A DNA stretch of 64,000 bases from Mariprofundus aestuarium (GTDB lineage Bacteria > Pseudomonadota > Zetaproteobacteria > Mariprofundales > Mariprofundaceae): contig NZ_CP018799.1 of assembly GCF_002795805.1 (NCBI RefSeq), forward strand, positions 2,163,001 to 2,227,000, given 5' to 3'. The translations under genes were made by a program, and so were the position numbers. A model generated the notes under the pieces. The model was not told the origin of the DNA. It saw nothing but the letters and a program-made list of their open reading frames with translations, and ran no database searches. Shown here piece by piece: positions 1-64,000 of this stretch; position 1 is the stretch's first letter, and the number at the start of each line of letters is the position of its first letter.

Positions 1-1191
1 GCCGCCATGATCATGCTGGGTGTTTTGGCCTGGAACTACCAGCTGCGGAAAACAGTAGCTCACCGTACACATGCACTTGATGTGAATATAGAGCGGTTGA
101 ATAAAGCTGAAAGCATCTCCCACCTGGGCAGTTGGGAGTGGAATATTGTCACGAATGAGCTTCACTGGTCGGATGAAATTTACCGGATATTTGGCGTGCC
201 TCCCCAGGAGTTTGCAGCCACGTATGAGGGGTTCGTAAAATATATTCACCCGGATGACAGGGCTAAGGTACAACAGGCAGTCGATAACGCGTTGGCAAAC
301 AAAAAGCCATACGGTGTAGAGCACAGGATCATCAGGGATGATGGGATTGAAAGAACGGTCTATGAGATGGGTGAGATTGAGTTGGACGCACAAGGAACGC
401 CACTACGCATGCTGGGAACTGTTCATGATTTGACCGAACAGAAGCACCTAGAGAGGCAGCTACATCATTCGAGGAAGATGGAAGCGCTGGGAACATTGAT
501 TGGAGGGATTGCCCACGACTTTAACAACAAAATGGGGGGAATTACCGGAAATATTTATCTGGCACGAAAAGAGGCGGCAGCTCTGCCCAGGTTGTCAGAG
601 AGGCTGAAGACTGCAGAGGCTCTCTCCTTTGAAGTATCGGCGGTGATTAAGCAGCTGATCACATTTACCCAGAGGGAGCATATTGAGAAAGAGGTGATTA
701 ATCTGAATCCATGCATTGAGGAGGCCTTGGCATCGTACAGACATGAGGTGCCTGCAAGAATCACGCTCCATGCTGACCTGCCCGAAAGGACTTTTATGAT
801 CAGTGGCGATGACCTTCAACTTCAGCAGGCAATCATTAAAATAGTGGATAATGCAGTTGATGCTGTGGCTGATATTCCACACCCAATGATCCAGGTCAGC
901 TGTGACTTGTTTGAAGCCGATGAAGCGTTCAGCAATAGCCACACTGACCTGAACGGGAAGCGTTTTGCTCATCTGGAGATTAAAGACAACGGCTCAGGAA
1001 TCCCGGCTGAAAACATGGAACACATTTTTGAACCATTTTTCACGACAAAGAATGCAATCAAAGGGCAAGGACTGGGCCTGTCCGTTGCCTATGGTATGAT
1101 TCAAAATCACCATGGCACAGTCGAGATTAACAGCTCCCCCGGGATTGGAACCTCTGTGCATGTTTACCTGCCCCTCTTGGAAAAGGCGTAA
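1..1191 (+). CDS. PAS-domain sensor histidine kinase, 5' end outside the window
   Basis: The reading frame is open to the window edge, so the N-terminus is missing. The visible part begins with the end of a membrane segment (MLGVLAWNY), followed by a PAS domain at about residues 30-145 and a phosphoacceptor helix with the H-box GGIAHDFNN, whose His is codon 170 counted from the first ATG at base 7. A HATPase_c domain follows with N-box [10 protein letters not shown]1 DNGSGIP, F-box FEPFFTT and G2 GQGLGLS. There is no receiver domain and the protein stops right after the kinase. The catalytic core closely resembles the hybrid kinase at 21305-24292; both share KMEALGT, HDFNN and a FEADE stretch, so they are paralogues. 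The signal is unknown because the sensor region is missing. The family assignment is secure. Confidence 0.9.
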
Positions 1192-1298
1192 GCCAACCTT
1201 TCCCCAGTGCCTGCACCCATCTGAAATAACATGCGGACGAATGGCCCGCCACCATCCATTGAACAGGCTCCTGCTTCTACTTGGTAGCCATAGTATTC

Positions 1299-1322
1299 AA
1301 AAAAAGTTATCCGGATGGATAA
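1299..1322 (-). terminator. Intrinsic terminator downstream of citrate synthase
   Basis: On the minus strand a 6-bp stem (TTATCC / GGATAA, 4-base loop) is followed after one base by seven T residues. It lies just beyond the gltA stop, in the convergent gap with the histidine kinase gene. The stem is short, so efficiency is uncertain. Confidence 0.6.
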
Positions 1323-1336
1323 TATGCTGGCTGAGG

Positions 1337-2623
1337 CTACCGCCTCTCCACATGACGAAGGCTTGAGCCCACATAGAGCTGGCGAGGACGGTCGATACCG
1401 TGGGTAGTGTCATTTTTCAACTCCAGCCAGTGACTTACCCAGCCTGAGGTGCGGGCTACGGCAAACAGTGCGGTAAACATACGGCGCGGAAAACCCATCG
1501 CGCTTAACAGAATGCCTGAGTAAAAATCGACATTGGGATAGAGCTTCTTTTCAATGAAATATGCATCACTCAGAGCCACGCGCTCCAACTCCAGCGCTAT
1601 GGCCAGCAGCGGGTCATCTTCCATGTTCAGGTGCTTCAGAACCGATTTGGTCATATCTCGGATAATAGCCGAGCGGGGATCATGGTTTTTATAAACCCGG
1701 TGGCCAAAGCCCATCAGACGGAAAGGATCATTACGGTCTTTGGCGCGGCGAATGGCGTTGGGGATATTCTCAATCGAACCAATCTCCTCGAGCATATTCA
1801 AAACAGCCTCATTGGCGCCGCCATGTGCAGGCCCCCACAGGGTTGCGATACCTGAGGCGATGCAGGCAAAGGGGTTGGCCCCTGAGGAAGCGGCCATGCG
1901 CACGGTCGAGGTCGAGGCATTCTGCTCATGATCGGCATGCAGAATTAGAATAAGGTCGAGCGCCTTGGCAATCACAGGATCGACCTCATACGCCTCATTG
2001 GGCTTGCCAAACATCATCTGCAGAAGGTTACTCGCGTAGTCGAGACGATTATCGGGATAGCGGGCGGGGCGGCCGATGCTGTATGTGTAAGAGGCCGCTG
2101 CAATAGTCGGCATCTTTGCAAACAGCCGGATAGCCGCCTTCATCTGCTGATCGGGCTGACTGTAATCCTGAAGATCCTGATAAAAGGCCGACAAGGCGCC
2201 AACCACACCCACCATCACCGCCATAGGGTGCGCATCGCGCCGAAAGCCTCGGTAAAAACTGATCACCTGCTCATGCAACAGGTTATGTTCATGGATGGTA
2301 TGGTTAAAAGAAGTCAGCCCTGCGCTGTCGGGCAACTCACCATAGATCAAAAGGTGTGTGACCTCGGTAAAGCTGCATGTTCTGCCAAGCTCTTCGATCG
2401 GGTAACCCCGGTACCTTAATATGCCCTGATCACCATCGATATAGGTAATTGAACTTTTGCAGGATGCAGTGGATTTGAAGCCGGGGTCAAATGTGAGCAG
2501 ACCATGATTCTGATAGAGCTGGCGGATATCAATTGCCGCAGGTCCTTCAGTCCCCTCAAGAAGAGGGAGCTGGCCTGAAACAGGTTTGCCATCAAGGCTG
2601 AATTCAACATCATGTTTAATCAT
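1337..2623 (-). CDS. gltA: Citrate synthase (hexameric, Gram-negative type)
   Basis: Condenses acetyl-CoA with oxaloacetate to give citrate, the entry step of the TCA cycle. The 428-residue protein matches the usual length of the NADH-sensitive Gram-negative form (about 427). Visible motifs are [10 protein letters not shown] and [11 protein letters not shown] around the active-site histidines, [12 protein letters not shown], and [13 protein letters not shown] with the catalytic Asp. I chose the ATG at 2623 ([10 protein letters not shown]) rather than one 17 codons upstream, because family members begin with this strand and the extra residues are unlike it. Only 20 bases separate the start from the T-run of a strong upstream hairpin, so expression may depend on read-through. 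The gene runs convergently with the kinase at 1-1191. Confidence 0.95.
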
Positions 2624-2642
2624 AACAGATTGTAACACCCTG

Positions 2643-2718
2643 AAAAAAAAGATGAAAGCCGCCAGCCATTCCAAAGTTCGAGAGGAATCGTTCCCTTCAA
2701 AGCAAGGCGGCTTCCATC
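2643..2718 (-). terminator. Strong hairpin with T8 run, directly upstream of gltA
   Basis: On the minus strand GATGGAAGCCGCC (2718-2706) pairs over all 13 positions, with one G-U, with GGCGGCTTTCATC (2663-2651). Eight T residues follow at once (2650-2643). The 42-base loop holds a second small hairpin (ATTCC / GGAAT). This has the form of an intrinsic terminator for the small-protein pair at 2735-3146. It ends 20 bases before the gltA start codon, which leaves no room for a promoter after it, so it may also act as an attenuator of gltA. Confidence 0.8.
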
Positions 2719-2734
2719 AACGAAGAGTGACACC

Positions 2735-2941
2735 TTAGTTAGGCAAATTCTCTTCGTAACTCTCCTGCTCGGCTGCAGGCTCTTCTACTGTTGCCTCATC
2801 AGCTGCGCTGGTGTCCACAGCCTGATCTTCGACACTACTCTCTTGTGCATACTCGTATGCATCTTCGGCATTCGCCATCAGCGGCTGAATTGCCAGCGCC
2901 ATACCTGCAACGATCATTGTGGTTAATACTAATTTGTTCAT
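2735..2941 (-). CDS. Small exported, highly acidic protein (68 aa), unknown function
   Basis: I do not recognise this protein. From the ATG at 2941 it has a clear signal peptide (MNKLVLTTMIVAGMALAIQP, cleavage likely after MANA). The mature part of about 43 residues contains 15 Asp/Glu and no Lys or Arg, ending YEENLPN. The start is set by an AGGAG ribosome site six bases before the ATG; the longer reading frame upstream overlaps the next gene's end and has no such site. The mature peptide looks intrinsically disordered and could bind cations in the periplasm, but that is only inference from composition. It probably shares a transcript with the 57-residue gene 31 bases upstream and ends at the hairpin 2643-2718. 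Confidence 0.7.
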   Translation of the reverse strand: MNKLVLTTMIVAGMALAIQPLMANAEDAYEYAQESSVEDQAVDTSAADEATVEEPAAEQESYEENLPN

Positions 2942-2972
2942 GGATACTCCTGTAGATATGGAAAGCTTCCGC

Positions 2973-3146
2973 TCACCTGTCGATTGAAAATGAAAACTGT
3001 TCTGCAATATCACTTAGGTCGTCTGCATCCCAGCTTTCCCAACTATCAAAATCATCACTCTGACTGCTCTCTTTACTTTTCCTGCTTCTTTTAGACTCAT
3101 TCAGATTATCTTTTTGATTGTCTAGGCGGCGTTTTTTAGTTCTCAT
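2973..3146 (-). CDS. Small charged protein (57 aa), unknown function
   Basis: This short ORF starts at an ATG with a near-perfect ribosome site (AGGAGGT, four bases before the start). The product begins MRTKKRRLDNQKD. It splits into a basic half (Lys/Arg-rich, residues 2-26) and an acidic, Trp-containing half (DDFDSWESWDADDLSDIAEQ, residues 31-50). There is no signal peptide or membrane segment, so it should be cytoplasmic. It is 31 bases upstream of the acidic exported protein and divergent from the LysR gene at 3276, so the shared gap may hold a LysR-controlled promoter. No family recognised. The ribosome site makes it likely to be a real gene. Confidence 0.65.
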   Translation of the reverse strand: MRTKKRRLDNQKDNLNESKRSRKSKESSQSDDFDSWESWDADDLSDIAEQFSFSIDR

Positions 3147-3275
3147 GTGACCTCCTAATTCATATTGCTTAGAATTTCTCTCATCATTCGAGGCTTGTCG
3201 GTGGCAGAATAATCTTCAGTTGCAGGTGGCAGTAAATCAAATAATCTTGATCACCGTGATCAAGGGCAGGTGCTT

Positions 3276-4133
3276 ATGGATGTTGATCTGATCCGAACAT
3301 TTATTCAGGTAGCAAAAACTCGGCATTTTCGCAAAGCGGCCGAACAGCTATTTCTGACGCAATCGGCTGTCAGCGCCCGCATCAAACTTCTGGAAGAACG
3401 TTTAGGCGCAAAGCTTTTCGAACGCAGCAAACATCAGGTTTCCCTGACCACCGCAGGTGTACGCTTCATGACCCACGCTGAGAACCTAATGGCCTCATGG
3501 GCTCTCGCTTGTCAGGAGGTTCGTCTGCCCGAATCTGCCACCTCTGCCCTTGTGGTAGGGGCTACCGACACCCTGTGGAATATATTCCTTACAGACTGGA
3601 TCATAGAGAACAGCGCTATCTTCCCACAGATGATGATCCACTCAGAGCTGCATACCGCTGACTCGCTGATGCCTTCCCTGCTCGATGGCTCGCTTGATAT
3701 AGCTGTCATGTTCGATGCCCCCGCCCTGCCACGCCTTCATGTTGAAGAACTGGGAGACATCCCGCTCATCATGGTGGCCAACAGGGAGGGCCTGAGCCCT
3801 GAGGAGGCACTTGCATCCCGCTTTGTAGATGTGGATTGGGGAGAGACCTTTGCTGTCGCCATGCAGCAGCATTACGGTGGCGAGGTTCCAGCGCTACTGC
3901 ATACCAGCGTTGGCAAGGTAGCGCTTGAGGTAATCCTTAAATCAGGTGGTGCTGCCTACCTGCCCCAGCCAATGGTCGCCAGCCACCTTTCAGGTCGCAC
4001 CCTTTTTCCAGTTGCTGGCAGCCCTGTGATTGTCAGGCCTGTTTATGCGGCACGGCTATCAGGCAAGGAGAACGATGAAACACTTAATAGTACGGTTGCA
4101 CTGATGCGCAGCTGCCTGAATAGCCGGCTATAG
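3276..4133 (+). CDS. LysR-family transcriptional regulator, HdfR-like
   Basis: The 285-residue protein has an N-terminal winged helix-turn-helix (DLIRTFIQVAKTRHFRKAAE then LFLTQSAVSARIKLLEERLG). This resembles E. coli HdfR, where RTRHFGRAAE and LYLTQSAVSFRIRQLE stand at the same places. The rest is the usual LysR effector-binding domain (about residues 90-285). The ATG at 3276 is preferred over an in-frame GTG at 3270, because an AGGGCAGG element ends five bases before it and the protein then begins MDVDLIRTF like its relatives. It is divergent from the two small-protein genes, the standard arrangement for a LysR protein controlling its neighbour. The effector and targets are unknown. Confidence 0.88.
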   Translation: MDVDLIRTFIQVAKTRHFRKAAEQLFLTQSAVSARIKLLEERLGAKLFERSKHQVSLTTAGVRFMTHAENLMASWALACQEVRLPESATSALVVGATDTLWNIFLTDWIIENSAIFPQMMIHSELHTADSLMPSLLDGSLDIAVMFDAPALPRLHVEELGDIPLIMVANREGLSPEEALASRFVDVDWGETFAVAMQQHYGGEVPALLHTSVGKVALEVILKSGGAAYLPQPMVASHLSGRTLFPVAGSPVIVRPVYAARLSGKENDETLNSTVALMRSCLNSRL

Positions 4134-4162
4134 TTTTTATCAGCACTTCTTCTCACGCTGCA

Positions 4163-4194
4163 CAAAAAAAACGGCCCGTGATAAACACGGGCCG
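4163..4194 (-). terminator. Intrinsic terminator of the cytochrome c gene
   Basis: A perfect 9-bp stem CGGCCCGTG / CACGGGCCG with a 5-base loop (4172-4194). Read on the minus strand it is followed by eight T residues. It separates the cytochrome c gene from the convergent LysR gene and may stop both. Confidence 0.88.
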
Positions 4195-4216
4195 CCTTAA
4201 ACAGTACTAAACCTTC

Positions 4217-4582
4217 TTACAGAGCTTTCAGCTCAGCAACAGCTGCCTTGGCAGCATCGCCACATACTTTCTGGTTAGGCATCTTGGACTTGCCGTGTGC
4301 AGCTTTGGCTACACCTTTGGAATCGCAAATCCATGCTTCCAGAGCTGCGTCATCCCATACTGCGCCAGCAGCGTTCTGCGCTGCCAGGTATGAACCATAC
4401 TTGAAGCCTTCAGCAGAACCCTGCTTAGCTCCAGCAATACCTTTCAGGCCTGGACCAACCTTCTTGTCTGCAGAATCCAGGTTATGACAAGCTTTACACT
4501 TGCCCAGTTCGCTAGCTTCGGCGGTCATCACACCACCCATGACAAATGCAGCCGCGGCTGCGATAAACAGTGCTTTTTTCAT
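4217..4582 (-). CDS. Small periplasmic class I cytochrome c, monohaem
   Basis: A signal peptide (residues 1 to about 24, ending AEA) precedes a 97-residue mature domain. The haem site is Cys29-Lys-Ala-Cys32-His33, followed by the class I motif KVGPGLKGIAG. Met101 in KSKMPNQ is the likely sixth haem ligand. The protein should carry electrons in the periplasm. Two further cysteines, Cys86 and Cys107, flank the Met ligand loop and could form a disulfide that fixes it. The gene stands alone between two terminators, so no redox partner is indicated by context. The start is set by the signal peptide and a GGAG site upstream. Confidence 0.92.
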   Translation of the reverse strand: MKKALFIAAAAAFVMGGVMTAEASELGKCKACHNLDSADKKVGPGLKGIAGAKQGSAEGFKYGSYLAAQNAAGAVWDDAALEAWICDSKGVAKAAHGKSKMPNQKVCGDAAKAAVAELKAL

Positions 4583-4707
4583 ACTTATCTCCTAACTCAA
4601 TTTAACGGAACGGAGTGCCTCCCCGCCGACGCTTCACTCTACTACTACCCCATATCGGCTTAAAAGGCGGAAAAATTCCACCTGTTTGCAAAAGCTAAGC
4701 ACTTCAT

Positions 4708-4734
4708 AAAAAAAGGCTGCCCGGATGGGCAGCC
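4708..4734 (-). terminator. Intrinsic terminator of the FKBP gene
   Basis: An 8-bp GC-rich stem (GGCTGCCC / GGGCAGCC, loop GGAT) is followed on the minus strand by a run of seven T. It lies 29 bases past the stop of the gene at 4764-5246. Confidence 0.85.
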
Positions 4735-4763
4735 CTTTCAGAATTTAGCGTTTGTCTGGGAGA

Positions 4764-5246
4764 TTAAGCGCAGCACTCTTCGCCGCTGTGGATGTGACCG
4801 TGCTCCAACTCTTCTGCACTTGCCTCACGAATCTCTGCGATTTCAACATCGAAGTTCAGGCGCTGGCCAGCCAGTGGGTGGTTGCCATCAACTGTGATAT
4901 TGTCGCCATCAACTTCAGCAATGCGTACAACCTGAACACCCTCGGATGTCTCAGCACGGAACTCCATGCCGGCCTCAATCTTATCAACACCTTCAAACAT
5001 TGAGCTCGGCACAACCTCTGTCAGTGCCGGATTGTACTCACCATAGGCATCGGCAGCCTCAAGGGATACATTCAACTTATCGCCAACAGCTTTGCCTTCC
5101 AGCGCATTCTCAAGTCCAGGAATGATATTCTCTTCACCATGTAGGTAGGCAAGCGGATCACCGCCAACGGATGAGTCGATAGTCTCTCCGGCATCATTGG
5201 TCAGGGTATAGTGAAATGATACGACTTTATGGTTGCTGATCTGCAT
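4764..5246 (-). CDS. FKBP-type peptidyl-prolyl isomerase, SlyD-like
   Basis: The 160-residue protein begins with an FKBP half-domain (VVSFHYTLTNDAGETIDSS, GDPLAYLHGEENIIPGLENAL), then an inserted flap (about residues 70-130), then the returning strand (HPLAGQRLNFDVEIAEIREA). This is the SlyD/FkpA-like cytoplasmic chaperone-isomerase plan. The C-terminus HGHIHSGEECC is a short His/Cys tail like a reduced form of the SlyD metal-binding tail. The ATG at 5246 follows AAGGAGAG by six bases; a longer frame reaches 5303 but lacks a ribosome site. There is no signal peptide. It catalyses prolyl isomerisation; a role in metal delivery is possible by analogy with SlyD. Confidence 0.88.
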   Translation of the reverse strand: MQISNHKVVSFHYTLTNDAGETIDSSVGGDPLAYLHGEENIIPGLENALEGKAVGDKLNVSLEAADAYGEYNPALTEVVPSSMFEGVDKIEAGMEFRAETSEGVQVVRIAEVDGDNITVDGNHPLAGQRLNFDVEIAEIREASAEELEHGHIHSGEECCA

Positions 5247-5334
5247 GATTCTCTCCTTGAAAAACGGTGCCCTTGCACCGAATTGCGTCGGCAATCTACG
5301 CAAAGCCCCATCACATTCAAGGCTGACTACAAGG

Positions 5335-6321
5335 TCAACACTCTCCCGGCTTTATAAAAAGAAGGGGGAAATGGTCGCGATCCATACCTAGAGCACGCAT
5401 CTCATCCAGCAGGTGTTTCCGGGTCAATGGTATCTCATCGAGGAACTGTTTCTTGCCATCCCGATGCGCCAGACGCCCGAAAATACCGATCGCCTTAATA
5501 TGGCGCTGCAGTGCGGTCAGCCGCAATATATGATGCCACTGCTCAAAATTCTCAAAACTACCTGCCAACGGTTGCGGCAACCTTTCAAAGAATAAGCGAC
5601 TCCACTGCTGACGATGTTCTTCAGGATAATCCTGATAGCAGTCGTAAAGCAGTGATGCCAGATCGTAAGTAACAGGCCCCATCACGGCATCCTGATAGTC
5701 GATCATACCCAGCGGCAATTTACCGCCCGGAAGCATCAGGTTGCGACTGTGGTAGTCCAAGTGTACCGGCACCTGTGGAAGAGCCAGCAGCGAATTCAGT
5801 GTTTCAGTAAGCGCATTATGAAACTGCTCGCGCTGCCCGGCCGTTGCTTCAAGGCCAGCAACCTTCGGCAGGTACCAGTCGAGATAGAGATCACATTCGC
5901 GCCGCATTCTTGCCATATCAAAGGAAGGCAAAACCATTCCGGGATCAGAGCCCTGCAGCAGATGCAACTGATGTAGGGCATCCTCGAACAGTGGAATCAG
6001 GTCGCCCCCAGCTTCGCGACAGCTTGCCCAGGTAATATCACCGAAATCCTCCAGCAGCAGGAACCCCTGTTCCCTCTCCTCGGCAAACAGCCTGGAGACA
6101 CGGATGCCGGCACGCTCAAACCAGCTGAGCACAGCCAGAAAAGGGGCCACGTCTTCATGCGGAGGTGGTGCGTCCATCAACACATAACAGTTCTCTGCAT
6201 CAGTCACCCTAAAATAGCGGCGAAATGAAGCATCTCCGGCAAGTGGAATACACTCATAACTGTCACCCAGAACCCGGTTCAGCCAGTCACTTCGCTGCTT
6301 GCCCCGCTCCAGATCAGCCAT
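5335..6321 (-). CDS. amgK: Aminoglycoside phosphotransferase-fold kinase, AmgK-like amino-sugar kinase
   Basis: The 328-residue protein has the APH kinase fold: GDASFRRYFRV near residue 30 for nucleotide binding, LMDAPPPHEDVAPF, the catalytic loop HLDYHSRNLML with Asp and Asn, and the metal-binding MIDYQDAVMGPVTYDLASLL. This combination matches AmgK, the anomeric MurNAc/GlcNAc kinase of peptidoglycan recycling. AmgK usually acts with the nucleotidyltransferase MurU, but no murU lies next to it here. It overlaps the SPOR gene upstream by eight bases and is the end of the argS transcript. A recycling role fits nagZ at 18872-19771. The precise substrate is inferred. Confidence 0.78.
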   Translation of the reverse strand: MADLERGKQRSDWLNRVLGDSYECIPLAGDASFRRYFRVTDAENCYVLMDAPPPHEDVAPFLAVLSWFERAGIRVSRLFAEEREQGFLLLEDFGDITWASCREAGGDLIPLFEDALHQLHLLQGSDPGMVLPSFDMARMRRECDLYLDWYLPKVAGLEATAGQREQFHNALTETLNSLLALPQVPVHLDYHSRNLMLPGGKLPLGMIDYQDAVMGPVTYDLASLLYDCYQDYPEEHRQQWSRLFFERLPQPLAGSFENFEQWHHILRLTALQRHIKAIGIFGRLAHRDGKKQFLDEIPLTRKHLLDEMRALGMDRDHFPLLFIKPGEC

Positions 6322-7033
6322 CGTTCACCAGCAGTCCTCTGATTTTCATCCTGTCCAGAATATCGCGCACGCCATCTCTGGCCTGCTCCTTGTCCGGGTA
6401 GGGGCCTGCATAAACCCTGAACCACTGACCTCGATCCGGAAGGTCGACGGTATGAACAAAACCGGAAAACCCCGACTTCATAAGCTTCGACTGCAGTCCG
6501 ACTGCATCAGCACGGGCTTTAAAGGAGCCAACCTGAATACGGTAGCTGACAACCGCGGTTTCTTTTTCTTTTGTATCTGAAATAGGCTGGTGTGCAGATA
6601 CCTGCTTCGGGGCAGCAACCTCCAGCGACCTGTCCATCGCCCTTGCCTCTGCCGGCTTCGAATCGGCAACAGGGGCCGGCATCACCGACTGCTTGGGAAG
6701 CTCCTGATAAAACTTCAGATCCCCCACCTTGGTATGGGCATCAGCACCGGCCTTCTGCTTCCACTGCTCTACCTGCTCCTGCAACATCTCTATCTTTGCC
6801 TGAAGCACTTCGGTCGCAGCGTTCTTTTTGTCCAGTTCTGAGCGGAAGCTATCGAGATCGGCGCGAGAGACACTGCCAGCAGCCGGACTATTCTGGTTAC
6901 CACCCACCCAGAAACCTGTCGCAAAACAGAGTCCTGCAATAACAACAATCCCCAGAACCGGCAGGCTGCCGCCGCTCTCCCTCTTCTTATCCGAACGGGA
7001 TGGTGACTGGGCTTTTGCAAAGTCCCGCGCCAT
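6314..7033 (-). CDS. Membrane-anchored SPOR-domain protein
   Basis: The 239-residue protein has a short basic cytoplasmic N-terminus, one membrane helix (LPVLGIVVIAGLCFATGFWVG, about residues 25-45), a coiled-coil stretch (DLDSFRSELDKKNAATEVLQ onward to about 95), a Ser/Pro/Ala-rich linker, and a C-terminal SPOR domain (YRIQVGSFKARADAVGLQSKL to the end). SPOR domains bind denuded glycan at the division septum. The layout is FtsN-like and its place after argS agrees with that, but the FtsN essential motif is not recognisable. The ATG at 7033 is preceded by GAGAGG; the next upstream codon, TTG, is less likely. Membrane, periplasmic C-terminus. Confidence 0.85.
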   Translation of the reverse strand: MARDFAKAQSPSRSDKKRESGGSLPVLGIVVIAGLCFATGFWVGGNQNSPAAGSVSRADLDSFRSELDKKNAATEVLQAKIEMLQEQVEQWKQKAGADAHTKVGDLKFYQELPKQSVMPAPVADSKPAEARAMDRSLEVAAPKQVSAHQPISDTKEKETAVVSYRIQVGSFKARADAVGLQSKLMKSGFSGFVHTVDLPDRGQWFRVYAGPYPDKEQARDGVRDILDRMKIRGLLVNDG

Positions 7034-7058
7034 CAAAAACCTCTCATATCAGGCATAC

Positions 7059-8768
7059 TTACATACGCTCCGGAGAGGAGACGCCGAGGACAGCCAAGCC
7101 ATTACGAATAACCTGAGCAACGGCCTTGGCCAACAGCAGGCGTGCCGCAGTCAGTTTGGCATCCTCTGTCACAACACGGTGTTTGTGATAGAAACTGTGG
7201 AAATCGGCAGCCAAGCGCATCGTATAGGTTGCCACCCGGTAAGGTTCAAGCTTATCCGCCGCCTTTATCAGCAGTTCTGGATAAGCCAGCATGTGCGCAA
7301 TCAGACGTTGTTCTTCATGTGCAATCAACACGGAAACATCAACATCTTCCACATCGGCAAGAACAACACCCTCCTCCTCAGCCTTGCGCAGGATCGCGCA
7401 AACGCGGGCATAGGCGTACTGCACATAATAGACCGGGTTTTCATCATTCTTCTTCTTGGCAACCTCAAGATCGAAATCGAGCTGGCTCTCAACCCTGCGG
7501 GTCATGAAGTTAAAACGGACAGCATCTGCCCCCACCTCATCAACCACCTCGCGCAGGGTAACAAAGGTGCCTGCCCGCTTGGACATACGTACCGGTTTAC
7601 CATCGCGGGTCAGGTTCACCATCTGCACGAGCAGCACATCCGGCTGTGCCTCAAGCCCTGTCAGCGCTTTCATTGCCGCATGGACACGGGTGACATAACC
7701 ACCATGATCAGCGCCCCAGACATCAATCATGCGGCCAAAACCGCGCTGGAATTTATCGACATGGTATGCGATATCTGCAGCAAAGTAGGTAGGCGTACCA
7801 TCCTGCTTGGCCAATGGACGGTCCACATCATCACCAAAGTCAGTGGTGCGGAAAAGCAGCTGCTCCACCGGTTCATAATCATCAACCTCTTTACCCTTCG
7901 GAGGTGGCAGGGTGCCTGAATAGACAATGCCATCGGCCTTAAGCTTTTCAATCAGCTCAAGTACACGGCCGGACTCATGCAGGCCGCTTTCTGAGAAGTA
8001 GAGATCGAAGGCGATATTCAGCGCTCCGAGATCATCGCGGATCAGCGCCATGTTAGCCGCAACCGCCTCGCGACCAATCAGCTTCGCCCGTTCATCTTCA
8101 TTCATGGCGATTAGGGTCTGGAAGTCAACCCGTTCAAGCAGTGCTCTGGCGATATCGATCACATATGCACCCGGATATGCAGATTCAGGAAGCTCGATGC
8201 TTTCGCCCTCCAGTTCGCGCATACGAAGCCAGACAGATTCAGCTAGCACACCGATCTGGGCACCGGCATCATTGATATAGTATTCGCGGTGTACATCACG
8301 ACCGCAGACAGCCAGCAGGCGTCCCAGCACATCGCCGACAACCGCACCACGGGCATGACCAACATGCATCGGACCTGTCGGATTGGCAGAGACAAACTCG
8401 AGATTCACCTTCTCCGCATTTGCAACAAGCGGTGCATGACCGTACTTATCACCGGCCAGCAGAATGGTCTTCAGTACGCCAGCTTCACTCGCCTGCTTCA
8501 GGCGGATATTGATAAAGCCCGGACCGGCAATTTCCGCAGAGTCAACCGCATCCGGCCACTGCACAAGATCAAGAATGTTGGCTGCAATCTGTTGCGGGCT
8601 TTTTTTAAGCAGGCGCGCCAGCGGCATCGCTGCATTTGTAGCATAGTCACCATGCTCCCTGCTTTTGGTGCGCGTCAGCTGCACACCTGGTGCCTCTGCA
8701 CCCTCGATATCCTTGAGCAACAGTTCCAATGCCTGCTGCAGTGCCTGTTCTAAAGCCTGTTTCACCAT
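7059..8768 (-). CDS. argS: Arginyl-tRNA synthetase
   Basis: The 569-residue class Ia synthetase charges tRNA-Arg. It has the N-terminal additional domain (1 to about 105), the HIGH-type signature in FVSANPTGPMHVGHARGAV, a KMSKS-type site RMSKRAGTFVTL, and a C-terminal DALR-type anticodon-binding domain ending LAVLGVSSPERM. The length is normal. GGAGG lies almost against the ATG at 8768, so the second codon GTG could be the true start, a one-residue difference. It heads the group argS - SPOR - amgK and follows mutM. Confidence 0.96.
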   Translation of the reverse strand: MVKQALEQALQQALELLLKDIEGAEAPGVQLTRTKSREHGDYATNAAMPLARLLKKSPQQIAANILDLVQWPDAVDSAEIAGPGFINIRLKQASEAGVLKTILLAGDKYGHAPLVANAEKVNLEFVSANPTGPMHVGHARGAVVGDVLGRLLAVCGRDVHREYYINDAGAQIGVLAESVWLRMRELEGESIELPESAYPGAYVIDIARALLERVDFQTLIAMNEDERAKLIGREAVAANMALIRDDLGALNIAFDLYFSESGLHESGRVLELIEKLKADGIVYSGTLPPPKGKEVDDYEPVEQLLFRTTDFGDDVDRPLAKQDGTPTYFAADIAYHVDKFQRGFGRMIDVWGADHGGYVTRVHAAMKALTGLEAQPDVLLVQMVNLTRDGKPVRMSKRAGTFVTLREVVDEVGADAVRFNFMTRRVESQLDFDLEVAKKKNDENPVYYVQYAYARVCAILRKAEEEGVVLADVEDVDVSVLIAHEEQRLIAHMLAYPELLIKAADKLEPYRVATYTMRLAADFHSFYHKHRVVTEDAKLTAARLLLAKAVAQVIRNGLAVLGVSSPERM

Positions 8769-8852
8769 GCCTCCGGTGTTTCAGAGAGTAGTCACTCTGA
8801 AAGTCGGCGCATCTTAACCGCCCCAACGATCTTTTTCACGTGATCAGGCGAA

Positions 8853-9668
8853 TCAATGCTGGCACCCGGGACAGTAAAAGGTACTTCGACCCGCCTGTAC
8901 CATACGTTTAATCTTTTTTGTGCAACGCGAGCAGGCGGCTCCTTCCCGCCCATAAACCTGAAATGCGTGAGAAAAGTATCCGGGTTTACCCTCTGTATTC
9001 ACAAAATCACTGATACTACTGCCGCCAGCCTCAATCGCCTCTTGCAACACCTGTTGGATCACATGAATGAGCAGCAGCAGCCTCTTTTTTGATATCTTTC
9101 CCGCCGCTCTGGCTGGGTGAATACCCGCTCTGAACAGCGATTCAGCGGCATAGATATTGCCCACACCAACCACATTGGTCGCATTCATGATAACTGTTTT
9201 AATGGGTGCCTTCCTGCCCTGACAGACAGCTATAAGGTGGTCACAGTTGAACAGCGGGCCCAGAGGCTCCGGCCCCAGCGTGGCAAACCATGGGTGTGAA
9301 AGCAGCTCTGCTGGACTCAGCAGCCCCGCATAGCCAAATCGTCGTGCATCGCGATAACGCAGGCTATGCCCGTCGGAGAGATCAATAGAAACATGTTCAT
9401 GGGCTCCCTTTTCACTCTGTTGTGACAGTAGATGAAACTGGCCGGTCATACCCAGATGCCAGACCAGTGTTTGCCCGCCACTTAGTTGAAACAGAAGATA
9501 TTTCGATCGTCTTGCGACCGCTTCAATGCGTTGCCCTACCAGCCCTGTCAGATCAGGAAGCGGATAACGAAGCTGCTTACGAAAACAGGTTACACCACTG
9601 ATTTCACGCCCCACAAGCAACGGCTCCAGCCCGGTTCGAACGGTCTCGACCTCAGGCAATTCGGGCAT
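8853..9668 (-). CDS. mutM: Formamidopyrimidine-DNA glycosylase
   Basis: Removes oxidised purines such as 8-oxoguanine and nicks the abasic site. The 271-residue protein starts MPELPEVETVRTGLEP with the catalytic Pro2 and Glu3 (after Met removal Pro is N-terminal). It has the mid-protein NIYAAESLFRAGIHP and a C-terminal zinc finger (CSRCTKK...FYCPGC) with four Cys. The start codon overlaps the def stop as TAATG, so the two genes are translationally coupled. Confidence 0.96.
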   Translation of the reverse strand: MPELPEVETVRTGLEPLLVGREISGVTCFRKQLRYPLPDLTGLVGQRIEAVARRSKYLLFQLSGGQTLVWHLGMTGQFHLLSQQSEKGAHEHVSIDLSDGHSLRYRDARRFGYAGLLSPAELLSHPWFATLGPEPLGPLFNCDHLIAVCQGRKAPIKTVIMNATNVVGVGNIYAAESLFRAGIHPARAAGKISKKRLLLLIHVIQQVLQEAIEAGGSSISDFVNTEGKPGYFSHAFQVYGREGAACSRCTKKIKRMVQAGRSTFYCPGCQH

Positions 9669-10162
9669 TAACTGGCCATCCTTCTCACAAGCCCCTTGCT
9701 TGAAATAACGCGGTCAGTAAACAGAACCCCGTCGAGGTGGTCGATCTCATGCTGGATCACCCGCGCCTCAAAACCGATCGCTTCGATACTTTGCCGCCTG
9801 CCATGGATATCATCATAACTGACACGAATGGTTTTTGCCCTCGGAACCATGCCCACCCAGTCAGGCACCGAAAGGCAACCCTCCCTTCCCAGCGACTCCC
9901 CTTCTACAGATTCAATCTGCGGATTGGCCAGATAGAGCAGGCCATGATTTTTACACGGGCGTAAACTTTCGCTGCAATCAACCACCACAAGCCGGCGGTT
10001 TTCCCCCACCTGCGGCGCTGCAATACCGACGCCGCCAGGTCCTGCCCGCATCGTCACCTCCAGCCGCTTAAACAGATGGCCAAGATCATCATCAAAGGAC
10101 TCGACAACCAGCGCCTTGCGGCGCAGCCGCTCATCCGGGTGTTTCAGGATTTCGAACTGCAT
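9668..10162 (-). CDS. def: Peptide deformylase
   Basis: Removes the formyl group from new N-terminal Met. The 164-residue protein has all three motifs of the family: GVGIAAPQVG, REGCLSVPD (metal-ligand Cys) and QHEIDHLDG (two ligand His and catalytic Glu). Upstream lies the ACT-domain gene (18-base gap) and downstream mutM overlaps it by one base. In many bacteria def pairs with fmt; fmt is not next to it here. Confidence 0.96.
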   Translation of the reverse strand: MQFEILKHPDERLRRKALVVESFDDDLGHLFKRLEVTMRAGPGGVGIAAPQVGENRRLVVVDCSESLRPCKNHGLLYLANPQIESVEGESLGREGCLSVPDWVGMVPRAKTIRVSYDDIHGRRQSIEAIGFEARVIQHEIDHLDGVLFTDRVISSKGLVRRMAS

Positions 10163-10180
10163 GATTGTTACAGGTTATGA

Positions 10181-10714
10181 TCAGAGAACAGCGTCATCCA
10201 GTTGATGCACATCGATATCGATATCGAGGTCACCAGCAACATTCTTCAGGGCAGCCTGCATCGCCTCGCTTTGATCGGAAGCCGCCACTTCAAGCACCAT
10301 CAGGTAGACATCACCCTCATCAGATTCACGCGACTGGGTCGACACATCAACAATAGCGACATTCAATGATGCCAGCGCATTGGTCACCGCATGTACGATG
10401 CCTACTGTATCTGCGCCATGTACAGTAATGACATGATCCGGCTCCTGTGCCTGACAGGAGGCCTCCTCGTCACTGATCACCTGCGACTGCACGGTCAGGC
10501 GTGTGCGCTGCTCAAGCTCCGCCAGTGCCGCTTTAAGCTCACCGATACTTCTGTCTTCAGGTAGCTTCACAATCAACATCATCGTGAAACGGCCACGCAG
10601 GGCAGTCATCGATGAATCCTCGATGTTGGCCTTCAGATGCAGCATCGATTCGGCCACATCACGAACAATGCCCGGACGGTCGTGCCCGGAGATAGATAAA
10701 AGTACATTCGACAT
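10181..10714 (-). CDS. Tandem ACT-domain protein, GcvR-like
   Basis: The 177-residue protein begins MSNVLLSISGHDRPGIVRDV. It has two ACT repeats: residues 1 to about 80, and about 95-170 starting HVITVHGADTVGIVHAVTNAL. This layout is that of GcvR, the glycine-cleavage repressor partner of GcvA, and of related ACT proteins of unknown role. There is no DNA-binding domain. The ATG at 10714 has an AGGGGG site; a frame extending eight codons further has no such signal. It lies between iscA and def. An amino-acid sensing role is inferred from the domains only. Confidence 0.75.
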   Translation of the reverse strand: MSNVLLSISGHDRPGIVRDVAESMLHLKANIEDSSMTALRGRFTMMLIVKLPEDRSIGELKAALAELEQRTRLTVQSQVISDEEASCQAQEPDHVITVHGADTVGIVHAVTNALASLNVAIVDVSTQSRESDEGDVYLMVLEVAASDQSEAMQAALKNVAGDLDIDIDVHQLDDAVL

Positions 10715-10789
10715 AGATGCCCCCTGAATCTTTGGCACTCAGGCTATGAGGCCTATCAATTTATTTCAATTTGAATTGTTATGATGAAA

Positions 10790-11113
10790 TCAGACTGTGA
10801 ATGAAACACCGCAGCCGCAGCTGCCTTTCTTGTTCGGATTGAGATAAACGAATGCAGATGAAAGCACATCCTTCTGGAAATCAAGCTTAAGGCCGGCCAG
10901 AGCCCTAGTATAGGAGTCACCATCGACATAGAGAACAAAGCCATTAAAGGCCTGCTCAAGGTCACCGCTTTGCGGTCCGTCCACCGTATCCATGACATAT
11001 TCAAGGCCTGAACAACCAGCCTCCTTCACAGAAAGTCTTAGCCCTTTTTTTCCTGCAGCGGCGACAATCTCGCTGATACGTGTCACAGCCGATGTAGTCA
11101 GTTCAATATCCAT
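10790..11113 (-). CDS. iscA: A-type iron-sulfur cluster carrier IscA
   Basis: The 107-residue HesB/IscA protein has the three expected Cys: one in KEAGCSGLEY and two in GSCGCGVSF. The fold core LTTSAVTRISEIV and LDFQKDVLSSAFVYLNPN is also clear. It delivers Fe-S clusters to target proteins. The start follows AAGGTGG by five bases. It is 49 bases after iscS in the same direction and closes the short isc group. No iscU, hscA/B or fdx follows. Confidence 0.93.
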   Translation of the reverse strand: MDIELTTSAVTRISEIVAAAGKKGLRLSVKEAGCSGLEYVMDTVDGPQSGDLEQAFNGFVLYVDGDSYTRALAGLKLDFQKDVLSSAFVYLNPNKKGSCGCGVSFTV

Positions 11114-11162
11114 TGTTCCACCTTTTCATATGCTTAAAAGTTGTTGTGCAGAGCTTTCAGGT

Positions 11163-12299
11163 TTACGCGGTGATTCCGGCCATGCCTTTGAGTCGCTTAT
11201 CGGCACTCACCAGCGCCTCAACCAGTGCCAGTGCATCATCGCTGCTATTATCCGGGCCAAAGCTGACACGCAGTGAACTCCTCGCCTTAAGCTCGGAAAC
11301 CCCCATCGCCAGCAGCACATGCGATGGCTCGCGTTTCCCCGATGAGCAGGCTGAACCCGAAGCCACGGCAAACCCAGCCAGATCCAGTTGCATCAACAGT
11401 GTCTCACCATCGAGTCCCGGTAGAATAACCAGGCTGGTATTCGGTGTACGTGAGGCTTGCAGTGAAACCACTTCAGCACGAGGCAGGCGCTTGCCCAGCT
11501 CTGCCTCGAACAGGTTTCGCACCGCTTCGCAGGTTGAAAAGTCTACTTTGCCAAGTGCCGCAGAAAACCCTGCAATGCCCGGTACGTTCTCGGTTCCGGA
11601 ACGACGTCCGCGCTCCTGGCCACCGCCGGGTGCCAACTCTGTGAGCTTCACACCCCTGCGAACCAGCAGAGCACCGACACCTTTGGGGCCACCGATCTTG
11701 TGCGCGGAGAGACTCATGAAATCGATGCCCAGGTCATTAAATCGAACTGCTTTTTTGCCCAGCATCTGCACAGCATCAACCAGCATGGGAATAGAGGCTT
11801 TGCGGCAGAGCGCTGCCACCGCTTCAACAGGTTGCACCGCACCACTTTCGTTGTTGGCATACATCAGACAGACAAGCCGCGTCTCTTCATTGATAGCTGC
11901 CGCCATACTTTCGGCTGTAACGACACCGTCACCATTCGGACGAAGCTTTATCAGTTCCCACTCCGGGTTAGCAGATGCAAACGTCTCCAGAGGTTTCAGG
12001 ATAGCTGGGTGCTCAATAGCCGTTGTGACAATCCGGCCCGGCTTGCTTGTGGAAAGCACGCTGTGAATGGCAATGTTATTTGCCTCAGTTCCGCCCGATG
12101 TATAAACGATGCCGCCCGCCTCTGCGCCAATAAAGGCGGCAAGCTTGTCTCTTGCATCGTCAACGATCCGGCGTGCAGCCCTTCCGGCCCAGTGAAGACT
12201 GGAGGGATTGCCAGGCGCAGCATTTGCAGCTTCAACCATGGCCTCCAGACTTACCTTCAGCTGCGGATATGTGGCGTTACAGTCAAGATATCGATGCAA
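11163..12299 (-). CDS. iscS: Cysteine desulfurase (IscS/NifS family)
   Basis: The 378-residue PLP enzyme takes sulfur from cysteine for Fe-S cluster assembly. Motifs are TSGGTEANNIAI, the PLP lysine in SLSAHKIGGPKGVGAL, GGGQERGRRSGTENV, and the active-site Cys loop ASGSACSSGKREPSHVL. The start is a TTG with AAGGTG four bases before it; no better ATG lies in frame. The gene begins inside iscR, overlapping by 17 bases, so translation is coupled. It is somewhat shorter than E. coli IscS (404) and nearer NifS in the Cys loop. Confidence 0.92.
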   Translation of the reverse strand: MHRYLDCNATYPQLKVSLEAMVEAANAAPGNPSSLHWAGRAARRIVDDARDKLAAFIGAEAGGIVYTSGGTEANNIAIHSVLSTSKPGRIVTTAIEHPAILKPLETFASANPEWELIKLRPNGDGVVTAESMAAAINEETRLVCLMYANNESGAVQPVEAVAALCRKASIPMLVDAVQMLGKKAVRFNDLGIDFMSLSAHKIGGPKGVGALLVRRGVKLTELAPGGGQERGRRSGTENVPGIAGFSAALGKVDFSTCEAVRNLFEAELGKRLPRAEVVSLQASRTPNTSLVILPGLDGETLLMQLDLAGFAVASGSACSSGKREPSHVLLAMGVSELKARSSLRVSFGPDNSSDDALALVEALVSADKRLKGMAGITA

Positions 12300-12780
12300 T
12301 ATTCACCTTCGCTTCATGGGTTGCAGGCTTGAGGAGGTAGTTCTCAACATCGCCAAGCTCCACATTGTCAAGGGCTACCTCCTGGTTGCAGACCTGCTCG
12401 AGGCTTACCGCATCAAGAAAACGGTAGATATGCTGCCCCAGCGACTCCCACAACTCATGTGTATCGCAACGGTTGCCACGATGGCAGCCGCGCACTCCAT
12501 TTTCACACATGGTGGTTCGAACCGGTTCGTTCACTGCACGAATAATATCGGCAACAGAGATCTCGGTCGATTCCTTGGCAAGCAGATAACCGCCTCCGGG
12601 ACCGCGTACAGAGCGCACCAACCCTGACTCACGCAAGCGACGAAACAGCTGCTCAAGGTATGAGAGTGAAATAAACTGACGCTCGGAAATCGCAGCAAGT
12701 GTCACAGGACCCTCTGTCTGCTGTTTGTTAAGGTCGACCATTGCCGACACGGCATAACGCCCTTTACTTGTTAATCGCAT
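12283..12780 (-). CDS. iscR: Rrf2-family Fe-S regulator IscR
   Basis: The 165-residue protein begins MRLTSKGRYAVSAMVDL, and a winged helix places the recognition elements LSYLEQLFRRLR and VRGPGGGYLL. The cluster Cys are 92, 99 and 105, followed by His108 (E. coli 92, 98, 104 and 107), so there is one extra residue between the first two. IscR with its [2Fe-2S] cluster represses the isc operon. The start at 12780 is fixed by GGAGGT and by family alignment; the frame extends further upstream without meaning. An IscR type 1 operator lies over its own promoter at 12826-12850, as expected for autoregulation. Confidence 0.94.
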   Translation of the reverse strand: MRLTSKGRYAVSAMVDLNKQQTEGPVTLAAISERQFISLSYLEQLFRRLRESGLVRSVRGPGGGYLLAKESTEISVADIIRAVNEPVRTTMCENGVRGCHRGNRCDTHELWESLGQHIYRFLDAVSLEQVCNQEVALDNVELGDVENYLLKPATHEAKVNIASIS

Positions 12781-12818
12781 ATGAACCTCCAGATACAATA
12801 ACCGCGTAAAAAACTCGG

Positions 12819-12850
12819 ATATTATAAAGCAGACCATTTTAGTCAAGTAT
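12819..12850 (-). promoter_or_regulatory. isc promoter with IscR type 1 operator
   Basis: On the minus strand the 25 bases 12850-12826 fit the E. coli type 1 IscR consensus at all but three positions (left half ATACTTGACT, right half GGTCTGCTTT). The -35 box TTGACT (12846-12841) lies inside the left half-site. A -10 box TAATAT (12824-12819) follows with a 16-base spacer; an overlapping TATAAT is an alternative with tighter spacing. The iscR start is 38 bases further on. The same left half occurs at 57787-57811. Confidence 0.8.
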
Positions 12851-12924
12851 TATCCAACTACATGAGTCGAAGGATACAGCGGAATTCCCGTTGTGCTGAA
12901 GCTTAAAGGTCAGCCGGACAGGGT

Positions 12925-13665
12925 TTAAATGCCGCCACCGAGGAAGCGCTCCAGCTTCTCCTGCTCGCTCAAACGATCTTTATCAAGCTCATCTGAAGCT
13001 TTCGCCTTCGCACCTTTGGCATCGGGATGGAAGGTGTCAACGCGGGCATTCACATCATCGATCATCTTCAACACATGACCGAGCGCTTCAGCGACAGGGT
13101 TAGCCAGAAGATGGTGATCGAGATTGATTCTTCCATCCTCGATCAGCGACTCGGTTGTCGCCACCACTGTGCCGGGGATACCTACAACCGTAGAATGCTC
13201 AGGAACATCGCGAAACACCACGGAGTTGGCACCAATTCGTGACTGCTTACCAATTGTAATTGCCCCCAGCACCTTCGCACCCGCACCTACAATCACACCA
13301 TCATGAAGTGTGGGATGACGTTTAATCTTCTCCCATGTTGTGCCACCAAGGGTAACGCCATGATAGAGCGTGACATCGTCGCCAATTTCGGTTGTCTCAC
13401 CAATCACGATACCCATGCCGTGATCGATAAAAAAGCGTCGACCTATCGTGGCTCCAGGATGAATCTCAATGCCGGTAAGAAAGCGGGCCATATGCGAGAT
13501 AAAGCGGGCCAGCCAGAAAAAATGACGACGCCACAGGGCATTGCCCATACGATACATCCAGATGGCATGCAGCCCCGGATAGCAGGTCAAAACCTCCAGA
13601 GCCGAACGAACGGCTGGGTCACGGTCATATGCGGTGCGTATATCTTCTTTGATAGCGGTTAACAT
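12925..13665 (-). CDS. cysE: Serine O-acetyltransferase
   Basis: The 246-residue enzyme makes O-acetylserine for cysteine synthesis. An N-terminal helical part ([25 protein letters not shown]) leads to the left-handed beta-helix of hexapeptide repeats: [42 protein letters not shown] and RIGANSVV. The catalytic His-Asp region FIDHGMG is intact. The C-terminal tail is Lys/Asp-rich and unlike that of E. coli. The start overlaps the M16 protease stop by seven bases. It lies upstream of iscR, so cysteine supply and cysteine desulfuration are next to each other. Confidence 0.94.
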
Positions 13666-14918
13666 GTGCGAATTCTATCACAAATTTTATCAAGTGCCTG
13701 CTCAGGAGCAGCAACAGTCCAGAGTTTGCCGGCAGAAAGGTACTTCGCCGCCCAGCCGGAAACTTCAGAAACCTCAACCGCTCTGATTTGATCCAACCAC
13801 TGTAGTGGTGAAATCAACACAGGTTCATCAAGCCGACCACCAAGATAGAGCATCTGCCCCTCTACCGAATCAAGGCCCATACGCAGCTGCACCTCCAGCT
13901 GTTTACGTGCCCTCTCCACCTCATCCGGAGTGATGCTGTCGGAAAAATCGTTTAAAAGGGAGGAGAGCAACGAAACGCACTCCGCAGCCCGCTCTGGCTC
14001 TGAACCACAGGTGACGCTCCAGGTTCCGACATCACTGAGCGCATTCAGATGTGAACCGATACTGTAGGCAAGGCCGCGCTTCTCACGCACCTCGCGAAAC
14101 AGCCTTGAACTCAAACCGCCACCGAGCACCTGATTGGCCAGCCATGCCACCGGACGCTGTTCCGATGAAGCATTGATACCCGCAACTGAAACAACAAGCT
14201 GCGCCTGTCCCCCTTCCCGTTTCAATGGCTGCAAGCCTGTCGCCATAGCTGGAGGCTGCTTGCGCAAGAGAGGTTCGCCAGCCTTTCGCCAGTTGGCCTC
14301 TCCCACCGCATCAACCAGATCCTGATGTTTAATATTACCTGCCGCCGTAACCAGCATGCGCGGCGGCCGATACCAGTGCATCAGAAAACCGGAAAGGTCC
14401 TCAATCCCTATTGATGCCAGAGAGTCATGCGAGCCGAGTACCGGCTTACCGATGACATCACCCGGAAAAAGACCCTCCACATGCTGATCGGTGACCCACT
14501 CCTCCGGCGTATCTTCCACCATGGCCATCTCAGCAAAGATCACCTCACGCTCTCGCACCCACTCATCAGCCGGAAGGGCTGGCTCCTGCACCATCGCAAT
14601 CAGGATATCCAGCGCCTCACGCCAATGCTCATGCAGCACATGCAGATGGAAACAGGTACGCTCCCTTGAGGTATAGGCATTGGCATTACCACCCAGTTCA
14701 TCGAGTTTCTCAGCGAGTCTGTCGACATCCAAATCTTTGGTACCCTTAAACAGCATATGTTCAAGGGCATGGGTAATACCCGCCTCATTGGGAGACTCAT
14801 CACGACTGCCAACATCGATAAAGATGCCAAGTGCTACACTCTGGGATTCCGGCATCTCGTGACTCAGCACCAGCGGGCCATCCGCAAGATCCGTCTCCTG
14901 ATAATAATCTAAACTCAT
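13659..14918 (-). CDS. M16-family zinc metallopeptidase
   Basis: The 419-residue protein resembles the beta subunit of processing peptidase and the bacterial YmxG/PqqL-like proteases. The inverted zinc motif [11 protein letters not shown] (HxxEH) stands near residue 50, with the distal Glu in the stretch ending EVIFAEMAM. The C-terminal half has the substrate-binding [25 protein letters not shown] prefer the ATG at 14918, preceded by GAGG six bases upstream; an ATG one codon earlier and a longer frame to 14948 are alternatives. There is no signal peptide, so it appears to be cytoplasmic. A pnp - M16 gene order is common in other bacteria too. Confidence 0.88.
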
Positions 14919-14934
14919 CATTGGCCTCAAATAG

Positions 14935-14963
14935 AAAGAGGCAGGCACAAGGCCCGCCTCTTT
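14935..14963 (-). terminator. Hairpin between pnp and the M16 peptidase gene
   Basis: A 12-position stem (AAAGAGGCxGGC / GCCxGCCTCTTT, one mismatch, loop ACAAG) lies 19 bases past the pnp stop. On the minus strand it is followed by a broken T-run (TTTCTATTT), so it may be partial and let some transcripts into the protease gene. Confidence 0.6.
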
Positions 14964-14982
14964 GCAGCTTGCAAGTGGAGCA

Positions 14983-17088
14983 TTAGCTCTCGGATTTTTC
15001 GTCGAGAAGCTCTTTCATGGAGAGGCGGATACGACCATTACGATCTACGTCCAGCACTTTCACACGAACTTCCTGACCTTCTGAAAGCTCATCAGCCACT
15101 TTCTCAACACGATGGTTGGCAATCTGAGAGATGTGAACCAGACCATCAGTGCCACCAACAACACGAACAAAAGCACCGAAGTCCATCAGCTTCACAACCT
15201 TACCAGTGTAAATAGCGCCAACTTCAACCTCAGATACGATATCTTCGATCATCTTCTTGGCAGCTTCACCTGCTTCACCTGTTACAGCAAAGATCTTCAC
15301 TGTGCCGTCATCTTCGAGATCAACCTTGGCACCGGTTGCTTCAACGATGCCGCGAATCACCTTACCGCCAGCTCCGATCACTTCGCGAATCTTGTCCGCT
15401 TTGATCTTCATGGTGATCATACGAGGTGCATGGTCAGCAATAGAACCGCGTGGTGCCTCGATGCACTTGGCCATCTCATCAAGAATGTGGATACGACCAG
15501 CATGTGCCTGACCCAGCGCTTCCCTCATGATCTCACGGGTCAGGCCGCCGATCTTGATATCCAGCTGCAGCGTGGTCACACCATCACGGGTACCAGCCAC
15601 TTTAAAGTCCATATCGCCGAGATGATCTTCATCACCTAGGATATCAGTCAGTACGGCATAACCGTCAGACTCAAGGATCAGGCCCATGGCCACACCTGCA
15701 ACAGCTGCCTTGGTAGGTACGCCAGCGTCCATCAATGCCAGGGAGGTACCACAAACAGAAGCCATCGATGATGAACCGTTGGACTCAGTAATTTCAGATA
15801 CGGAGCGGATCGCATAACCGAAATCATCCATTGCAGGCAGAACAGCTTCAATACCACGACGGGCGAGACGGCCGTGGCCGATCTCACGACGTCCCGGAGG
15901 GCCGAAGCGACGTGCTTCACCTACAGAGTATGGCGGGAAGTTGTAATGCAGCATGAAACGCTGTTTGGCTACGCCTTCCAGAGATTCGGTCATCTGCATG
16001 TCAGATTCGGTACCGAGTGTAATGGTAACCAGCGCCTGTGTTTCACCACGGGTGAACAGCGCGGAACCATGGGTGCGAGGCAGAACGCCGATCTGGCAAT
16101 CAATGGCGCGAACCTGATCGGTCGAGCGACCGTCAATACGCGGGTTACCGGCAATGATAGAGCGACGAACAACGCTCTTCTCAAGGTTCTTCATTGCAGA
16201 GCTCACATCGTTAGATGAGAACTGGCCCGGATTCTCTTCAGTTCCAGCTAACTTCTCCTGTGCCGCAGCACGGAAGGCGTCGATCTTGGCTGCACGCGCA
16301 GACTTGTCGACAATGGCATAGGCCTCACGAACGTCAGCTTCGAATGCTGCATTCACAGCGTCCTTCACCGCATCGTTACCAGCCAGCTCTACAACAAGCT
16401 TCTCTTTACCGGCAATCTTCACCAGCTCTTCAATCGCATCCAGTACAGGCTGATAGCCTTCCTGACCAAAGATGATCGCATCGATCATCTGCTCTTCAGA
16501 GAGCTCTTTGGCTTCTGATTCAATCATCAGTACCGCATCGCGTGTGCCGGCAACAATCAGGTCGAGATCGGACTCTGCAATCTGTTCATAGGTCGGGTTG
16601 AGTACGAACTCACCATTGATCAGGCCAACGCGGGAAGCCGCAATCGGCTCAGCAAATGGTACGTCTGAAATCGAGAGTGCAGCAGACACACCGTTAATGG
16701 CGATGATATCAGGGTTAGTGCTTTCATCGGCAGAGATGACAGTCGCGATAACCTGAGTCTCGTGGAAATAACCTTTAGGGAACAGCGGGCGGATTGGACG
16801 GTCAATCAGACGGGAGGTCAGCGTCTCCTTCTCCGATGGTCGACCTTCACGCTTGAAGAAACCGCCAAGGAAACGGCCTGCTGCATATGTTTTTTCCTGA
16901 TAGTGAACAGTCAGCGGCATGAAATCCACGCCCTGCAGTGGCTGCTTGGCAGCGGTTGCAGCAACGTGAACAACCACGTCTCCAACCTGAGCCAGAACCG
17001 AACCACCGGCCTGTCGGGCTACACGCCCTGTTTCGAATGAGATTGTTTGGCCAGCTACTTCGGCCTTGCTAGTTTTTACATCAAACAT
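14983..17088 (-). CDS. pnp: Polyribonucleotide nucleotidyltransferase (PNPase)
   Basis: The 701-residue 3'-5' exoribonuclease has two RNase PH domains (about residues 5-235 and 305-550) with [20 protein letters not shown] and the second-core [26 protein letters not shown] domain follows ([19 protein letters not shown]), then an S1 domain ([34 protein letters not shown]). The length and order are standard. The start follows AAGGAAG. It lies downstream of rpsO across a terminator, the classic rpsO-pnp pair. Confidence 0.97.
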
Positions 17089-17142
17089 GAATTACTTCCT
17101 TATTAACGCGCTGTCTTTGGCGTGGATAAAACCGGTATAAAG

Positions 17143-17169
17143 AAAAAAGGCGGCCCGAAGGGGCCGCCT
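17143..17169 (-). terminator. rpsO-pnp intergenic terminator
   Basis: A perfect 9-bp GC-rich stem (AGGCGGCCC / GGGCCGCCT, loop of four) lies nine bases past the rpsO stop on the minus strand, with a T-rich tail (TTTTTTCTTT). E. coli has an equivalent terminator between these two genes that is partly read through into pnp. Confidence 0.87.
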
Positions 17170-17177
17170 GAAACTGT

Positions 17178-17450
17178 TTACTTACGCAGACCCAAGGCTT
17201 CGATAAGGGTGCGATAGCGCCCGAAGTCTTTACCTTTGAGGTAACCGAGCAAGCTGCGACGCTGGCCGACCATCTTAAGCAGGCCGCGACGTGAATGGTG
17301 ATCTTTATGGTTCTCTTTAAAGTGGTTCTGAGAGAGCTGGTTAATACGCTCAGTTAGCAGAGCAACCTGTACTTCTGGTGAACCTGTGTCGCCTTCACTG
17401 CGACGAAATTTCTCAATAATTGTGTTTTTTTCTTCCAGCGCCAAAGACAT
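17178..17450 (-). CDS. rpsO: 30S ribosomal protein S15
   Basis: The 90-residue protein has the exact family length (89-90). It carries the typical [25 protein letters not shown], the [19 protein letters not shown] stretch that contacts 16S rRNA helix 22, and the ending [21 protein letters not shown]. It starts 11 bases after AGAGG, a longer spacing than usual, which may serve autoregulation of its own mRNA as in E. coli. Confidence 0.98.
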
Positions 17451-17663
17451 GAACGTTCTTACCTCTTATTTTCTTTCCTTTTCATTAGGGCGGCGAACCA
17501 TAGCGACAGGATTCAAGGCATGCAATTATTTATTACACCAAGTGTAAATCCGCCACATCCCTAATGAACCAACAGCAAATGGCCAAGCACTATATTATAT
17601 AGATGGGCAAACCTGTTCTTATCAAGACCCGCTGTTACAACAACGGCTGCGAAAGAGACCGCA

Positions 17664-18875
17664 TTACTCCTTTGGTGCAAGTCTTCCAACCACAGCCGCA
17701 CCGACGGAGTCGCCGAATACATTGACGGTTGTGCGGCAGCGATCAAGGAACCAGTCGATAGCGAGAATCAGGCCGATCCCCTCCAGTGGCAACCCAACCG
17801 CCTCCAGCACGATCACCATGGTCACCAGCCCCGCCTCAGGGATACCTGCAGCACCAATGGCTGCCATTGTTGCCGTTACCAGCACCAGCATCTGCTGGCC
17901 GAAACTCAGGTCCATACCATAAGCCTGCGCGATAAACAGTACGGCTACTGCCTCATACAGGGCTGTACCATCCATATTGATCGTAGCCCCCAGCGGCAAA
18001 ACGAAGCGGCGCGCCTTCTTATCCACGCCGGCCATTTTCACCCCCTCCATGGTCAGTGGCAGTGTGGCGCTTGATGAAGCGGTCGAAAATGCAGTCATCA
18101 GTGCTGTGCCCATATGCCTGAGGTATTCGCCTAGCGGGCGGCGCGCCAGTACTATTAATATAATCGATAACACCGCTGCATGTGTGAGCAGGCCGGATAT
18201 CACAGCCATGGCATATTTGGCCAGCCCTGCCAGCTGGGCAAAAAAGGCCTCGCCGCCTCCCGCTGAGCCCAGCTTGGAGGAGATCAATGCAAATACGCCA
18301 ATCGGTGCAAACACCATAAGCCACTCGACAATCTGCATCATCGCCTCATTCACCCCTTCAAAAAAGGCAACCACAGGCTTACCGCGTTTGCCCAGTGTGG
18401 AGAGGGCCGCCGCAAGTAAAATGCAGAATACGATGATGGGCAGCAGCTTCATGTTGGCTGCCGCATCTACAATGTTGGGATTCACCAGAGAAAGAATCAG
18501 ATCGGTAACGCCAACATCCCCAACTGCAGGTTTCGGAGCTTCACCCGCTCCAGCCAGATCGACTCCGACACCCGGCTGCCAGAGATTAGCCATCACCAGA
18601 CCGATGGATACTGCAATCAGCGTTGTTACAGCATAGTAAGCGATGGAGAGGCCGCCCATGCGCCCCAGCTTGCGCACATCACCAAGGCCGGCCACGCCGG
18701 TAATGATGCTTGCCGCCACCAGCGGAATGATCAGCATTTTCAGACTGGTTAGAAACAGCTCCCCCAGCCATGCCACCGAGACCATCGCCTCGCCCCAGAT
18801 GTAACCGGAAAAACCGCCGGCCACAATGGCAACCAGCATCGCAAGCAGAAGCCTGTTCTCAACGACACGTTTCAT
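17664..18875 (-). CDS. Dicarboxylate/amino acid:cation symporter (DAACS, GltP/DctA type)
   Basis: The 403-residue membrane protein has about eight helices plus the two re-entrant loops of the family. Signatures are the Ser-rich loop STASSSATLPLTMEG, the cation/substrate stretch ATINMDGTALYEAVAVLFIAQ and the late GIPEAGLVTMVIVLEAVGLP and DWFLDRCRTTVNVFGDS. It imports C4-dicarboxylates or glutamate/aspartate with Na+ or H+. Its start overlaps the nagZ stop by four bases (ATGA), so the two genes are co-translated. The exact substrate cannot be told from sequence. Confidence 0.93.
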   Translation of the reverse strand: MKRVVENRLLLAMLVAIVAGGFSGYIWGEAMVSVAWLGELFLTSLKMLIIPLVAASIITGVAGLGDVRKLGRMGGLSIAYYAVTTLIAVSIGLVMANLWQPGVGVDLAGAGEAPKPAVGDVGVTDLILSLVNPNIVDAAANMKLLPIIVFCILLAAALSTLGKRGKPVVAFFEGVNEAMMQIVEWLMVFAPIGVFALISSKLGSAGGGEAFFAQLAGLAKYAMAVISGLLTHAAVLSIILIVLARRPLGEYLRHMGTALMTAFSTASSSATLPLTMEGVKMAGVDKKARRFVLPLGATINMDGTALYEAVAVLFIAQAYGMDLSFGQQMLVLVTATMAAIGAAGIPEAGLVTMVIVLEAVGLPLEGIGLILAIDWFLDRCRTTVNVFGDSVGAAVVGRLAPKE

Positions 18876-19771
18876 ACCAGGGCTCCCGTTTCCATGCTGC
18901 GATAAACCTCTGCCACCCCTTCCGGCTGGCAGACCAGCAAAATGTCACATCCTGCCCTCTTCGCCTCGCGAACCGCATGCGGCACATCCTCGCCCACCCC
19001 TTTCATGCAGAGGTCATCGCTCCAGATTTTGCCTTTAAAACCGAGCCTGCCGCGCAACACCTCCTGCAGCCAGTAGGGTGAAAGGGTTGCCACGCAGTTC
19101 TCCACATCGGAGTAGATCACATGCGCTGTCATCACATGCTCCAGGTCGCAGGCGATCAGGCGCGCGAACGTGTCGGCCTCTTTCAGGATCGTATCCCGCG
19201 GAGCCGTCACCTCAGGCACCGCCACATGCGAATCGGCATTGGCGCGCCCATGGCCTGGAAAATGTTTGCCCACCCCTTCGATGCCGGCATCGATCAGGCC
19301 GCGCAGGCAGGCATCACCAAGGGCTGCGACGATTTCGACACGATTCGAATAGGCACGTTTACCGATAATGGCGTGGCCTTCGGCATGGAACAGATCGAGA
19401 TCCGGTGCGCAGTTATGGGTGAAACCCAATGCTTTCAGCGCTAGGCCTGTTTTCAGGTTGTCCTCATACACAGCCTGAATGGCTGCACCTGCATCCTCCA
19501 GGCACATTGCTCCATATTCAGCTGGATGGAGGCGGCAGTTAAACGGGGTCCACGGAATACGGTTGACCCTGCCCCCCTCTTCATCGATGGCGGCCCATGT
19601 ATCAGCCCCGGTGCATACCCGAACATCGTCCAGCAAAGCCTTTACCTGTTCAGGGCTATCGATGTTGCGGGCAAACAGAATCACACCCAGTGGTGGCCTC
19701 TCCTTCAGCCAGAGACGCTCCTGCTCTGTGAGCTGTAAACCCTGCAATCCGATAATCAGCTGTTTATTCAT
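18872..19771 (-). CDS. nagZ: Beta-N-acetylglucosaminidase NagZ
   Basis: The 299-residue GH3 enzyme has AAIDEEGGRVNRI, the family signature KHFPGHGRANADSH (including the mobile catalytic loop with Asp-Ser-His) and IWSDDLCMKGV with the nucleophile Asp. It removes GlcNAc from 1,6-anhydro-MurNAc peptides in the cytoplasm during peptidoglycan recycling. I use the ATG at 19771 (MNKQLIIGLQG), preceded by GGGGAG; the frame begins eight codons earlier without a signal. There is no signal peptide, as expected for this enzyme. Confidence 0.93.
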   Translation of the reverse strand: MNKQLIIGLQGLQLTEQERLWLKERPPLGVILFARNIDSPEQVKALLDDVRVCTGADTWAAIDEEGGRVNRIPWTPFNCRLHPAEYGAMCLEDAGAAIQAVYEDNLKTGLALKALGFTHNCAPDLDLFHAEGHAIIGKRAYSNRVEIVAALGDACLRGLIDAGIEGVGKHFPGHGRANADSHVAVPEVTAPRDTILKEADTFARLIACDLEHVMTAHVIYSDVENCVATLSPYWLQEVLRGRLGFKGKIWSDDLCMKGVGEDVPHAVREAKRAGCDILLVCQPEGVAEVYRSMETGALV

Positions 19772-20213
19772 AAAATAAGATGCTCCCCAAACCACGGTCT
19801 GAAACCTGCACTTCAGATACCCCTCAATACAACCTGCCTGTGCACTGCACTACAAGTGCGGATAAGCAGACACTCGCTTGCATCCAAAACAAGGTGTTCA
19901 CGCTTATAATATTAAAGAGCCTTTGATTTTGGCCGATATATTTATCATGTGGAGTCATTTTATAAGGCCCATCATGGGTGGTTTCTGAGAGCGACAAGGA
20001 AATCAATATCATGGAAATGCATAACCAACATATTTGAATGATTGTGGGATGTTAGAGGAAGCATGGTTCATATACCCGTAGCCCCCGCCGGGAGACGGCA
20101 CACTGCAAACCGGTGGCATGTAGGCACTGAAGAGGAGTGACAGCTATCAGGTGCCCAAATTGAACGCTTCTGAAATTAAACTCACCCTTTTAAAGCATAC
20201 GAGGGAACAACAC
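19772..20213 (+). other. Gene-free gap before the HDOD gene, with possible RNA structure
   Basis: About 440 bases between the divergent nagZ and HDOD genes without a convincing coding frame. Roughly 20070-20160 is GC-richer than its surroundings and can fold: GCCG / CGGC near 20080, and GGCACTGA (20123-20130) with TCAGGTGCC (20147-20155), an 8-bp stem with one bulge. It contains the words GCAAACC and CACAC, which recall parts of c-di-GMP-I riboswitches, but the rest of that motif is missing. It could be a structured leader of the HDOD gene or nothing. Confidence 0.3.
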
Positions 20214-20273
20214 ATGGAAAATCAGTTTCGCGCACTCTTTCCTGAAAAGGCGACAACCTGGGTTTACCCATGA
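20214..20273 (+). CDS. Short upstream ORF (19 aa) coupled to the HDOD gene
   Basis: An ATG preceded by GAGGGAA at about eight bases opens 19 codons (MENQFRALFPEKATTWVYP). The stop TGA overlaps the ATG of the HDOD gene as ATGA. The HDOD start itself has no visible ribosome site, so ribosomes ending here could restart there. It could be a leader peptide or simply a coupling device. Nothing in the peptide itself suggests a function. Confidence 0.45.
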   Translation: MENQFRALFPEKATTWVYP

Positions 20274-21073
20274 TTGAATCAGGTTTTGACCGCGAATCAA
20301 CGCTCGCGTTACTCTCTTTATGCAGTGAACTACCTTCACTGCCCGACCGCTTTTTGAAAATTCAGAAGGTCATCCAAGACTCGGACTCAGATGTGCAAGA
20401 TCTGGCTGAGATCATTCGCAGCGACCAGGCAACCTCAACCATGATCCTTAAAGTTGCCAATTCAGTTGCTTTCAATCCAGCCAACATCCCTGTCGGCGAA
20501 CTCAGCAAGGCTATTACCCGGCTAGGCTCACGTGAGACCGCACATATCGCCACCACGATGTCGCTGATGTATGGCATCTGTCTGCCCACAGGCATGGCTA
20601 ATATCCGTGCATTCTGGACCCATGCTTTTGGTGTAGCCATGCTCTCCGAACACTTAGCCAAACAGTTCGACCCGAATCAGGAAAACTGCAGCCATGAACT
20701 CGCATTTATGACGGGTCTTTTGCACGATATTGGCCGGGTCGCCCTAGGCTTGCGCGTGGACCTCTCTTACTTTGAAAGGGAAACGGGACACCTTTATGGC
20801 GATGACTTGATTCAAGCGGAAGAAGATTACTATGGCATCAACCATAACGAAGCAGGCATGCATCTGTTACGCATGTGGAATTTACCTGAGGATATGTGTC
20901 TGGCTATCGGAGAAAGCCACAAGCCTGAATCTTTGTTTCTGGCCAAGCTTTGCAACACAGCAAAAAAATATGTACAAACACACCTTTCTGAATGCGCTGC
21001 ACTTGAATGCATGTATGAAAAAGTCACCGAGTCGCTGGTGGAGAACCCTATAGACCTAGAGCCATTACCATAG
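20270..21073 (+). CDS. HDOD-domain signalling protein
   Basis: The 267-residue protein is a single HDOD domain: SELPSLPDRFLKIQKVIQD and AEIIRSDQATSTMILKVANS at the N-terminal side, ITRLGSRETAHIATTMSLMYG, and an HD-like pair in ELAFMTGLLHDIGRVAL. HDOD proteins are found in stress and c-di-GMP-linked signalling, mostly without proven catalysis. There are no fused EAL, GGDEF or receiver domains. It is read toward the hybrid kinase gene 231 bases downstream, but repeats lie between them and co-transcription is unproven. The exact start depends on coupling to the short ORF upstream. Confidence 0.85.
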   Translation: MIESGFDRESTLALLSLCSELPSLPDRFLKIQKVIQDSDSDVQDLAEIIRSDQATSTMILKVANSVAFNPANIPVGELSKAITRLGSRETAHIATTMSLMYGICLPTGMANIRAFWTHAFGVAMLSEHLAKQFDPNQENCSHELAFMTGLLHDIGRVALGLRVDLSYFERETGHLYGDDLIQAEEDYYGINHNEAGMHLLRMWNLPEDMCLAIGESHKPESLFLAKLCNTAKKYVQTHLSECAALECMYEKVTESLVENPIDLEPLP

Positions 21074-21180
21074 TCTGGAGAAGGGGCTGCAACGAGCAAC
21101 CTCCACACAGGTAATTGGGCTATCTGACCCCGACTGAGGTGACAGAAACTTGGAAACTCCACTGTAATAAAAGAAGTCCC

Positions 21181-21250
21181 CTCCAGTTATACTGTATTGC
21201 CTCCAGTAATGCTGTAGTATTGACGCCAGCCTTGCTGTAATGCCTGCCCC
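21181..21250 (+). repeat. Three imperfect direct repeats upstream of the hybrid kinase
   Basis: A unit of the form CCAGttatxCTGTAxTG recurs three times with CCAG at 21183, 21203 and 21226, that is spacings of 20 and 23 bases, each followed by a CTGTA. It ends 55 bases before the kinase start codon. It may be a set of regulator sites in the kinase promoter or a slipped tandem repeat. The copies are imperfect. Confidence 0.45.
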
Positions 21251-21304
21251 GCAACCAGAATGCGCCAAACAATGTGATGTTAAAAATGCCATGGAGATAA
21301 AGAG

Positions 21305-24292
21305 ATGTTCCGAAAGTATTCGCTTTGTTTTTTAGCCGCGGCACTCTGTTTTCTTCCAACGCTTTCTCTGGCTGCCAATGACTCAGTCTCTTTACACTTA
21401 AGGTGGAAACACCAGTTTCAGTTTGCCGGTTTCTACATGGCTTTGGAGAAAGGTTATTATCGCGATGTTGGCCTTGAAGTAACACTGATTGAAGGCGGTC
21501 CGGATAAGTCATCTGTACAACATGTGCTGAACTCAAGGGGCGGTGCGTATGGCGTGACCGGTACCGGTGCAATGATAGAGCGCGCCGACGGAAAGCCAAT
21601 TAAAGCTCTAGCTGTAATATTTCAACACTCCCCCTTGGCACTGCTTGTGACGAAAGATTCAGGTATTCGTACATTTTCAGATCTGCGCGGTAGGCGGGTC
21701 ATGCTCCAGGAAGGTCAACAGAACTCAGATGTTATAGCAGCCCTGAAAGCCATAGGCATGACTGAAAAAGATATCATCCGGCAGAATATAAGTTATGACA
21801 TTAATGATCTAATTACAGGTAATACAGATGCCTTCAGCTCGTATGTGACCGACCAGCCCCATCAACTGGATTTACTCGGCGTTTCCTATCACACGTTATC
21901 CCCAAGAACCCATGGCATAGATTTCTATGGCGATATTTTAATCACTTCGGATGAAGAGGTTCAAAAGCATCCGGAGCGAACAAGAACCTTCATACAGGCA
22001 AGTATACTTGGATGGAATTATGCCCTAGAGCATATGGATGAAACAATCGACCTGATCCTGGAGAAATACAACACTCAGAATTTCCCAAGAAGCCAACTTG
22101 TTTTTGAGGCAAAAGAGTCTGCCAAACTGATCATGCAGGATGTGGTCAAAATCGGTTACATGAACAGTCACCGGTGGGATCGGATTGCTGCTACTTATAT
22201 AGACCAAGGTTTCATATCGCCTGACTATCAGGTTGCTGACTTCATATATCAGCCCGAAATTACATTTGCAGACTTATTAGGCAAAGACATGTGGAAATTT
22301 GCCGTGTTTTGCATGCTCCTCATACTTTTAATTGTGGGCTTGCATTCATTGCGCTTGCGAAGAGCCGTTCACAGCAGGGCCGTGGAACTACATAAAGAAA
22401 GAGAGCAGCTGCAGGAAAATGAGGCGAAACTGCGCGGCCTCTACGAACTGTCACCACTGGGGATTGCATTGACCGATATGAAAGGGTGTTACCTCGAGTT
22501 CAATCAAGCCTTCCAAGACATATGCGGTTACTGCCATGAGGAGCTTCAGACTCTTGATTACTGGACCCTGACACCAAAAAAATATGCTGAAGATGAGGCA
22601 AGGCAATTAGAGTCACTCCAGCAAACCGGTCGTTATGGCCCCTATGAGAAAGAGTATCTCCGTAAAGACGGCTCTTTGATTCCTATTCGACTCAACGGCC
22701 TGTTGATCAAGGACCATGAAGGCAGGGACTGCATCTGGTCCATTGTTGAGGACATCACTGAGCGCAAGCTTGCTGATGAACGGTTGCGTAAGCTGTCTCA
22801 GGCTGTCGAGCAAGCAGGCGAATCTGTCATCATTACCGATAAGCATGGGACGATTGAATATGTGAACAGTTCTTTTACAAGAATAACAGGCTATTTACCT
22901 AAAGACGTCTTGGGCAATAATCCAAGGGTCCTGAAAAGCGGAAATCAAAACCCGGAATTTTATAAGCTTCTATGGAACACCATCTCAAGCGGCAACATCT
23001 GGCATAGTGCAATCATTGACCGACGAAAGGATGGGAGCCAATACCCGGCATTGATGACTATCTCTCCCATCTTGAATGAGGGTGAAGAGATTACTCACTA
23101 TGTAGGCATTCAACAGGACATGACGAACCATGAGGCCCTTGAAGAAAAGTTTCGCCAGGCTCAAAAGATGGAAGCGCTTGGAACTTTGGTTGGCGGTATC
23201 GCCCACGACTTTAACAACATGCTGGCAGGCATGACCGGCAATCTTTATCTGGCCAAGAAAAAAGTCGCGGATTCTCCTGATGTGATAGAGAAACTGGAAA
23301 ATGTGGAAGCACTTAGCTTTCGAGCCGCCGAAATGATCAAGCAGCTGTTGGTCTTTGCCAGAAAAGGCAATGTTAAGATGACCCCTTTCGGTTTAACCTC
23401 TTTTCTTAAACAGGCATCCAAGTTGAGCGAGGCAAGTATTCCTGAAAGCATTAATATTCACTTTGATTATTGTCATGAAGAGCTTGTAATAAAGGGTGAT
23501 GGCACCCAACTTCAACAAGCGCTCATGAATCTACTAAACAACTCCCGTGACGCATTAGAGGATGTACAGAATCCTACGATTACCGTGACGCTTGAAGAGT
23601 TTGAAGCTGACGAGAGCTTTATAAATAAACACCCTGACACCTGCGGCAGCCTATTTGCACATCTGACAGTTCGTGATAACGGCTCTGGGATAAGCGACAC
23701 CGAAAAAGAACATATTTTTGAGCCCTTTTACACAAGCAAGGAGGTTGGAAGTGGAACGGGACTAGGGCTCCCCATGGTCTATGGGGCGATTCAAAGCCAT
23801 GGTGGAATACTTGAAGTAGAAAGCGGTGTCGGAAGCGGAACTTCTATTCATATCTACCTCCCACTATTGGAGGAACATAAGATTGAGGTTATTTCTGAAG
23901 AGTATACTGAAGTGGTTCCAGGTAGTGGTGAGTTAATACTGATCGTTGATGACAATGCTGATATTCGAAAGACCAGCAAAGAGGTATTGGAAAAGCTGGG
24001 TTACCAGGTAATGGAAGCTTCAGATGGCCTTGAGGCAATCGAACAATTCACCACGAATCAGGACAGCATATCGCTGATCATCATGGACGTAGTGATGCCA
24101 AACTTGGGGGGGGTGAAGGCTTCAGAACGCATTAAAAAACTCCGTCCCGATGTGAAGGTGATTTTCGCTACCGGCTATGATAAAGATGAAACCCTGAAGG
24201 ATGAAATGCCTGTAGATAAACACATGATTCTTTCCAAGCCTTATAACATTGTAAAACTCAGCCAATTAATTAGAGAACAGTTTAATTCGTAA
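21305..24292 (+). CDS. Hybrid histidine kinase with NMT1/THI5-type periplasmic sensor
   Basis: The 995-residue protein has a signal peptide (about 1-23), then an NMT1/THI5-like solute-binding domain (about 27-320; LRWKHQFQFAGFYMALEKGYY is the family start) exposed to the periplasm, one membrane helix (about 332-350), and two PAS domains (about 375-490 and 495-615). The kinase core follows with phosphoacceptor His634 in GGIAHDFNN, then HATPase_c with MNLLNNSRDAL, DNGSGI and GTGLGLP, and a C-terminal receiver with Asp928 in LIIMDVVMP and the conserved Lys in LSKPYN. The sensor family binds pyrimidine-like or taurine-like ligands, so it probably senses a small nitrogen compound. The kinase core is paralogous to the one at 1-1191. 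No output regulator is adjacent. Confidence 0.93.
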   Translation: MFRKYSLCFLAAALCFLPTLSLAANDSVSLHLRWKHQFQFAGFYMALEKGYYRDVGLEVTLIEGGPDKSSVQHVLNSRGGAYGVTGTGAMIERADGKPIKALAVIFQHSPLALLVTKDSGIRTFSDLRGRRVMLQEGQQNSDVIAALKAIGMTEKDIIRQNISYDINDLITGNTDAFSSYVTDQPHQLDLLGVSYHTLSPRTHGIDFYGDILITSDEEVQKHPERTRTFIQASILGWNYALEHMDETIDLILEKYNTQNFPRSQLVFEAKESAKLIMQDVVKIGYMNSHRWDRIAATYIDQGFISPDYQVADFIYQPEITFADLLGKDMWKFAVFCMLLILLIVGLHSLRLRRAVHSRAVELHKEREQLQENEAKLRGLYELSPLGIALTDMKGCYLEFNQAFQDICGYCHEELQTLDYWTLTPKKYAEDEARQLESLQQTGRYGPYEKEYLRKDGSLIPIRLNGLLIKDHEGRDCIWSIVEDITERKLADERLRKLSQAVEQAGESVIITDKHGTIEYVNSSFTRITGYLPKDVLGNNPRVLKSGNQNPEFYKLLWNTISSGNIWHSAIIDRRKDGSQYPALMTISPILNEGEEITHYVGIQQDMTNHEALEEKFRQAQKMEALGTLVGGIAHDFNNMLAGMTGNLYLAKKKVADSPDVIEKLENVEALSFRAAEMIKQLLVFARKGNVKMTPFGLTSFLKQASKLSEASIPESINIHFDYCHEELVIKGDGTQLQQALMNLLNNSRDALEDVQNPTITVTLEEFEADESFINKHPDTCGSLFAHLTVRDNGSGISDTEKEHIFEPFYTSKEVGSGTGLGLPMVYGAIQSHGGILEVESGVGSGTSIHIYLPLLEEHKIEVISEEYTEVVPGSGELILIVDDNADIRKTSKEVLEKLGYQVMEASDGLEAIEQFTTNQDSISLIIMDVVMPNLGGVKASERIKKLRPDVKVIFATGYDKDETLKDEMPVDKHMILSKPYNIVKLSQLIREQFNS

Positions 24293-24440
24293 GCAGATGA
24301 TATGCGAAACCCAAGCCTCTTCTTCTGGCCGAAAGCGCTTATTCAGAAATTAATTAGAGCCGCCTCATTCCAATGGCACCCTGTTTTTTTTTGCCGCAAA
24401 CCATATTCGGGTAACAAGCATATGAAGCTACCTACTAGGC

Positions 24441-24635
24441 CTAACTGAGTAGCTTCGAAATAGGGTCGGGAGAACTCATCAATAGAACAGCCCCGGTTAC
24501 AACTGTGAGAAGCACGCCCACCCATATTACTTTCCACATGGGAGAAGCATTTTTAAACGCTCCGATAGCAACCGACAGAAGCGTGAGTCCAAGAATCGCC
24601 AATATTGCCAGCACCAAATAACTAACTAAATCCAT
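24441..24635 (-). CDS. Small two-helix membrane protein (64 aa), unknown function
   Basis: The product is almost all hydrophobic: helix one YLVLAILAILGLTLLSVAIG (about residues 6-25), a short charged turn with KNASPMWK, and helix two VIWVGVLLTVVTGAVLLMSS (about 37-56). The ATG follows AGGG closely. The stop lies inside an inverted repeat (GAAGCTAC at 24424 and GTAGCTTC at 24449) that could act as its transcript end, though no T-run follows. No family recognised. It is 48 bases after the end of the permease pair's region and in the opposite direction to the kinase. Confidence 0.6.
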   Translation of the reverse strand: MDLVSYLVLAILAILGLTLLSVAIGAFKNASPMWKVIWVGVLLTVVTGAVLLMSSPDPISKLLS

Positions 24636-24683
24636 ACACCCTAACTTAACCCCTCATCATGCGATTGCAATCCCAATCCACTC

Positions 24684-25496
24684 TCACCTGATATCCATAC
24701 GCACATCCAGTTTGTCGCGCAGGGCATCCCCCAGCAGGTTGACCGCCATCACCAGCGAAAAAAGCACCAGACCAGGCCAGACCACCAGAGAGGGAGAGAC
24801 CAGCATCAGGCGGGTGCCTTCACGAATCATTGTACCCAACGATGCATCGGGGGGCTGCACACCAACACCAAGAAAGGAGAGCCCCGCCTCACCGATTATC
24901 ACGGCGGCCAGTCCGAAACTCGCCTCGACCAGCAGGGGGGCAGCAATGTTCGGCAACAGATGGCGCACAGCGATATAGCCAACACCCGAACCGTTGGCGA
25001 TGGCCGCTTCAACAAAAGGAGCCGACCTGAAGGAGAGAACCTGCGCCCGGCTAAGGCGGGCAAATCCAACCCAGCCGACAGCGACCAGTGCTATCACCAG
25101 ATTCTCGATGCCGGGGCCGAGCATCGCAGCCAGTGCAATAGCCAGCAGTATACCTGGGAAGGAGAGTACAATATCTGCAAAGCGCATCAGCAGCGCATCG
25201 GTCCAGCCGCCCATCCATCCGGCAAGCATGCCCAACAAGATTCCGACCAGACTGCAGAACAGTACAACAACAACGCCAACCATCAGGGAGAGCTGCAGCC
25301 CCTCCGACAAACGGGCCAGCAGGTCACGGCCAAGCGCATCGGTACCGAGCAGGTGACCTGATCCCATAGAACCGAGCACGATATCAAGGTCAATGGCATG
25401 TCCATCCAGGCCACTGACTGCGGCTACAAGCAGAATCAGCAGCGGAAAGGCAAGGCAGAGCCCCGCCAGTCTCAATGCAACTTTAGACAAGTGCAT
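24684..25496 (-). CDS. Peptide/nickel-type ABC transporter permease, DppC/OppC-like
   Basis: The 270-residue protein has about six membrane helices and the OppBC-permease (BPD) EAA loop EAAIANGSGVGYIAVRHLLPNIAAPLL, where the ATPase subunit would dock. The N-terminal GTDALGRDLLARL is typical of the DppC/NikC branch. It pairs with the DppB-like gene 36 bases upstream. A good ribosome site (AGGGAG) sits directly against the ATG and six bases from the third codon TTG, so the true start may be two codons later. No ATPase or solute-binding protein is next to it, so the substrate is open. Confidence 0.9.
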   Translation of the reverse strand: MHLSKVALRLAGLCLAFPLLILLVAAVSGLDGHAIDLDIVLGSMGSGHLLGTDALGRDLLARLSEGLQLSLMVGVVVVLFCSLVGILLGMLAGWMGGWTDALLMRFADIVLSFPGILLAIALAAMLGPGIENLVIALVAVGWVGFARLSRAQVLSFRSAPFVEAAIANGSGVGYIAVRHLLPNIAAPLLVEASFGLAAVIIGEAGLSFLGVGVQPPDASLGTMIREGTRLMLVSPSLVVWPGLVLFSLVMAVNLLGDALRDKLDVRMDIR

Positions 25497-25532
25497 CTCC
25501 CTGCAGCCAAGAATATTCCATTTGCGAATCTT

Positions 25533-26444
25533 CTAACCAACATTGCGCTGCCTCGGATCGAGCCATAAACCCAGCAGATCAGCCAGCAGATTGGCCAGCA
25601 CGTAGAAACTGGCAATGACCAGCACACAACCCTGTACCAGTGGATAATCACGGCTCTGTATCGCCTCAATGGTCAGAAGCCCCAGTCCCGGCCAGTCAAA
25701 AACAGTTTCGGTAATCACCGCGCCACCCAGCACCGCCCCCATCTGCAGGGCAAACATCGTGACCACAGGAACTGCAGCAAGGCGTGCAGCATGCCGCCAC
25801 CAGATTATCCGCTCGGAGAGACCAAAGGCGCGCGCCGTACGCGTGGCATCCATGCTCATCGCCTCAAGCCACGAGGAGCGGGCCATGCGCGACAACACAG
25901 CAGCAAGCGCAGTACCTAAAGTGATGGCAGGAAGCACAATCGACCCCGGCTGATCCATCCCTGATACCGGCAACCAGCCAAGGCCAACAGCGAAGAGCAG
26001 CATCAGTAGTGGCCCGAGCCAGAAATTGGGGATCGAAACACCGATCAGGGAAAAACCCATTGCCGCCACATCCTGGCTTTTGCCTGCATGCCTAGCCGCC
26101 CAGTACCCCAGAGGCAGCGCCAGCAGCACAGCCAGCAACAAACTCACAGAGGCCAGGTATGCCGTAGCTGGAATGCGCTCAACAATTCGGTCAAGTACCG
26201 GGCGATGATCGAGCAGACTATTGCCCCAGTCACCACCGACCAGGCCGACCAGGTAGTGGCTGTATTGGTAGAGCATCGGCTGATCAAGGCCAAGGGCGAT
26301 ACGTAACGCCTCGCGGTCGGCCTGCATGGCAGCTTCCCCCAGCAGGGCATCGACCGGGTCACCCGGCACAAGATGCAGAAGGAAGAAGACCAGTGTCGCC
26401 ACACCCAGCAGCGTGGGGATGGCCTGAAATAGTCTGGTAAGCAT
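25533..26444 (-). CDS. Peptide/nickel-type ABC transporter permease, DppB/OppB-like
   Basis: The 303-residue membrane protein begins MLTRLFQAIPTLLGVATLVFFLLHLVPGDPVDALLG, the hallmark of the DppB/OppB/NikB branch. It has the EAA loop DATRTARAFGLSERIIWWRHAARLAAVPVV and ends with GLWLDPRQR. The ATG at 26444 is preferred to a GTG five codons earlier. It is divergent from ubiG and first in the two-gene permease unit. Without a linked ATPase or binding protein it must share those from elsewhere, or the system is partial. Confidence 0.92.
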   Translation of the reverse strand: MLTRLFQAIPTLLGVATLVFFLLHLVPGDPVDALLGEAAMQADREALRIALGLDQPMLYQYSHYLVGLVGGDWGNSLLDHRPVLDRIVERIPATAYLASVSLLLAVLLALPLGYWAARHAGKSQDVAAMGFSLIGVSIPNFWLGPLLMLLFAVGLGWLPVSGMDQPGSIVLPAITLGTALAAVLSRMARSSWLEAMSMDATRTARAFGLSERIIWWRHAARLAAVPVVTMFALQMGAVLGGAVITETVFDWPGLGLLTIEAIQSRDYPLVQGCVLVIASFYVLANLLADLLGLWLDPRQRNVG

Positions 26445-26564
26445 GATTCGCCCGAACACACGGCCAGACTACCCCGGATTGCTTGTCTGACCAGCCCCTC
26501 TAAACAGCAGTTTAAGGCAGAAAGAGCCTTGCCTTCATTCGCCTCTGGAGACAGCTTGTCGCTT

Positions 26565-27269
26565 ATGCAGACACAGCACTTTGACAGCGATGAGATTGCC
26601 AAGTTCGAAGCGATGGCCGAGGAGTGGTGGGATCCCACCGGCAAGTTCAAGCCGTTGCACAAAATCAATCCGATTCGACTCGATTATATCGACCAGCAGG
26701 TGAAACTCTCCAGCGCCACGGTGCTGGATGTCGGCTGCGGTGGCGGCCTACTGGCCGAAAACATGGCCGCACGCGGCGCAACCGTCACCGGCATCGACCG
26801 CTCCCCCAAGGCGCTTGGTATTGCACGCCTGCATAGCGAGAAGTCCAGCGTAGCTGTTGAATATGTGGAAAACGATGCTGAAACCTGGGCCAAAAGCCAT
26901 GCCGAATTCTATGATGCCGTCACCTGCCTTGAGGTACTGGAGCATGTGCCCGACGTACCGCGCACCGTGGCTGCATGTGCCTCAATGATCAAACCGGGCG
27001 GCCACTTCTTTTTCGCCACCCTGAACCGCAATCCCACCTCCTACATCAAGGCGATTCTGGGTGCAGAATACATTCTCGGCTGGCTGCCCAAAGGGACGCA
27101 CGAGTATGCCAAGTTCATCAAACCTTCGGAGATGAACAGCGCACTTCGCGGAGCCGGGCTTGAGATCAAGGAGCTGAAGGGTCTCTCCTATGCCATGCTG
27201 AGCGACCACTTCTCGCTATCGGATGACCTGTCGGTTAACTACCTCGGCTTCGCCATAAAACCGGCCTGA
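26565..27269 (+). CDS. ubiG: Ubiquinone biosynthesis O-methyltransferase UbiG
   Basis: The 234-residue SAM methyltransferase does the two O-methylations of ubiquinone synthesis. It begins MQTQHFDSDEIAKFEAMAEEWWDPTGKFKPLHKINPIRLDYI, the family's N-terminal signature, then the SAM site VLDVGCGGGLLAENMA, VTGIDRS, and late GTHEYAKFIKPSEM. The ATG at 26565 is chosen by alignment to the family; an upstream TTG at 26529 would add 12 residues. No clear ribosome site supports either. Presence of UbiG fits an organism that respires with ubiquinone. Confidence 0.93.
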   Translation: MQTQHFDSDEIAKFEAMAEEWWDPTGKFKPLHKINPIRLDYIDQQVKLSSATVLDVGCGGGLLAENMAARGATVTGIDRSPKALGIARLHSEKSSVAVEYVENDAETWAKSHAEFYDAVTCLEVLEHVPDVPRTVAACASMIKPGGHFFFATLNRNPTSYIKAILGAEYILGWLPKGTHEYAKFIKPSEMNSALRGAGLEIKELKGLSYAMLSDHFSLSDDLSVNYLGFAIKPA

Positions 27270-27349
27270 CCACGCATTAACCGCCCCCCCCCAGCCAACT
27301 CGCCACTGCAGAGTGGACGGTTAGAAAATGTCAGATAGCTTGCCTCCCC

Positions 27350-29446
27350 ATGCCACTGCTGCCCCGCCTGCTCCATATCGCCATCGCTCTCTCCCTGTCT
27401 CTTCTGGCAAGCAACGCTTTTGCCGCGCCCGTAGATATTGCTGCTGATGAGATTTCCCGTACTGCAGATGGTGTGATCGTTGCCAAAGGCAATGTAGTCA
27501 TTAAAAGGGGAAGTGAAACCCTGAGTGCAGATGAGGTGCTCTACCGCAGCCAGCAGCAGATTCTGGAGGCGCGTGGCCATGTGGTGATCGAATCACCTCA
27601 GGCGACAATCCACGCTGAAGATGCCGTGATGCAGACCAACAGTAAAACCGGCAACCTGAACAAGGCAACGATCATACTTCCCGGGGGTGAACGACTGGTT
27701 GCCGAACGGGTCAGGCGCATTGATGACCAGCGATTTGAGGCCGAGGAGCTTACCTTCTCGGCATGTCCGATTGATGAGGAGTCGTGGCGGATCGCAGCCA
27801 GCAAAGCACTGCTGGACCAGGAAGATGGCAGCCTGACTACGCACCACGGAACCTTTGAGGTCTGGGAAGTTCCCGTGTTTTACACACCATGGTGGCAACA
27901 ACCGCAACGCCGCAAATCGGGACTTCTCATGCCCACTGTCGCTTCTGGAAAAAGGCGCGGCACGGAAGTCGCCGTGCCACTCTATCTGGCAATGGACCCG
28001 AACTGGGACCTCACGTTAACCCCCCACTGGATGAGTGCGCGCGGTGTAATGAGCGATGCCGAGTGGCGACATATTTCAGGATGGGGGCACGAGAAAATCC
28101 ATGGCGCTATCATTGATGACACTTTTGTGAATAAACAGCGCTATCATTATGATGGAGAGGTTCACTGGAAACTGCCCGCAAACCTCGCTTTCGATGCTGA
28201 GGGTAATTATGTAAGTGACCCCGATTACCTGGCTGATTATGCCACAGAGGAAAGTATCAGCGCCCGTTACCTGAGCAGCCACGCCACCCTATCGCAGGGG
28301 ATCGCCTTAGATGGCCTCACAGGCAACTGGCTACTGCAGGCCCGCCACCAGCAGAATCTGCTTCTGGCAAACAACAAAACCACACTGCAGATCCTGCCAA
28401 GAGCAGCAAGTAACATGCAGTGGGAAGTGACCCCGAACCTTCTTTTTCACCTTGATCAGCAGACCACGCGTTTTGACAGAAAAATAGGTGTAGATGGCTG
28501 GCGCATGGATCTGCACCCCTACATTGAGATCCCATGGCAGCTTGCAGGGGGCGGTATTTCTGCGAACCTGCAGTTCGGCAGTCATCACACCCGTTACTGG
28601 CTGCAGCAAACTAACCTCGCCGACAGACTTCCTACCCGTTCAACAAAAGAGGCCAGTCTGGAGATTCGCAGTGATTTCGAGCGCATCAGTAGCGAGCGCA
28701 CCTGGCGGCACACCCTTTCCCCGATTCTGCGTTATGACTATATCGATGCCCCTGACCAGAGCACACTGCCCAATTTTGATTCGGGCTTCGGACAACTGAC
28801 ATGGAGCAGTCTGCTCTCAGGCAATCGTTTTGCCGGTTTCGACCGCATTGAGAAGAGCAATCGCATCAGCATGGTACTGGAGAGTCGCCTGCAACATAAA
28901 TCCGATGCGGAACAGGCAGCCCGGGACCTTCTCATTCTCCGCGGTGGTGCCTCTTACGATCAGCGTAGGGTAAGTGTCGACCCCGCCCTGCAGGCAGCAC
29001 CAACGCGCCCCTTCTCCAACCTTCTCGCAGAGGCCATCTGGCATCCTGCAGCTGGATTCCATCTATCCGCCAGAGGCCAGTACAACCCGGCTGACCGCTA
29101 CTGGGCTACAGGCCATGCCAATGCAGGCCTCTACAGCTCCAGCGGCAACGCTCTGAATATTGGTTATGCTTATACCGATTCAAGGTACACCACCAGAGCA
29201 CAAACAATCAGCGCAAACGGCAGCCTTCGCATAACCGATCGCTGGCATGTTGCTGCCAACTGGCAGTACGACACCCTGTTGAAACTCTCCCAGCAGACCT
29301 CAGTCGAACTGAAATATCAGCACCCATGCTGGACTATGGGCGTTGAGGGATATCGCACCAACCGCCCCACAGGAACAAATGCTGCAGCCAGCTATGGCTT
29401 CCGAATCTTGCTTGAATTCAAGGGACTCGGTAGCGTCGGTTCGTGA
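27350..29446 (+). CDS. lptD: LPS-assembly protein LptD
   Basis: The 698-residue outer-membrane protein inserts lipopolysaccharide at the cell surface together with LptE. A signal peptide (about 1-25, ending NAFA) is followed by an OstA/jellyroll domain (about 28-130; ADEISRTADGVIVAKGNVVI), the conserved VPVFYTPWW near residue 177, and the beta-barrel to the C-terminus. E. coli LptD has four Cys forming two inter-domain disulfides; here only Cys139 and Cys660 are present, leaving one possible N-domain to barrel bond. The ribosome site is weak. It leads the conserved lptD - surA - pdxA group. Confidence 0.94.
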   Translation: MPLLPRLLHIAIALSLSLLASNAFAAPVDIAADEISRTADGVIVAKGNVVIKRGSETLSADEVLYRSQQQILEARGHVVIESPQATIHAEDAVMQTNSKTGNLNKATIILPGGERLVAERVRRIDDQRFEAEELTFSACPIDEESWRIAASKALLDQEDGSLTTHHGTFEVWEVPVFYTPWWQQPQRRKSGLLMPTVASGKRRGTEVAVPLYLAMDPNWDLTLTPHWMSARGVMSDAEWRHISGWGHEKIHGAIIDDTFVNKQRYHYDGEVHWKLPANLAFDAEGNYVSDPDYLADYATEESISARYLSSHATLSQGIALDGLTGNWLLQARHQQNLLLANNKTTLQILPRAASNMQWEVTPNLLFHLDQQTTRFDRKIGVDGWRMDLHPYIEIPWQLAGGGISANLQFGSHHTRYWLQQTNLADRLPTRSTKEASLEIRSDFERISSERTWRHTLSPILRYDYIDAPDQSTLPNFDSGFGQLTWSSLLSGNRFAGFDRIEKSNRISMVLESRLQHKSDAEQAARDLLILRGGASYDQRRVSVDPALQAAPTRPFSNLLAEAIWHPAAGFHLSARGQYNPADRYWATGHANAGLYSSSGNALNIGYAYTDSRYTTRAQTISANGSLRITDRWHVAANWQYDTLLKLSQQTSVELKYQHPCWTMGVEGYRTNRPTGTNAAASYGFRILLEFKGLGSVGS

Positions 29447-29453
29447 TAGTTCC

Positions 29454-29480
29454 CCTTACTTCCCAGCACTGGAAGTAAGG
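29454..29480 (+). other. Perfect 10-bp stem-loop between lptD and surA
   Basis: CCTTACTTCC pairs fully with GGAAGTAAGG across a 7-base loop, eight bases after the lptD stop. No T-run follows, so it is not a classic terminator. It could protect the upstream message or slow transcription before surA. Confidence 0.5.
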
Positions 29481-29565
29481 CTTCATAAAGCCCATCAACC
29501 GGAAAATTCAGCACTCTCATTCCGCTGATTTAAGCCGTTCGCAACAAACACCCAGTGGAGGTTCC

Positions 29566-30951
29566 ATGCGTTTCACCATTTTGCTGACAGCGATACTGAT
29601 GACAGTCTCAGCCGCCAGGGCGGAAACCTTTGACTCGATCGCAGCAGTCATCAATCACGAAGCGATCTCCTGTTACGATATTCAGCGTGAGACCAACGAT
29701 GCGCTTAAACAGCTGAAAGCCAGCGGTGCTGAGCAACAGGCCTCACGCGCAGAGATAGGCCGCCGCATTCTGGAGAGCAAAATCGTCAATACCCTCCAGC
29801 AGCAGGAAGCAGCCAAGCTTGAACTCACTGTAAGCCATGAAGAGGTTGAGCAGGCCGTTCAGAATACAGAGCGCCAGAACAATCTGATGCCGGGCCAGCT
29901 TGAACAAGCACTCGCCATGCAGGGCATGGATTTTGACGAATACAAAAACAAACTTCGGGATCAGATTCTGGTCGGTAAGCTGATTAATGTTGCTGTGCGA
30001 AGTAAAGTAAACATCAGTGAAGAAGCACTACGCGAATACCACCGTAAACACCTGGCCAATCCAAAACCACGTAGGGAAGTGCAGCTGGCCCAGATATTCA
30101 TCCCTCTATCCAGTGAGCCATCTCCTGCAGAGGTCACCCTTGCTCGCAACAAAGCACACGACATCCATGCTCAGCTATCCGCCGGAAAGGCGTTCAGGCA
30201 GCTGGTGGCACTTTACTCCGAGTCTCCAGAGCGCCAGCAGGACGGCATCATGGGCTGGTTCATGGAAGGCGGTATTTCTCAGCGTTTCACCCCTGCACTG
30301 GAGCTGCCTATTGGTGCTGTTACTCACCCCATAAGGTCCCCTTCTGGCTTCCATATTCTTAAAGCAGTGCAAGAGCGCTGGAAGGAGCCCGAAGCTACAG
30401 GCGAAAGCTATGACGAGGTCCATGCCAGGCACATTCTGCTTCAGATCCCCTCCTTCAGTGATGACAAAACACGTTTAAAGATTCGCCAGCGTGCGGAGAG
30501 AATTGCCGTTGCGATGAACGGTGCCAGCGACGAGGAGTTCATCGCTCGTGCCAAGGAGTCCTCACAAGGCCCCAGCGCCAGCCAGGGTGGTGATCTCGGC
30601 TGGTTCCGACGTGGTATGATGGTTCCTGTCTTTGAGGAGAGTGCCTTTGCGCTTAATGCAGGAGAAACCAGTGGTGTTGTCGAGTCCAGCTTTGGACTTC
30701 ACATTATACGCACCGTTGCCAAAAGACATGTTGACCCGAACTCACTGGAGGCTCACCGGGATAATATCACGCAGATTTTGACCAATGTTGATATGCAGGA
30801 GAGGCTTCCCCGCTGGATTGAAGGACTGAAGTCCAGCGCCAATATCGAAATCCGGGACTGCAGCAGCCTTGACGCCCTGCCGCTGCCAGCCGAGCCAAAA
30901 TCTCCAACTCAGAAATCTGCGCAGGATGCTCCTGGCACCACTGAAAAATAG
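29566..30951 (+). CDS. surA: Periplasmic chaperone and peptidyl-prolyl isomerase SurA
   Basis: The 461-residue protein has a signal peptide ending AARA, the SurA N-terminal chaperone domain (about 22-165; SIAAVINHEAISCYDIQRE), and two parvulin domains (about 170-275 beginning REVQLAQIFIPL, and about 285-390 beginning EVHARHILLQIP). It escorts outer-membrane proteins to the BAM complex; LptD is a main client, which explains the gene order. It has a C-terminal tail rich in Pro and Ser. The start is set by GGAGG five bases upstream. Confidence 0.95.
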   Translation: MRFTILLTAILMTVSAARAETFDSIAAVINHEAISCYDIQRETNDALKQLKASGAEQQASRAEIGRRILESKIVNTLQQQEAAKLELTVSHEEVEQAVQNTERQNNLMPGQLEQALAMQGMDFDEYKNKLRDQILVGKLINVAVRSKVNISEEALREYHRKHLANPKPRREVQLAQIFIPLSSEPSPAEVTLARNKAHDIHAQLSAGKAFRQLVALYSESPERQQDGIMGWFMEGGISQRFTPALELPIGAVTHPIRSPSGFHILKAVQERWKEPEATGESYDEVHARHILLQIPSFSDDKTRLKIRQRAERIAVAMNGASDEEFIARAKESSQGPSASQGGDLGWFRRGMMVPVFEESAFALNAGETSGVVESSFGLHIIRTVAKRHVDPNSLEAHRDNITQILTNVDMQERLPRWIEGLKSSANIEIRDCSSLDALPLPAEPKSPTQKSAQDAPGTTEK

Positions 30952-30960
30952 CGCACGCCG

Positions 30961-31983
30961 ATGAAGCCTTATTTAATTACTGTCGGAGAACCTGCCGGCA
31001 TTGGCCCGGACTGCATCATCCGCGCCCTGTCAGACACCCCTTCGGCTTTTCAGGACTGTATTGTTGTCTCCCCATCCTGCTGGTTGGAGGAGCGCGCTAA
31101 AAGTATCAATATAAAGCTAAGCTTCAAAGAGTTTTTCTCTTTAAGTGAAGCTGAGAAATATGAAACTGAGCAACACCAAATACGATGCTGGAACCCTCTT
31201 GCCAGCACCCCATGCGGCCCAGTCACTGCTGGAGCACCTTCGCCATCCACAGCTCTGGCGGTCATTCAATGTATAGAGAGTGCGACAATAGCGTGCCTGA
31301 ATGACCGGGCCGCTGCGCTGGTGACCGGCCCGATCGAGAAGGCAATCCTGAAAGCCCAAGGGTTTCAATTCCCTGGCCACACCGAATTCCTCGCCCACCT
31401 CTCCCGTCCGCAAGAGTTACACGAAACAGACCCAATAGATTTTGTCATGATGCTGGCATCAGAAACGTTGCGTGTTGCGCTGCTCACCACCCACATGGCA
31501 CTCAGCAAGGTCCCGGGCTCACTCTCCATTCAGGCGACCCTCGACTGCCTGCGCATTGTCCACCATGACCTGAAAGAACGCTTCGGCATTACTGAGCCCA
31601 GGATTGGGTTATGCGGACTTAACCCTCATGCTGGCGAGCAGGGTCACTTTGGCAGTGAGGAGCTGGAGATTCTCGGGCCAGCAGCATCTATTGCCACCTC
31701 AGAAGGGATCAATGTCTCCGGCCCTTTTCCTGCTGATACCCTTTTCTCTGCAACCAACAGGAAAAACTTCGATGCCATTGTATGCTGCTACCATGATCAA
31801 GCTCTGATTCCGATCAAAGCCTTAAGCTTTGGCGATGCAGTTAATATCACGCTCGGCCTGCCATTTGTACGAACCAGTGTCGATCACGGCACTGCGCTTG
31901 ACCTTGTCGGCAAGGAGAACGTATCTTCATCAAGTCTTCTCGCCGCCATTGCCATGGCCAAGAGAATGACTCGTCACGCATAA
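30961..31983 (+). CDS. pdxA: 4-hydroxythreonine-4-phosphate dehydrogenase
   Basis: The 340-residue enzyme acts in the DXP-dependent route to pyridoxal phosphate. Motifs are TVGEPAGIGPD at the start, the metal-ligand FPGHTEFLAHL, LTTHMALSKVPG, CCYHDQALIPIKALSF and VRTSVDHGTALDLVGK. It starts nine bases after the surA stop with only a weak ribosome site. The pairing with surA matches E. coli. Confidence 0.95.
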   Translation: MKPYLITVGEPAGIGPDCIIRALSDTPSAFQDCIVVSPSCWLEERAKSINIKLSFKEFFSLSEAEKYETEQHQIRCWNPLASTPCGPVTAGAPSPSTALAVIQCIESATIACLNDRAAALVTGPIEKAILKAQGFQFPGHTEFLAHLSRPQELHETDPIDFVMMLASETLRVALLTTHMALSKVPGSLSIQATLDCLRIVHHDLKERFGITEPRIGLCGLNPHAGEQGHFGSEELEILGPAASIATSEGINVSGPFPADTLFSATNRKNFDAIVCCYHDQALIPIKALSFGDAVNITLGLPFVRTSVDHGTALDLVGKENVSSSSLLAAIAMAKRMTRHA

Positions 31984-31998
31984 ACGCAGGAGGTGGAT

Positions 31999-32583
31999 AT
32001 GCAGATCAATGAACTTGCAGGCCAGCTGCTACTAGCCACCCCATCCCTGCATGATCCCAGCTTTGCCGATACAGTCGTGCTCGTATGCCATCATGATGGT
32101 GAAGGCGGCATGGGATTGATTATCAATCGCCCGCAGCAGATCACTGTTCCCGATGTCCTTGAAGACCTCGGCATTGAAATTGAAGGGGAAACTCCGTCGA
32201 ATGCAGCAGAAGAGGCAGGGATTCAGCATGTTTTTGAAGGAGGGCCTGTAGATTCATTTCGTGGCTTTGTGCTGCATGACAGCTGGCATATTTACGAATC
32301 GACCATGCAGATATCTGAAGAGCTGAACCTGACCTCATCCCGTGATGTACTGGAAGAGCTGGCACGCGGCGAAGGCCCCGAACACTACATGCTTATCCTC
32401 GGCTATGCGGGCTGGGGAGCAGGGCAACTCGAACAGGAGCTGACTGACAATGACTGGCTTATTGCACCTTCCAGCCGCCATATTGTTTTTCAGGAGCCTC
32501 CGGAGCAGCGATGGGCATTTGGCGCACGTTGCATGGGCATTGATCGCCGGGAGCAACTCTCAGATCAGATCGGCCACGCCTAG
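31999..32583 (+). CDS. AlgH/YqgE (UPF0301) family protein
   Basis: The 194-residue protein has the family's GQLLLATPSLHDPSFADTVVLVCHHD start, GGMGLIINRP, FEGGPVDSFRGFVLHD and ILGYAGWGAGQLEQEL. Its biochemical role is not known; some members influence transcription of alginate or other genes. The ATG at 31999 is favoured over the GTG six bases earlier because AGGAGGT ends five bases before it. It follows pdxA by 15 bases and is likely in its operon. The next gene, glmM, is convergent. Confidence 0.92.
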   Translation: MQINELAGQLLLATPSLHDPSFADTVVLVCHHDGEGGMGLIINRPQQITVPDVLEDLGIEIEGETPSNAAEEAGIQHVFEGGPVDSFRGFVLHDSWHIYESTMQISEELNLTSSRDVLEELARGEGPEHYMLILGYAGWGAGQLEQELTDNDWLIAPSSRHIVFQEPPEQRWAFGARCMGIDRREQLSDQIGHA

Positions 32584-32632
32584 ATTCTGCCCCTATTCTG
32601 AAACTCAGCCCGCCTTTTCTATAATCGAGTCG

Positions 32633-33976
32633 TCAGCAAACCCTCGTATTTATCGCCTGCACCAATGCATTACCAACACTCTGCATCAACTCCTCATCGG
32701 AGGCCTCAACCATGATACGCAATTTCGGCTCAGTGCCTGACATGCGAACATTTACTCGCCCCTCACTGCCAAGACTCTCTTCAGCATCACGGATGAGTGC
32801 CTGAACCTGGGTATCAGCCAGCACATCCCGGCGTTCAGGCATGACAATATTCCACAGCTTCTGGGGGAATAGCTCCATGCCCGCAGCCATCTCCGAGAGC
32901 TGTTTCTGCTGTTCGGTCATCGCCGTAAGCAGCTGCAGCGCTGTCATCAGGCCATCACCGGTCGTATTGTGGTCAAGCAGGATCATATGGCCGGACTGTT
33001 CACCACCAAGATTGCATCCTTTATCGCGCATCATCTCCAGCACATAGCGGTCACCCACATCGGCCCGGAACATCTCCAGCCCCATGGAACCAAGATATCT
33101 CTCAAGCCCCATATTGCTCATGAGGGTGGTTACAACCCCGCCGCCACTCAGCTGTCCGTGACGATGTTCGTGCTCGGCAAGGATTGCTATCACACGGTCA
33201 CCGTCGATAATCTGCCCATTCTGATCACAGGCGATCAGGCGGTCCGCATCACCATCAAGAGCCAGCCCCACATCTGCCCCGCTCTCTACCACACGGCGTA
33301 TCATGTGCTCTGGATAGGTTGATCCGCACTCCCGATTGATATTATAACCATCCGGCTCGACGTGCATGCTGATCACATTGCACCCCAGTTCATGCAATAT
33401 CCGGGGTGCAACGTCATAGGCTGCGCCATTGGCGCAGTCGACAACGACCTTCAAGCCATCAAGGCGCAGCCCTTTAGGCAAGGAGCCTTTGAGGAACTCT
33501 ATGTAACGGCCACGTGCATCATCGACACGCGCAGCCTTACCGATCTCCAATGCAGGCGGCAGTGGTGGCAGTGCATCCAGACACGCCTCAATCTCAAGCT
33601 CCACCTCATCAGGCAGCTTGAAGCCATCTGCGGCAAAGAACTTTATGCCATTATCGCCAGCGGGATTATGCGATGCGGAGAGCATCACACCCGCATCAGC
33701 CCTGAGGCTGCGGGTCAGGTAGGCCACTGCAGGGGTCGGAACCGGCCCAACCAGCAACACATTCATTCCCTGAGCAGTCAATCCGGCACAAAGTGCTGAT
33801 TCAATCATATAACCGGAAAGGCGCGTGTCCTTACCGATAAGAATATGCGGCTTATGATCCAGATGACGGGTAAGCACATGACCCGCAGCACGACCCAAAG
33901 AGAGGGAAAATTCAGCAGTCATCGGCGTCTTGTTTACGGTTCCCCGCACACCGTCGGTTCCAAAGTAACGCCTCAT
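32633..33976 (-). CDS. glmM: Phosphoglucosamine mutase
   Basis: The 447-residue enzyme turns glucosamine-6-phosphate into glucosamine-1-phosphate for peptidoglycan and LPS. Signatures are RRYFGTDGVRGTVN, the active-site phosphoserine loop MLSASHNPAGDNGIKFF, DGDADRLIACD for the metal, GGEQSGHM, and RVNVRMSGTEPKLRIMVEA. It overlaps the cdaR stop by four bases (ATGA), and a GGAGG site precedes it. In Gram-positive bacteria GlmM binds and inhibits CdaA; the same trio is present here. Confidence 0.96.
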   Translation of the reverse strand: MRRYFGTDGVRGTVNKTPMTAEFSLSLGRAAGHVLTRHLDHKPHILIGKDTRLSGYMIESALCAGLTAQGMNVLLVGPVPTPAVAYLTRSLRADAGVMLSASHNPAGDNGIKFFAADGFKLPDEVELEIEACLDALPPLPPALEIGKAARVDDARGRYIEFLKGSLPKGLRLDGLKVVVDCANGAAYDVAPRILHELGCNVISMHVEPDGYNINRECGSTYPEHMIRRVVESGADVGLALDGDADRLIACDQNGQIIDGDRVIAILAEHEHRHGQLSGGGVVTTLMSNMGLERYLGSMGLEMFRADVGDRYVLEMMRDKGCNLGGEQSGHMILLDHNTTGDGLMTALQLLTAMTEQQKQLSEMAAGMELFPQKLWNIVMPERRDVLADTQVQALIRDAEESLGSEGRVNVRMSGTEPKLRIMVEASDEELMQSVGNALVQAINTRVC

Positions 33977-34665
33977 TTCTTTCCTCCAGTTAAGTCATTG
34001 GGAATCACAGGTGCCTCTATTTGAAGAAGCTCACCCTTCACTTCAATCTCTACCTTGCTGTCCACCAGCCGAATAGCTTTACCGGACGGGCTCTCAACAC
34101 CCGTTTTCACTCTGAACAATCCGTTCTTTAACTCTGGCCTGATCGGAGTGGTTTCAACCTTACTCAAGCTGTCCAGCCACACTTCCGGCCCTGCCAACTC
34201 AACCTCAATGGGCACAATTGAGACCAGCCTCACCTTCCAGCCTTCAGGCAGCTCAAAGTGGGCATGCAGTGGCATTGAGCGCGTGATGACCCTGTCCACC
34301 TGCAGCTCAATCCGGTCAGGCTGCACCTTCTCAATACGCACACCTGCAGGCACCGCCAGTGCTGTCAGCTGAAGAGACCTAGCCACAACACCCGGCGTTG
34401 TAATATCGGAGACATCCAGTGGCATGGTTAACGCCTTCTGGCGCAGATCCTTCAACCGGCTCTGTAGCCCTTTAACCGTCACGCGGACATGATCAGGCAG
34501 GTCGTTTACAATCACCATGTCAGCAGGCAGTCCCTCAACCTGCAACGGAACTTCAAGGCTTGCAGAGCCTTCACCCTGGCCATGCACCTGCAGCCATAGC
34601 GCAACAGAAATAATCATTGCCCAGAGATGCAGCTTATAACTGCGCAAGAACCCCATTAAGACCAT
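33973..34665 (-). CDS. cdaR: YbbR-domain membrane protein, CdaR-like
   Basis: The 230-residue protein has one N-terminal membrane helix (about 8-28; LHLWAMIISVALWLQVHG) and an exported part with about two YbbR repeats: EVPLQVEGLPADMVIVNDLPDHVRVTVKG, and DRVITRSMPLHAHFELPEGWKVR leading to a VELAGPEVWLDSLS motif. CdaR regulates the di-adenylate cyclase CdaA in Firmicutes. It is shorter than typical CdaR with four repeats. It shares TGATG with cdaA upstream and ATGA with glmM downstream, so all three are tightly coupled. Confidence 0.85.
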   Translation of the reverse strand: MVLMGFLRSYKLHLWAMIISVALWLQVHGQGEGSASLEVPLQVEGLPADMVIVNDLPDHVRVTVKGLQSRLKDLRQKALTMPLDVSDITTPGVVARSLQLTALAVPAGVRIEKVQPDRIELQVDRVITRSMPLHAHFELPEGWKVRLVSIVPIEVELAGPEVWLDSLSKVETTPIRPELKNGLFRVKTGVESPSGKAIRLVDSKVEIEVKGELLQIEAPVIPNDLTGGKK

Positions 34666-35465
34666 CAGGCTTTACCCACACTCTGGCCAGGAGCAGCCGC
34701 TACAGAGGAGAGCTTCATGTTAAGTGCCTGGCGCATCTCAAGGCTGCTCATTGCAGCACCGATCTGCCCCCCTTCAACCAGATGCACCTGTCCTCTCTCC
34801 TCGGAGACAACGACAACAAGAGCATCTGTCTCCTCGGAAAGCCCAACTGCTGCGCGGTGGCGTGTGCCATAATCACCAGGCACGGCATTGGCCTGGGCCA
34901 GTGGCAACAGAACACGTGCAGCTACAATGCGACCGCCATGTGCATCCCTGCAGACAATCACGGCACCATCATGCATCGGCGCATCAGGACAGAACAGCGC
35001 CTGAACAATGTCGGGACGAAGCGGCGCATCCAGCTCCACACCCGACTCAAAAAGGTGCCGCAACCCGGTCTCACGCTCAATCACTATCAAGCCACCCCAG
35101 CCACGATGCACCAGAGAAAAGGCAGACTCAACAAGTGCCTCAAGTACCTCATCTGTTGCCAGGCTTGTCGAGGCAAGCGGATTTGCCGCCACACGCATCA
35201 GTGCACGACGAATCTCTTGCTGAAACAGAACGACAAGAATCACCATAAATGCTGAGAAAAAGTGGCCGAACATCCACTCGACGGTAAACAGACCAAAGGC
35301 ACGAGCCAGCTGATAGGTCAGCGCCACAATGGCAATGCCGATCAGCATCTGGACGGCGCGCGTCCCCCGAATCAGGCGCAGGAAAAAGTAGACGACGACG
35401 GCAACCACTGAAACATCCAGCAGGTCTACAAGTCCAAATTGCCAGCTATCCATTTGTTCGAACAT
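34665..35465 (-). CDS. cdaA: Di-adenylate cyclase CdaA (c-di-AMP synthase)
   Basis: The 266-residue protein has three N-terminal membrane helices (about 12-85) and a DisA_N cyclase domain (about 100-250). The catalytic motifs are both intact: Asp166-Gly-Ala in APMHDGAVIV and Arg202-His-Arg in GTRHRAAVGLSEETDA. It joins two ATP into c-di-AMP. The start is either 35465 or 35453; both lie inside the end of folP. c-di-AMP synthases are common in Gram-positives and rare in Proteobacteria, so the placement between folP and glmM is notable. The receptor proteins are not seen in this window. Confidence 0.93.
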   Translation of the reverse strand: MFEQMDSWQFGLVDLLDVSVVAVVVYFFLRLIRGTRAVQMLIGIAIVALTYQLARAFGLFTVEWMFGHFFSAFMVILVVLFQQEIRRALMRVAANPLASTSLATDEVLEALVESAFSLVHRGWGGLIVIERETGLRHLFESGVELDAPLRPDIVQALFCPDAPMHDGAVIVCRDAHGGRIVAARVLLPLAQANAVPGDYGTRHRAAVGLSEETDALVVVVSEERGQVHLVEGGQIGAAMSSLEMRQALNMKLSSVAAAPGQSVGKA

Positions 35466-36333
35466 CCATCGCTTCCATATCCCTCAGAATAGATGCATCA
35501 GGGCCGGTTGCAAGCGTGGAAAGCGCAGATGCCATCCTGATTGCTCTTGCCTGCAGAGAAACATCATGTACTCGCACAATGTCAGTGCCCTGCAGGATAC
35601 CAATGGCTCCGGCCACTGCAGTTTCGATCTCCCGATCTTCGACAGGACTACCGGTTAGCTGCCCTATAAACGATTTGCGCGACACACCGAGAAGAACAGG
35701 CATAGAGAAGCGCCTTTTGAACTCGGAGATCCCCCGAATCAAAGCCAGATTATCTTCCAGACGCTTGCCAAACCCGATCCCCGGATCAAGCAGGATCGAT
35801 GATTCAGCAACACCTGCCTTCAGACAGGATTCAATCCGCTGCTCAAAAAAAAGAGCAACCTCATCAAGCACACCACTGTATTTGGGGTTCTGCTGCATTG
35901 TTTCAGGGGCTCCCTGCATATGCATCAGACATACATCCACACCGCTCTCAGCAACCACCCGCAAGCTATCTGCATCATGGATCAGGGCGGAAACATCGTT
36001 GACCATCCCAGCGCCCGCCTCAACGGCCTGAGACATCACCTCAGCCTTCATGGTATCGATAGAGACAAGACAGCCGGCCGCTACCAGCCCCTTTACAACC
36101 GGAATCACCCGCTGCAGCTCATCCTCAAGCGCCACCGGCCTGGAGCCCGGCCGGGTCGATTCGCCACCGACATCAACAATGGCAGCACCAGAGGCCTTCA
36201 TAGTCAGACCATGCGTTACAGCCTTTTCCACATCAACGAAGCTACCTCCGTCCGAAAACGAATCGGGGGTGCAATTAAGCACCCCCATAATCCAAACATC
36301 ACCATTGGCAGGACGTTGCCAGCGCGAAGTCAT
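35446..36333 (-). CDS. folP: Dihydropteroate synthase
   Basis: The 295-residue TIM-barrel enzyme joins pABA to the pterin for folate synthesis. Motifs are VMGVLNCTPDSFSDGG, VDVGGESTRPGS, LVSIDTMKAEV, LMHMQGAP, SILLDPGIGFGKRLEDN and LLGVSRKSFIGQLTG. The start shares TAATG with the ftsH stop. The C-terminus extends a little past the usual end (MEAMDVRTNG) and overlaps the start of cdaA. Confidence 0.95.
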   Translation of the reverse strand: MTSRWQRPANGDVWIMGVLNCTPDSFSDGGSFVDVEKAVTHGLTMKASGAAIVDVGGESTRPGSRPVALEDELQRVIPVVKGLVAAGCLVSIDTMKAEVMSQAVEAGAGMVNDVSALIHDADSLRVVAESGVDVCLMHMQGAPETMQQNPKYSGVLDEVALFFEQRIESCLKAGVAESSILLDPGIGFGKRLEDNLALIRGISEFKRRFSMPVLLGVSRKSFIGQLTGSPVEDREIETAVAGAIGILQGTDIVRVHDVSLQARAIRMASALSTLATGPDASILRDMEAMDVRTNG

Positions 36334-38267
36334 TAGCTCGCCTGTCCAGCCTCACCGTCGGACGGCTTGCTCTCTTTGCTATCCTCACCAATATCCACCT
36401 TGGCAGATGGCTCATGTGGTGGCGCCTTCGGAGATGAGGGTTTCTGCTCAAACTCCTTGATCAGCAAAGGCTCTTTGCCCTCCATGATGCGATCAATGTC
36501 GGTCGTATCAAGGGTCTCATATTTGATCAACCCCTTAGCCAGCAGGTGCAGCTGATCCATATGATCTTCGAGAATCTTCTTGGCACGGTTGTAGTTCTCT
36601 TCAATCAACTGGCGCACCACGATATCGATCTTGCGCGCAGTCTCTTCCGAGATATTGGTCTGACGGGTGATTTCACGCCCCAGGAACGGCTCATGTTCAC
36701 GCTCACCGTAGACCATCGGCCCCATTTCATCCGACATGCCCCACTGGGTCACCATGTTGCGAGCCAGCTGTGTTGCTCGCTCGAAATCATTGGATGCGCC
36801 GGTAGTCATCTGCCCCAATACCAGCTCTTCACCAAGGCGCCCACCCATCATAATGGAGATCTGGTCACGCAGGTACTCCCTATCATGGTTGAACTTATCC
36901 TCCTCCGGCATCTGCATGGTAATACCCAATGCCTGACCACGAGGAATAATGCTCACCTTATGCACCGGGTCTGCATGTTTCAGGTACTTGGCCACCAGCG
37001 TGTGCCCAGCCTCATGGTATGCCGTCGTTTCCTTCTGATCATCGGAGATCAACATGGAGCGACGTTCAGTTCCCATCATTACCTTATCTTTTGCCGTTTC
37101 AAAATCGGCACGAGTCACCTTATCACGATCAAAGCGGGCAGCATTCAACGCCGCCTCATTGACCAAGTTGGCCAGATCCGCACCCGAGAAGCCAGGCGTA
37201 CCACGCGCCAGCTCTTTGGTATCAACATCACTGGAGAGTGGAACCTTGCGCATATGAACCTTCAGGATCTGGTCGCGACCCAGCAGATCCGGACGCGGCA
37301 CAACAACCTGACGGTCGAAACGACCCGGGCGCAGCAGTGCTGGATCGAGTACATCAGGACGGTTGGTAGCAGCTACCAGAATAACTCCTTCATTGGATTC
37401 AAAGCCATCCATCTCAACCAGCATCTGATTCAATGTCTGCTCGCGCTCATCATTACCACCACCGATACCAGCGCCGCGATGACGGCCCATGGCATCAATC
37501 TCATCCACAAAGATAATACATGGAGCACTTTTCTTGGCCTGCTCGAACATATCACGCACACGTGAGGCGCCCACACCAACAAACATCTCCACAAAGTCTG
37601 AGCCTGAGATTGAGTAAAATGGCACCTCTGCTTCACCGGCAATAGCGCGCGCCAGCAAGGTTTTACCTGTACCCGGAGGGCCCACCAGCAATACGCCTTT
37701 AGGAATCTTTCCACCCAGCCTGGTGAATTTGGAAGGATCGCGCAGGAATTCGATCACCTCTGTGACCTCCTGCTTGGCTTCATCACAACCAGCAACATCT
37801 TCAAAGGTTACCCGGGCAGTATTCTCATTGAGCAGCTTGGCCTTGCTCTTGCCGAAACCCATAGCGCCGCCTTTGCCGCCACCCTGCATCTGGCGCATAA
37901 AGAAGACCCAGACAGCAATCAGCAGCAGCATAGGGAACCAGGAGATAAGCACCGAAAGAATAAATGGCACCTCATCCTCAGCTTTCACATTTACCACAAC
38001 ATGCTGATCGATCAGGCGCTGGGTAAGCGCTGGATCGTTTGCGGGAATGGTTACATCGTAATTTTTCAACTCACCAGAGTTGTCACGATACTGGCCGATA
38101 GCCTGATTTTCTCTAAGGTTGGCCGACTCGACCATGCCCTTATCCACCTTTTCGATAAAGGTAGAGTAAGCCATTTTGTTTGCCTTCGTCATTGGCGCCG
38201 AAAACATGTTGAACAGGCTCATCATCGTCACACCAATAACCAGCCACAGTATTAAATTCTTACTCAT
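36333..38267 (-). CDS. ftsH: ATP-dependent zinc metalloprotease FtsH
   Basis: The 644-residue membrane protease has two N-terminal helices (about 5-22 and 105-125) around a periplasmic domain. The AAA+ module has Walker A GPPGTGKT (Lys202), Walker [10 protein letters not shown] and the [24 protein letters not shown]. The M41 protease has zinc site HEAGH (418-422). It degrades membrane and regulatory proteins such as LpxC and sigma-32 in E. coli. The C-terminal tail is acidic and Ser/Lys/Pro-rich. It heads ftsH - folP - cdaA - cdaR - glmM and is preceded by three direct repeats. Confidence 0.97.
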
Positions 38268-38521
38268 TCAATCTATCCTTTTTATCCCATATGGGGGATG
38301 AGTTTCAAACCATTTTCCCTTATCAGCGGGATGAATTCCAAACTATTTATCCCTTAGCCGTGGGATGAATTTCAAACCATTTCACGCAAGCGTCATTAAA
38401 TTGCATGAAAAGAAGATTAAAAACCATAATATTATCTTCGTCTGTTCAATAGGGGCGCAAGATCCCGGATTCAACCTCTGACAGGCATCAGCACGAAGGG
38501 TACCCTGAAAAAAAAGCCCGA
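38268..38521 (-). repeat. tilS-ftsH gap with three 21-bp direct repeats (38295-38382)
   Basis: The unit GGGATGAxTTxCAAACxATTT occurs at 38295-38315, 38328-38348 and 38362-38382, spaced 33 and 34 bases, with two or three differences among copies. Between copies the words ATCCC / CCC and GGGAT can pair into small hairpins. On the minus strand this stands 28 to 115 bases before the ftsH start, so it lies in or near its promoter or 5' leader. Eight A residues at 38508-38515 just past the tilS stop could belong to a weak terminator. No coding frame is seen. Confidence 0.65.
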
Positions 38522-39523
38522 TCATCCATGATGACATGCGCAAACTGACGTTGTCGGCAGCAGATGCAAGTCTCCTTTCCTCCGCTGCAGTCGGCAGCCG
38601 GAGAGGTCGAGCCCACCGCGTCCATTGCGAGAAGTCCACTGCTCCACCAGCACAATATGCCTGCGCCCTGGCGTCACCCCATCGCCAAGTGCAGTGGCCA
38701 TCATCCGCTGCAGCACTCTGGCACGAACCGCTGCCGGACAGTCAACCCACTGTCTCCATGAGAGCCTCACCACACCATCATTATTTTTTGCCGGGCTGCT
38801 ACTGTTTTTCAGAACCACATCCGCGCCTGCGTCCAGATGCACTGCAACTCGCTCAGCCTGCTTCTGCCAGCGCATAAACAGCAGTTCAGGAGCCACGCCA
38901 GCAGCAGCCATGCGTGGGAAAAGGCCGTGCCGAATGCGGTTGCGCCAGATACTCATGTCGCTATTACTGGGGTCTTCGAACCACTCTGCCCCCGCCAGCC
39001 TCAGAGCTTCACGCAGCTCTGCCCCTGAAACATGCAGCAGCGGGCGCACAATTCGCAGTCCATGATGCATCCGCTCCTGCTGCATGCCGCGACAACCTCC
39101 GGCCCCCGCCCCCTGCAGCAATCGCATACATACCGTTTCAGCCTGATCGTCGAGCTGATGGGCAAGGCAGAGCGTTGTTACATCAAGCTCACTACTCCAC
39201 CGCAAAAACTGCTCTAACCTTCCGCGCCGCGCCTCTGCCTCGCGATTCGCTTCTCCCGCGGCGGAAAGTCTGGCGCTATAAAAAGGAATGCCCCATCGAC
39301 TTGCCCGCCCTGCAAGGATCGCACTCTCATGCCGGGAGGAATCGCGCCAACCATGGTCAACGTGCCAGGCAACAACGTCATGGCCGGAGACCTTCAGGGC
39401 TAGCAACAGGGCTGTTGAATCGGCACCGCCTGACCAGCCAACGGCAACCTTGTGCGGTAGAACAGAGCGATTGGAGCCGCCTAACCATCCTGCAAACCTT
39501 GTGGACATTCTCTCCAGGTTCAT
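38522..39523 (-). CDS. tilS: tRNA(Ile)-lysidine synthase
   Basis: The 333-residue N-type ATP pyrophosphatase puts lysine on C34 of tRNA-Ile(CAU) so that it reads AUA. It has the PP-loop AVGWSGGADSTALLLAL near residue 27, AWHVDHGWR, LAHQLDDQAETVCMRLLQGAG and WFEDPSNSDMSIWRNRIRHGLFP. The C-terminal tRNA-binding domain is reduced compared with E. coli (432 residues). The start overlaps the stop of the unknown gene upstream (ATGA). A tilS - ftsH order is usual in Gram-positives. Confidence 0.93.
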   Translation of the reverse strand: MNLERMSTRFAGWLGGSNRSVLPHKVAVGWSGGADSTALLLALKVSGHDVVAWHVDHGWRDSSRHESAILAGRASRWGIPFYSARLSAAGEANREAEARRGRLEQFLRWSSELDVTTLCLAHQLDDQAETVCMRLLQGAGAGGCRGMQQERMHHGLRIVRPLLHVSGAELREALRLAGAEWFEDPSNSDMSIWRNRIRHGLFPRMAAAGVAPELLFMRWQKQAERVAVHLDAGADVVLKNSSSPAKNNDGVVRLSWRQWVDCPAAVRARVLQRMMATALGDGVTPGRRHIVLVEQWTSRNGRGGLDLSGCRLQRRKGDLHLLPTTSVCACHHG

Positions 39524-41820
39524 TGCCAGCGCGCCATACCTTTTTCAACGATCAGTCGGGCCGCATCTGTGCACCCATCGAGAAGTTCGTAAAGTTCGAC
39601 ATCCACACCTCCCAGATTTGGCCTGCCCACCTTCATCAGCAGCAGTGGAGGCCCACCCTTTTCAGCAGACCTTTGAATCGCCAGCAACTCCAACCCACAC
39701 AGCGGCAAACGGAAACCGTCAAGCACCCCCTCCACCTGAGAGGCAGTGGGTCGATACTCATAAATCTTCGCTTTATGGCGCAGTGCGCCGGTCAACTCTT
39801 TCATCGCCGATGCGGTCAAAGCAATGCCTGCGTTATAGAAAATCTGTACAGCTTCCCCCGAGCCGATGTTGATCGACTCGACATTCACACTGCCAATCGG
39901 TCGCTGATTCAGCATCTCGTCACGAGCCCGAATCATGTGCGCCACGCCTGCATCCCTGGCAATGCCCGCCTCAACCTGAGACACCGCCAACGAGAAGACG
40001 ATGCGATGCGCGCCTGATTTAGAATGTTTTATTTCACTGAAAGCCCACTCGCCAGTCATATCCATGCACATTGTCACTTTTGGAAGGCTGTCTGTTCCGC
40101 CCCCTGCATCCGCCCCTCCGACAAGATCCAGGTGGAGCAGGCGCAACTGTTCACGTAGCTGCAGTGCTGCATCTATAAGGGACAGAATCGAGCCGCGCAG
40201 CATACATCCAGAGCCAGAGCACTCATCGAGGAACAGGTCATCCCTGCCCTCAACTATCGCAAAGAAACCGGGCATAAAGCGATCATCAAGGAAACGGGAG
40301 GTCTTGAAACCAGTCAGCGTACATACTCGCGCCAGATAGTCCGACCACTCCACCCGCATGCAGCCATGTCGCAGAGAAAGCGTCCGGCCACTGTGCAGCG
40401 CCTTGGTGACATCGGACTGGATCAGCACCAACTCTCCCTCCAGCCACGCCTCTATCAGTCGTTTTTCACCATCGGCATTCCGGCCGCCACGCAACCCTGC
40501 CTGCGCCCTCACCTCGCTGATGCCGACTAACCCTGTACGCTGTTTTCCTGGAGATACCAGATCTGCCTTGCAATCCATCCACGAGCTTTCCGCCTTGCGG
40601 CGAGCAACCTCAACCCGGACATCCTCTTCGAACACCCTGAATGCCATCAGCGTGATCTTATCTCGCAGCCATGGCTCATCACCATTTTTGGCTGCCCTGC
40701 CTCCCTGCAGCTGCGTCAACAGCCATACAGCTACCGGCTCATCGCTGTTGGCTTGCAGGTTGGCAAGCGCAGCCGCATCCAGCTTCACCTGCCCGCCCAG
40801 CAGTTGATCCAACCGCTTGGCATCAAGCACCCAACGCATCCATCCACCATGCCCGCTTTTCATCGCCAGCTTCCAGAGCGACAGTCGCGCCCAGGTACGC
40901 CGCAACAGATGCGCTCCCATCTTATCCCTGGCCAGCAGTGATAAAATGCCACCGTCATTCCTAGCTCCGACTTTATCGCTCAGATAGCGCATCTGAGGCA
41001 CTATTTCCGGCTCCAGGCCGTAGATTCTGATCAATCGACTATCGTCCGCCAGAAGCGTTGAAGCGGGCTGATGGCGCAAGAACACCATTGGCGTCACAGG
41101 CAGCATCATCGCTTCATAGTTTGATATTCGCGCCACCTCCACAACACCTTCGAGATAGCGTTTGAGAAACTCCTGTAGCGCCCAGACATAGAGTCCGCCA
41201 ACCACGCAGAGCATGACATGGTTGGTGGTCGCGCCCTCCTCGTCTGGAAGCGCGGCAATGGCCGTCCTGATCAACCGCAGAAGCAACACGTTCACGGCAG
41301 GAACCCATGGGGCCGCATCGGCTTGATCCTGCTTCCAACCCTGCTCCCAGAGCACCTCGCAAACATTCAGAAGAGCAGCAGCCCCCTGCTGCTCGGCACA
41401 CCAGTGGTGCAGCAGGTCGCGCGAGAGGTGCGGATTCTGCTTGCGCAGATAGGCCACCATCGCACGAACCTTGGCATCCATCGGTGGCAGCGTATGCGCT
41501 GAGACCTTTTCACCGCGAACCATGTACCGGACAGCATAATCCTGAAGCCTGCGCAGCGAAATCTTGAGCGCATTCTCGACATCAGCCTGAACAGCAAAGG
41601 GAATATATTCTCCGGCATCCCGTCCGGCCATGTGGATCGGCAGACGCCGCACCTCCACAGCACAGTGATCAGCAGGCCTCTCCTGCCTGTTCAGAACAGG
41701 TGTATACCAGCTCCAGCGGAAGTCAAAGTAGTCAGGTGAAATCATAGGCTTGGCAGTTTCCTTATATTTCATTAGATAATCAAGGCGCGATAGCCTTTCA
41801 CATGGGGCAGACAAATCCAT
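39520..41820 (-). CDS. Large protein of unknown function (about 766 aa)
   Basis: I do not recognise this protein. It is cytoplasmic by appearance: no signal peptide and no clear membrane helix. The N-terminal three-quarters are mostly helical and rich in Leu, Ala and Arg. Around residues 590-690 is a separate-looking domain with PKVTMCMDMTGEWAFSEIKH and, later, NIGSGEAVQIFYNAGIALTA. The first stretch faintly recalls class III nucleotide cyclases (Asp in a hydrophobic strand followed by a small residue), but the second metal Asp is not evident, so I do not assign it. The start is uncertain: ATGs at 41850, 41820, 41772 and 41745 are all possible and none has a good ribosome site. It overlaps tilS by four bases and is divergent from znuA. 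Confidence 0.8.
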   Translation of the reverse strand: MDLSAPCERLSRLDYLMKYKETAKPMISPDYFDFRWSWYTPVLNRQERPADHCAVEVRRLPIHMAGRDAGEYIPFAVQADVENALKISLRRLQDYAVRYMVRGEKVSAHTLPPMDAKVRAMVAYLRKQNPHLSRDLLHHWCAEQQGAAALLNVCEVLWEQGWKQDQADAAPWVPAVNVLLLRLIRTAIAALPDEEGATTNHVMLCVVGGLYVWALQEFLKRYLEGVVEVARISNYEAMMLPVTPMVFLRHQPASTLLADDSRLIRIYGLEPEIVPQMRYLSDKVGARNDGGILSLLARDKMGAHLLRRTWARLSLWKLAMKSGHGGWMRWVLDAKRLDQLLGGQVKLDAAALANLQANSDEPVAVWLLTQLQGGRAAKNGDEPWLRDKITLMAFRVFEEDVRVEVARRKAESSWMDCKADLVSPGKQRTGLVGISEVRAQAGLRGGRNADGEKRLIEAWLEGELVLIQSDVTKALHSGRTLSLRHGCMRVEWSDYLARVCTLTGFKTSRFLDDRFMPGFFAIVEGRDDLFLDECSGSGCMLRGSILSLIDAALQLREQLRLLHLDLVGGADAGGGTDSLPKVTMCMDMTGEWAFSEIKHSKSGAHRIVFSLAVSQVEAGIARDAGVAHMIRARDEMLNQRPIGSVNVESINIGSGEAVQIFYNAGIALTASAMKELTGALRHKAKIYEYRPTASQVEGVLDGFRLPLCGLELLAIQRSAEKGGPPLLLMKVGRPNLGGVDVELYELLDGCTDAARLIVEKGMARWQ

Positions 41821-41856
41821 AGATGGACTTTTCCGGTAACATGCTAGCATTGCCCC

Positions 41857-42669
41857 ATGCCAGCTGCTTTACACACCATTGCCAAGCTCACTTTACCCCT
41901 GATGCTTCTTTTGACAGCGCCATTCATGGTTTCTGCTGCAGAGATCGCAGCCACACTACCGCCATTGGCTGGCCTGGTAAAAATGCTGGATAATAAGGCT
42001 GAGGTCATGTGCCTGCTGCCAACCGGCGCTGATCCACACCATTTCCAGATGCAACCGCGCACCATTGAAAAACTGGCCAAAAGCCGACTGTTGATTCGCA
42101 GTTCATTCGATGATGGCGGCTGGCCACTACCGCCCAACCATGAAAATGTGCTCGATATCTGGCCGGACAAGGATCACGGATGGGTGAGCCCGAAAGAGGT
42201 GCGCCTGATCCTGCCCCACATTGCCAATGCCCTGATCAAACTGGATCCGCAACAAGAAGTTTCGCTTAACAGCAACTTGAACAAGGCTATCGCCATCACC
42301 TTTGCGATTGAAAAGCAGTGGCAAAAGGCATTGGAGCAGGTCAGGTCATCAGGTGTGATTATGCAGCACCCCTCATGGAGACGACTGATGGTTGATATGC
42401 AGGTACCTGTTTTGAATGTACTTGAGTCCGGACATCACGGTCATGAACATGGCCCGCATGCACTTGATGACTCACTGCATCAACTTGAGGAGCATCCAGG
42501 AGCCTGGCTGATCAGCGATGCAGGGCACACCAATCGTGCGCTGGACTGGCTGAGACAACATAGCTACCAAGCCCCCCATCATATCACACTTGATGCATTG
42601 GCTGACTGCAACACAAGCTGGGATCAGCTGATGCTGCAAAACCTGCAGCAGGTTTCTGAGCAGCAATGA
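41857..42669 (+). CDS. znuA: Zinc/manganese ABC transporter solute-binding protein, ZnuA-like
   Basis: The 270-residue protein has a signal peptide (about 1-27, ending VSAA) and a cluster A-I binding fold: AATLPPLAGLVKML, LLPTGADPHHFQMQPRTIEKLAKS with the metal His pair, and the His-rich loop SGHHGHEHGPHA (about residues 190-200) found in zinc binders. ISDAGHTNRALDWL takes the place of the usual later ligand region. It is the first gene of a binding protein - ATPase - permease set. The start at 41857 has no ribosome site visible, and the gap to the divergent gene is very short. Zn is likelier than Mn because of the His loop. Confidence 0.88.
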   Translation: MPAALHTIAKLTLPLMLLLTAPFMVSAAEIAATLPPLAGLVKMLDNKAEVMCLLPTGADPHHFQMQPRTIEKLAKSRLLIRSSFDDGGWPLPPNHENVLDIWPDKDHGWVSPKEVRLILPHIANALIKLDPQQEVSLNSNLNKAIAITFAIEKQWQKALEQVRSSGVIMQHPSWRRLMVDMQVPVLNVLESGHHGHEHGPHALDDSLHQLEEHPGAWLISDAGHTNRALDWLRQHSYQAPHHITLDALADCNTSWDQLMLQNLQQVSEQQ

Positions 42670-43463
42670 GCACAAGCATCGTTAAAGTCAGCCACCTTCG
42701 TTTCGGTCCAACAAGCAAGCCTATCCTTGATAATATCAGCCTGGATGTAGAGGCGGGTCACTTCATGGGCATCGTTGGTCCTAATGGTGCTGGCAAAAGC
42801 ACGCTAATCAACATCATTGCCGGACTCACGCATCCAGATGGCGGCCATATCGACCTGATGGGCGAATGCCTGACGCGTTACAGCCGCCACCGCCTGCTTA
42901 AACAGATCGGATTCCTGCACCAACTTCATGATCATCAACCAAGGCTACCGATGCGTGTATCCGACGTGGTCGCCATGGGACTGCCCAATTATGCCATGCC
43001 ATGGAGCTGGGGTAACAATCAGCGCGCGGTCATGGAGGCGCTTGCCCTTGTCGATATGGAATCACTGGCAGGCAACGATTTCCGTCAACTCTCCGGCGGC
43101 CAGAGACAACGCGTGCGCCTTGCTCGCGCACTGGTCAGAAAACCAAAACTGCTACTGCTTGATGAACCATCTGCAGCGCTGGACAGTGTGAGTCAGGATC
43201 GGCTGTTCCGCCTGCTGCGCAGGCTTTGCGATGAGACTGGCATGTGTGCGATCATGGTGGAGCATGATATTGCTGCCATCAGCTCCCATGTCGACTCGGT
43301 AGCCTGCCTGAATCGCCAGATTCACCACCACGCCATGAAGGGAGAGAACATTCCCGATGATATCTGGCGTGCGATGTATGGTGAACATATTCAGATTGTT
43401 GCCCATGATGCCGGCTGTATCGGCTGCTCCCCCGACGCGGATGGCGACCATCACCATGATTGA
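42666..43463 (+). CDS. znuC: Zinc/manganese ABC transporter ATPase, ZnuC-like
   Basis: The 265-residue ATPase has Walker A GPNGAGKST, Q-loop IGFLHQLHDHQ, signature LSGGQRQRVRLARALV, Walker B LLLLDEPSAALD and the switch His in MVEHDIAAI. It overlaps znuA by four bases (ATGA). The C-terminal tail GCIGCSPDADGDHHHD has two Cys and three His and could bind the metal, an unusual extra for the family. Confidence 0.93.
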   Translation: MSTSIVKVSHLRFGPTSKPILDNISLDVEAGHFMGIVGPNGAGKSTLINIIAGLTHPDGGHIDLMGECLTRYSRHRLLKQIGFLHQLHDHQPRLPMRVSDVVAMGLPNYAMPWSWGNNQRAVMEALALVDMESLAGNDFRQLSGGQRQRVRLARALVRKPKLLLLDEPSAALDSVSQDRLFRLLRRLCDETGMCAIMVEHDIAAISSHVDSVACLNRQIHHHAMKGENIPDDIWRAMYGEHIQIVAHDAGCIGCSPDADGDHHHD

Positions 43464-44289
43464 TCTGCTAAGCGACTTCCTCAGCAGCCCGGTGATGGCT
43501 GCCAGTCTGCTGCCAGCACTGCTGATTGCCGTGGTCACCGCCTCCATGTCGGTGATGGTGATGGCGCATCGATTGTCATTTCTCACCGTCGGCGTTTCGC
43601 ACGCTTCACTGGCAGGCCTTGGTATCGCTGTATCGCTATCCCTACCACTGCTTCCCATCGCCACTGTATTTTCCGTTGCTATCGCCCTGCTGCTGGCGCT
43701 GATGCCAAAACGTCAGGGAATCTCAGAGGATGCGGGCACAGGCATTCTGTTTGCAGGTGCCATGGCACTCGGCATCGTGCTGATCTCCACCGCCACCACC
43801 ACGCGCGTGGATCTGTTCGGACTGCTATTCGGTAATATTCTGACTGTATCTGCGAATGAGAGGCACTGGCTCTATTTTCTCGGCAGCCTGATTCTTATTG
43901 TCATGCTGCTGGCATCGCGCGCCTGGTGGAGTATCGCATTTGATGCGGTCACAGCTGAGGCCTCGGGGCTTCCGGTCGGCGCGCTGCGCCTGCTGCTTTA
44001 CGGTCTGGTCGGATTGACCGTCATCCTCTGCGTCAAACTTGCCGGCATTGTTTTAACGGCAGGGCTGATGGTACTGCCCGCCGCCTGTGCCTGGCTATGG
44101 GGCAGATCACTGTCCGGTCTGTGGTTACTGTCGGTTGGATTCTCGGTTGCGGGCACATGCGCAGGACTGATCTGGTCCTATGCATATGAATGGCCTTCCG
44201 GCGCATCGGTTGTACTGGCACTATGCGGCCTCTTCGTGGGCAGCTGGACCATCAAGGGAATAACGACAGCTACCAGAACACAAAAGTAA
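43456..44289 (+). CDS. znuB: Zinc/manganese ABC transporter permease, ZnuB-like
   Basis: The 277-residue protein has about eight membrane helices and the ABC-3 family features: MAHRLSFLTVGVSHASLAGLGIAV near the start, LMPKRQGISEDAGTGILFAGAMALGIVL, and VKLAGIVLTAGLMVLPAACAWLWG late. The frame reaches upstream inside the ATPase gene; I chose the ATG at 43456, which overlaps the ATPase stop by eight bases, with 43441 as the alternative. It completes a three-gene importer. Confidence 0.91.
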   Translation: MIDLLSDFLSSPVMAASLLPALLIAVVTASMSVMVMAHRLSFLTVGVSHASLAGLGIAVSLSLPLLPIATVFSVAIALLLALMPKRQGISEDAGTGILFAGAMALGIVLISTATTTRVDLFGLLFGNILTVSANERHWLYFLGSLILIVMLLASRAWWSIAFDAVTAEASGLPVGALRLLLYGLVGLTVILCVKLAGIVLTAGLMVLPAACAWLWGRSLSGLWLLSVGFSVAGTCAGLIWSYAYEWPSGASVVLALCGLFVGSWTIKGITTATRTQK

Positions 44290-44363
44290 TTCGGATGGCA
44301 GCCTATGGCTGCGTGGAAGCAGTGTGCAGATCACTGCTTCCTTCACATTGGGAGGGGGAACAC

Positions 44364-44879
44364 ATGACAGAGAACAGACGCGATCAAGGGATACGAGCAG
44401 GCATTATTGTCCGCATTCTGGCCAGCGCCTACGACCTCACCATCCTGTTCGGTGTTACCATGCTGCTGGTCGGCATTCCGATCACCATCAGCGTTGAAAT
44501 GTTCGGCATGACGCCGCCGAAATGGCTGCAAGGGTTGCTGTTTCTGACAGTCGTCGCTGCTTACTTCATCGGCTTCTGGGTTAAAGGTGGCGCCACCACA
44601 GGCATGCGCCCGTGGAAGCTCAGGCTCGCCATGCTGGAGACCGGCGACCCGCTGACGCCGTTTACTGCCAGCATCCGCTTTGCCGGCCTGCTAATCACCT
44701 GGCTGGCACTGGCCATGACGCTCTGGTACATCGCCACCAAAGATACCGGCCACTTCCTCTTCTTTGTTGCCGCATCCATTCCCGCGCTAAGCCTGCTGGT
44801 GATGACACTCAGCAAGGAGAAGCTGGCGCTGCATGACCTGCTATCCGGCTCCACCGTCTACCGTCTCAGGCTTAAATAA
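44364..44879 (+). CDS. RDD-family membrane protein
   Basis: The 171-residue protein begins MTENRRDQGIRAGIIVRILASAYDLTILFG, which carries the R-x-D-D-like signature of the family, and has four membrane helices (about 20-42, 55-75, 105-122, 128-146). GMRPWKLRLAMLETGDPLTPFTASIRF is the conserved cytoplasmic loop and LHDLLSGSTVYR the conserved end. The transported substrate, if any, is unknown. The start has GGGAGGGGG. It follows znuB by 74 bases in the same direction. Confidence 0.88.
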   Translation: MTENRRDQGIRAGIIVRILASAYDLTILFGVTMLLVGIPITISVEMFGMTPPKWLQGLLFLTVVAAYFIGFWVKGGATTGMRPWKLRLAMLETGDPLTPFTASIRFAGLLITWLALAMTLWYIATKDTGHFLFFVAASIPALSLLVMTLSKEKLALHDLLSGSTVYRLRLK

Positions 44880-44954
44880 CCGCTATTGACCGTTTGAATC
44901 GGATTGGACAGGTAGATTCTTATGGGTAATGCACAGGACACGTAAGAAAGCATC

Positions 44955-45791
44955 TTACCGGTATGCCGGATCGATCACCTTGATCCGGGCCTCTTTCTCA
45001 ATGCTTGCGTACCAGCGGTCGAGTTGCTCACGCTCCAGAATGCCAACAACCTCTTCACGCACCTCATCCAGCGGCTTCTGCATCGCGGCTCGGCGCCCCA
45101 GCACCTGAATAACATGCCAGCCGAAACTGGTTTTCACAGGCTTGCTGATCCCTGTCACCTTCAGCCCGAAGACTACATCATCAAAGGCTTTAACCATCAC
45201 ACCACGCTGGAACCAGTTCAGATCACCACCACGGGACTTGTTGCTGTCATCGAGCGACTGGCTGGCAGCCAGCCCTGTAAAATCGACTCCGCTGCGCAAC
45301 TTCTTGATAATCGCCGCTGCCTGCTTTTCAGACGCGACAAGGATGTGACGGGCATGCGCCTGCTCCGGCACAGCAAAATCTGAGAGATGCTGCTTGTAAT
45401 AAGCGGAGATATCACTCTCCTTAATCTTCTCCATGTGTGCCAGTTGCCACTGCCTCGCTGCCTCAATCAGAATCTGGCGACTGGCATTTTCAATCCGCTG
45501 ACGCGTACCCGGATCGAGCTCCAAACCCAGCTGCTTCGCCTTCTGGCTGATCGCGTGACTGCGAATCAGATTGCGCATGACATGGGCCCGCGCCTGAGGA
45601 TCACTTCTGTATTGCCCCATCTCATCGGGCAGCGATGCCAGTTCAAAATCGATGTCGGATTCATGGATACTCTCACCATTTACCGTGGCCACTACAGGGC
45701 TTGGATTAAGTGGCCCGTTAAGCGTCAAGCCATCCTGCTGCTGACAGGAAGCCAGGAACAGCAGTAATCCAATGGTGACTGGAAGTCGCAT
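44955..45791 (-). CDS. Parvulin-type peptidyl-prolyl isomerase, lipoprotein
   Basis: The 278-residue protein has a lipoprotein signal (LLLFLASC; Cys16 is the lipidated residue), a SurA/PrsA-like N-terminal helical part starting VATVNGESIHESDIDFEL, and a PpiC domain (about 145-240; ARHILVASEKQAAAIIKKL through FGWHVIQVL). It should fold proteins in the periplasm from the inner or outer membrane. It resembles PrsA and SurA but is a separate gene from surA at 29566. It is divergent from cstA. Confidence 0.88.
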   Translation of the reverse strand: MRLPVTIGLLLFLASCQQQDGLTLNGPLNPSPVVATVNGESIHESDIDFELASLPDEMGQYRSDPQARAHVMRNLIRSHAISQKAKQLGLELDPGTRQRIENASRQILIEAARQWQLAHMEKIKESDISAYYKQHLSDFAVPEQAHARHILVASEKQAAAIIKKLRSGVDFTGLAASQSLDDSNKSRGGDLNWFQRGVMVKAFDDVVFGLKVTGISKPVKTSFGWHVIQVLGRRAAMQKPLDEVREEVVGILEREQLDRWYASIEKEARIKVIDPAYR

Positions 45792-45893
45792 AGACTCTCC
45801 CTTTAGTGGCGCGAGGGCGCTGCACTATTTGTGAATAATCCGAGCCATAGTAGCGTCGCCCTCTGCTGCGACCAAGCATCGGGAGGATCACCA

Positions 45894-47585
45894 ATGACAC
45901 CTGTTGTCATGACAATCATAGTACTCAGCCTCTACCTGCTCTTTTACCGTTTCTATGCCAAAAGAATTCTAGCCAGGAAAATATTTGAGCTGGATGATGC
46001 CAACGAGACACCTGCACATGCACTGCGTGATGATGTCGATTACGTCCCCTCCAATAAATACATCCTCTTCGGCCACCACTTCGCCTCTATCGCAGGGCTT
46101 GCGCCTATGCTCGGCCCCGCCATTGCAGTGATCTGGGGCTGGATACCCGCTCTCTGCTGGGTGGTGTTCGGCACCCTGCTGGTCGGCGCAGTGCATGACT
46201 TTTCAGCCCTCGTGCTCTCCATTCGCCATAAAGGACAGAGTGTTGGCAGCATCGCACGCGATGTGATCAGCCCGCGCACACGCCTGCTCTTCCTGCTGGT
46301 CATCTTCTTCCTGGTAGCTCTCGCCATGGGTGTATTCGTGCTTGTTATCTCCGGTCTGTTCGCCGCGCCGGATCTCGCCAATATCCCTGCTACATCACAC
46401 CCTGAAGCCATATTCCCGACCTACTCGCTAATGCTCATTGCCATGGTGATCGGCTTTCTTGTTTATAAAAAGAATATGCCGTTATGGCCAATGATTGCCG
46501 CAGGCTTTGTGCTGATGCTGCTCACCACATGGATCGGCTTGGATATGCCGATTACCGGATTCACTGCCAGTGACTGGACCTGGTCCCTGCTGGTCTACGC
46601 CTTTATCGCCAGCGTACTGCCGGTCTGGCTGCTGCTGCAGCCGCGTGACTTCCTTAACTCACTGCTGCTTTATCTGGCGCTGTTTGCAATGCTGGCAGGC
46701 TTCTTCCTGCTATCTCCCGACTGGGCCGCCCCGGCTATTAACCCGAATCCGGTCGGTGCACCGCCACTGATGCCATTCCTGTTTATCGTCATTGCCTGCG
46801 GTGCAGTCTCCGGCTTCCACGGGCTGGTTGCCTCCGGCACCACCTCCAAGCAGCTGAACCGGGAGAGCGATGCGCCGTTTGTCGGTTATGTCGGCATGAT
46901 CGGTGAATCTCTGCTGGCGCTGCTGGCCGTGCTTGCCACCACCGCCGGTGCCTTCTCATCGCGTGCCGACTGGGAGTCATTTTACGGTTCATGGGATAAG
47001 GCTGCTGGCCTGCACCAGAAACTCGGCATCTTCATTCAGGGCAATGCCAACTTCATCCATCAACTCGGTGTACCGCTCGATTATGCAGCGGCCTTTATCT
47101 CTGTAGTGGTTGTCGGCTTTGCCATGACCTCGGTTGATACAGGCGCCCGCCTCCTGCGCTTCAATCTTGAAGAGATCGGCCAGACCATCGGTGTGAAGGC
47201 ACTGGGCAATCGCTATATCGCCACTTTCCTGGCCGTCGCAGCCATCGGCTTCTTCGCCTTTTTCAAGGTCGATGGAAAACCGGCAGGCCTGTTTCTCTGG
47301 ACGCTGTTTGGCACTACCAACCAGATCCTTGCAGGGCTGACCCTGCTCACCGTTACCATCTACCTCTATCGTAAAAAGAAACCGATCCTCTACACCATGC
47401 TACCGATGCTGCTGGTGTTGGGCGCCACCATTGCCGGCATGGTGATGGGCATCTTCGGCGCCCTCGAAAAAGAGCAGTGGACCGTTGCTATAGTGGGCGC
47501 AGTTATCTTCCTGCTAGCCGGATGGGTACTTGTCGAAGCCATGCTGGTCATCAAAAAAGTCAGGCGGGAAAGAGGCGCCAGCTAG
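45894..47585 (+). CDS. cstA: Carbon starvation protein CstA-family transporter
   Basis: The 563-residue protein has about 14-16 membrane helices and the family motifs FGHHFASIAGLAPMLGPAIAVIWGW, VFGTLLVGAVHDFSALVLSIRHKGQS and IACGAVSGFHGLVASGTTSKQLNRE. CstA-type proteins import peptides or pyruvate under carbon limitation. It is shorter than E. coli CstA (701) and closer to the shorter form of the family. The start at 45894 follows GGGAGG. There is no linked sensor pair. Confidence 0.93.
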   Translation: MTPVVMTIIVLSLYLLFYRFYAKRILARKIFELDDANETPAHALRDDVDYVPSNKYILFGHHFASIAGLAPMLGPAIAVIWGWIPALCWVVFGTLLVGAVHDFSALVLSIRHKGQSVGSIARDVISPRTRLLFLLVIFFLVALAMGVFVLVISGLFAAPDLANIPATSHPEAIFPTYSLMLIAMVIGFLVYKKNMPLWPMIAAGFVLMLLTTWIGLDMPITGFTASDWTWSLLVYAFIASVLPVWLLLQPRDFLNSLLLYLALFAMLAGFFLLSPDWAAPAINPNPVGAPPLMPFLFIVIACGAVSGFHGLVASGTTSKQLNRESDAPFVGYVGMIGESLLALLAVLATTAGAFSSRADWESFYGSWDKAAGLHQKLGIFIQGNANFIHQLGVPLDYAAAFISVVVVGFAMTSVDTGARLLRFNLEEIGQTIGVKALGNRYIATFLAVAAIGFFAFFKVDGKPAGLFLWTLFGTTNQILAGLTLLTVTIYLYRKKKPILYTMLPMLLVLGATIAGMVMGIFGALEKEQWTVAIVGAVIFLLAGWVLVEAMLVIKKVRRERGAS

Positions 47586-47655
47586 CAGCTGAATCTTTGC
47601 CCGGCCGGCCAATTAGACGGGTGCAAAATGGAGATTCTGAAGCTATGCTCGGCAG

Positions 47656-50600
47656 ATGCGCTTTGCTCCATTTGCTCACCTTCATAACCACTCCGACTTC
47701 TCCCTTCTGGGGGCAACCACGCGGGTAGGCCCTATGCTGAAGAGGGTAGCCGAGCTTAAGCAGCCTGCCGTTGCCCTGACCGATTACGGCAATCTTTTTG
47801 GTGCCATTGAGTTCTACTCCAAGGCGATGCAGATGGGCATCAAGCCAATCCTCGGGTGTGAGGTCTTCCTCTGCGAGGATCACACCAAGCGCGTTTCTGA
47901 AGGTCCACGCGGCCCCCGCTTCCCGCAGATGGTGCTGCTGGCACGAAACAACCAGGGCTGGAAAAACCTGCTGAAGCTAATCTCTATCTCCTATATTGAT
48001 GGCTTCTACTACAAACCGCGTGTCGGCAAGCCGATGCTGGCTGAATACAGTGATGGATTGATAGCCCTCTCCTCCGGCTGGAATGGCGAGGTGGAGCAAC
48101 TTCTGCAGAAGGGTGACAGGCAGGGTGCAAAAGCTGCGGCCCGCTTTTATAAGGAGATGTTTCACGAGAACTGCTTCTTTCTCGAAATTCAGCGTCACGG
48201 CAGTTCAGGCCAGGAGGAGATCAACCGTCAGGTGATCGAAATTGCCCATGAACTGGATATTCCGCTGGTCGCCAGTAACAACACACACTTTCTGGAGCGC
48301 GATGACTTCAACTCCTTTGAGGCGATGCTGGCGCTGCAGCAGAACCGCACCCTCAATGATGATGTCACCGGCATCTTCACCCCTGAACACTATTTAAAAT
48401 CCTATGAAGAGATGCAGGAGCTCTTCTCCGATATTCCGGAGGCGCTTGAAAACAGCATACACATCGCCAACCGCTGCAATGTTGACCTACGCTTTGGCAA
48501 TTATCAGCTGCCCGATTTCCAGCCACCTGTGGATATGGAGATCAATGCCTATATGCGCATGCAGTCACGCGAAGGGCTCGACCTGCGCTGGCCGACAATC
48601 CTTGCAGGCTCACCAGATGCAGAGCGCCAACTCTACGACAAAAGGCTTGAATTCGAGCTCGATGTTATCGAAAAGATGGGCTTCCCCGGCTACTTCCTGA
48701 TCGTATCGGACTTCATACTCTGGGCTAAAAACCATGGTATCCCGGTCGGTCCTGGCCGTGGTTCCGGTGCAGGTTCACTGGTCGCCTACGTACTGAAGAT
48801 CACCGACCTTGATCCGATTAAATATGGCCTTCTATTCGAGCGATTCCTCAATCCCGAACGAGTATCGATGCCCGATTTCGATATCGACTTCTGCATGAGT
48901 CGCCGTGAAGAGGTGATCCGCTATGTGACTGAGAAATATGGCGAAGAGAAGGTTTCACAGATCATCACCTTCGGCTCGATGAAGGCCAAAGCGGTGGTGC
49001 GAGATGTCGGGCGAGTGCTCGCCATGGAGCTCTCCAAGGTAAACCTGATCGCCAAACTGATCCCCAACGACATGAAGATGACGCTGGAGAAGGCACTGGT
49101 TGAAGAGCCGAAACTGGCCAAGCTGGTTGATGAGGACACCGAGGTGGCACGCCTGTTCGAGCTGGCGCTGCGGCTTGAGGGGTGCCACCGCAATGCCGGC
49201 AAACATGCCGCCGGTGTCATCATTGGCCGCCAGAACCTCGATGAGACTGCCCCGCTGTTCAAGGTAGCTGGTGAAGAGGGCAAAGTGGTCCAGTGGGACA
49301 TGGGCAGCAGCGAAAAGATGGGGCTGATCAAGTTCGACTTTCTGGGACTTAAAACACTGACCGTCATTGATATCGCCTGCAAACTGATCAAGGAGTATGA
49401 CCCGCGCCCCGAAGCGCAGGCCTTTAATATCGAAACCATCCCCATGGATGATGCCGCCACCTTCAGGTTGATGCAGCGTGGCCAGACCGGAGCTGTATTC
49501 CAAGTGGAGTCTTCGGGCATGCGCGATCTCTTGACCCGCCTGCGCCCCGACTGTTTTGAAGACATCATCGCACTGGTCGCACTCTATCGTCCCGGTCCAC
49601 TTGAATCGGGCATGGTGGACACATTTATCGAATGCAAACACGGGCGTCAGGAGATTGTTTATCTTGTGCCGCAGCTGAAAAATATCTTGCAGGAGACCAA
49701 CGGTGTGATTCTCTATCAGGAGCAGGTGATGCAGATCGCTCAGGTTCTGGCCGGATATTCACTCGGCCAGGCAGATATGCTGCGCCGTGCGATGGGTAAG
49801 AAGAAAGCTTCAGAGATGGCCGAACAGCGCCAGATCTTTATGGAGGGCGCAGAGAAGCAGAAGGTGCCACTGGATCGGGCCGAGCAGATCTTCGACCTGA
49901 TGGAAAAATTCGCTGGCTACGGTTTCAACAAGTCACACTCCGCTGCTTATGCCCTGATCTCCTACCAGACCGCCTACCTCAAGGCCCATTACCCGCAGGC
50001 ATTCATGGCTGCCACCTTCTCCTGCGATATGGGCAACACCGATAAAATCGCAGCGCTGGTCACCGACTGCCGTAATATGGACATTGAAATATTGCCACCA
50101 CACATCAACGAATCGGATTGGGAGTTTCGGCCGGAGAACAGTGCGATCCGCTACGGTCTTGGCGCCATCAAAGGGGTGGGCGAAGCAGCTGTCCGCGAGG
50201 TGGTTGCCGTACGCAAGTCAGATGGAAAATTTGAAACCTTTGAAGACATGATGATGCGTTCTCCGGTGCGCACACTCAACAAGCGCATTCTCGAGGCGCT
50301 GATCAAGGCTGGCGCACTGAAGGGGCTGATTCCGAACCAGAGGGCAGCCCTGGAAGGGCTTGCAGAGGTCGTTGAGAAGCTGTCTCGCAAACGTAAGGAG
50401 TACGCCTCCAACCAGTCGACCCTGTTTGAGGTTGCCGAGCCACAATCTGGGGAGGGTGGCTTCCCACTCATGGAGTCGTGGAATGCCGGAGAACAGCTGC
50501 AGGCTGAGCGCGAGGTGCTCGGTTTTTACCTTACCGGCCACCCGCTGGAAGCCTATCTCAAACGATTCCAGGGGCTTGGCGACTGCAACCTTTCTGAACT

Positions 50601-51147
50601 TGGACAGCGTGAACATGAGAGCCAAATTGTGATTCCGATCGGCATCTCAAGTATCCGCCCCTATAACGGACGCAGTGGCACCATGGCCTTCATACAGGTC
50701 GAAGACCTGCATGGGCAGGCGGAGATGATCTGTTTCGCCAAGCTCTACGCCGAAGTCTCGGAACTGCTGGCGTCAGATGAGCCCCTGCTTGTTGCCGCCA
50801 AGGTGGATACCTCCAAGGATGACCCGGTACTCATTGCCGAGGCAATCACCACTATTGATACGATCCTGCCTGAACTGGTGCATGAAATTCAGATCAGCAC
50901 AGCCAGCATCGCATGGGATGAAGTGACCCTCGCACGTTTGAAATCGATGGCCACGGGCGGTTCGGCAAGGCTTGCATTCCATGTACGGCTTCCAGACGCT
51001 AGTCTTGCGCAATTGATCACAGGTCCGTGCATCAACTGGAGCGATGCAGTTCGGGCCCAACTGGATGCCCGCTTCGGCGTGGAATCCATTCGCGTACGCT
51101 GTAAACCGTGGCAACCGCCTCGCAAGCAGCAGGCACGCAGAGGATAA
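47656..51147 (+). CDS. dnaE: DNA polymerase III alpha subunit
   Basis: The 1163-residue replicative polymerase has an N-terminal PHP domain ([19 protein letters not shown] through about residue 280), the C-family polymerase core with [14 protein letters not shown] and the catalytic [16 protein letters not shown], the fingers [20 protein letters not shown], and a later helix-hairpin-helix and OB-fold region (about 985-1075) before the tail. The length is normal. The PHP motif HLHNHSDFS is intact, unlike in some enteric proteins. It is read into accA, whose start follows its stop by 11 bases. Confidence 0.97.
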
Positions 51148-51158
51148 GAGAGGGTTTT

Positions 51159-52115
51159 ATGGCTTACAGCTATCTTGAATTTGAACGTCCGATTGCAGAA
51201 CTGACATCGAAGATCGAAGATCTCTCAGGCATGGGTAAAGACTCCGGTGTAAATATCGCCGAAGAGGTGGAGCGCCTGAACAGCAAAAAGGATAAGCTGG
51301 TTGAGCAGATCTACAGCAAAGCGACCCGCGCCCAGATCTGCCAGCTCTCCCGCCATCCCGATCGCCCCTACATCCTCGATTATATCCCGCATATGTTCGA
51401 TGATTTTCAGGAGCTGCACGGTGACCGCGCATTTGCCGACGATGGCGCCATTGTCGGTGGCCTTGCCAACTTCCGCGGCAAGAGCGTTATGGTCGTCGGC
51501 CACCAGAAAGGGCGTGACACCAAAGAGAAACTGCGACGCAACTTTGGCATGCCAAGACCAGAGGGCTACCGTAAGGCTCTGCGACTGTTTAAACTCGCAG
51601 AGCGTTTTGAGATTCCCGTACTTACCTTTATCGATACCGCTGGCGCATGGCCCGGCATTGATGCTGAAGAGCGTGGCCAGAGTGAAGCGATTGCACGCAA
51701 CCTTCTGGAACTTGCTGCACTGAAAACACCAATCATCTGCACCGTTATCGGTGAAGGTGGCTCCGGTGGTGCATTGGCTATCGGTGTTGGTGACCGCATG
51801 TATATGCAGCAGTTCTCAACCTACTCGGTGATTTCACCTGAAGGTTGTGCGGCGATCCTCTGGCGCGACCGCGCCCATGCAGCTGAGGCTGCCGAAGCAC
51901 TCAAACCAACTGCTATCGACCTGCAGAAACTGGGGCTGATTGATGCGATCATCCCTGAGCCAAAAGAGGGTGCGCATCGCAATATCGAAGAAGCAGCCGA
52001 GCTGATGTCTGATCTACTGGAAAAATCGATTAACGAGCTGCTTAAGACACCACTGGATCAACTTCTTGCCAACCGTACCAAGCGCCTGCGCAATATAGGT
52101 TCATTCAGCAGCTGA
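51159..52115 (+). CDS. accA: Acetyl-CoA carboxylase carboxyltransferase subunit alpha
   Basis: The 318-residue protein, exactly the usual length, has the N-terminal helical [22 protein letters not shown] and the carboxyltransferase motifs [40 protein letters not shown] and [18 protein letters not shown]. With AccD it moves the carboxyl group from biotin to acetyl-CoA, the first step of fatty acid synthesis. The ATG at 51159 follows AGAGGG; the frame extends into dnaE. The dnaE - accA order is as in E. coli. Confidence 0.97.
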
Positions 52116-52292
52116 TCTTGCCATAGCCTGGCATACAAGGAACGCCGCAAACGGCGAGCCTCAAGGGGGATTTCTCTGCCCCCTCCAGCGCAGAGTGGGC
52201 AGGTAGAGGCGCGCCCAACAGAAGCCAGAAAAACATCAGGGTTGAGTATTCCCGCCTTATGATGAAGCCTCTCCTTGTAGAGGAGGGCTGTT

Positions 52293-52982
52293 ATGGCTAA
52301 AAAAAGCTTATCCGACCTCATCGGCATCGAACTCAATCCATCCAGTCATGCCGAAAAATTAATCTCCGGCCTTGGTGGGTTCATCGCCATTTTCATGATT
52401 ATCGTGATCAGCTACTCAGTTCTGGGGGCCGATGCCTATCTTATTGTCGCCTCTATGGGGGCTGCCACTGTTCTACTCTTTGCCATACCACACGGCCCTC
52501 TTTCACAGCCTTGGCCACTTTTCGGCGGCAATCTCATCTCTGCCTTGATTGGAGTGACCTGCGCCCAACTGGTTCCCGATACTTATATCGCCGCCGCATT
52601 AGCCGTTGGAATTTCGGTTACGGCCATGCATTACCTCAGGTGCATCCATCCACCGGGCGGTGCTACCGCCCTTTCCGCTGTGATCGGCGGTGCTGCTGTT
52701 GAAGAACTGGGCTATATGTATGTCATTACACCGGTGCTGCTCAATATCGCTTTGATCTTCGCCGTCGCAGTAAGCTTCAACTTTCTATTCAAATGGCGTC
52801 GCTATCCAGCTCAATTGGCCGCCGATAAAGTTACACTCTCGCCAAAGCTTACACATGAGAGCATAAAGCATGCGCTGAAACAGATCGATTCATTTGTTGA
52901 TGCCAGCGAAGATGACCTTAACCGCATCTATGAACTGGCCCTTGAGTTTGACAAGAATCATGAAAAACAGTTCTCCAAATAG
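52293..52982 (+). CDS. HPP-family membrane protein
   Basis: The 229-residue protein has about five helices between residues 25 and 165 and the motif HPPGGATALSAVIGG that names the family. SMGAATVLLFAIPHGPLSQPWPLFGGNLIS is the other conserved stretch. A soluble C-terminal part of about 55 residues follows. A member in cyanobacteria is a chloroplast-type nitrite transporter, but for most the substrate is unknown. The start follows GTAGAGGAGG. It lies 177 bases after accA. Confidence 0.87.
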   Translation: MAKKSLSDLIGIELNPSSHAEKLISGLGGFIAIFMIIVISYSVLGADAYLIVASMGAATVLLFAIPHGPLSQPWPLFGGNLISALIGVTCAQLVPDTYIAAALAVGISVTAMHYLRCIHPPGGATALSAVIGGAAVEELGYMYVITPVLLNIALIFAVAVSFNFLFKWRRYPAQLAADKVTLSPKLTHESIKHALKQIDSFVDASEDDLNRIYELALEFDKNHEKQFSK

Positions 52983-53004
52983 GTCATTAGGCCAAGTAAG
53001 GGAC

Positions 53005-53035
53005 AAAAAAAAGCACCCCGCCGAGGCGAGGTGCT
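53005..53035 (-). terminator. Intrinsic terminator of the cold-shock gene
   Basis: On the minus strand AGCACCTCGCC and GGCGGGGTGCT form a long GC-rich stem (one G-U), followed by eight T. It lies 37 bases past the stop of the cold-shock gene and 22 bases past the convergent HPP gene. Confidence 0.87.
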
Positions 53036-53071
53036 AATTATGCTTTAGTTAAAAACTAAAGTATGAAACTC

Positions 53072-53275
53072 TTACTGAGGATAAACGTTACGAGCCTGTG
53101 GGCCCTTCTGTCCGTCTTCTACTTCATACTCAACCTTCTGGCCTTCAACGAGTGACTTGAAGCCATCGCCCTGAATTGCGGAGAAGTGTACGAACACATC
53201 GTCGCCACCATCATCCTGTGCGATGAAGCCGAAACCTTTAGAGTCATTGAACCACTTAACTGTACCTGTTGCCAT
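53072..53275 (-). CDS. Cold-shock-domain RNA chaperone, CspA family
   Basis: The 67-residue protein has RNA-binding motifs RNP1 (KGFGFIAQ) and RNP2 ([10 protein letters not shown]) and the usual start [15 protein letters not shown]. It melts RNA secondary structure. The start follows GAGGA by nine bases. The upstream region is AT-rich with a TATAAT at about 40 bases before the start, so a promoter and short leader fit there. It could be any of CspA, CspC or CspE; no symbol is assigned. Confidence 0.96.
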
Positions 53276-53491
53276 TTTAAAAATCCTCGATTAATCTATT
53301 AATCTAATTATTATATAGTGCAAAACTGTTCATTTGAGATGTTTCAGTGAAGATAAATCAAGAAGAAACTTCTGAATCTGCCTAGAAAAACCACCAACAA
53401 TCATGTTCTGCGGAACGCACTGTATGTCAGCCGCAACCATTAAGCTAGCAAAAGATCAATACCGAAGTGTGGCAACATGCCGCTACGGCGA

Positions 53492-54448
53492 TCAATCACC
53501 CGCAGAACTTGCCTGAGGCACCGCAACAGGAGTCAGTTGCGGGTGGTCAATTGTTCCTCCCACAAGCATCTCGCCGGAGAGCAGCCCTGCCGTACGAATC
53601 GTCCCATGAAGATTGCGGTTAGAGACTACGCTGACATCACCTGCAGCATTGATCAGCGGGGAAAATATCTCAAGGTTATTCAGATGCTGGTCCACCCCGC
53701 GCGCCTGCAGCGAAAAGCGGATCAGATCGTAGCCAATGGTCAGGCCTCCCAGCATAAGCTGGCCTGAGCGGATACGCACCGGTCCATCTGCCTTCAGGCC
53801 ATTTTGTATTGCAGCAGGCCATCTCCCCTCTGTAGAGATATCGAGCTCCGCACTTAAAGTACCATTCAATGACTGGTGGGCCCCAACATCCAGAATCAGT
53901 GGCTGAAGCTGAATCGTATGTAGCGTGGCCCTGCCGACCATCGAGAGTTGCCCGCGTTCTGCAGGCGAAACAACAGCATCAAGTTTTACCTCACCGTCAT
54001 AGAGGATGGCTTGCCATTCATCCAATTTTACCTGATCCCGGCTTATCCGAACCTTTCCATTCACGCTGTCGATATGCAAAACAGGCTTAGCAGCCCCACC
54101 TGCCCGCTTAGGGAATTTCATCTCGATACCAATCAGCTCAAACCCGCTTAACTCCAGAGAACCACGAATCAGTGGTAACAGGGCAAGTAAAACCGCTCCG
54201 GATTCCGCATGCATCTCAGATACAGCGCCTTCCCCCTCTCCGGCAACAATATTCACTGCCCTCAGTTCCACTACTGGAAAAAGGCGGAGTGATACCCCAC
54301 CGACACTCACCGCCATCCCGGATGTTCGGCTTGCATGCTCCTCAACCAGATCCTTGAGCACATCGGAGGGCAGCAGCACGGGTGCTGCAAACAGCAGCAA
54401 CACGACTGTTGCAATAGAGAGCAGCGTATAGCGGATAACCTTGCCCAT
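53492..54448 (-). CDS. AsmA-like envelope protein
   Basis: The 318-residue protein starts with a membrane helix (about 5-27; YTLLSIATVVLLLFAAPVLLP) then an AsmA-type N-domain with KDLVEEHASRTSGMAVSVGGVSLRLFPVVELRAVNI. The rest is beta-rich: VNGKVRISRDQVKLDEW and later GPVRIRSGQLMLGGLTIGYDLIRF fit the repeating groove strands. AsmA family members carry phospholipids between the membranes. It is about half the size of E. coli AsmA. It comes right after the OmpA-type lipoprotein gene across a terminator. Confidence 0.82.
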   Translation of the reverse strand: MGKVIRYTLLSIATVVLLLFAAPVLLPSDVLKDLVEEHASRTSGMAVSVGGVSLRLFPVVELRAVNIVAGEGEGAVSEMHAESGAVLLALLPLIRGSLELSGFELIGIEMKFPKRAGGAAKPVLHIDSVNGKVRISRDQVKLDEWQAILYDGEVKLDAVVSPAERGQLSMVGRATLHTIQLQPLILDVGAHQSLNGTLSAELDISTEGRWPAAIQNGLKADGPVRIRSGQLMLGGLTIGYDLIRFSLQARGVDQHLNNLEIFSPLINAAGDVSVVSNRNLHGTIRTAGLLSGEMLVGGTIDHPQLTPVAVPQASSAGD

Positions 54449-54465
54449 AATTTTCCTCCTGAAAC

Positions 54466-54496
54466 AAAAAAAAACCCGGCCGCTAAGCCGGGTTTT
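54466..54496 (-). terminator. Bidirectional-looking terminator after the OmpA-type gene
   Basis: AAAACCCGGC and GCCGGGTTTT (loop of six) form a 10-bp stem with T-run on the minus strand continuing to nine T. It lies 17 bases past the lipoprotein stop and just before the AsmA-like gene. Confidence 0.88.
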
Positions 54497-54513
54497 TCTT
54501 ACTGTTGAGTGGC

Positions 54514-55194
54514 TTACTGAATATCCCTGTCTGGAACAATCAGCATCTCCACACGACGATTCAGCTGCCTGCCCGCTTCGGTATCGTTGGTCGCTCGTGG
54601 CTGCAGTTCACCACGTCCGTCAGCAATGACCCTTCTCGAGTCCACACCACGGTCGGCCAGGTACCAACCTACAGCATTCGCCCGCTGCTCGGAGAGGTTC
54701 TGATTATAGGCTGTAGATCCACGGCTGTCGGTATGGCCGGTGATTTTGATGGTTGTGCGCGGATAGCGATTTAGAATATCAGCAACCTTATCCAGCGTAT
54801 TGTTGAAAGCAGGCTTCAGCTGTGCCGAGTTATAATCAAATGAAACCTCGGAATTCATGGTGATCTTCAGGTTCTCATTCTGCAGTCGCTCAACCTCAAT
54901 CTGATTGGCACGACGCTCCTCCTCCAGCACACGCTTGAATTCAGCCTCCTGATTGTCCATATAACGACCAACACCTGCACCAAGCAGCCCGCCCGCAGCA
55001 CCTCCAATCAGCGCCCCGCGCAGTGCGCCGCCGGAACGATCCTGCTGATGGCCGATCACAGCACCAGCAATGGCTCCAATGGTTGCACCCACTGCCGCTT
55101 TCTCTTTCGTATGTCTGTTCGGGTCATCCGGAGTGGTTGCACATCCGGTAAAGGTGAGACCTGCTGCCACCATCAATAACATTACTCGTTTCAT
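54514..55194 (-). CDS. OmpA-family lipoprotein, YiaD-like
   Basis: The 226-residue protein has a lipobox LTFTGC (Cys18), a glycine-zipper membrane region (about 35-75; VGATIGAIAGAVIGH, GALIGGAAGGLLGAGVG), a coiled-coil (about 80-105) and a C-terminal OmpA peptidoglycan-binding domain (about 115-222) with ITGHTDSRGSTAYNQNLSEQRANAV. It should tie the outer membrane to peptidoglycan. The layout matches E. coli YiaD and similar proteins. The start has a GGA site. Confidence 0.92.
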   Translation of the reverse strand: MKRVMLLMVAAGLTFTGCATTPDDPNRHTKEKAAVGATIGAIAGAVIGHQQDRSGGALRGALIGGAAGGLLGAGVGRYMDNQEAEFKRVLEEERRANQIEVERLQNENLKITMNSEVSFDYNSAQLKPAFNNTLDKVADILNRYPRTTIKITGHTDSRGSTAYNQNLSEQRANAVGWYLADRGVDSRRVIADGRGELQPRATNDTEAGRQLNRRVEMLIVPDRDIQ

Positions 55195-55496
55195 CTTTCT
55201 GTCCTCCGTAACACGTTACCTGTTTGATTCAACGGCAGATCCCGCTGTCATCCGGAAAGCGTCGCAGGCTTTCCGATTCTCAATCTCGTTCGTTCTGCGC
55301 AAGCATACCGATTTCACAATCAACTGAAAGCAGGCATAGCACAAATACGTTTAGATATTGAGCCAATCATAGCATCTACCCTCAGGCTAGAGCCTATGAC
55401 GATGATCACCAAGCGTAATTTACGCACCTTCAGGGCCTTCAAACCCGGCATCATGCCCTGCTTTGCCTCTTTCCGGTTTTCATACAGACTCCTGGC
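55195..55496. other. Divergent gap between the OmpA-type and hydroxylase genes
   Basis: About 300 bases that must hold the two divergent promoters. One 8-bp stem-loop (CGGAAAGC at 55253, GCTTTCCG at 55268) lies about 60 bases before the OmpA-type start. A minus-strand reading frame crosses the region but has no good ribosome site and runs into the opposite gene; I do not call it. No other structure seen. Confidence 0.4.
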
Positions 55497-56315
55497 ATGG
55501 ATGAACCCACCCTCAGGCTTGCTGCATTTCTTATAATATTTGGCTGCATGGCACTGGCACAGGCAGTCGTACCCCGCCGCAATCTCCATTTCGGCTATCG
55601 CCGCTGGCCTGCCAATCTCGGCATTGTTTTGCTCGACATCCTGGTCATACGCCTTCTCTTTCCTGCAGGGGCAGTCGGCGCCTCAATATGGGCCGAAGCA
55701 AATGGTATCGGTCTGTTTCATATGATCGAGCTGCCGGCAGCCATGGAAATGGCTCTCTCCATCATCCTTCTCGATCTGGTTATTTACACCCAGCATCTGA
55801 TTTTTCACGCCGTACCACTGTTGTGGCGACTGCACAGTGTCCATCACGCCGACCGCGACATCGATGTGACAACTGGGCTACGCTTTCACCCTATCGAAAT
55901 TATTCTCTCCATGCTGGTCAAACTCACCTTCGTAATCCTGCTCGGTGTTCCGGCCATAGCCGTAGTGCTATTCGAGGTCATTCTCAATGGTATGGCGATG
56001 TTCAACCATGCCAACTTCCACCTTCCTAAAAAGGTCGATGCGGTAATACGTCTGCTGCTCGTTACCCCGGATGTGCATCGCATTCACCACTCTGTAATCC
56101 AGCAGGAGACCGACAGCAACTTCGGTTTCAACCTCAGCATTTGGGATCGCATCTTCGGCACATGGCGGGAACAGCCGGAGCGGGGACATGAGGCGATGAC
56201 CATAGGGCTGGAGCGGCTGCAATCTGCTCCCACCCACAACCTGATCTTCATGCTGCGCTTGCCGTTTCAGCGTGATTTGGGCCAGTATCCGAACTCCAAT
56301 CAAGAACAGGAGTAG
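55497..56315 (+). CDS. Fatty acid hydroxylase/sterol desaturase family protein
   Basis: The 272-residue membrane enzyme has three His boxes: HLIFHAVPLLWRLHSVHHADRDID, HANFH and PDVHRIHHS, which bind a di-iron centre. About four membrane helices precede and separate them. Members hydroxylate or desaturate lipids; the substrate here is unknown. The ATG at 55497 is the first in frame; its ribosome site is weak. It is read into the Bfd-like gene five bases downstream, so the small cysteine protein may serve it as an electron donor (inference from position). Confidence 0.9.
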   Translation: MDEPTLRLAAFLIIFGCMALAQAVVPRRNLHFGYRRWPANLGIVLLDILVIRLLFPAGAVGASIWAEANGIGLFHMIELPAAMEMALSIILLDLVIYTQHLIFHAVPLLWRLHSVHHADRDIDVTTGLRFHPIEIILSMLVKLTFVILLGVPAIAVVLFEVILNGMAMFNHANFHLPKKVDAVIRLLLVTPDVHRIHHSVIQQETDSNFGFNLSIWDRIFGTWREQPERGHEAMTIGLERLQSAPTHNLIFMLRLPFQRDLGQYPNSNQEQE

Positions 56316-56319
56316 AACC

Positions 56320-56523
56320 ATGTGTGATGAGAAGGTCAATCGTTGCGAATGCATTAATAAAACATTCGAGCAGTTGAAGGGTTTTGAAAACCTTGCCGCC
56401 GCGCAAAAAGCGACCGGATGTGGAATCGAGTGTGAGGGCTGCCTCCCCTACCTGAAGCTGATGTTTGCCAGCGGTGAAACGGCATTTGACCTTGAAGACC
56501 CGCGATTGGCGGACTATCAGTAA
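56320..56523 (+). CDS. Six-cysteine small protein, Bfd-like [2Fe-2S] candidate
   Basis: The 67-residue protein has Cys at 2, 9, 11, 34, 38 and 41. The pattern CxC, then 22 residues, then CxxxCxxC resembles the BFD [2Fe-2S] domain (CxC, about 31-34 residues, CxxC), with a shorter spacer and an extra Cys. The start is set by AGGAG seven bases upstream and not by the longer frame from 56272. It lies between the hydroxylase and the AI-2E family permease and is probably co-transcribed with both. Cluster binding is inferred. Confidence 0.75.
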   Translation: MCDEKVNRCECINKTFEQLKGFENLAAAQKATGCGIECEGCLPYLKLMFASGETAFDLEDPRLADYQ

Positions 56524-56526
56524 GCG

Positions 56527-57561
56527 ATGGAGTCGCGCTATAGTAGCAACCTCCTGATTCTGACCGCTGCATTTGTGGTTGTCGTGGCTGGCATGCAGGC
56601 GGCAACTACCATACTGGTGCCATTCCTGCTGGCGGCATTTATCGCCATCATCTGCCTGCCACCATTGAAATGGTTTACCTCCAAAGGTTTCTCTCCTGCT
56701 ATCTCCGTACTGATTATCACGCTGACCCTGGTTCTTCTCGGCAGCCTGCTCGGCGCGTTTGTAGGCGCCTCTGTTGCCGAGTTCACCAACAATCTGCCGA
56801 CCTACCAGTCCAGGTTAAACCAGCAGACCAGTGACCTTATCGCATGGCTCTCGGGGCTTGGCATCAACCTGAATACGCAGCTGCTACGCGATAACCTTGA
56901 TCCATCCATCGCCATGGGCATGGCAGGCAACCTTCTCTCGGGACTTGGCAACGTACTGGCCAACACCTTCCTCATCGTTCTGACGGTCATCTTTATGCTG
57001 ATAGAGATGACCGCCCTGCCACACAAGTGGCATGCGATGGGAGGTCGCGCCCCCTCAACCGGCGGCTTTGAAAAATTCACCACCACTGTCAGCTCCTACT
57101 TCGCCATTAAAACCTGGATCAGCCTTGCTACTGGCGCATGCATCACCATCTGGCTCTCGTTTCTTGGCGTTGATCACGCGGTTCTCTGGGGGTTGGTGGC
57201 ATTCCTGTTTAACTTTGTACCCAATATCGGTTCGATTATTGCCGCCGTACCCGCCGTGCTGCTGGCGCTGGTACAGCTGGGGGTCGGTGACGCCGTGTTA
57301 ACCGGGCTCGGCTTTGTCGCCGTGAATATTGTCATGGGCAATGTGGTAGAACCGCGTTTCATGGGCAGAGGCGTTGGCCTCTCCACGCTGGTTGTATTTC
57401 TCTCTCTGGTCTTCTGGGGTTGGGTTCTGGGGCCGGTCGGCATGTTGCTCTCGGTGCCACTGACGATGATTGTAAAACTGGCGCTGGAAGCACGACAGGA
57501 TACAGAGTGGCTGGCCATCCTGATCGGCCCGGATATTGAACCGGAAGAAACAATAAAATAG
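56527..57561 (+). CDS. AI-2E family transporter (PerM/TqsA-like)
   Basis: The 344-residue protein has about seven to eight membrane helices and the family features FLLAAFIAIICLPPLKWF, FNFVPNIGSIIAAVPAVLLALVQLG, VVEPRFMGRGVGLSTLVVFLSLVFWGWVLGPVGMLLSVPLTMIVK. Some members export autoinducer-2 or exchange Na+; the substrate here is unknown. The start follows the Bfd-like stop by three bases. A strong terminator follows. Confidence 0.9.
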   Translation: MESRYSSNLLILTAAFVVVVAGMQAATTILVPFLLAAFIAIICLPPLKWFTSKGFSPAISVLIITLTLVLLGSLLGAFVGASVAEFTNNLPTYQSRLNQQTSDLIAWLSGLGINLNTQLLRDNLDPSIAMGMAGNLLSGLGNVLANTFLIVLTVIFMLIEMTALPHKWHAMGGRAPSTGGFEKFTTTVSSYFAIKTWISLATGACITIWLSFLGVDHAVLWGLVAFLFNFVPNIGSIIAAVPAVLLALVQLGVGDAVLTGLGFVAVNIVMGNVVEPRFMGRGVGLSTLVVFLSLVFWGWVLGPVGMLLSVPLTMIVKLALEARQDTEWLAILIGPDIEPEETIK

Positions 57562-57589
57562 CCCTCACCGGCACTTACAAAGGAACATA

Positions 57590-57620
57590 AAAAAAGCCCC
57601 GCCGAAGCGGGGCTTTTTTT
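57590..57620 (+). terminator. Strong bidirectional intrinsic terminator
   Basis: A 7-bp GC stem GCCCCGC / GCGGGGC with the stable loop CGAA (57596-57613), flanked by A-run and a 7-base T-run. It ends the permease transcript and, read on the other strand, the microprotein transcript at 57642-57737. Confidence 0.92.
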
Positions 57621-57641
57621 ATCAATTTGTAATGGCTTTTT

Positions 57642-57737
57642 TTAAAGCAGAACAATCGCTGCCCAAAACGCTAGCGCTGTACCGCCCAAAACACCTGCCA
57701 AACCAGTAGCTTCTGTACCATCATGGGTTTCATTCAT
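57642..57737 (-). CDS. 31-residue single-helix membrane microprotein, likely IscR-regulated
   Basis: A 31-codon ORF that begins seven bases after a full AAGGAGG ribosome site. The product starts with a polar, acidic segment (MNETHDGTEATG) and ends with one hydrophobic helix (LAGVLGGTALAFWAAIVLL, residues 13-31) with small residues in a Gly-Ala spacing. No family recognised; size and shape are like small subunits or regulators of membrane complexes (for example oxidases). It has its own promoter with an IscR type 1-like operator (57787-57811) and its own terminator, so it is an independent unit. The ribosome site, promoter and terminator together make a real gene likely. Confidence 0.72.
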   Translation of the reverse strand: MNETHDGTEATGLAGVLGGTALAFWAAIVLL

Positions 57738-57778
57738 ATCTCGGCCTCCTTTTGACCATTAAGCCAAACGTTGTAAGC

Positions 57779-57811
57779 AAGATACAATACCCTATCAAAT
57801 AAGTCAAGTAT
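57779..57811 (-). promoter_or_regulatory. Promoter with IscR type 1-like operator in front of the microprotein
   Basis: On the minus strand 57811-57787 match the type 1 IscR consensus in both outer half-sites (left ATACTTGACT, right GGGTAT) with four mismatches near the centre. The -35 box TTGACT (57807-57802) lies in the left half and TATCTT (57784-57779) is the -10 with a 17-base spacer. The words ATAATACTTGACT are shared exactly with the iscR promoter at 12819-12850, and the -35 box sits 15 bases from the same edge of the operator in both. The microprotein start codon follows 41 bases after the -10. Confidence 0.65.
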
Positions 57812-57893
57812 TATTTAATATGGATGACCATCATGATTCTATACAAATCCGGACTGTTAATCGCGACACAGCATAGGACGTGGCAACGAATAT

Positions 57894-58202
57894 TTAATCC
57901 TCCCCCTTCTCTTTTAACAACTCAGCCAAAGCGGCCAGCCCCTTAAAGCTCGAACCCTTCGACTCGTCTCGCTTTATATCCCCGTGTGCATCGGCCTCCA
58001 TATAACGCTGATGCTCATTATCATGGCAGTAGATGCAGAGCAGCTCCCAGTTGCTGCCGTCGGGCGGGTTGTTGCTGTGGTTGTGGTCCCGATGGTGAAC
58101 CGTCAGTTCACGCAACTGCTTGCCTGCGAAGTCCCGGCCACAACGGCCGCAGACCCATGGATAAAGCTTCAGCGCCTGCTCTCTGTAACTTTCGTTACCC
58201 AT
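57894..58202 (-). CDS. yajD: HNH nuclease-family protein YajD
   Basis: The 102-residue protein matches E. coli YajD closely: ALKLYPWVCGRCGRDF, RELTVHHRDHNHSNNP and DGSNWELLCIYCHDNEH. The two CxxC pairs bind zinc and HHRDHNH holds the HNH metal site. Its substrate is not known. The ATG at 58202 is one base from the stop of the small membrane protein gene, with no ribosome site of its own, so translation is probably coupled. It may be read from prlC. Confidence 0.9.
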   Translation of the reverse strand: MGNESYREQALKLYPWVCGRCGRDFAGKQLRELTVHHRDHNHSNNPPDGSNWELLCIYCHDNEHQRYMEADAHGDIKRDESKGSSFKGLAALAELLKEKGED

Positions 58203-58203
58203 G

Positions 58204-58392
58204 TTAGAACTGTGCCGGCCCGAAGTAGGTCTCAACCGACCCTAAGGAGGCCCCCAACAGGGCAAATGTAATCGAGCCGATAATGGAGAGGATAATAAAG
58301 GCCGGAATCGAAGCGATTGCCGCCTTCACCATAAATACGACCATCGACATAAATGGCATTTTGATATCAACAATAGTTACCTGATCACTCAT
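58204..58392 (-). CDS. Small membrane protein (62 aa), unknown function
   Basis: The product begins MSDQVTIVDIKMPFMSMVVF and has one or two hydrophobic stretches (about 12-28, and AAIASIPAFIILSIIGSITFALLGASLG, about 24-51), then ends FGPAQF. The start follows AGGAG at about eight bases. It lies three bases after prlC and one base before yajD, so it is the middle gene of a unit. No family recognised. Confidence 0.75.
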   Translation of the reverse strand: MSDQVTIVDIKMPFMSMVVFMVKAAIASIPAFIILSIIGSITFALLGASLGSVETYFGPAQF

Positions 58393-58395
58393 CTC

Positions 58396-60453
58396 TTATT
58401 CTCCTAAATCAACGGCAAAGCCGGAATGGCGCAGTAACGCATCAACTGTCGGCTTGCGCCCACGAAATGCAACGAATGCATCCATAATCTCCCTGCTGCC
58501 ACCGATCGAGAGCAGCTCTTCACGCAGACGAGCTGCCGTACCGGCATTCAACACGCCCTCCTCTTCAAAGGTGGCGTAAACATCGGCTGAGAGCACTTCG
58601 GCCCACTTGTAAGAGTAGTAACCCGCCGCATAACCACCGGCAAAGATATGCGAAAAGCTGTTCTGGAAACGGTTAAAGGCCGGCGGCGTGATTACTGAGA
58701 CCTCATCACGCACCCGGTCAAGAAGCTGCTGAACTGATTCGTCACCTGCTGGGTCATATTCGCTGTGCAGCAGCACATCAAACAGTGCGAACTCGATCTG
58801 GCGCAACATGATCATCGCCGACTGGAAGTTCTTTGCTGCCAGCATCTTATCAAACAGAGCATCGGGCAGCGCTTCACCTGTCTCGTAGTGCCGGGCAAAG
58901 AGATCAACCACCTGCCGCTCCCAGCAGAAGTTCTCCATAAACTGGCTTGGCAACTCCACCGCATCCCACGGCACGCCGCGGATACCGGAAACGCCAAGTT
59001 CACAGACCGTGGTCAGCATATGGTGCAGGCCGTGGCCAAACTCGTGGAAGAGCGTGGTCACCTCATCATGCGTCCACAGTGCCGGTTTATTTCCGACGGG
59101 CGCATCGAAGTTGCAGACCAGATAGGCCACCGGCAGCTGCAGGGCGCCATCAGGCTTCTGCCAGCGGACGATGCACTCATCCATCCAGGCGCCACCACGC
59201 TTATGCGCCCGCGCATAGGGATCGAGATAGAAGGCAGCGATCTTCACGCCGCTGCTATCGAACAGTTCGAAGAAGCGGACACTCTCGTGCCATTTCGGCA
59301 CGTTCTCGTTTTCCCGGATGGAGATCCCATAAAGCTTTTCAACCAGCCCGAACATGCCTGCTGTAACACTCTTCTCAGGGAAGTAGGGTTTCAGCTCCTC
59401 CTGTGAAATCGCATAGGTTTTCAGCCGCAGCTTCTCAGCCGCAAAGGCCACATCCCACGCCTGCAGATCGCTTAAACCCAGCTCATCAGCGGCATAGGCC
59501 TGCAGCTCGGCAAACTCCTTTTCGGCAACCGGCTTGCTCCTGGCTGCCAGTTCACGCAGGAATCCAGTCACCTCATCCACGTCACTTGCCATCTTGCTGG
59601 CAAGAGAGGAGGCGGCGTAATGCTCAAAGCCAAGCAAGGAGGCAGCCTCCGCACGCAGGGCAAGGATCTCAACAATCACCGGCGTGTTATCCAGCTCTCC
59701 GCTTGATGCCCGTGTGACATATTCGCGATACATCGTCTCGCGCAGCCCCCGATTCTCGGCAAACTGCATGAAGGGGACATAGGAGGGGGCATCGAGTGTA
59801 ATCAGCCAGCCGCCCTCTTTACCAGACTGTGTGGCGCGTTGTGCAGCAGACGCCAGAATAGATTCCGGCAGACCGGCAACATCGTTCTCATCTGTGATGT
59901 GCAGTTCAAACGCCTGCGTAGCATCGAGCACATGCTGCCCGAACGCAGTAGTAAGCTCGGAGAGGGACATCTGGATCTCTTTGAAGCGCGCCTTGGCATC
60001 GCCTTCAAGCTCGGCACCGGAGAGTTTGAAATCACGCAGTGCATGTTCAATCACCTGCCGCCGCTCCTGTGATAATCCGGCGAAATCATCCCGATCAGCC
60101 ACCTTCCTGATCGCAGCATAAAGGGCCTCATTCTGCGCCAGTTCACTCGACCACTCGGTCATCTTCGCCACGCCCTGCTGATAGATCGGTCGAAGCTCTT
60201 CTGAATCACAGACCGAATTAAGATGCCCGACAGGCCCCCAGACACGACCCAAAGATTCCTCGATCTGCTCAAGTGGCAGCATCAGTGAATCCCAGTCGGG
60301 ATCGGCGATCTCAACCAGCCCGGTCACGATCTGCCGCGCACGGCCAATCTCTTCATCAATCGCTGGCAGCACATGCTCAGGTTTGATCTGGTCAAAAGGT
60401 GGGAGTTCAGTGGTGATCCCTTTCAGGATCGGATTGGTAGCAGTCTCATTCAT
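58396..60453 (-). CDS. prlC: Oligopeptidase A (M3 metallopeptidase)
   Basis: The 685-residue cytoplasmic protease has the zinc motif in TTLFHEFGHGLHHML (HExxH with the third ligand Glu further on, QFMENFCWE). The typical N-terminal NPILKGITTELPPFDQIKPEHV and ASSLASKMA and GGAWMDECIVRW are present. It degrades signal peptides and short peptides. The length equals E. coli PrlC (680). It heads prlC - small membrane protein - yajD. Confidence 0.96.
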   Translation of the reverse strand: MNETATNPILKGITTELPPFDQIKPEHVLPAIDEEIGRARQIVTGLVEIADPDWDSLMLPLEQIEESLGRVWGPVGHLNSVCDSEELRPIYQQGVAKMTEWSSELAQNEALYAAIRKVADRDDFAGLSQERRQVIEHALRDFKLSGAELEGDAKARFKEIQMSLSELTTAFGQHVLDATQAFELHITDENDVAGLPESILASAAQRATQSGKEGGWLITLDAPSYVPFMQFAENRGLRETMYREYVTRASSGELDNTPVIVEILALRAEAASLLGFEHYAASSLASKMASDVDEVTGFLRELAARSKPVAEKEFAELQAYAADELGLSDLQAWDVAFAAEKLRLKTYAISQEELKPYFPEKSVTAGMFGLVEKLYGISIRENENVPKWHESVRFFELFDSSGVKIAAFYLDPYARAHKRGGAWMDECIVRWQKPDGALQLPVAYLVCNFDAPVGNKPALWTHDEVTTLFHEFGHGLHHMLTTVCELGVSGIRGVPWDAVELPSQFMENFCWERQVVDLFARHYETGEALPDALFDKMLAAKNFQSAMIMLRQIEFALFDVLLHSEYDPAGDESVQQLLDRVRDEVSVITPPAFNRFQNSFSHIFAGGYAAGYYSYKWAEVLSADVYATFEEEGVLNAGTAARLREELLSIGGSREIMDAFVAFRGRKPTVDALLRHSGFAVDLGE

Positions 60454-60553
60454 GACCGGAACGATATGACTCCCTCAAACCATTGCAACTGAAAGAGGGC
60501 GCTTGCTCAAGGAGGCCACATCTACTTTATTCTCTATCCAATCAGGAGGAAGC

Positions 60554-61213
60554 ATGAAAAGGGTGATTCTATTCAGCATGGCCATTTCCAGCCTGCTCAT
60601 TATTGGATGTGATAAGAGTCAAAACAGTAAAAGCACCCAGGCACTCATTCCGGAAATCGTTGGCACGTGGCAACAGTCAGGTGCGGCCAAACCAACATTC
60701 CGTATTGATCAGAGTGGCAACTATTATGGCTTTGATATGGGCGGGGCAACTTGGGACATAAATAATGAAGACCGGCTTCGCCTAGGTGTCTATCCAGATG
60801 GTCACCCTAGCGCATACAGGTATAACCGTGTTTATGGAAACCCCGGTGAGCTTGTCGGTGTATGGAAATATGCATTTCCTGCACCGGATAAAGAGATTGA
60901 GGAAATCCACTTTCGTGCTGACGGAACATACTCATCCACCATCATCACCTCTCCTGATTACCCACCCCAGCGGGCAGAGAGCTACTTTGGCAATTACTGG
61001 CTGGATGGCAGCAACTATTCATCAGAGGACTTTACTCGCGTTGTGCTCACCTCCAACGTCAGTGGTGACATCAATACTGTGATTTCGGGTCAAATCACCC
61101 ATGACATGCCTTATTCGCCTAATAATACGGGCACACTTGAGATCCTGGATATGGGGAAAACACTGCGCATCAACTGGGATGGGGACGTTTTTCAATACAG
61201 CAAGGTACCATAA
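60554..61213 (+). CDS. Hypothetical lipoprotein (219 aa)
   Basis: The protein has a lipobox LLIIGC (Cys19) and a beta-rich mature part. Two stretches look alike, GTWQQSGAAKPTFRIDQSGNYYG (near residue 45) and GVWKYAFPAPDKEIEEIHFRADGTYSS (near 110), each with a Gly-x-Trp then a Phe-x-x-x-G-x-Tyr pattern, suggesting two lipocalin-like repeats. The ATG at 60554 follows AGGAGG. No function assigned. It stands alone ahead of rnpB. Confidence 0.75.
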   Translation: MKRVILFSMAISSLLIIGCDKSQNSKSTQALIPEIVGTWQQSGAAKPTFRIDQSGNYYGFDMGGATWDINNEDRLRLGVYPDGHPSAYRYNRVYGNPGELVGVWKYAFPAPDKEIEEIHFRADGTYSSTIITSPDYPPQRAESYFGNYWLDGSNYSSEDFTRVVLTSNVSGDINTVISGQITHDMPYSPNNTGTLEILDMGKTLRINWDGDVFQYSKVP

Positions 61214-61293
61214 ATATTCTTTTTCAGGCATATCATCGGAAACCAATTCGATGATCAAGTGCGCATCTTCGCATAAAACTCTACACTGCGGCG

Positions 61294-61667
61294 CACGGAG
61301 TGGCCTGGACGGTCGCGTCGGGTGCTTGCACCCGCCGAGGAAAGTCCGGGCTGCACAGGGCAAGGCGCCGGTTAACGGCCGGTGAGGGTGACCTCGAGGA
61401 AAGTGCCACAGAAAACAGACCGCCTTCTGCCTCTTCGGGGGCCGTCGGTAAGGGTGAAAAGGTGCGGTAAGAGCGCACCGCCCGAGCTGGTAACAGATCG
61501 GGGCACGGTAAACCCCGCCTGCAGCAAGGCCAAATAGGAGAGCGCTAAGCGTGGCCCACGTTTGCTCTCGGGTAGGCTGCTCGAGCCTGCCGGTAACGGC
61601 AGGCCTAGATGAATGACCGTCTCCTCCCTCGGGAGAGACAGAACCCGGCTTACAGGGCCACTCCGTA
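61294..61667 (+). ncRNA. rnpB: RNase P RNA, bacterial type A
   Basis: The catalytic RNA that trims tRNA 5' ends. Seen in order: the P1 arm GGAGTGGCC, the conserved GAGGAAAGTCCGGGC (about 61338), GGTGAGGGTG, the CR core with GAGGAAAGTGCCACAGAAAAC, GGTAAGGGTGAAAAGGTGCGGTAAGAGCGCACC, CAAATAGGAGAGC, the conserved AGATGAATGACCGT region (about 61607) and ACAGAACCCGGCTTACAGG, then the matching P1 arm GGCCACTCC (61656-61664). The ends are set by P1; exact transcript ends may differ by a few bases. Confidence 0.96.
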
Positions 61668-61725
61668 TTTAATCCTGTCCGCTTTACCGCTAGCGTTGGC
61701 AAACGATGACAATCGAGGATCTGAT

Positions 61726-62268
61726 ATGAGTTTAAGCTTCGCAGATGCAGCCAAAGCAAAACAGCTACGGGAATATTTTGCTGCGCACGGCCGCATTTAC
61801 ATTGTTATTGATGCCACCAGCGATGACGTGGACATCCCCGACTCGCTCAAGGGCGACCCTGCCCTGCGCCTTATTCTCAACTCCCGCATGCCCCAGATGA
61901 TTCATATCCGCGAGGACAGTCTCGAATCCAACTTCTCATTTTCCGGTGTTGCTTACCCCTGCAAGGTGCCGATGCATACGATCTGGGCGGCCTACCTGCC
62001 CGAAGGTGACCTTGACCAAGGCATTATCTGGGATGACAGCGTGCCGGAGATGATCAAGGCGATCGTTCAGGCGGTTAGCAGCCACATGCCCGGAGATGCA
62101 GAAGAGCAGGATGAGTCCACCACAGCATCGGCAACGGCCAAAGGATCTGCAGGTGAACCTGCGGCTTCACCAATCAAATTGATTGAAGGCGGCGGCGCTA
62201 AAAAAGAGGAAACTGCGGATGAGAAGCCTAAAGATCGTAAAACCAGCCATCTACGGGTCGTCAAATGA
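61726..62268 (+). CDS. sspB: ClpXP specificity-enhancing factor SspB
   Basis: The 180-residue adaptor brings ssrA-tagged proteins to ClpXP. The substrate-binding domain (about 8-120) has QLREYFAAHGRIYIVIDAT, LRLILNSRMPQMIHI, FSFSGVAYPCKVPMHTIWAAYLPEGD. A long Ser/Ala/Glu linker follows, and the C-terminus is TSHLRVVK, matching the LRVVK tail with which E. coli SspB docks to ClpX. The ATG at 61726 has GAGG eight bases before; the frame extends back into rnpB. The next gene overlaps it by four bases. Confidence 0.93.
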   Translation: MSLSFADAAKAKQLREYFAAHGRIYIVIDATSDDVDIPDSLKGDPALRLILNSRMPQMIHIREDSLESNFSFSGVAYPCKVPMHTIWAAYLPEGDLDQGIIWDDSVPEMIKAIVQAVSSHMPGDAEEQDESTTASATAKGSAGEPAASPIKLIEGGGAKKEETADEKPKDRKTSHLRVVK

Positions 62269-63218
62269 TTAAACGCTTTCTGCTGCTTCTCCTGCTTCTC
62301 CTGCCCCAGCTTGCGCTGGCCGCAGATGACCCTCGCATGCAAGTCGATGTTTTCGCAGACAGTAACGACAACATCACGACAGAATACCTGCATGCCAATA
62401 TCCGCAAGGCCGCCGACATGGCACTGCCCCAGCTGTGGAGACGGGTTGTTCTGCAGAGCGCTCAGAGGCAGATCCCGAAAGATGTGAAGGCGGTTCAGTT
62501 CCTTCAGCGCGTCTCGCCTACAGCCAACGGGGTGAGTGTCGAATTCAACCAGCGACGCGTGATAGCCTTTCTTAAGAAACACAACATACCGCACCTCGCC
62601 GACCTGCCAGCATGGAACCTTTCGCTGCAAATCTCCAACGCCGCCGGGCGCTCCATGCCGGAATCCGCCGCCATGTTGAAGCGCCGTGCAGGTTCAGAGG
62701 GTCAAACATGGGGTTATGCTATTGATGGCGCACATGAGTCGCTGGTACTGCACTGGCGCTGGCTGGATAGCCGGAAAATTACCCTGAGCGTACGCGGCAC
62801 CTCAAGGCTTGGTGAGTATTCCGAAACCCGCACAGTCGGCTCGGGTGACCCGTTCAGGCAGCTGAACCCCTGGCTCTCAGAGGTGCTTCTGAAAGCACGG
62901 GGTGCCTACGCCTCCAATGCCATTGCTTCCAAGCCAGCCCCGGAAACTCCAATAGTGACTGCAACAGGCATGACCGCCCAGAAAGAGCCTGTGATTCTCA
63001 GCATTGAGCGCCACGCATCTCTGCCCGAACAGGTACTGTTCGAGGAGGAACTTCGCCGGGACCCACGCGTTGTTGACCTCTCCCTCAGGCAGGTGAACCG
63101 TGATGGGCAGCAGTACCGACTGCTTCTGAAAGGGAGCGATGAGCAGTGGTTAACGCAGTGGTTCAAACGCAGGGGATTAACCCTCACACCTACCGTCGAA
63201 GGGTGGGTGGCGCGCTGA
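62265..63218 (+). CDS. DUF2066-family exported protein
   Basis: The 317-residue protein has a signal peptide (about 1-19, IKRFLLLLLLLLPQLALA) and a mature part of the DUF2066 family: ALPQLWRRVVLQSAQRQIPKD, QLNPWLSEVLLKARGAYA and a C-terminal RLLLKGSDEQWLTQWFKRRGLTL. Its function is not known. In other Proteobacteria such genes often lie near hda, as here. It overlaps sspB by four bases and is followed by pgsA eight bases later. Confidence 0.85.
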   Translation: MIKRFLLLLLLLLPQLALAADDPRMQVDVFADSNDNITTEYLHANIRKAADMALPQLWRRVVLQSAQRQIPKDVKAVQFLQRVSPTANGVSVEFNQRRVIAFLKKHNIPHLADLPAWNLSLQISNAAGRSMPESAAMLKRRAGSEGQTWGYAIDGAHESLVLHWRWLDSRKITLSVRGTSRLGEYSETRTVGSGDPFRQLNPWLSEVLLKARGAYASNAIASKPAPETPIVTATGMTAQKEPVILSIERHASLPEQVLFEEELRRDPRVVDLSLRQVNRDGQQYRLLLKGSDEQWLTQWFKRRGLTLTPTVEGWVAR

Positions 63219-63225
63219 GTAAGCA

Positions 63226-63792
63226 GTGAAGGTACATGACCGTATTCTGAGTATCCCCAACATATTGACGCTGGCCCGCATCGTCATCACCCCTTTTATT
63301 GTCTTTGCAATCATGGAGGGAGAGGCGGCCTTTGCATTGATATTGATGGGCATTGCCGGCATCACCGACATGCTCGACGGTGCCATCGCCCGTTACCTCG
63401 ACCAGCGCAGCATCGTTGGCGCATTCATGGATCCTCTTGCCGACAAACTGATGCTGATCAGCACCATCGTAACCCTCTTTTTTATTGATGAGATCCCGCT
63501 CTTCCTCTTCCTTGCCGTGGTGTTCCGTGATCTGGTGATCATGGTTGGCGCGATCGCCTATGAGGTGGTAACCGGCAAACTGGAGATGCAGCCCACGATG
63601 AGCTCCAAGATCACCACCGTATTACAGATCACACTGGTGCTGACTGTACTCGCCGATATGGCTTGGTCATTCCCGACTGAACTTTTCTACCAGACCGTGA
63701 TCTGGACAACCTTTGCCTTCACCTGCATTTCCGGGGTGCAGTACATGGTGGTCTGGATGCGCAAAGCGGTCACTGACGAAGACACCAACTGA
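63226..63792 (+). CDS. pgsA: CDP-alcohol phosphatidyltransferase, PgsA-like
   Basis: The 188-residue membrane enzyme has the CDP-alcohol motif DGAIARYLDQRSIVGAFMDPLADK (DGxxAR, eight residues, GxxxDxxxD) and about five to six membrane helices. Placement and length fit phosphatidylglycerophosphate synthase, but other CDP-alcohol transferases share the motif. The start is GTG at 63226 with no ATG alternative in frame nearby. The stop overlaps the next start (TGATG). Confidence 0.87.
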   Translation: MKVHDRILSIPNILTLARIVITPFIVFAIMEGEAAFALILMGIAGITDMLDGAIARYLDQRSIVGAFMDPLADKLMLISTIVTLFFIDEIPLFLFLAVVFRDLVIMVGAIAYEVVTGKLEMQPTMSSKITTVLQITLVLTVLADMAWSFPTELFYQTVIWTTFAFTCISGVQYMVVWMRKAVTDEDTN

Positions 63793-64000
63793 TGCCAGCA
63801 GAGAAAAACCAGTTACGCCTGCAGCTGCCGCTGCCGGTCTCCTACGACTATCACAGCTGGTTACGCCACCCCGGTGTTGAAGATGCCTGCAATCGACTTG
63901 CGCTCTGGACGATACATGGCGGTCGCATCTGGCTGAACTCCGAATCGGCCGCTGGCAAAAGCCACCTCTTACGCACCATCTCCGGGGATCACCCCAATAT
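63792..64000 (+). CDS. hda: DnaA-related ATPase, Hda-like, 3' end outside the window
   Basis: Only the first 69 codons are visible. The product begins MPAEKNQLRLQLPLPVSYDY, like Hda proteins (QLPLP clamp-binding style motif), and then has a P-loop region SESAAGKSHLL where Hda/DnaA carry Walker A. Hda turns off DnaA after initiation by stimulating ATP hydrolysis on the sliding clamp. The start overlaps the pgsA stop (TGATG). Confidence 0.8.
   Translation, partial: MPAEKNQLRLQLPLPVSYDYHSWLRHPGVEDACNRLALWTIHGGRIWLNSESAAGKSHLLRTISGDHPN

Follow-up and report, generated by a model that had tools for sequence, protein, structure and literature searches.

An IscR type 1-like operator precedes the gene of a predicted 31-residue membrane microprotein in Mariprofundus

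What might a reading frame of 31 residues be doing behind a promoter that resembles the promoter of iscR? The question is posed by a locus in the window (the whole stretch of 64,000 nucleotides analysed here) from Mariprofundus, a marine iron oxidiser; the window's own genome (G000) is a single contig of 2,537,610 bp. A sequence-only reading had credited the tiny ORF, which we call MP1, with its own terminator and a full AAGGAGG site, and both AAAAGGAGG and a terminator stem are present (Table 1). The terminator is A-rich on its other side and therefore probably common to the convergent AI-2E gene, which neighbours MP1 along with HNH nuclease and oligopeptidase A genes. Computed from the sequence, the product has one hydrophobic segment, long enough for a single membrane span, a net charge of -3 and not one basic residue. 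It matches no Pfam or NCBIfam family above the curated cut-off and nothing in the phage and plasmid collections that we searched.

Table 1. Location of MP1, its signals, the iscR locus and the genes elsewhere that share the element (G000, the window's own genome; all other positions are those of the window).
Feature	Position	Strand	Remarks
MP1, 31-aa microprotein gene	57642..57737	-	reads MNETHDGTEATGLAGVLGGTALAFWAAIVLL; acidic N-tail and one predicted transmembrane helix
MP1 Shine-Dalgarno AAAAGGAGG	57745..57753	-	7 nt ahead of ATG
MP1 -10 hexamer TATCTT	57779..57784	-	17-bp spacer from -35
MP1 -35 hexamer TTGACT	57802..57807	-	within operator left half-site
MP1 type 1-like operator	57787..57811	-	ATACTTGACT-TATTT-GATAGGGTAT, 21/25
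MP1 intrinsic terminator	57587..57622	-	16-pair stem, then Ts
iscR promoter type 1 site 1 (comparator)	12826..12850	-	22/25
iscR promoter type 1 site 2	12798..12822	-	28 bp downstream of site 1, conserved across genus
iscR, 165 aa	12283..12780	-	three Cys and one His at E. coli cluster-ligand positions
IscS/NifS-type cysteine desulfurase gene	11163..12299	-	after iscR
IscA/SufA-type Fe-S assembly accessory protein gene	10790..11113	-	
MP2, 46-aa single-pass microprotein MSKDKVFTEIKNLEKEFEHLIRDDDKVTTNIIIIAFAGVMLFVASL	G000:C1:1794888-1795097 (outside window)	+	behind TTACTTGACTATTTTGCTCGGTTAT
MP3, 35-aa single-pass microprotein	gene G000 1,046,747-1,046,851; locus G000:C1:1046747-1046924 (outside window)	-	behind ATAGTTGATTATTTTTCTCGGTTAT
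sRNA candidate, intergenic, C-rich, terminator-ended	G000:C1:646459-646630 (outside window)	-	hairpin GTCTGGTGYC..GRCATCAGAC, loop CACCCTCCTCCCCTCCCTCCCC

Before asking how the locus is regulated, is there a gene to regulate? Protein searches found MP1 orthologs in three of the 22 other genomes of the genus that were compared (G008; G015, Mariprofundus sp. KV; G020, M. micogutta ET2) and nowhere else among 78 genomes of the class, which makes four carriers with the window's own. MP1 is therefore not core: it is absent from 19 of the 23 genus genomes, some of which are incomplete. A degenerate DNA pattern scanned across 84,980 species recovered only two Mariprofundus orthologs and four chance matches, the latter being other frames or larger proteins, and profile matches beyond the four genomes were weak or lay within larger frames. 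The orthologs share invariant NETHDG, GL, G and ALAFWAA blocks, small differences at the start excepted. Nucleotide variation affects 10 of 30 first, 10 of 30 second and 25 of 30 third codon positions (Fisher p = 6e-6), and because it is piled on third positions it points to selection on a protein gene; judged by this pattern, MP1 is a protein gene under coding constraint. The converse reading, in which the unit acts as a small regulatory RNA and its ORF is incidental, might appeal to the short, terminator-ended transcript that is predicted and to the sRNA candidate, which has a promoter of this kind at another place in the genome. We regard it as highly improbable, given the third-position bias together with the equivalent Shine-Dalgarno sites and near-constant length of the orthologs. 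The copies of MP1 lie in three genomic contexts, with a gene order common only to the window genome and Mariprofundus sp. KV and other neighbours in G008 and G020. No neighbour is common to all copies, so that nothing in the gene order points to a partner.

How unusual, then, is the element at the MP1 promoter? We scored sites as matches out of 25 to the published IscR type 1 consensus ATASYYGACTRWWWYAGTCRRSTAT (PMC6599224), a 25-bp imperfect palindrome laid out as two 10-bp halves and a 5-bp spacer. The two best scores in the window belong to the promoters of iscR (22/25) and MP1 (21/25); with these set aside the maximum is 19/25, reached at one place among approximately 128,000 position-strands. 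Column-shuffled palindromic consensuses gave a mean of 0.06 matches at 21 or above, against four (two sites on two strands) for the real consensus. When the type 1 pattern is run across the genome with up to three mismatches, iscR comes first (one mismatch) and MP1 second (two), whereas at three mismatches the scan yields chance matches, as shown by a reversed control. A promoter string shared by MP1 and iscR had already been claimed, and the 13-mer ATAATACTTGACT does occur exactly twice in the 2.54-Mb genome, in these two promoters, where about 0.08 occurrences would be expected by base count.

The two promoters are also alike in layout. The MP1 operator spans the -35 box and the spacer, and so overlaps the core promoter, and the iscR promoters of the genus are arranged in the same way, with a ATACTTGACT-AAAWN-RGTCGG-like site over the -35 box; the TTGACT of MP1 occupies the matching place in its operator, in line with what the sequence-only reading had proposed for the pair. 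A second site of the form ATATCCGAC-YTTTT-ACARGGTTAT follows 28 bp downstream in the iscR promoters of the genus; this adjacent site (12822-12798) had gone without mention in the earlier note. The IscR of this genome gives an Rrf2 match at 5.5e-39 and an IscR match at 4.5e-57, with a score of 191.6 against an NCBIfam equivalog cut-off of 207.6, that is, 16 bits below.

If the resemblance to iscR mattered, we might look for it wherever MP1 is found. Note that some of the loci we scored had been fetched for their resemblance to the motif and form a biased subset; unbiased tests are those at loci where the gene was found first, via protein or distal sequence. The MP1 orthologs are of this kind, and score 19/25 in G008, 20/25 in G015 and 20/25 in G020, with the operator in the same place: all three that keep the ORF also keep the operator, despite diverged flanks and different neighbours. 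The sequence-only reading had named an ORF kept in relatives that lack the operator as evidence against it, and the relatives show the opposite. Every one of the four MP1 promoters has AATAATACTTGACTTWTTT and a T-x-GG right half-site at a fixed register, and the invariant columns amount to 10 of 10 in the left half, 4 of 5 in the spacer and 4 of 10 in the right half, compared with 0 of 39 upstream of the operator and 2 of 33 in the leader. Shared ancestry means that such trials at orthologous promoters are not fully independent, yet the flanks have diverged completely. Of the palindrome claimed for MP1, the type 1 match itself stands at 21/25; GGGTAT as its near-perfect right half does not carry over as a general feature, since it is peculiar to the window species and the degenerate right half-site of the relatives preserves only T-x-GG.

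The element is not confined to iscR and MP1. A new observation is that type 1-like sites also precede an sRNA candidate and the genes of two further single-pass microproteins and, outside this species, mrp/ApbC. This last gene, which encodes an Fe-S carrier, is preceded by the TTTT-spacer form TACTTGACACTTTTACTCGGGAT in several other Mariprofundus species, and many Mariprofundus mrp/ApbC promoters read TTGACA-NTTTT-ACTCGGGATT. Within the subgroup of the window's species the mrp site is degenerate, and the mrp promoter of G000 has no good site (15/25), so that mrp counts in favour of the motif only for other species. The MP2 site (G000 1,794,887, plus strand) is the third -35-bearing site found genome-wide, and the MP2 ortholog in G008, found by protein, also has a site (19/25). 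MP3 emerged from the motif search of the genus and has relatives in G001 and G015; a further relative in G008, MSEVLSGSMDGIILGTLVCGTAVAFFLFVGGVI, found by profile search behind a 20/25 site, has the look of an intermediate linking MP1 to MP3. A profile comparison of MP1 with MP3 gave E = 2.9e-4 but a probability of just 41%, which makes common ancestry likely but not proven, and on sequence the two probably belong to the same family. At least 13 genomes of the genus have homologs of the sRNA candidate, which reaches the gathering score of no Rfam family; in the window's subgroup it is preceded by type 1-like sites scoring 20-22 of 25. An unbiased 21/25 comes from M. micogutta ET2, where the candidate was matched through its 3' part only. 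It could be a RyhB-like, iron- or Fe-S-saving RNA. A 27-residue hydrophobic ORF MKGHNLIVYTIVSGVISLSLIIKEMLH behind TTACTTGACTTTTTTGCTTGGTTTC (G016:C140:516) is a further microprotein candidate from the motif search, unproven because it occurs in a single species. Good-scoring sites at G013:C96 and G012:C22 were rejected, there being no convincing gene behind them.

These comparisons bear on a simple alternative, namely that the element is just a good sigma-70 promoter whose -35 box lies in a favoured context, and that IscR is inactive in the case of MP1. TTGACT is indeed the -35 box, and part of the left half would be conserved on that account. However, ATAATAC upstream of the -35 box and T-x-GG in the promoter spacer are conserved too, and the sites of the sRNA candidate retain ATACCYGA without a good -35. 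Moreover, among 1296 TTGA[CT] contexts, in DNA partly chosen by motif, the unrelated ones hardly ever exceed 18, and the iscR, mrp and microprotein sites are mostly at 19 or more. We therefore consider a promoter-only explanation unlikely. What ties the element to Fe-S assembly is that iscR and mrp, both Fe-S assembly genes, carry it. IscR becomes the natural reader of the element when this is taken together with the P. aeruginosa iscR type 1 site ATAGTTGACCTAATTACTCGGATAA, which has been shown to bind IscR, lies between -35 and -10 and has the same right half, -ACTCGG- (PMC6599224). Under the scoring used for MP1, the two type 1 sites of P. aeruginosa iscR, A and B, obtain 17 and 20 of 25, with ATAGTTGACCTAATTACTCGGATAA at 20/25, so that the MP1 site, at 21/25, matches the consensus as well as or better than they do; it resembles the E. 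coli consensus and P. aeruginosa operators both in its 25-bp plan of halves and spacer and in its overlap with the core promoter.

What would such an operator do? Type 1 sites are bound better by holo-IscR than by apo-IscR (PMC6599224). Two things suggest repression while clusters are plentiful, namely where the MP1 site lies, across the -35 box and spacer, and how type 1 sites are known to behave elsewhere: [2Fe-2S]-IscR would occupy that stretch and block RNA polymerase. Once clusters run short, through oxidants, oxygen or iron limitation, IscR would lose its cluster and repression would end. MP1 would then be produced alongside the Isc machinery and, in genomes that have them, the sister microproteins and the small RNA. 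It would insert in the membrane so that the short acidic tail faces one side, and a helix face of small and aromatic residues (GG..A.AFWAA..LL) might pack on a larger membrane complex and alter its activity. We infer IscR binding, the sign of regulation, membrane insertion and the existence of a partner from sequence, and consider it probable that MP1 is a stand-alone, single-pass inner-membrane microprotein under Fe-S control, repressed by holo-IscR, that modulates a larger membrane complex. IscR regulons described to date comprise mainly assembly and metabolic genes. Known type 1 targets (iscR, nfuA, fprB and others) are of these kinds, whereas the target predicted here is a 31-residue membrane protein, and searches of the literature on IscR with small proteins and on IscR in Mariprofundus turned up no such target.

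There are precedents for more than one kind of function. TisB and DinQ are single-helix membrane microproteins of about 30 residues that are controlled by LexA and released when a stress-sensing repressor is lost. MP1 is like them in size, in its single helix and in its proposed mode of release, under a different regulator; no similarity in sequence is claimed. Could MP1 be a membrane-active peptide of this type, which depolarises the membrane or makes it permeable on Fe-S damage, and slows growth? Being stand-alone, tiny, hydrophobic, tightly controlled, restricted to one lineage and present in several copies per genome, it fits a pattern of which LexA-controlled TisB is an example. Yet its net charge of -3 without a positive residue is unlike TisB-type peptides, and the invariance of its polar NETHDG tail hints at a specific partner. 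In addition, the plus strand between 57500 and 57950 holds no promoter-like site for an antisense antitoxin RNA, although consensus scans can miss promoters. A TisB-like role consequently strikes us as improbable.

Nor do we find much to recommend, though we would give it a small chance, the idea that MP1 belongs to a respiratory complex as a small accessory subunit, like CydX or the small subunits of cbb3/ba3 oxidases, and is made when Fe-S-poor respiration is needed. Its size, single helix and aromatic FW pair would suit such a subunit, as would an oxygen-limited iron oxidiser as host, and small oxidase subunits are often overlooked. MP1 does resemble CydX and other small oxidase subunits in size and single helix, but lacks the CydX motif YxxWxxGx15E/D (PMC4325964), having no Tyr and its W25 near the C-terminus, and also lacks linkage to cydAB, with AI-2E, HNH nuclease and oligopeptidase A genes as its neighbours; it has no Pfam or NCBIfam profile match, and no copy adjoins oxidase genes among the loci examined. 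Toxin-like and oxidase-subunit roles are thus less likely than modulation of a larger membrane complex. For the latter, MgtS, KdpF and AcrZ offer a parallel: they span the membrane once, are encoded alone or linked to a regulon, and adjust the working of a larger membrane complex. MP1 would be alike in these respects, and no sequence relation to them was found.

Taken as a set, the genes sharing the element invite a broader and distinctly more tentative proposal: the subgroup of Mariprofundus to which the window belongs may have a membrane branch on its Fe-S regulon (MP1, MP3, MP2, possibly MP4, and the C-rich sRNA), each with its own type 1 promoter, that jointly retunes membrane electron flow or iron traffic when clusters fail. 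They make a testable set, with one predicted switch, of three or more genes plus an sRNA candidate. Should IscR act directly on membrane microproteins, cluster status would be coupled to the membrane in an organism that lives on electrons from iron. Sharing of an operator can also reveal genes too small for annotation.

Elsewhere in the window, Rfam gathering matches mark a cspA-type thermoregulator leader (53007-53436, minus strand) and a bacterial class A RNase P RNA (61297-61668, plus strand).
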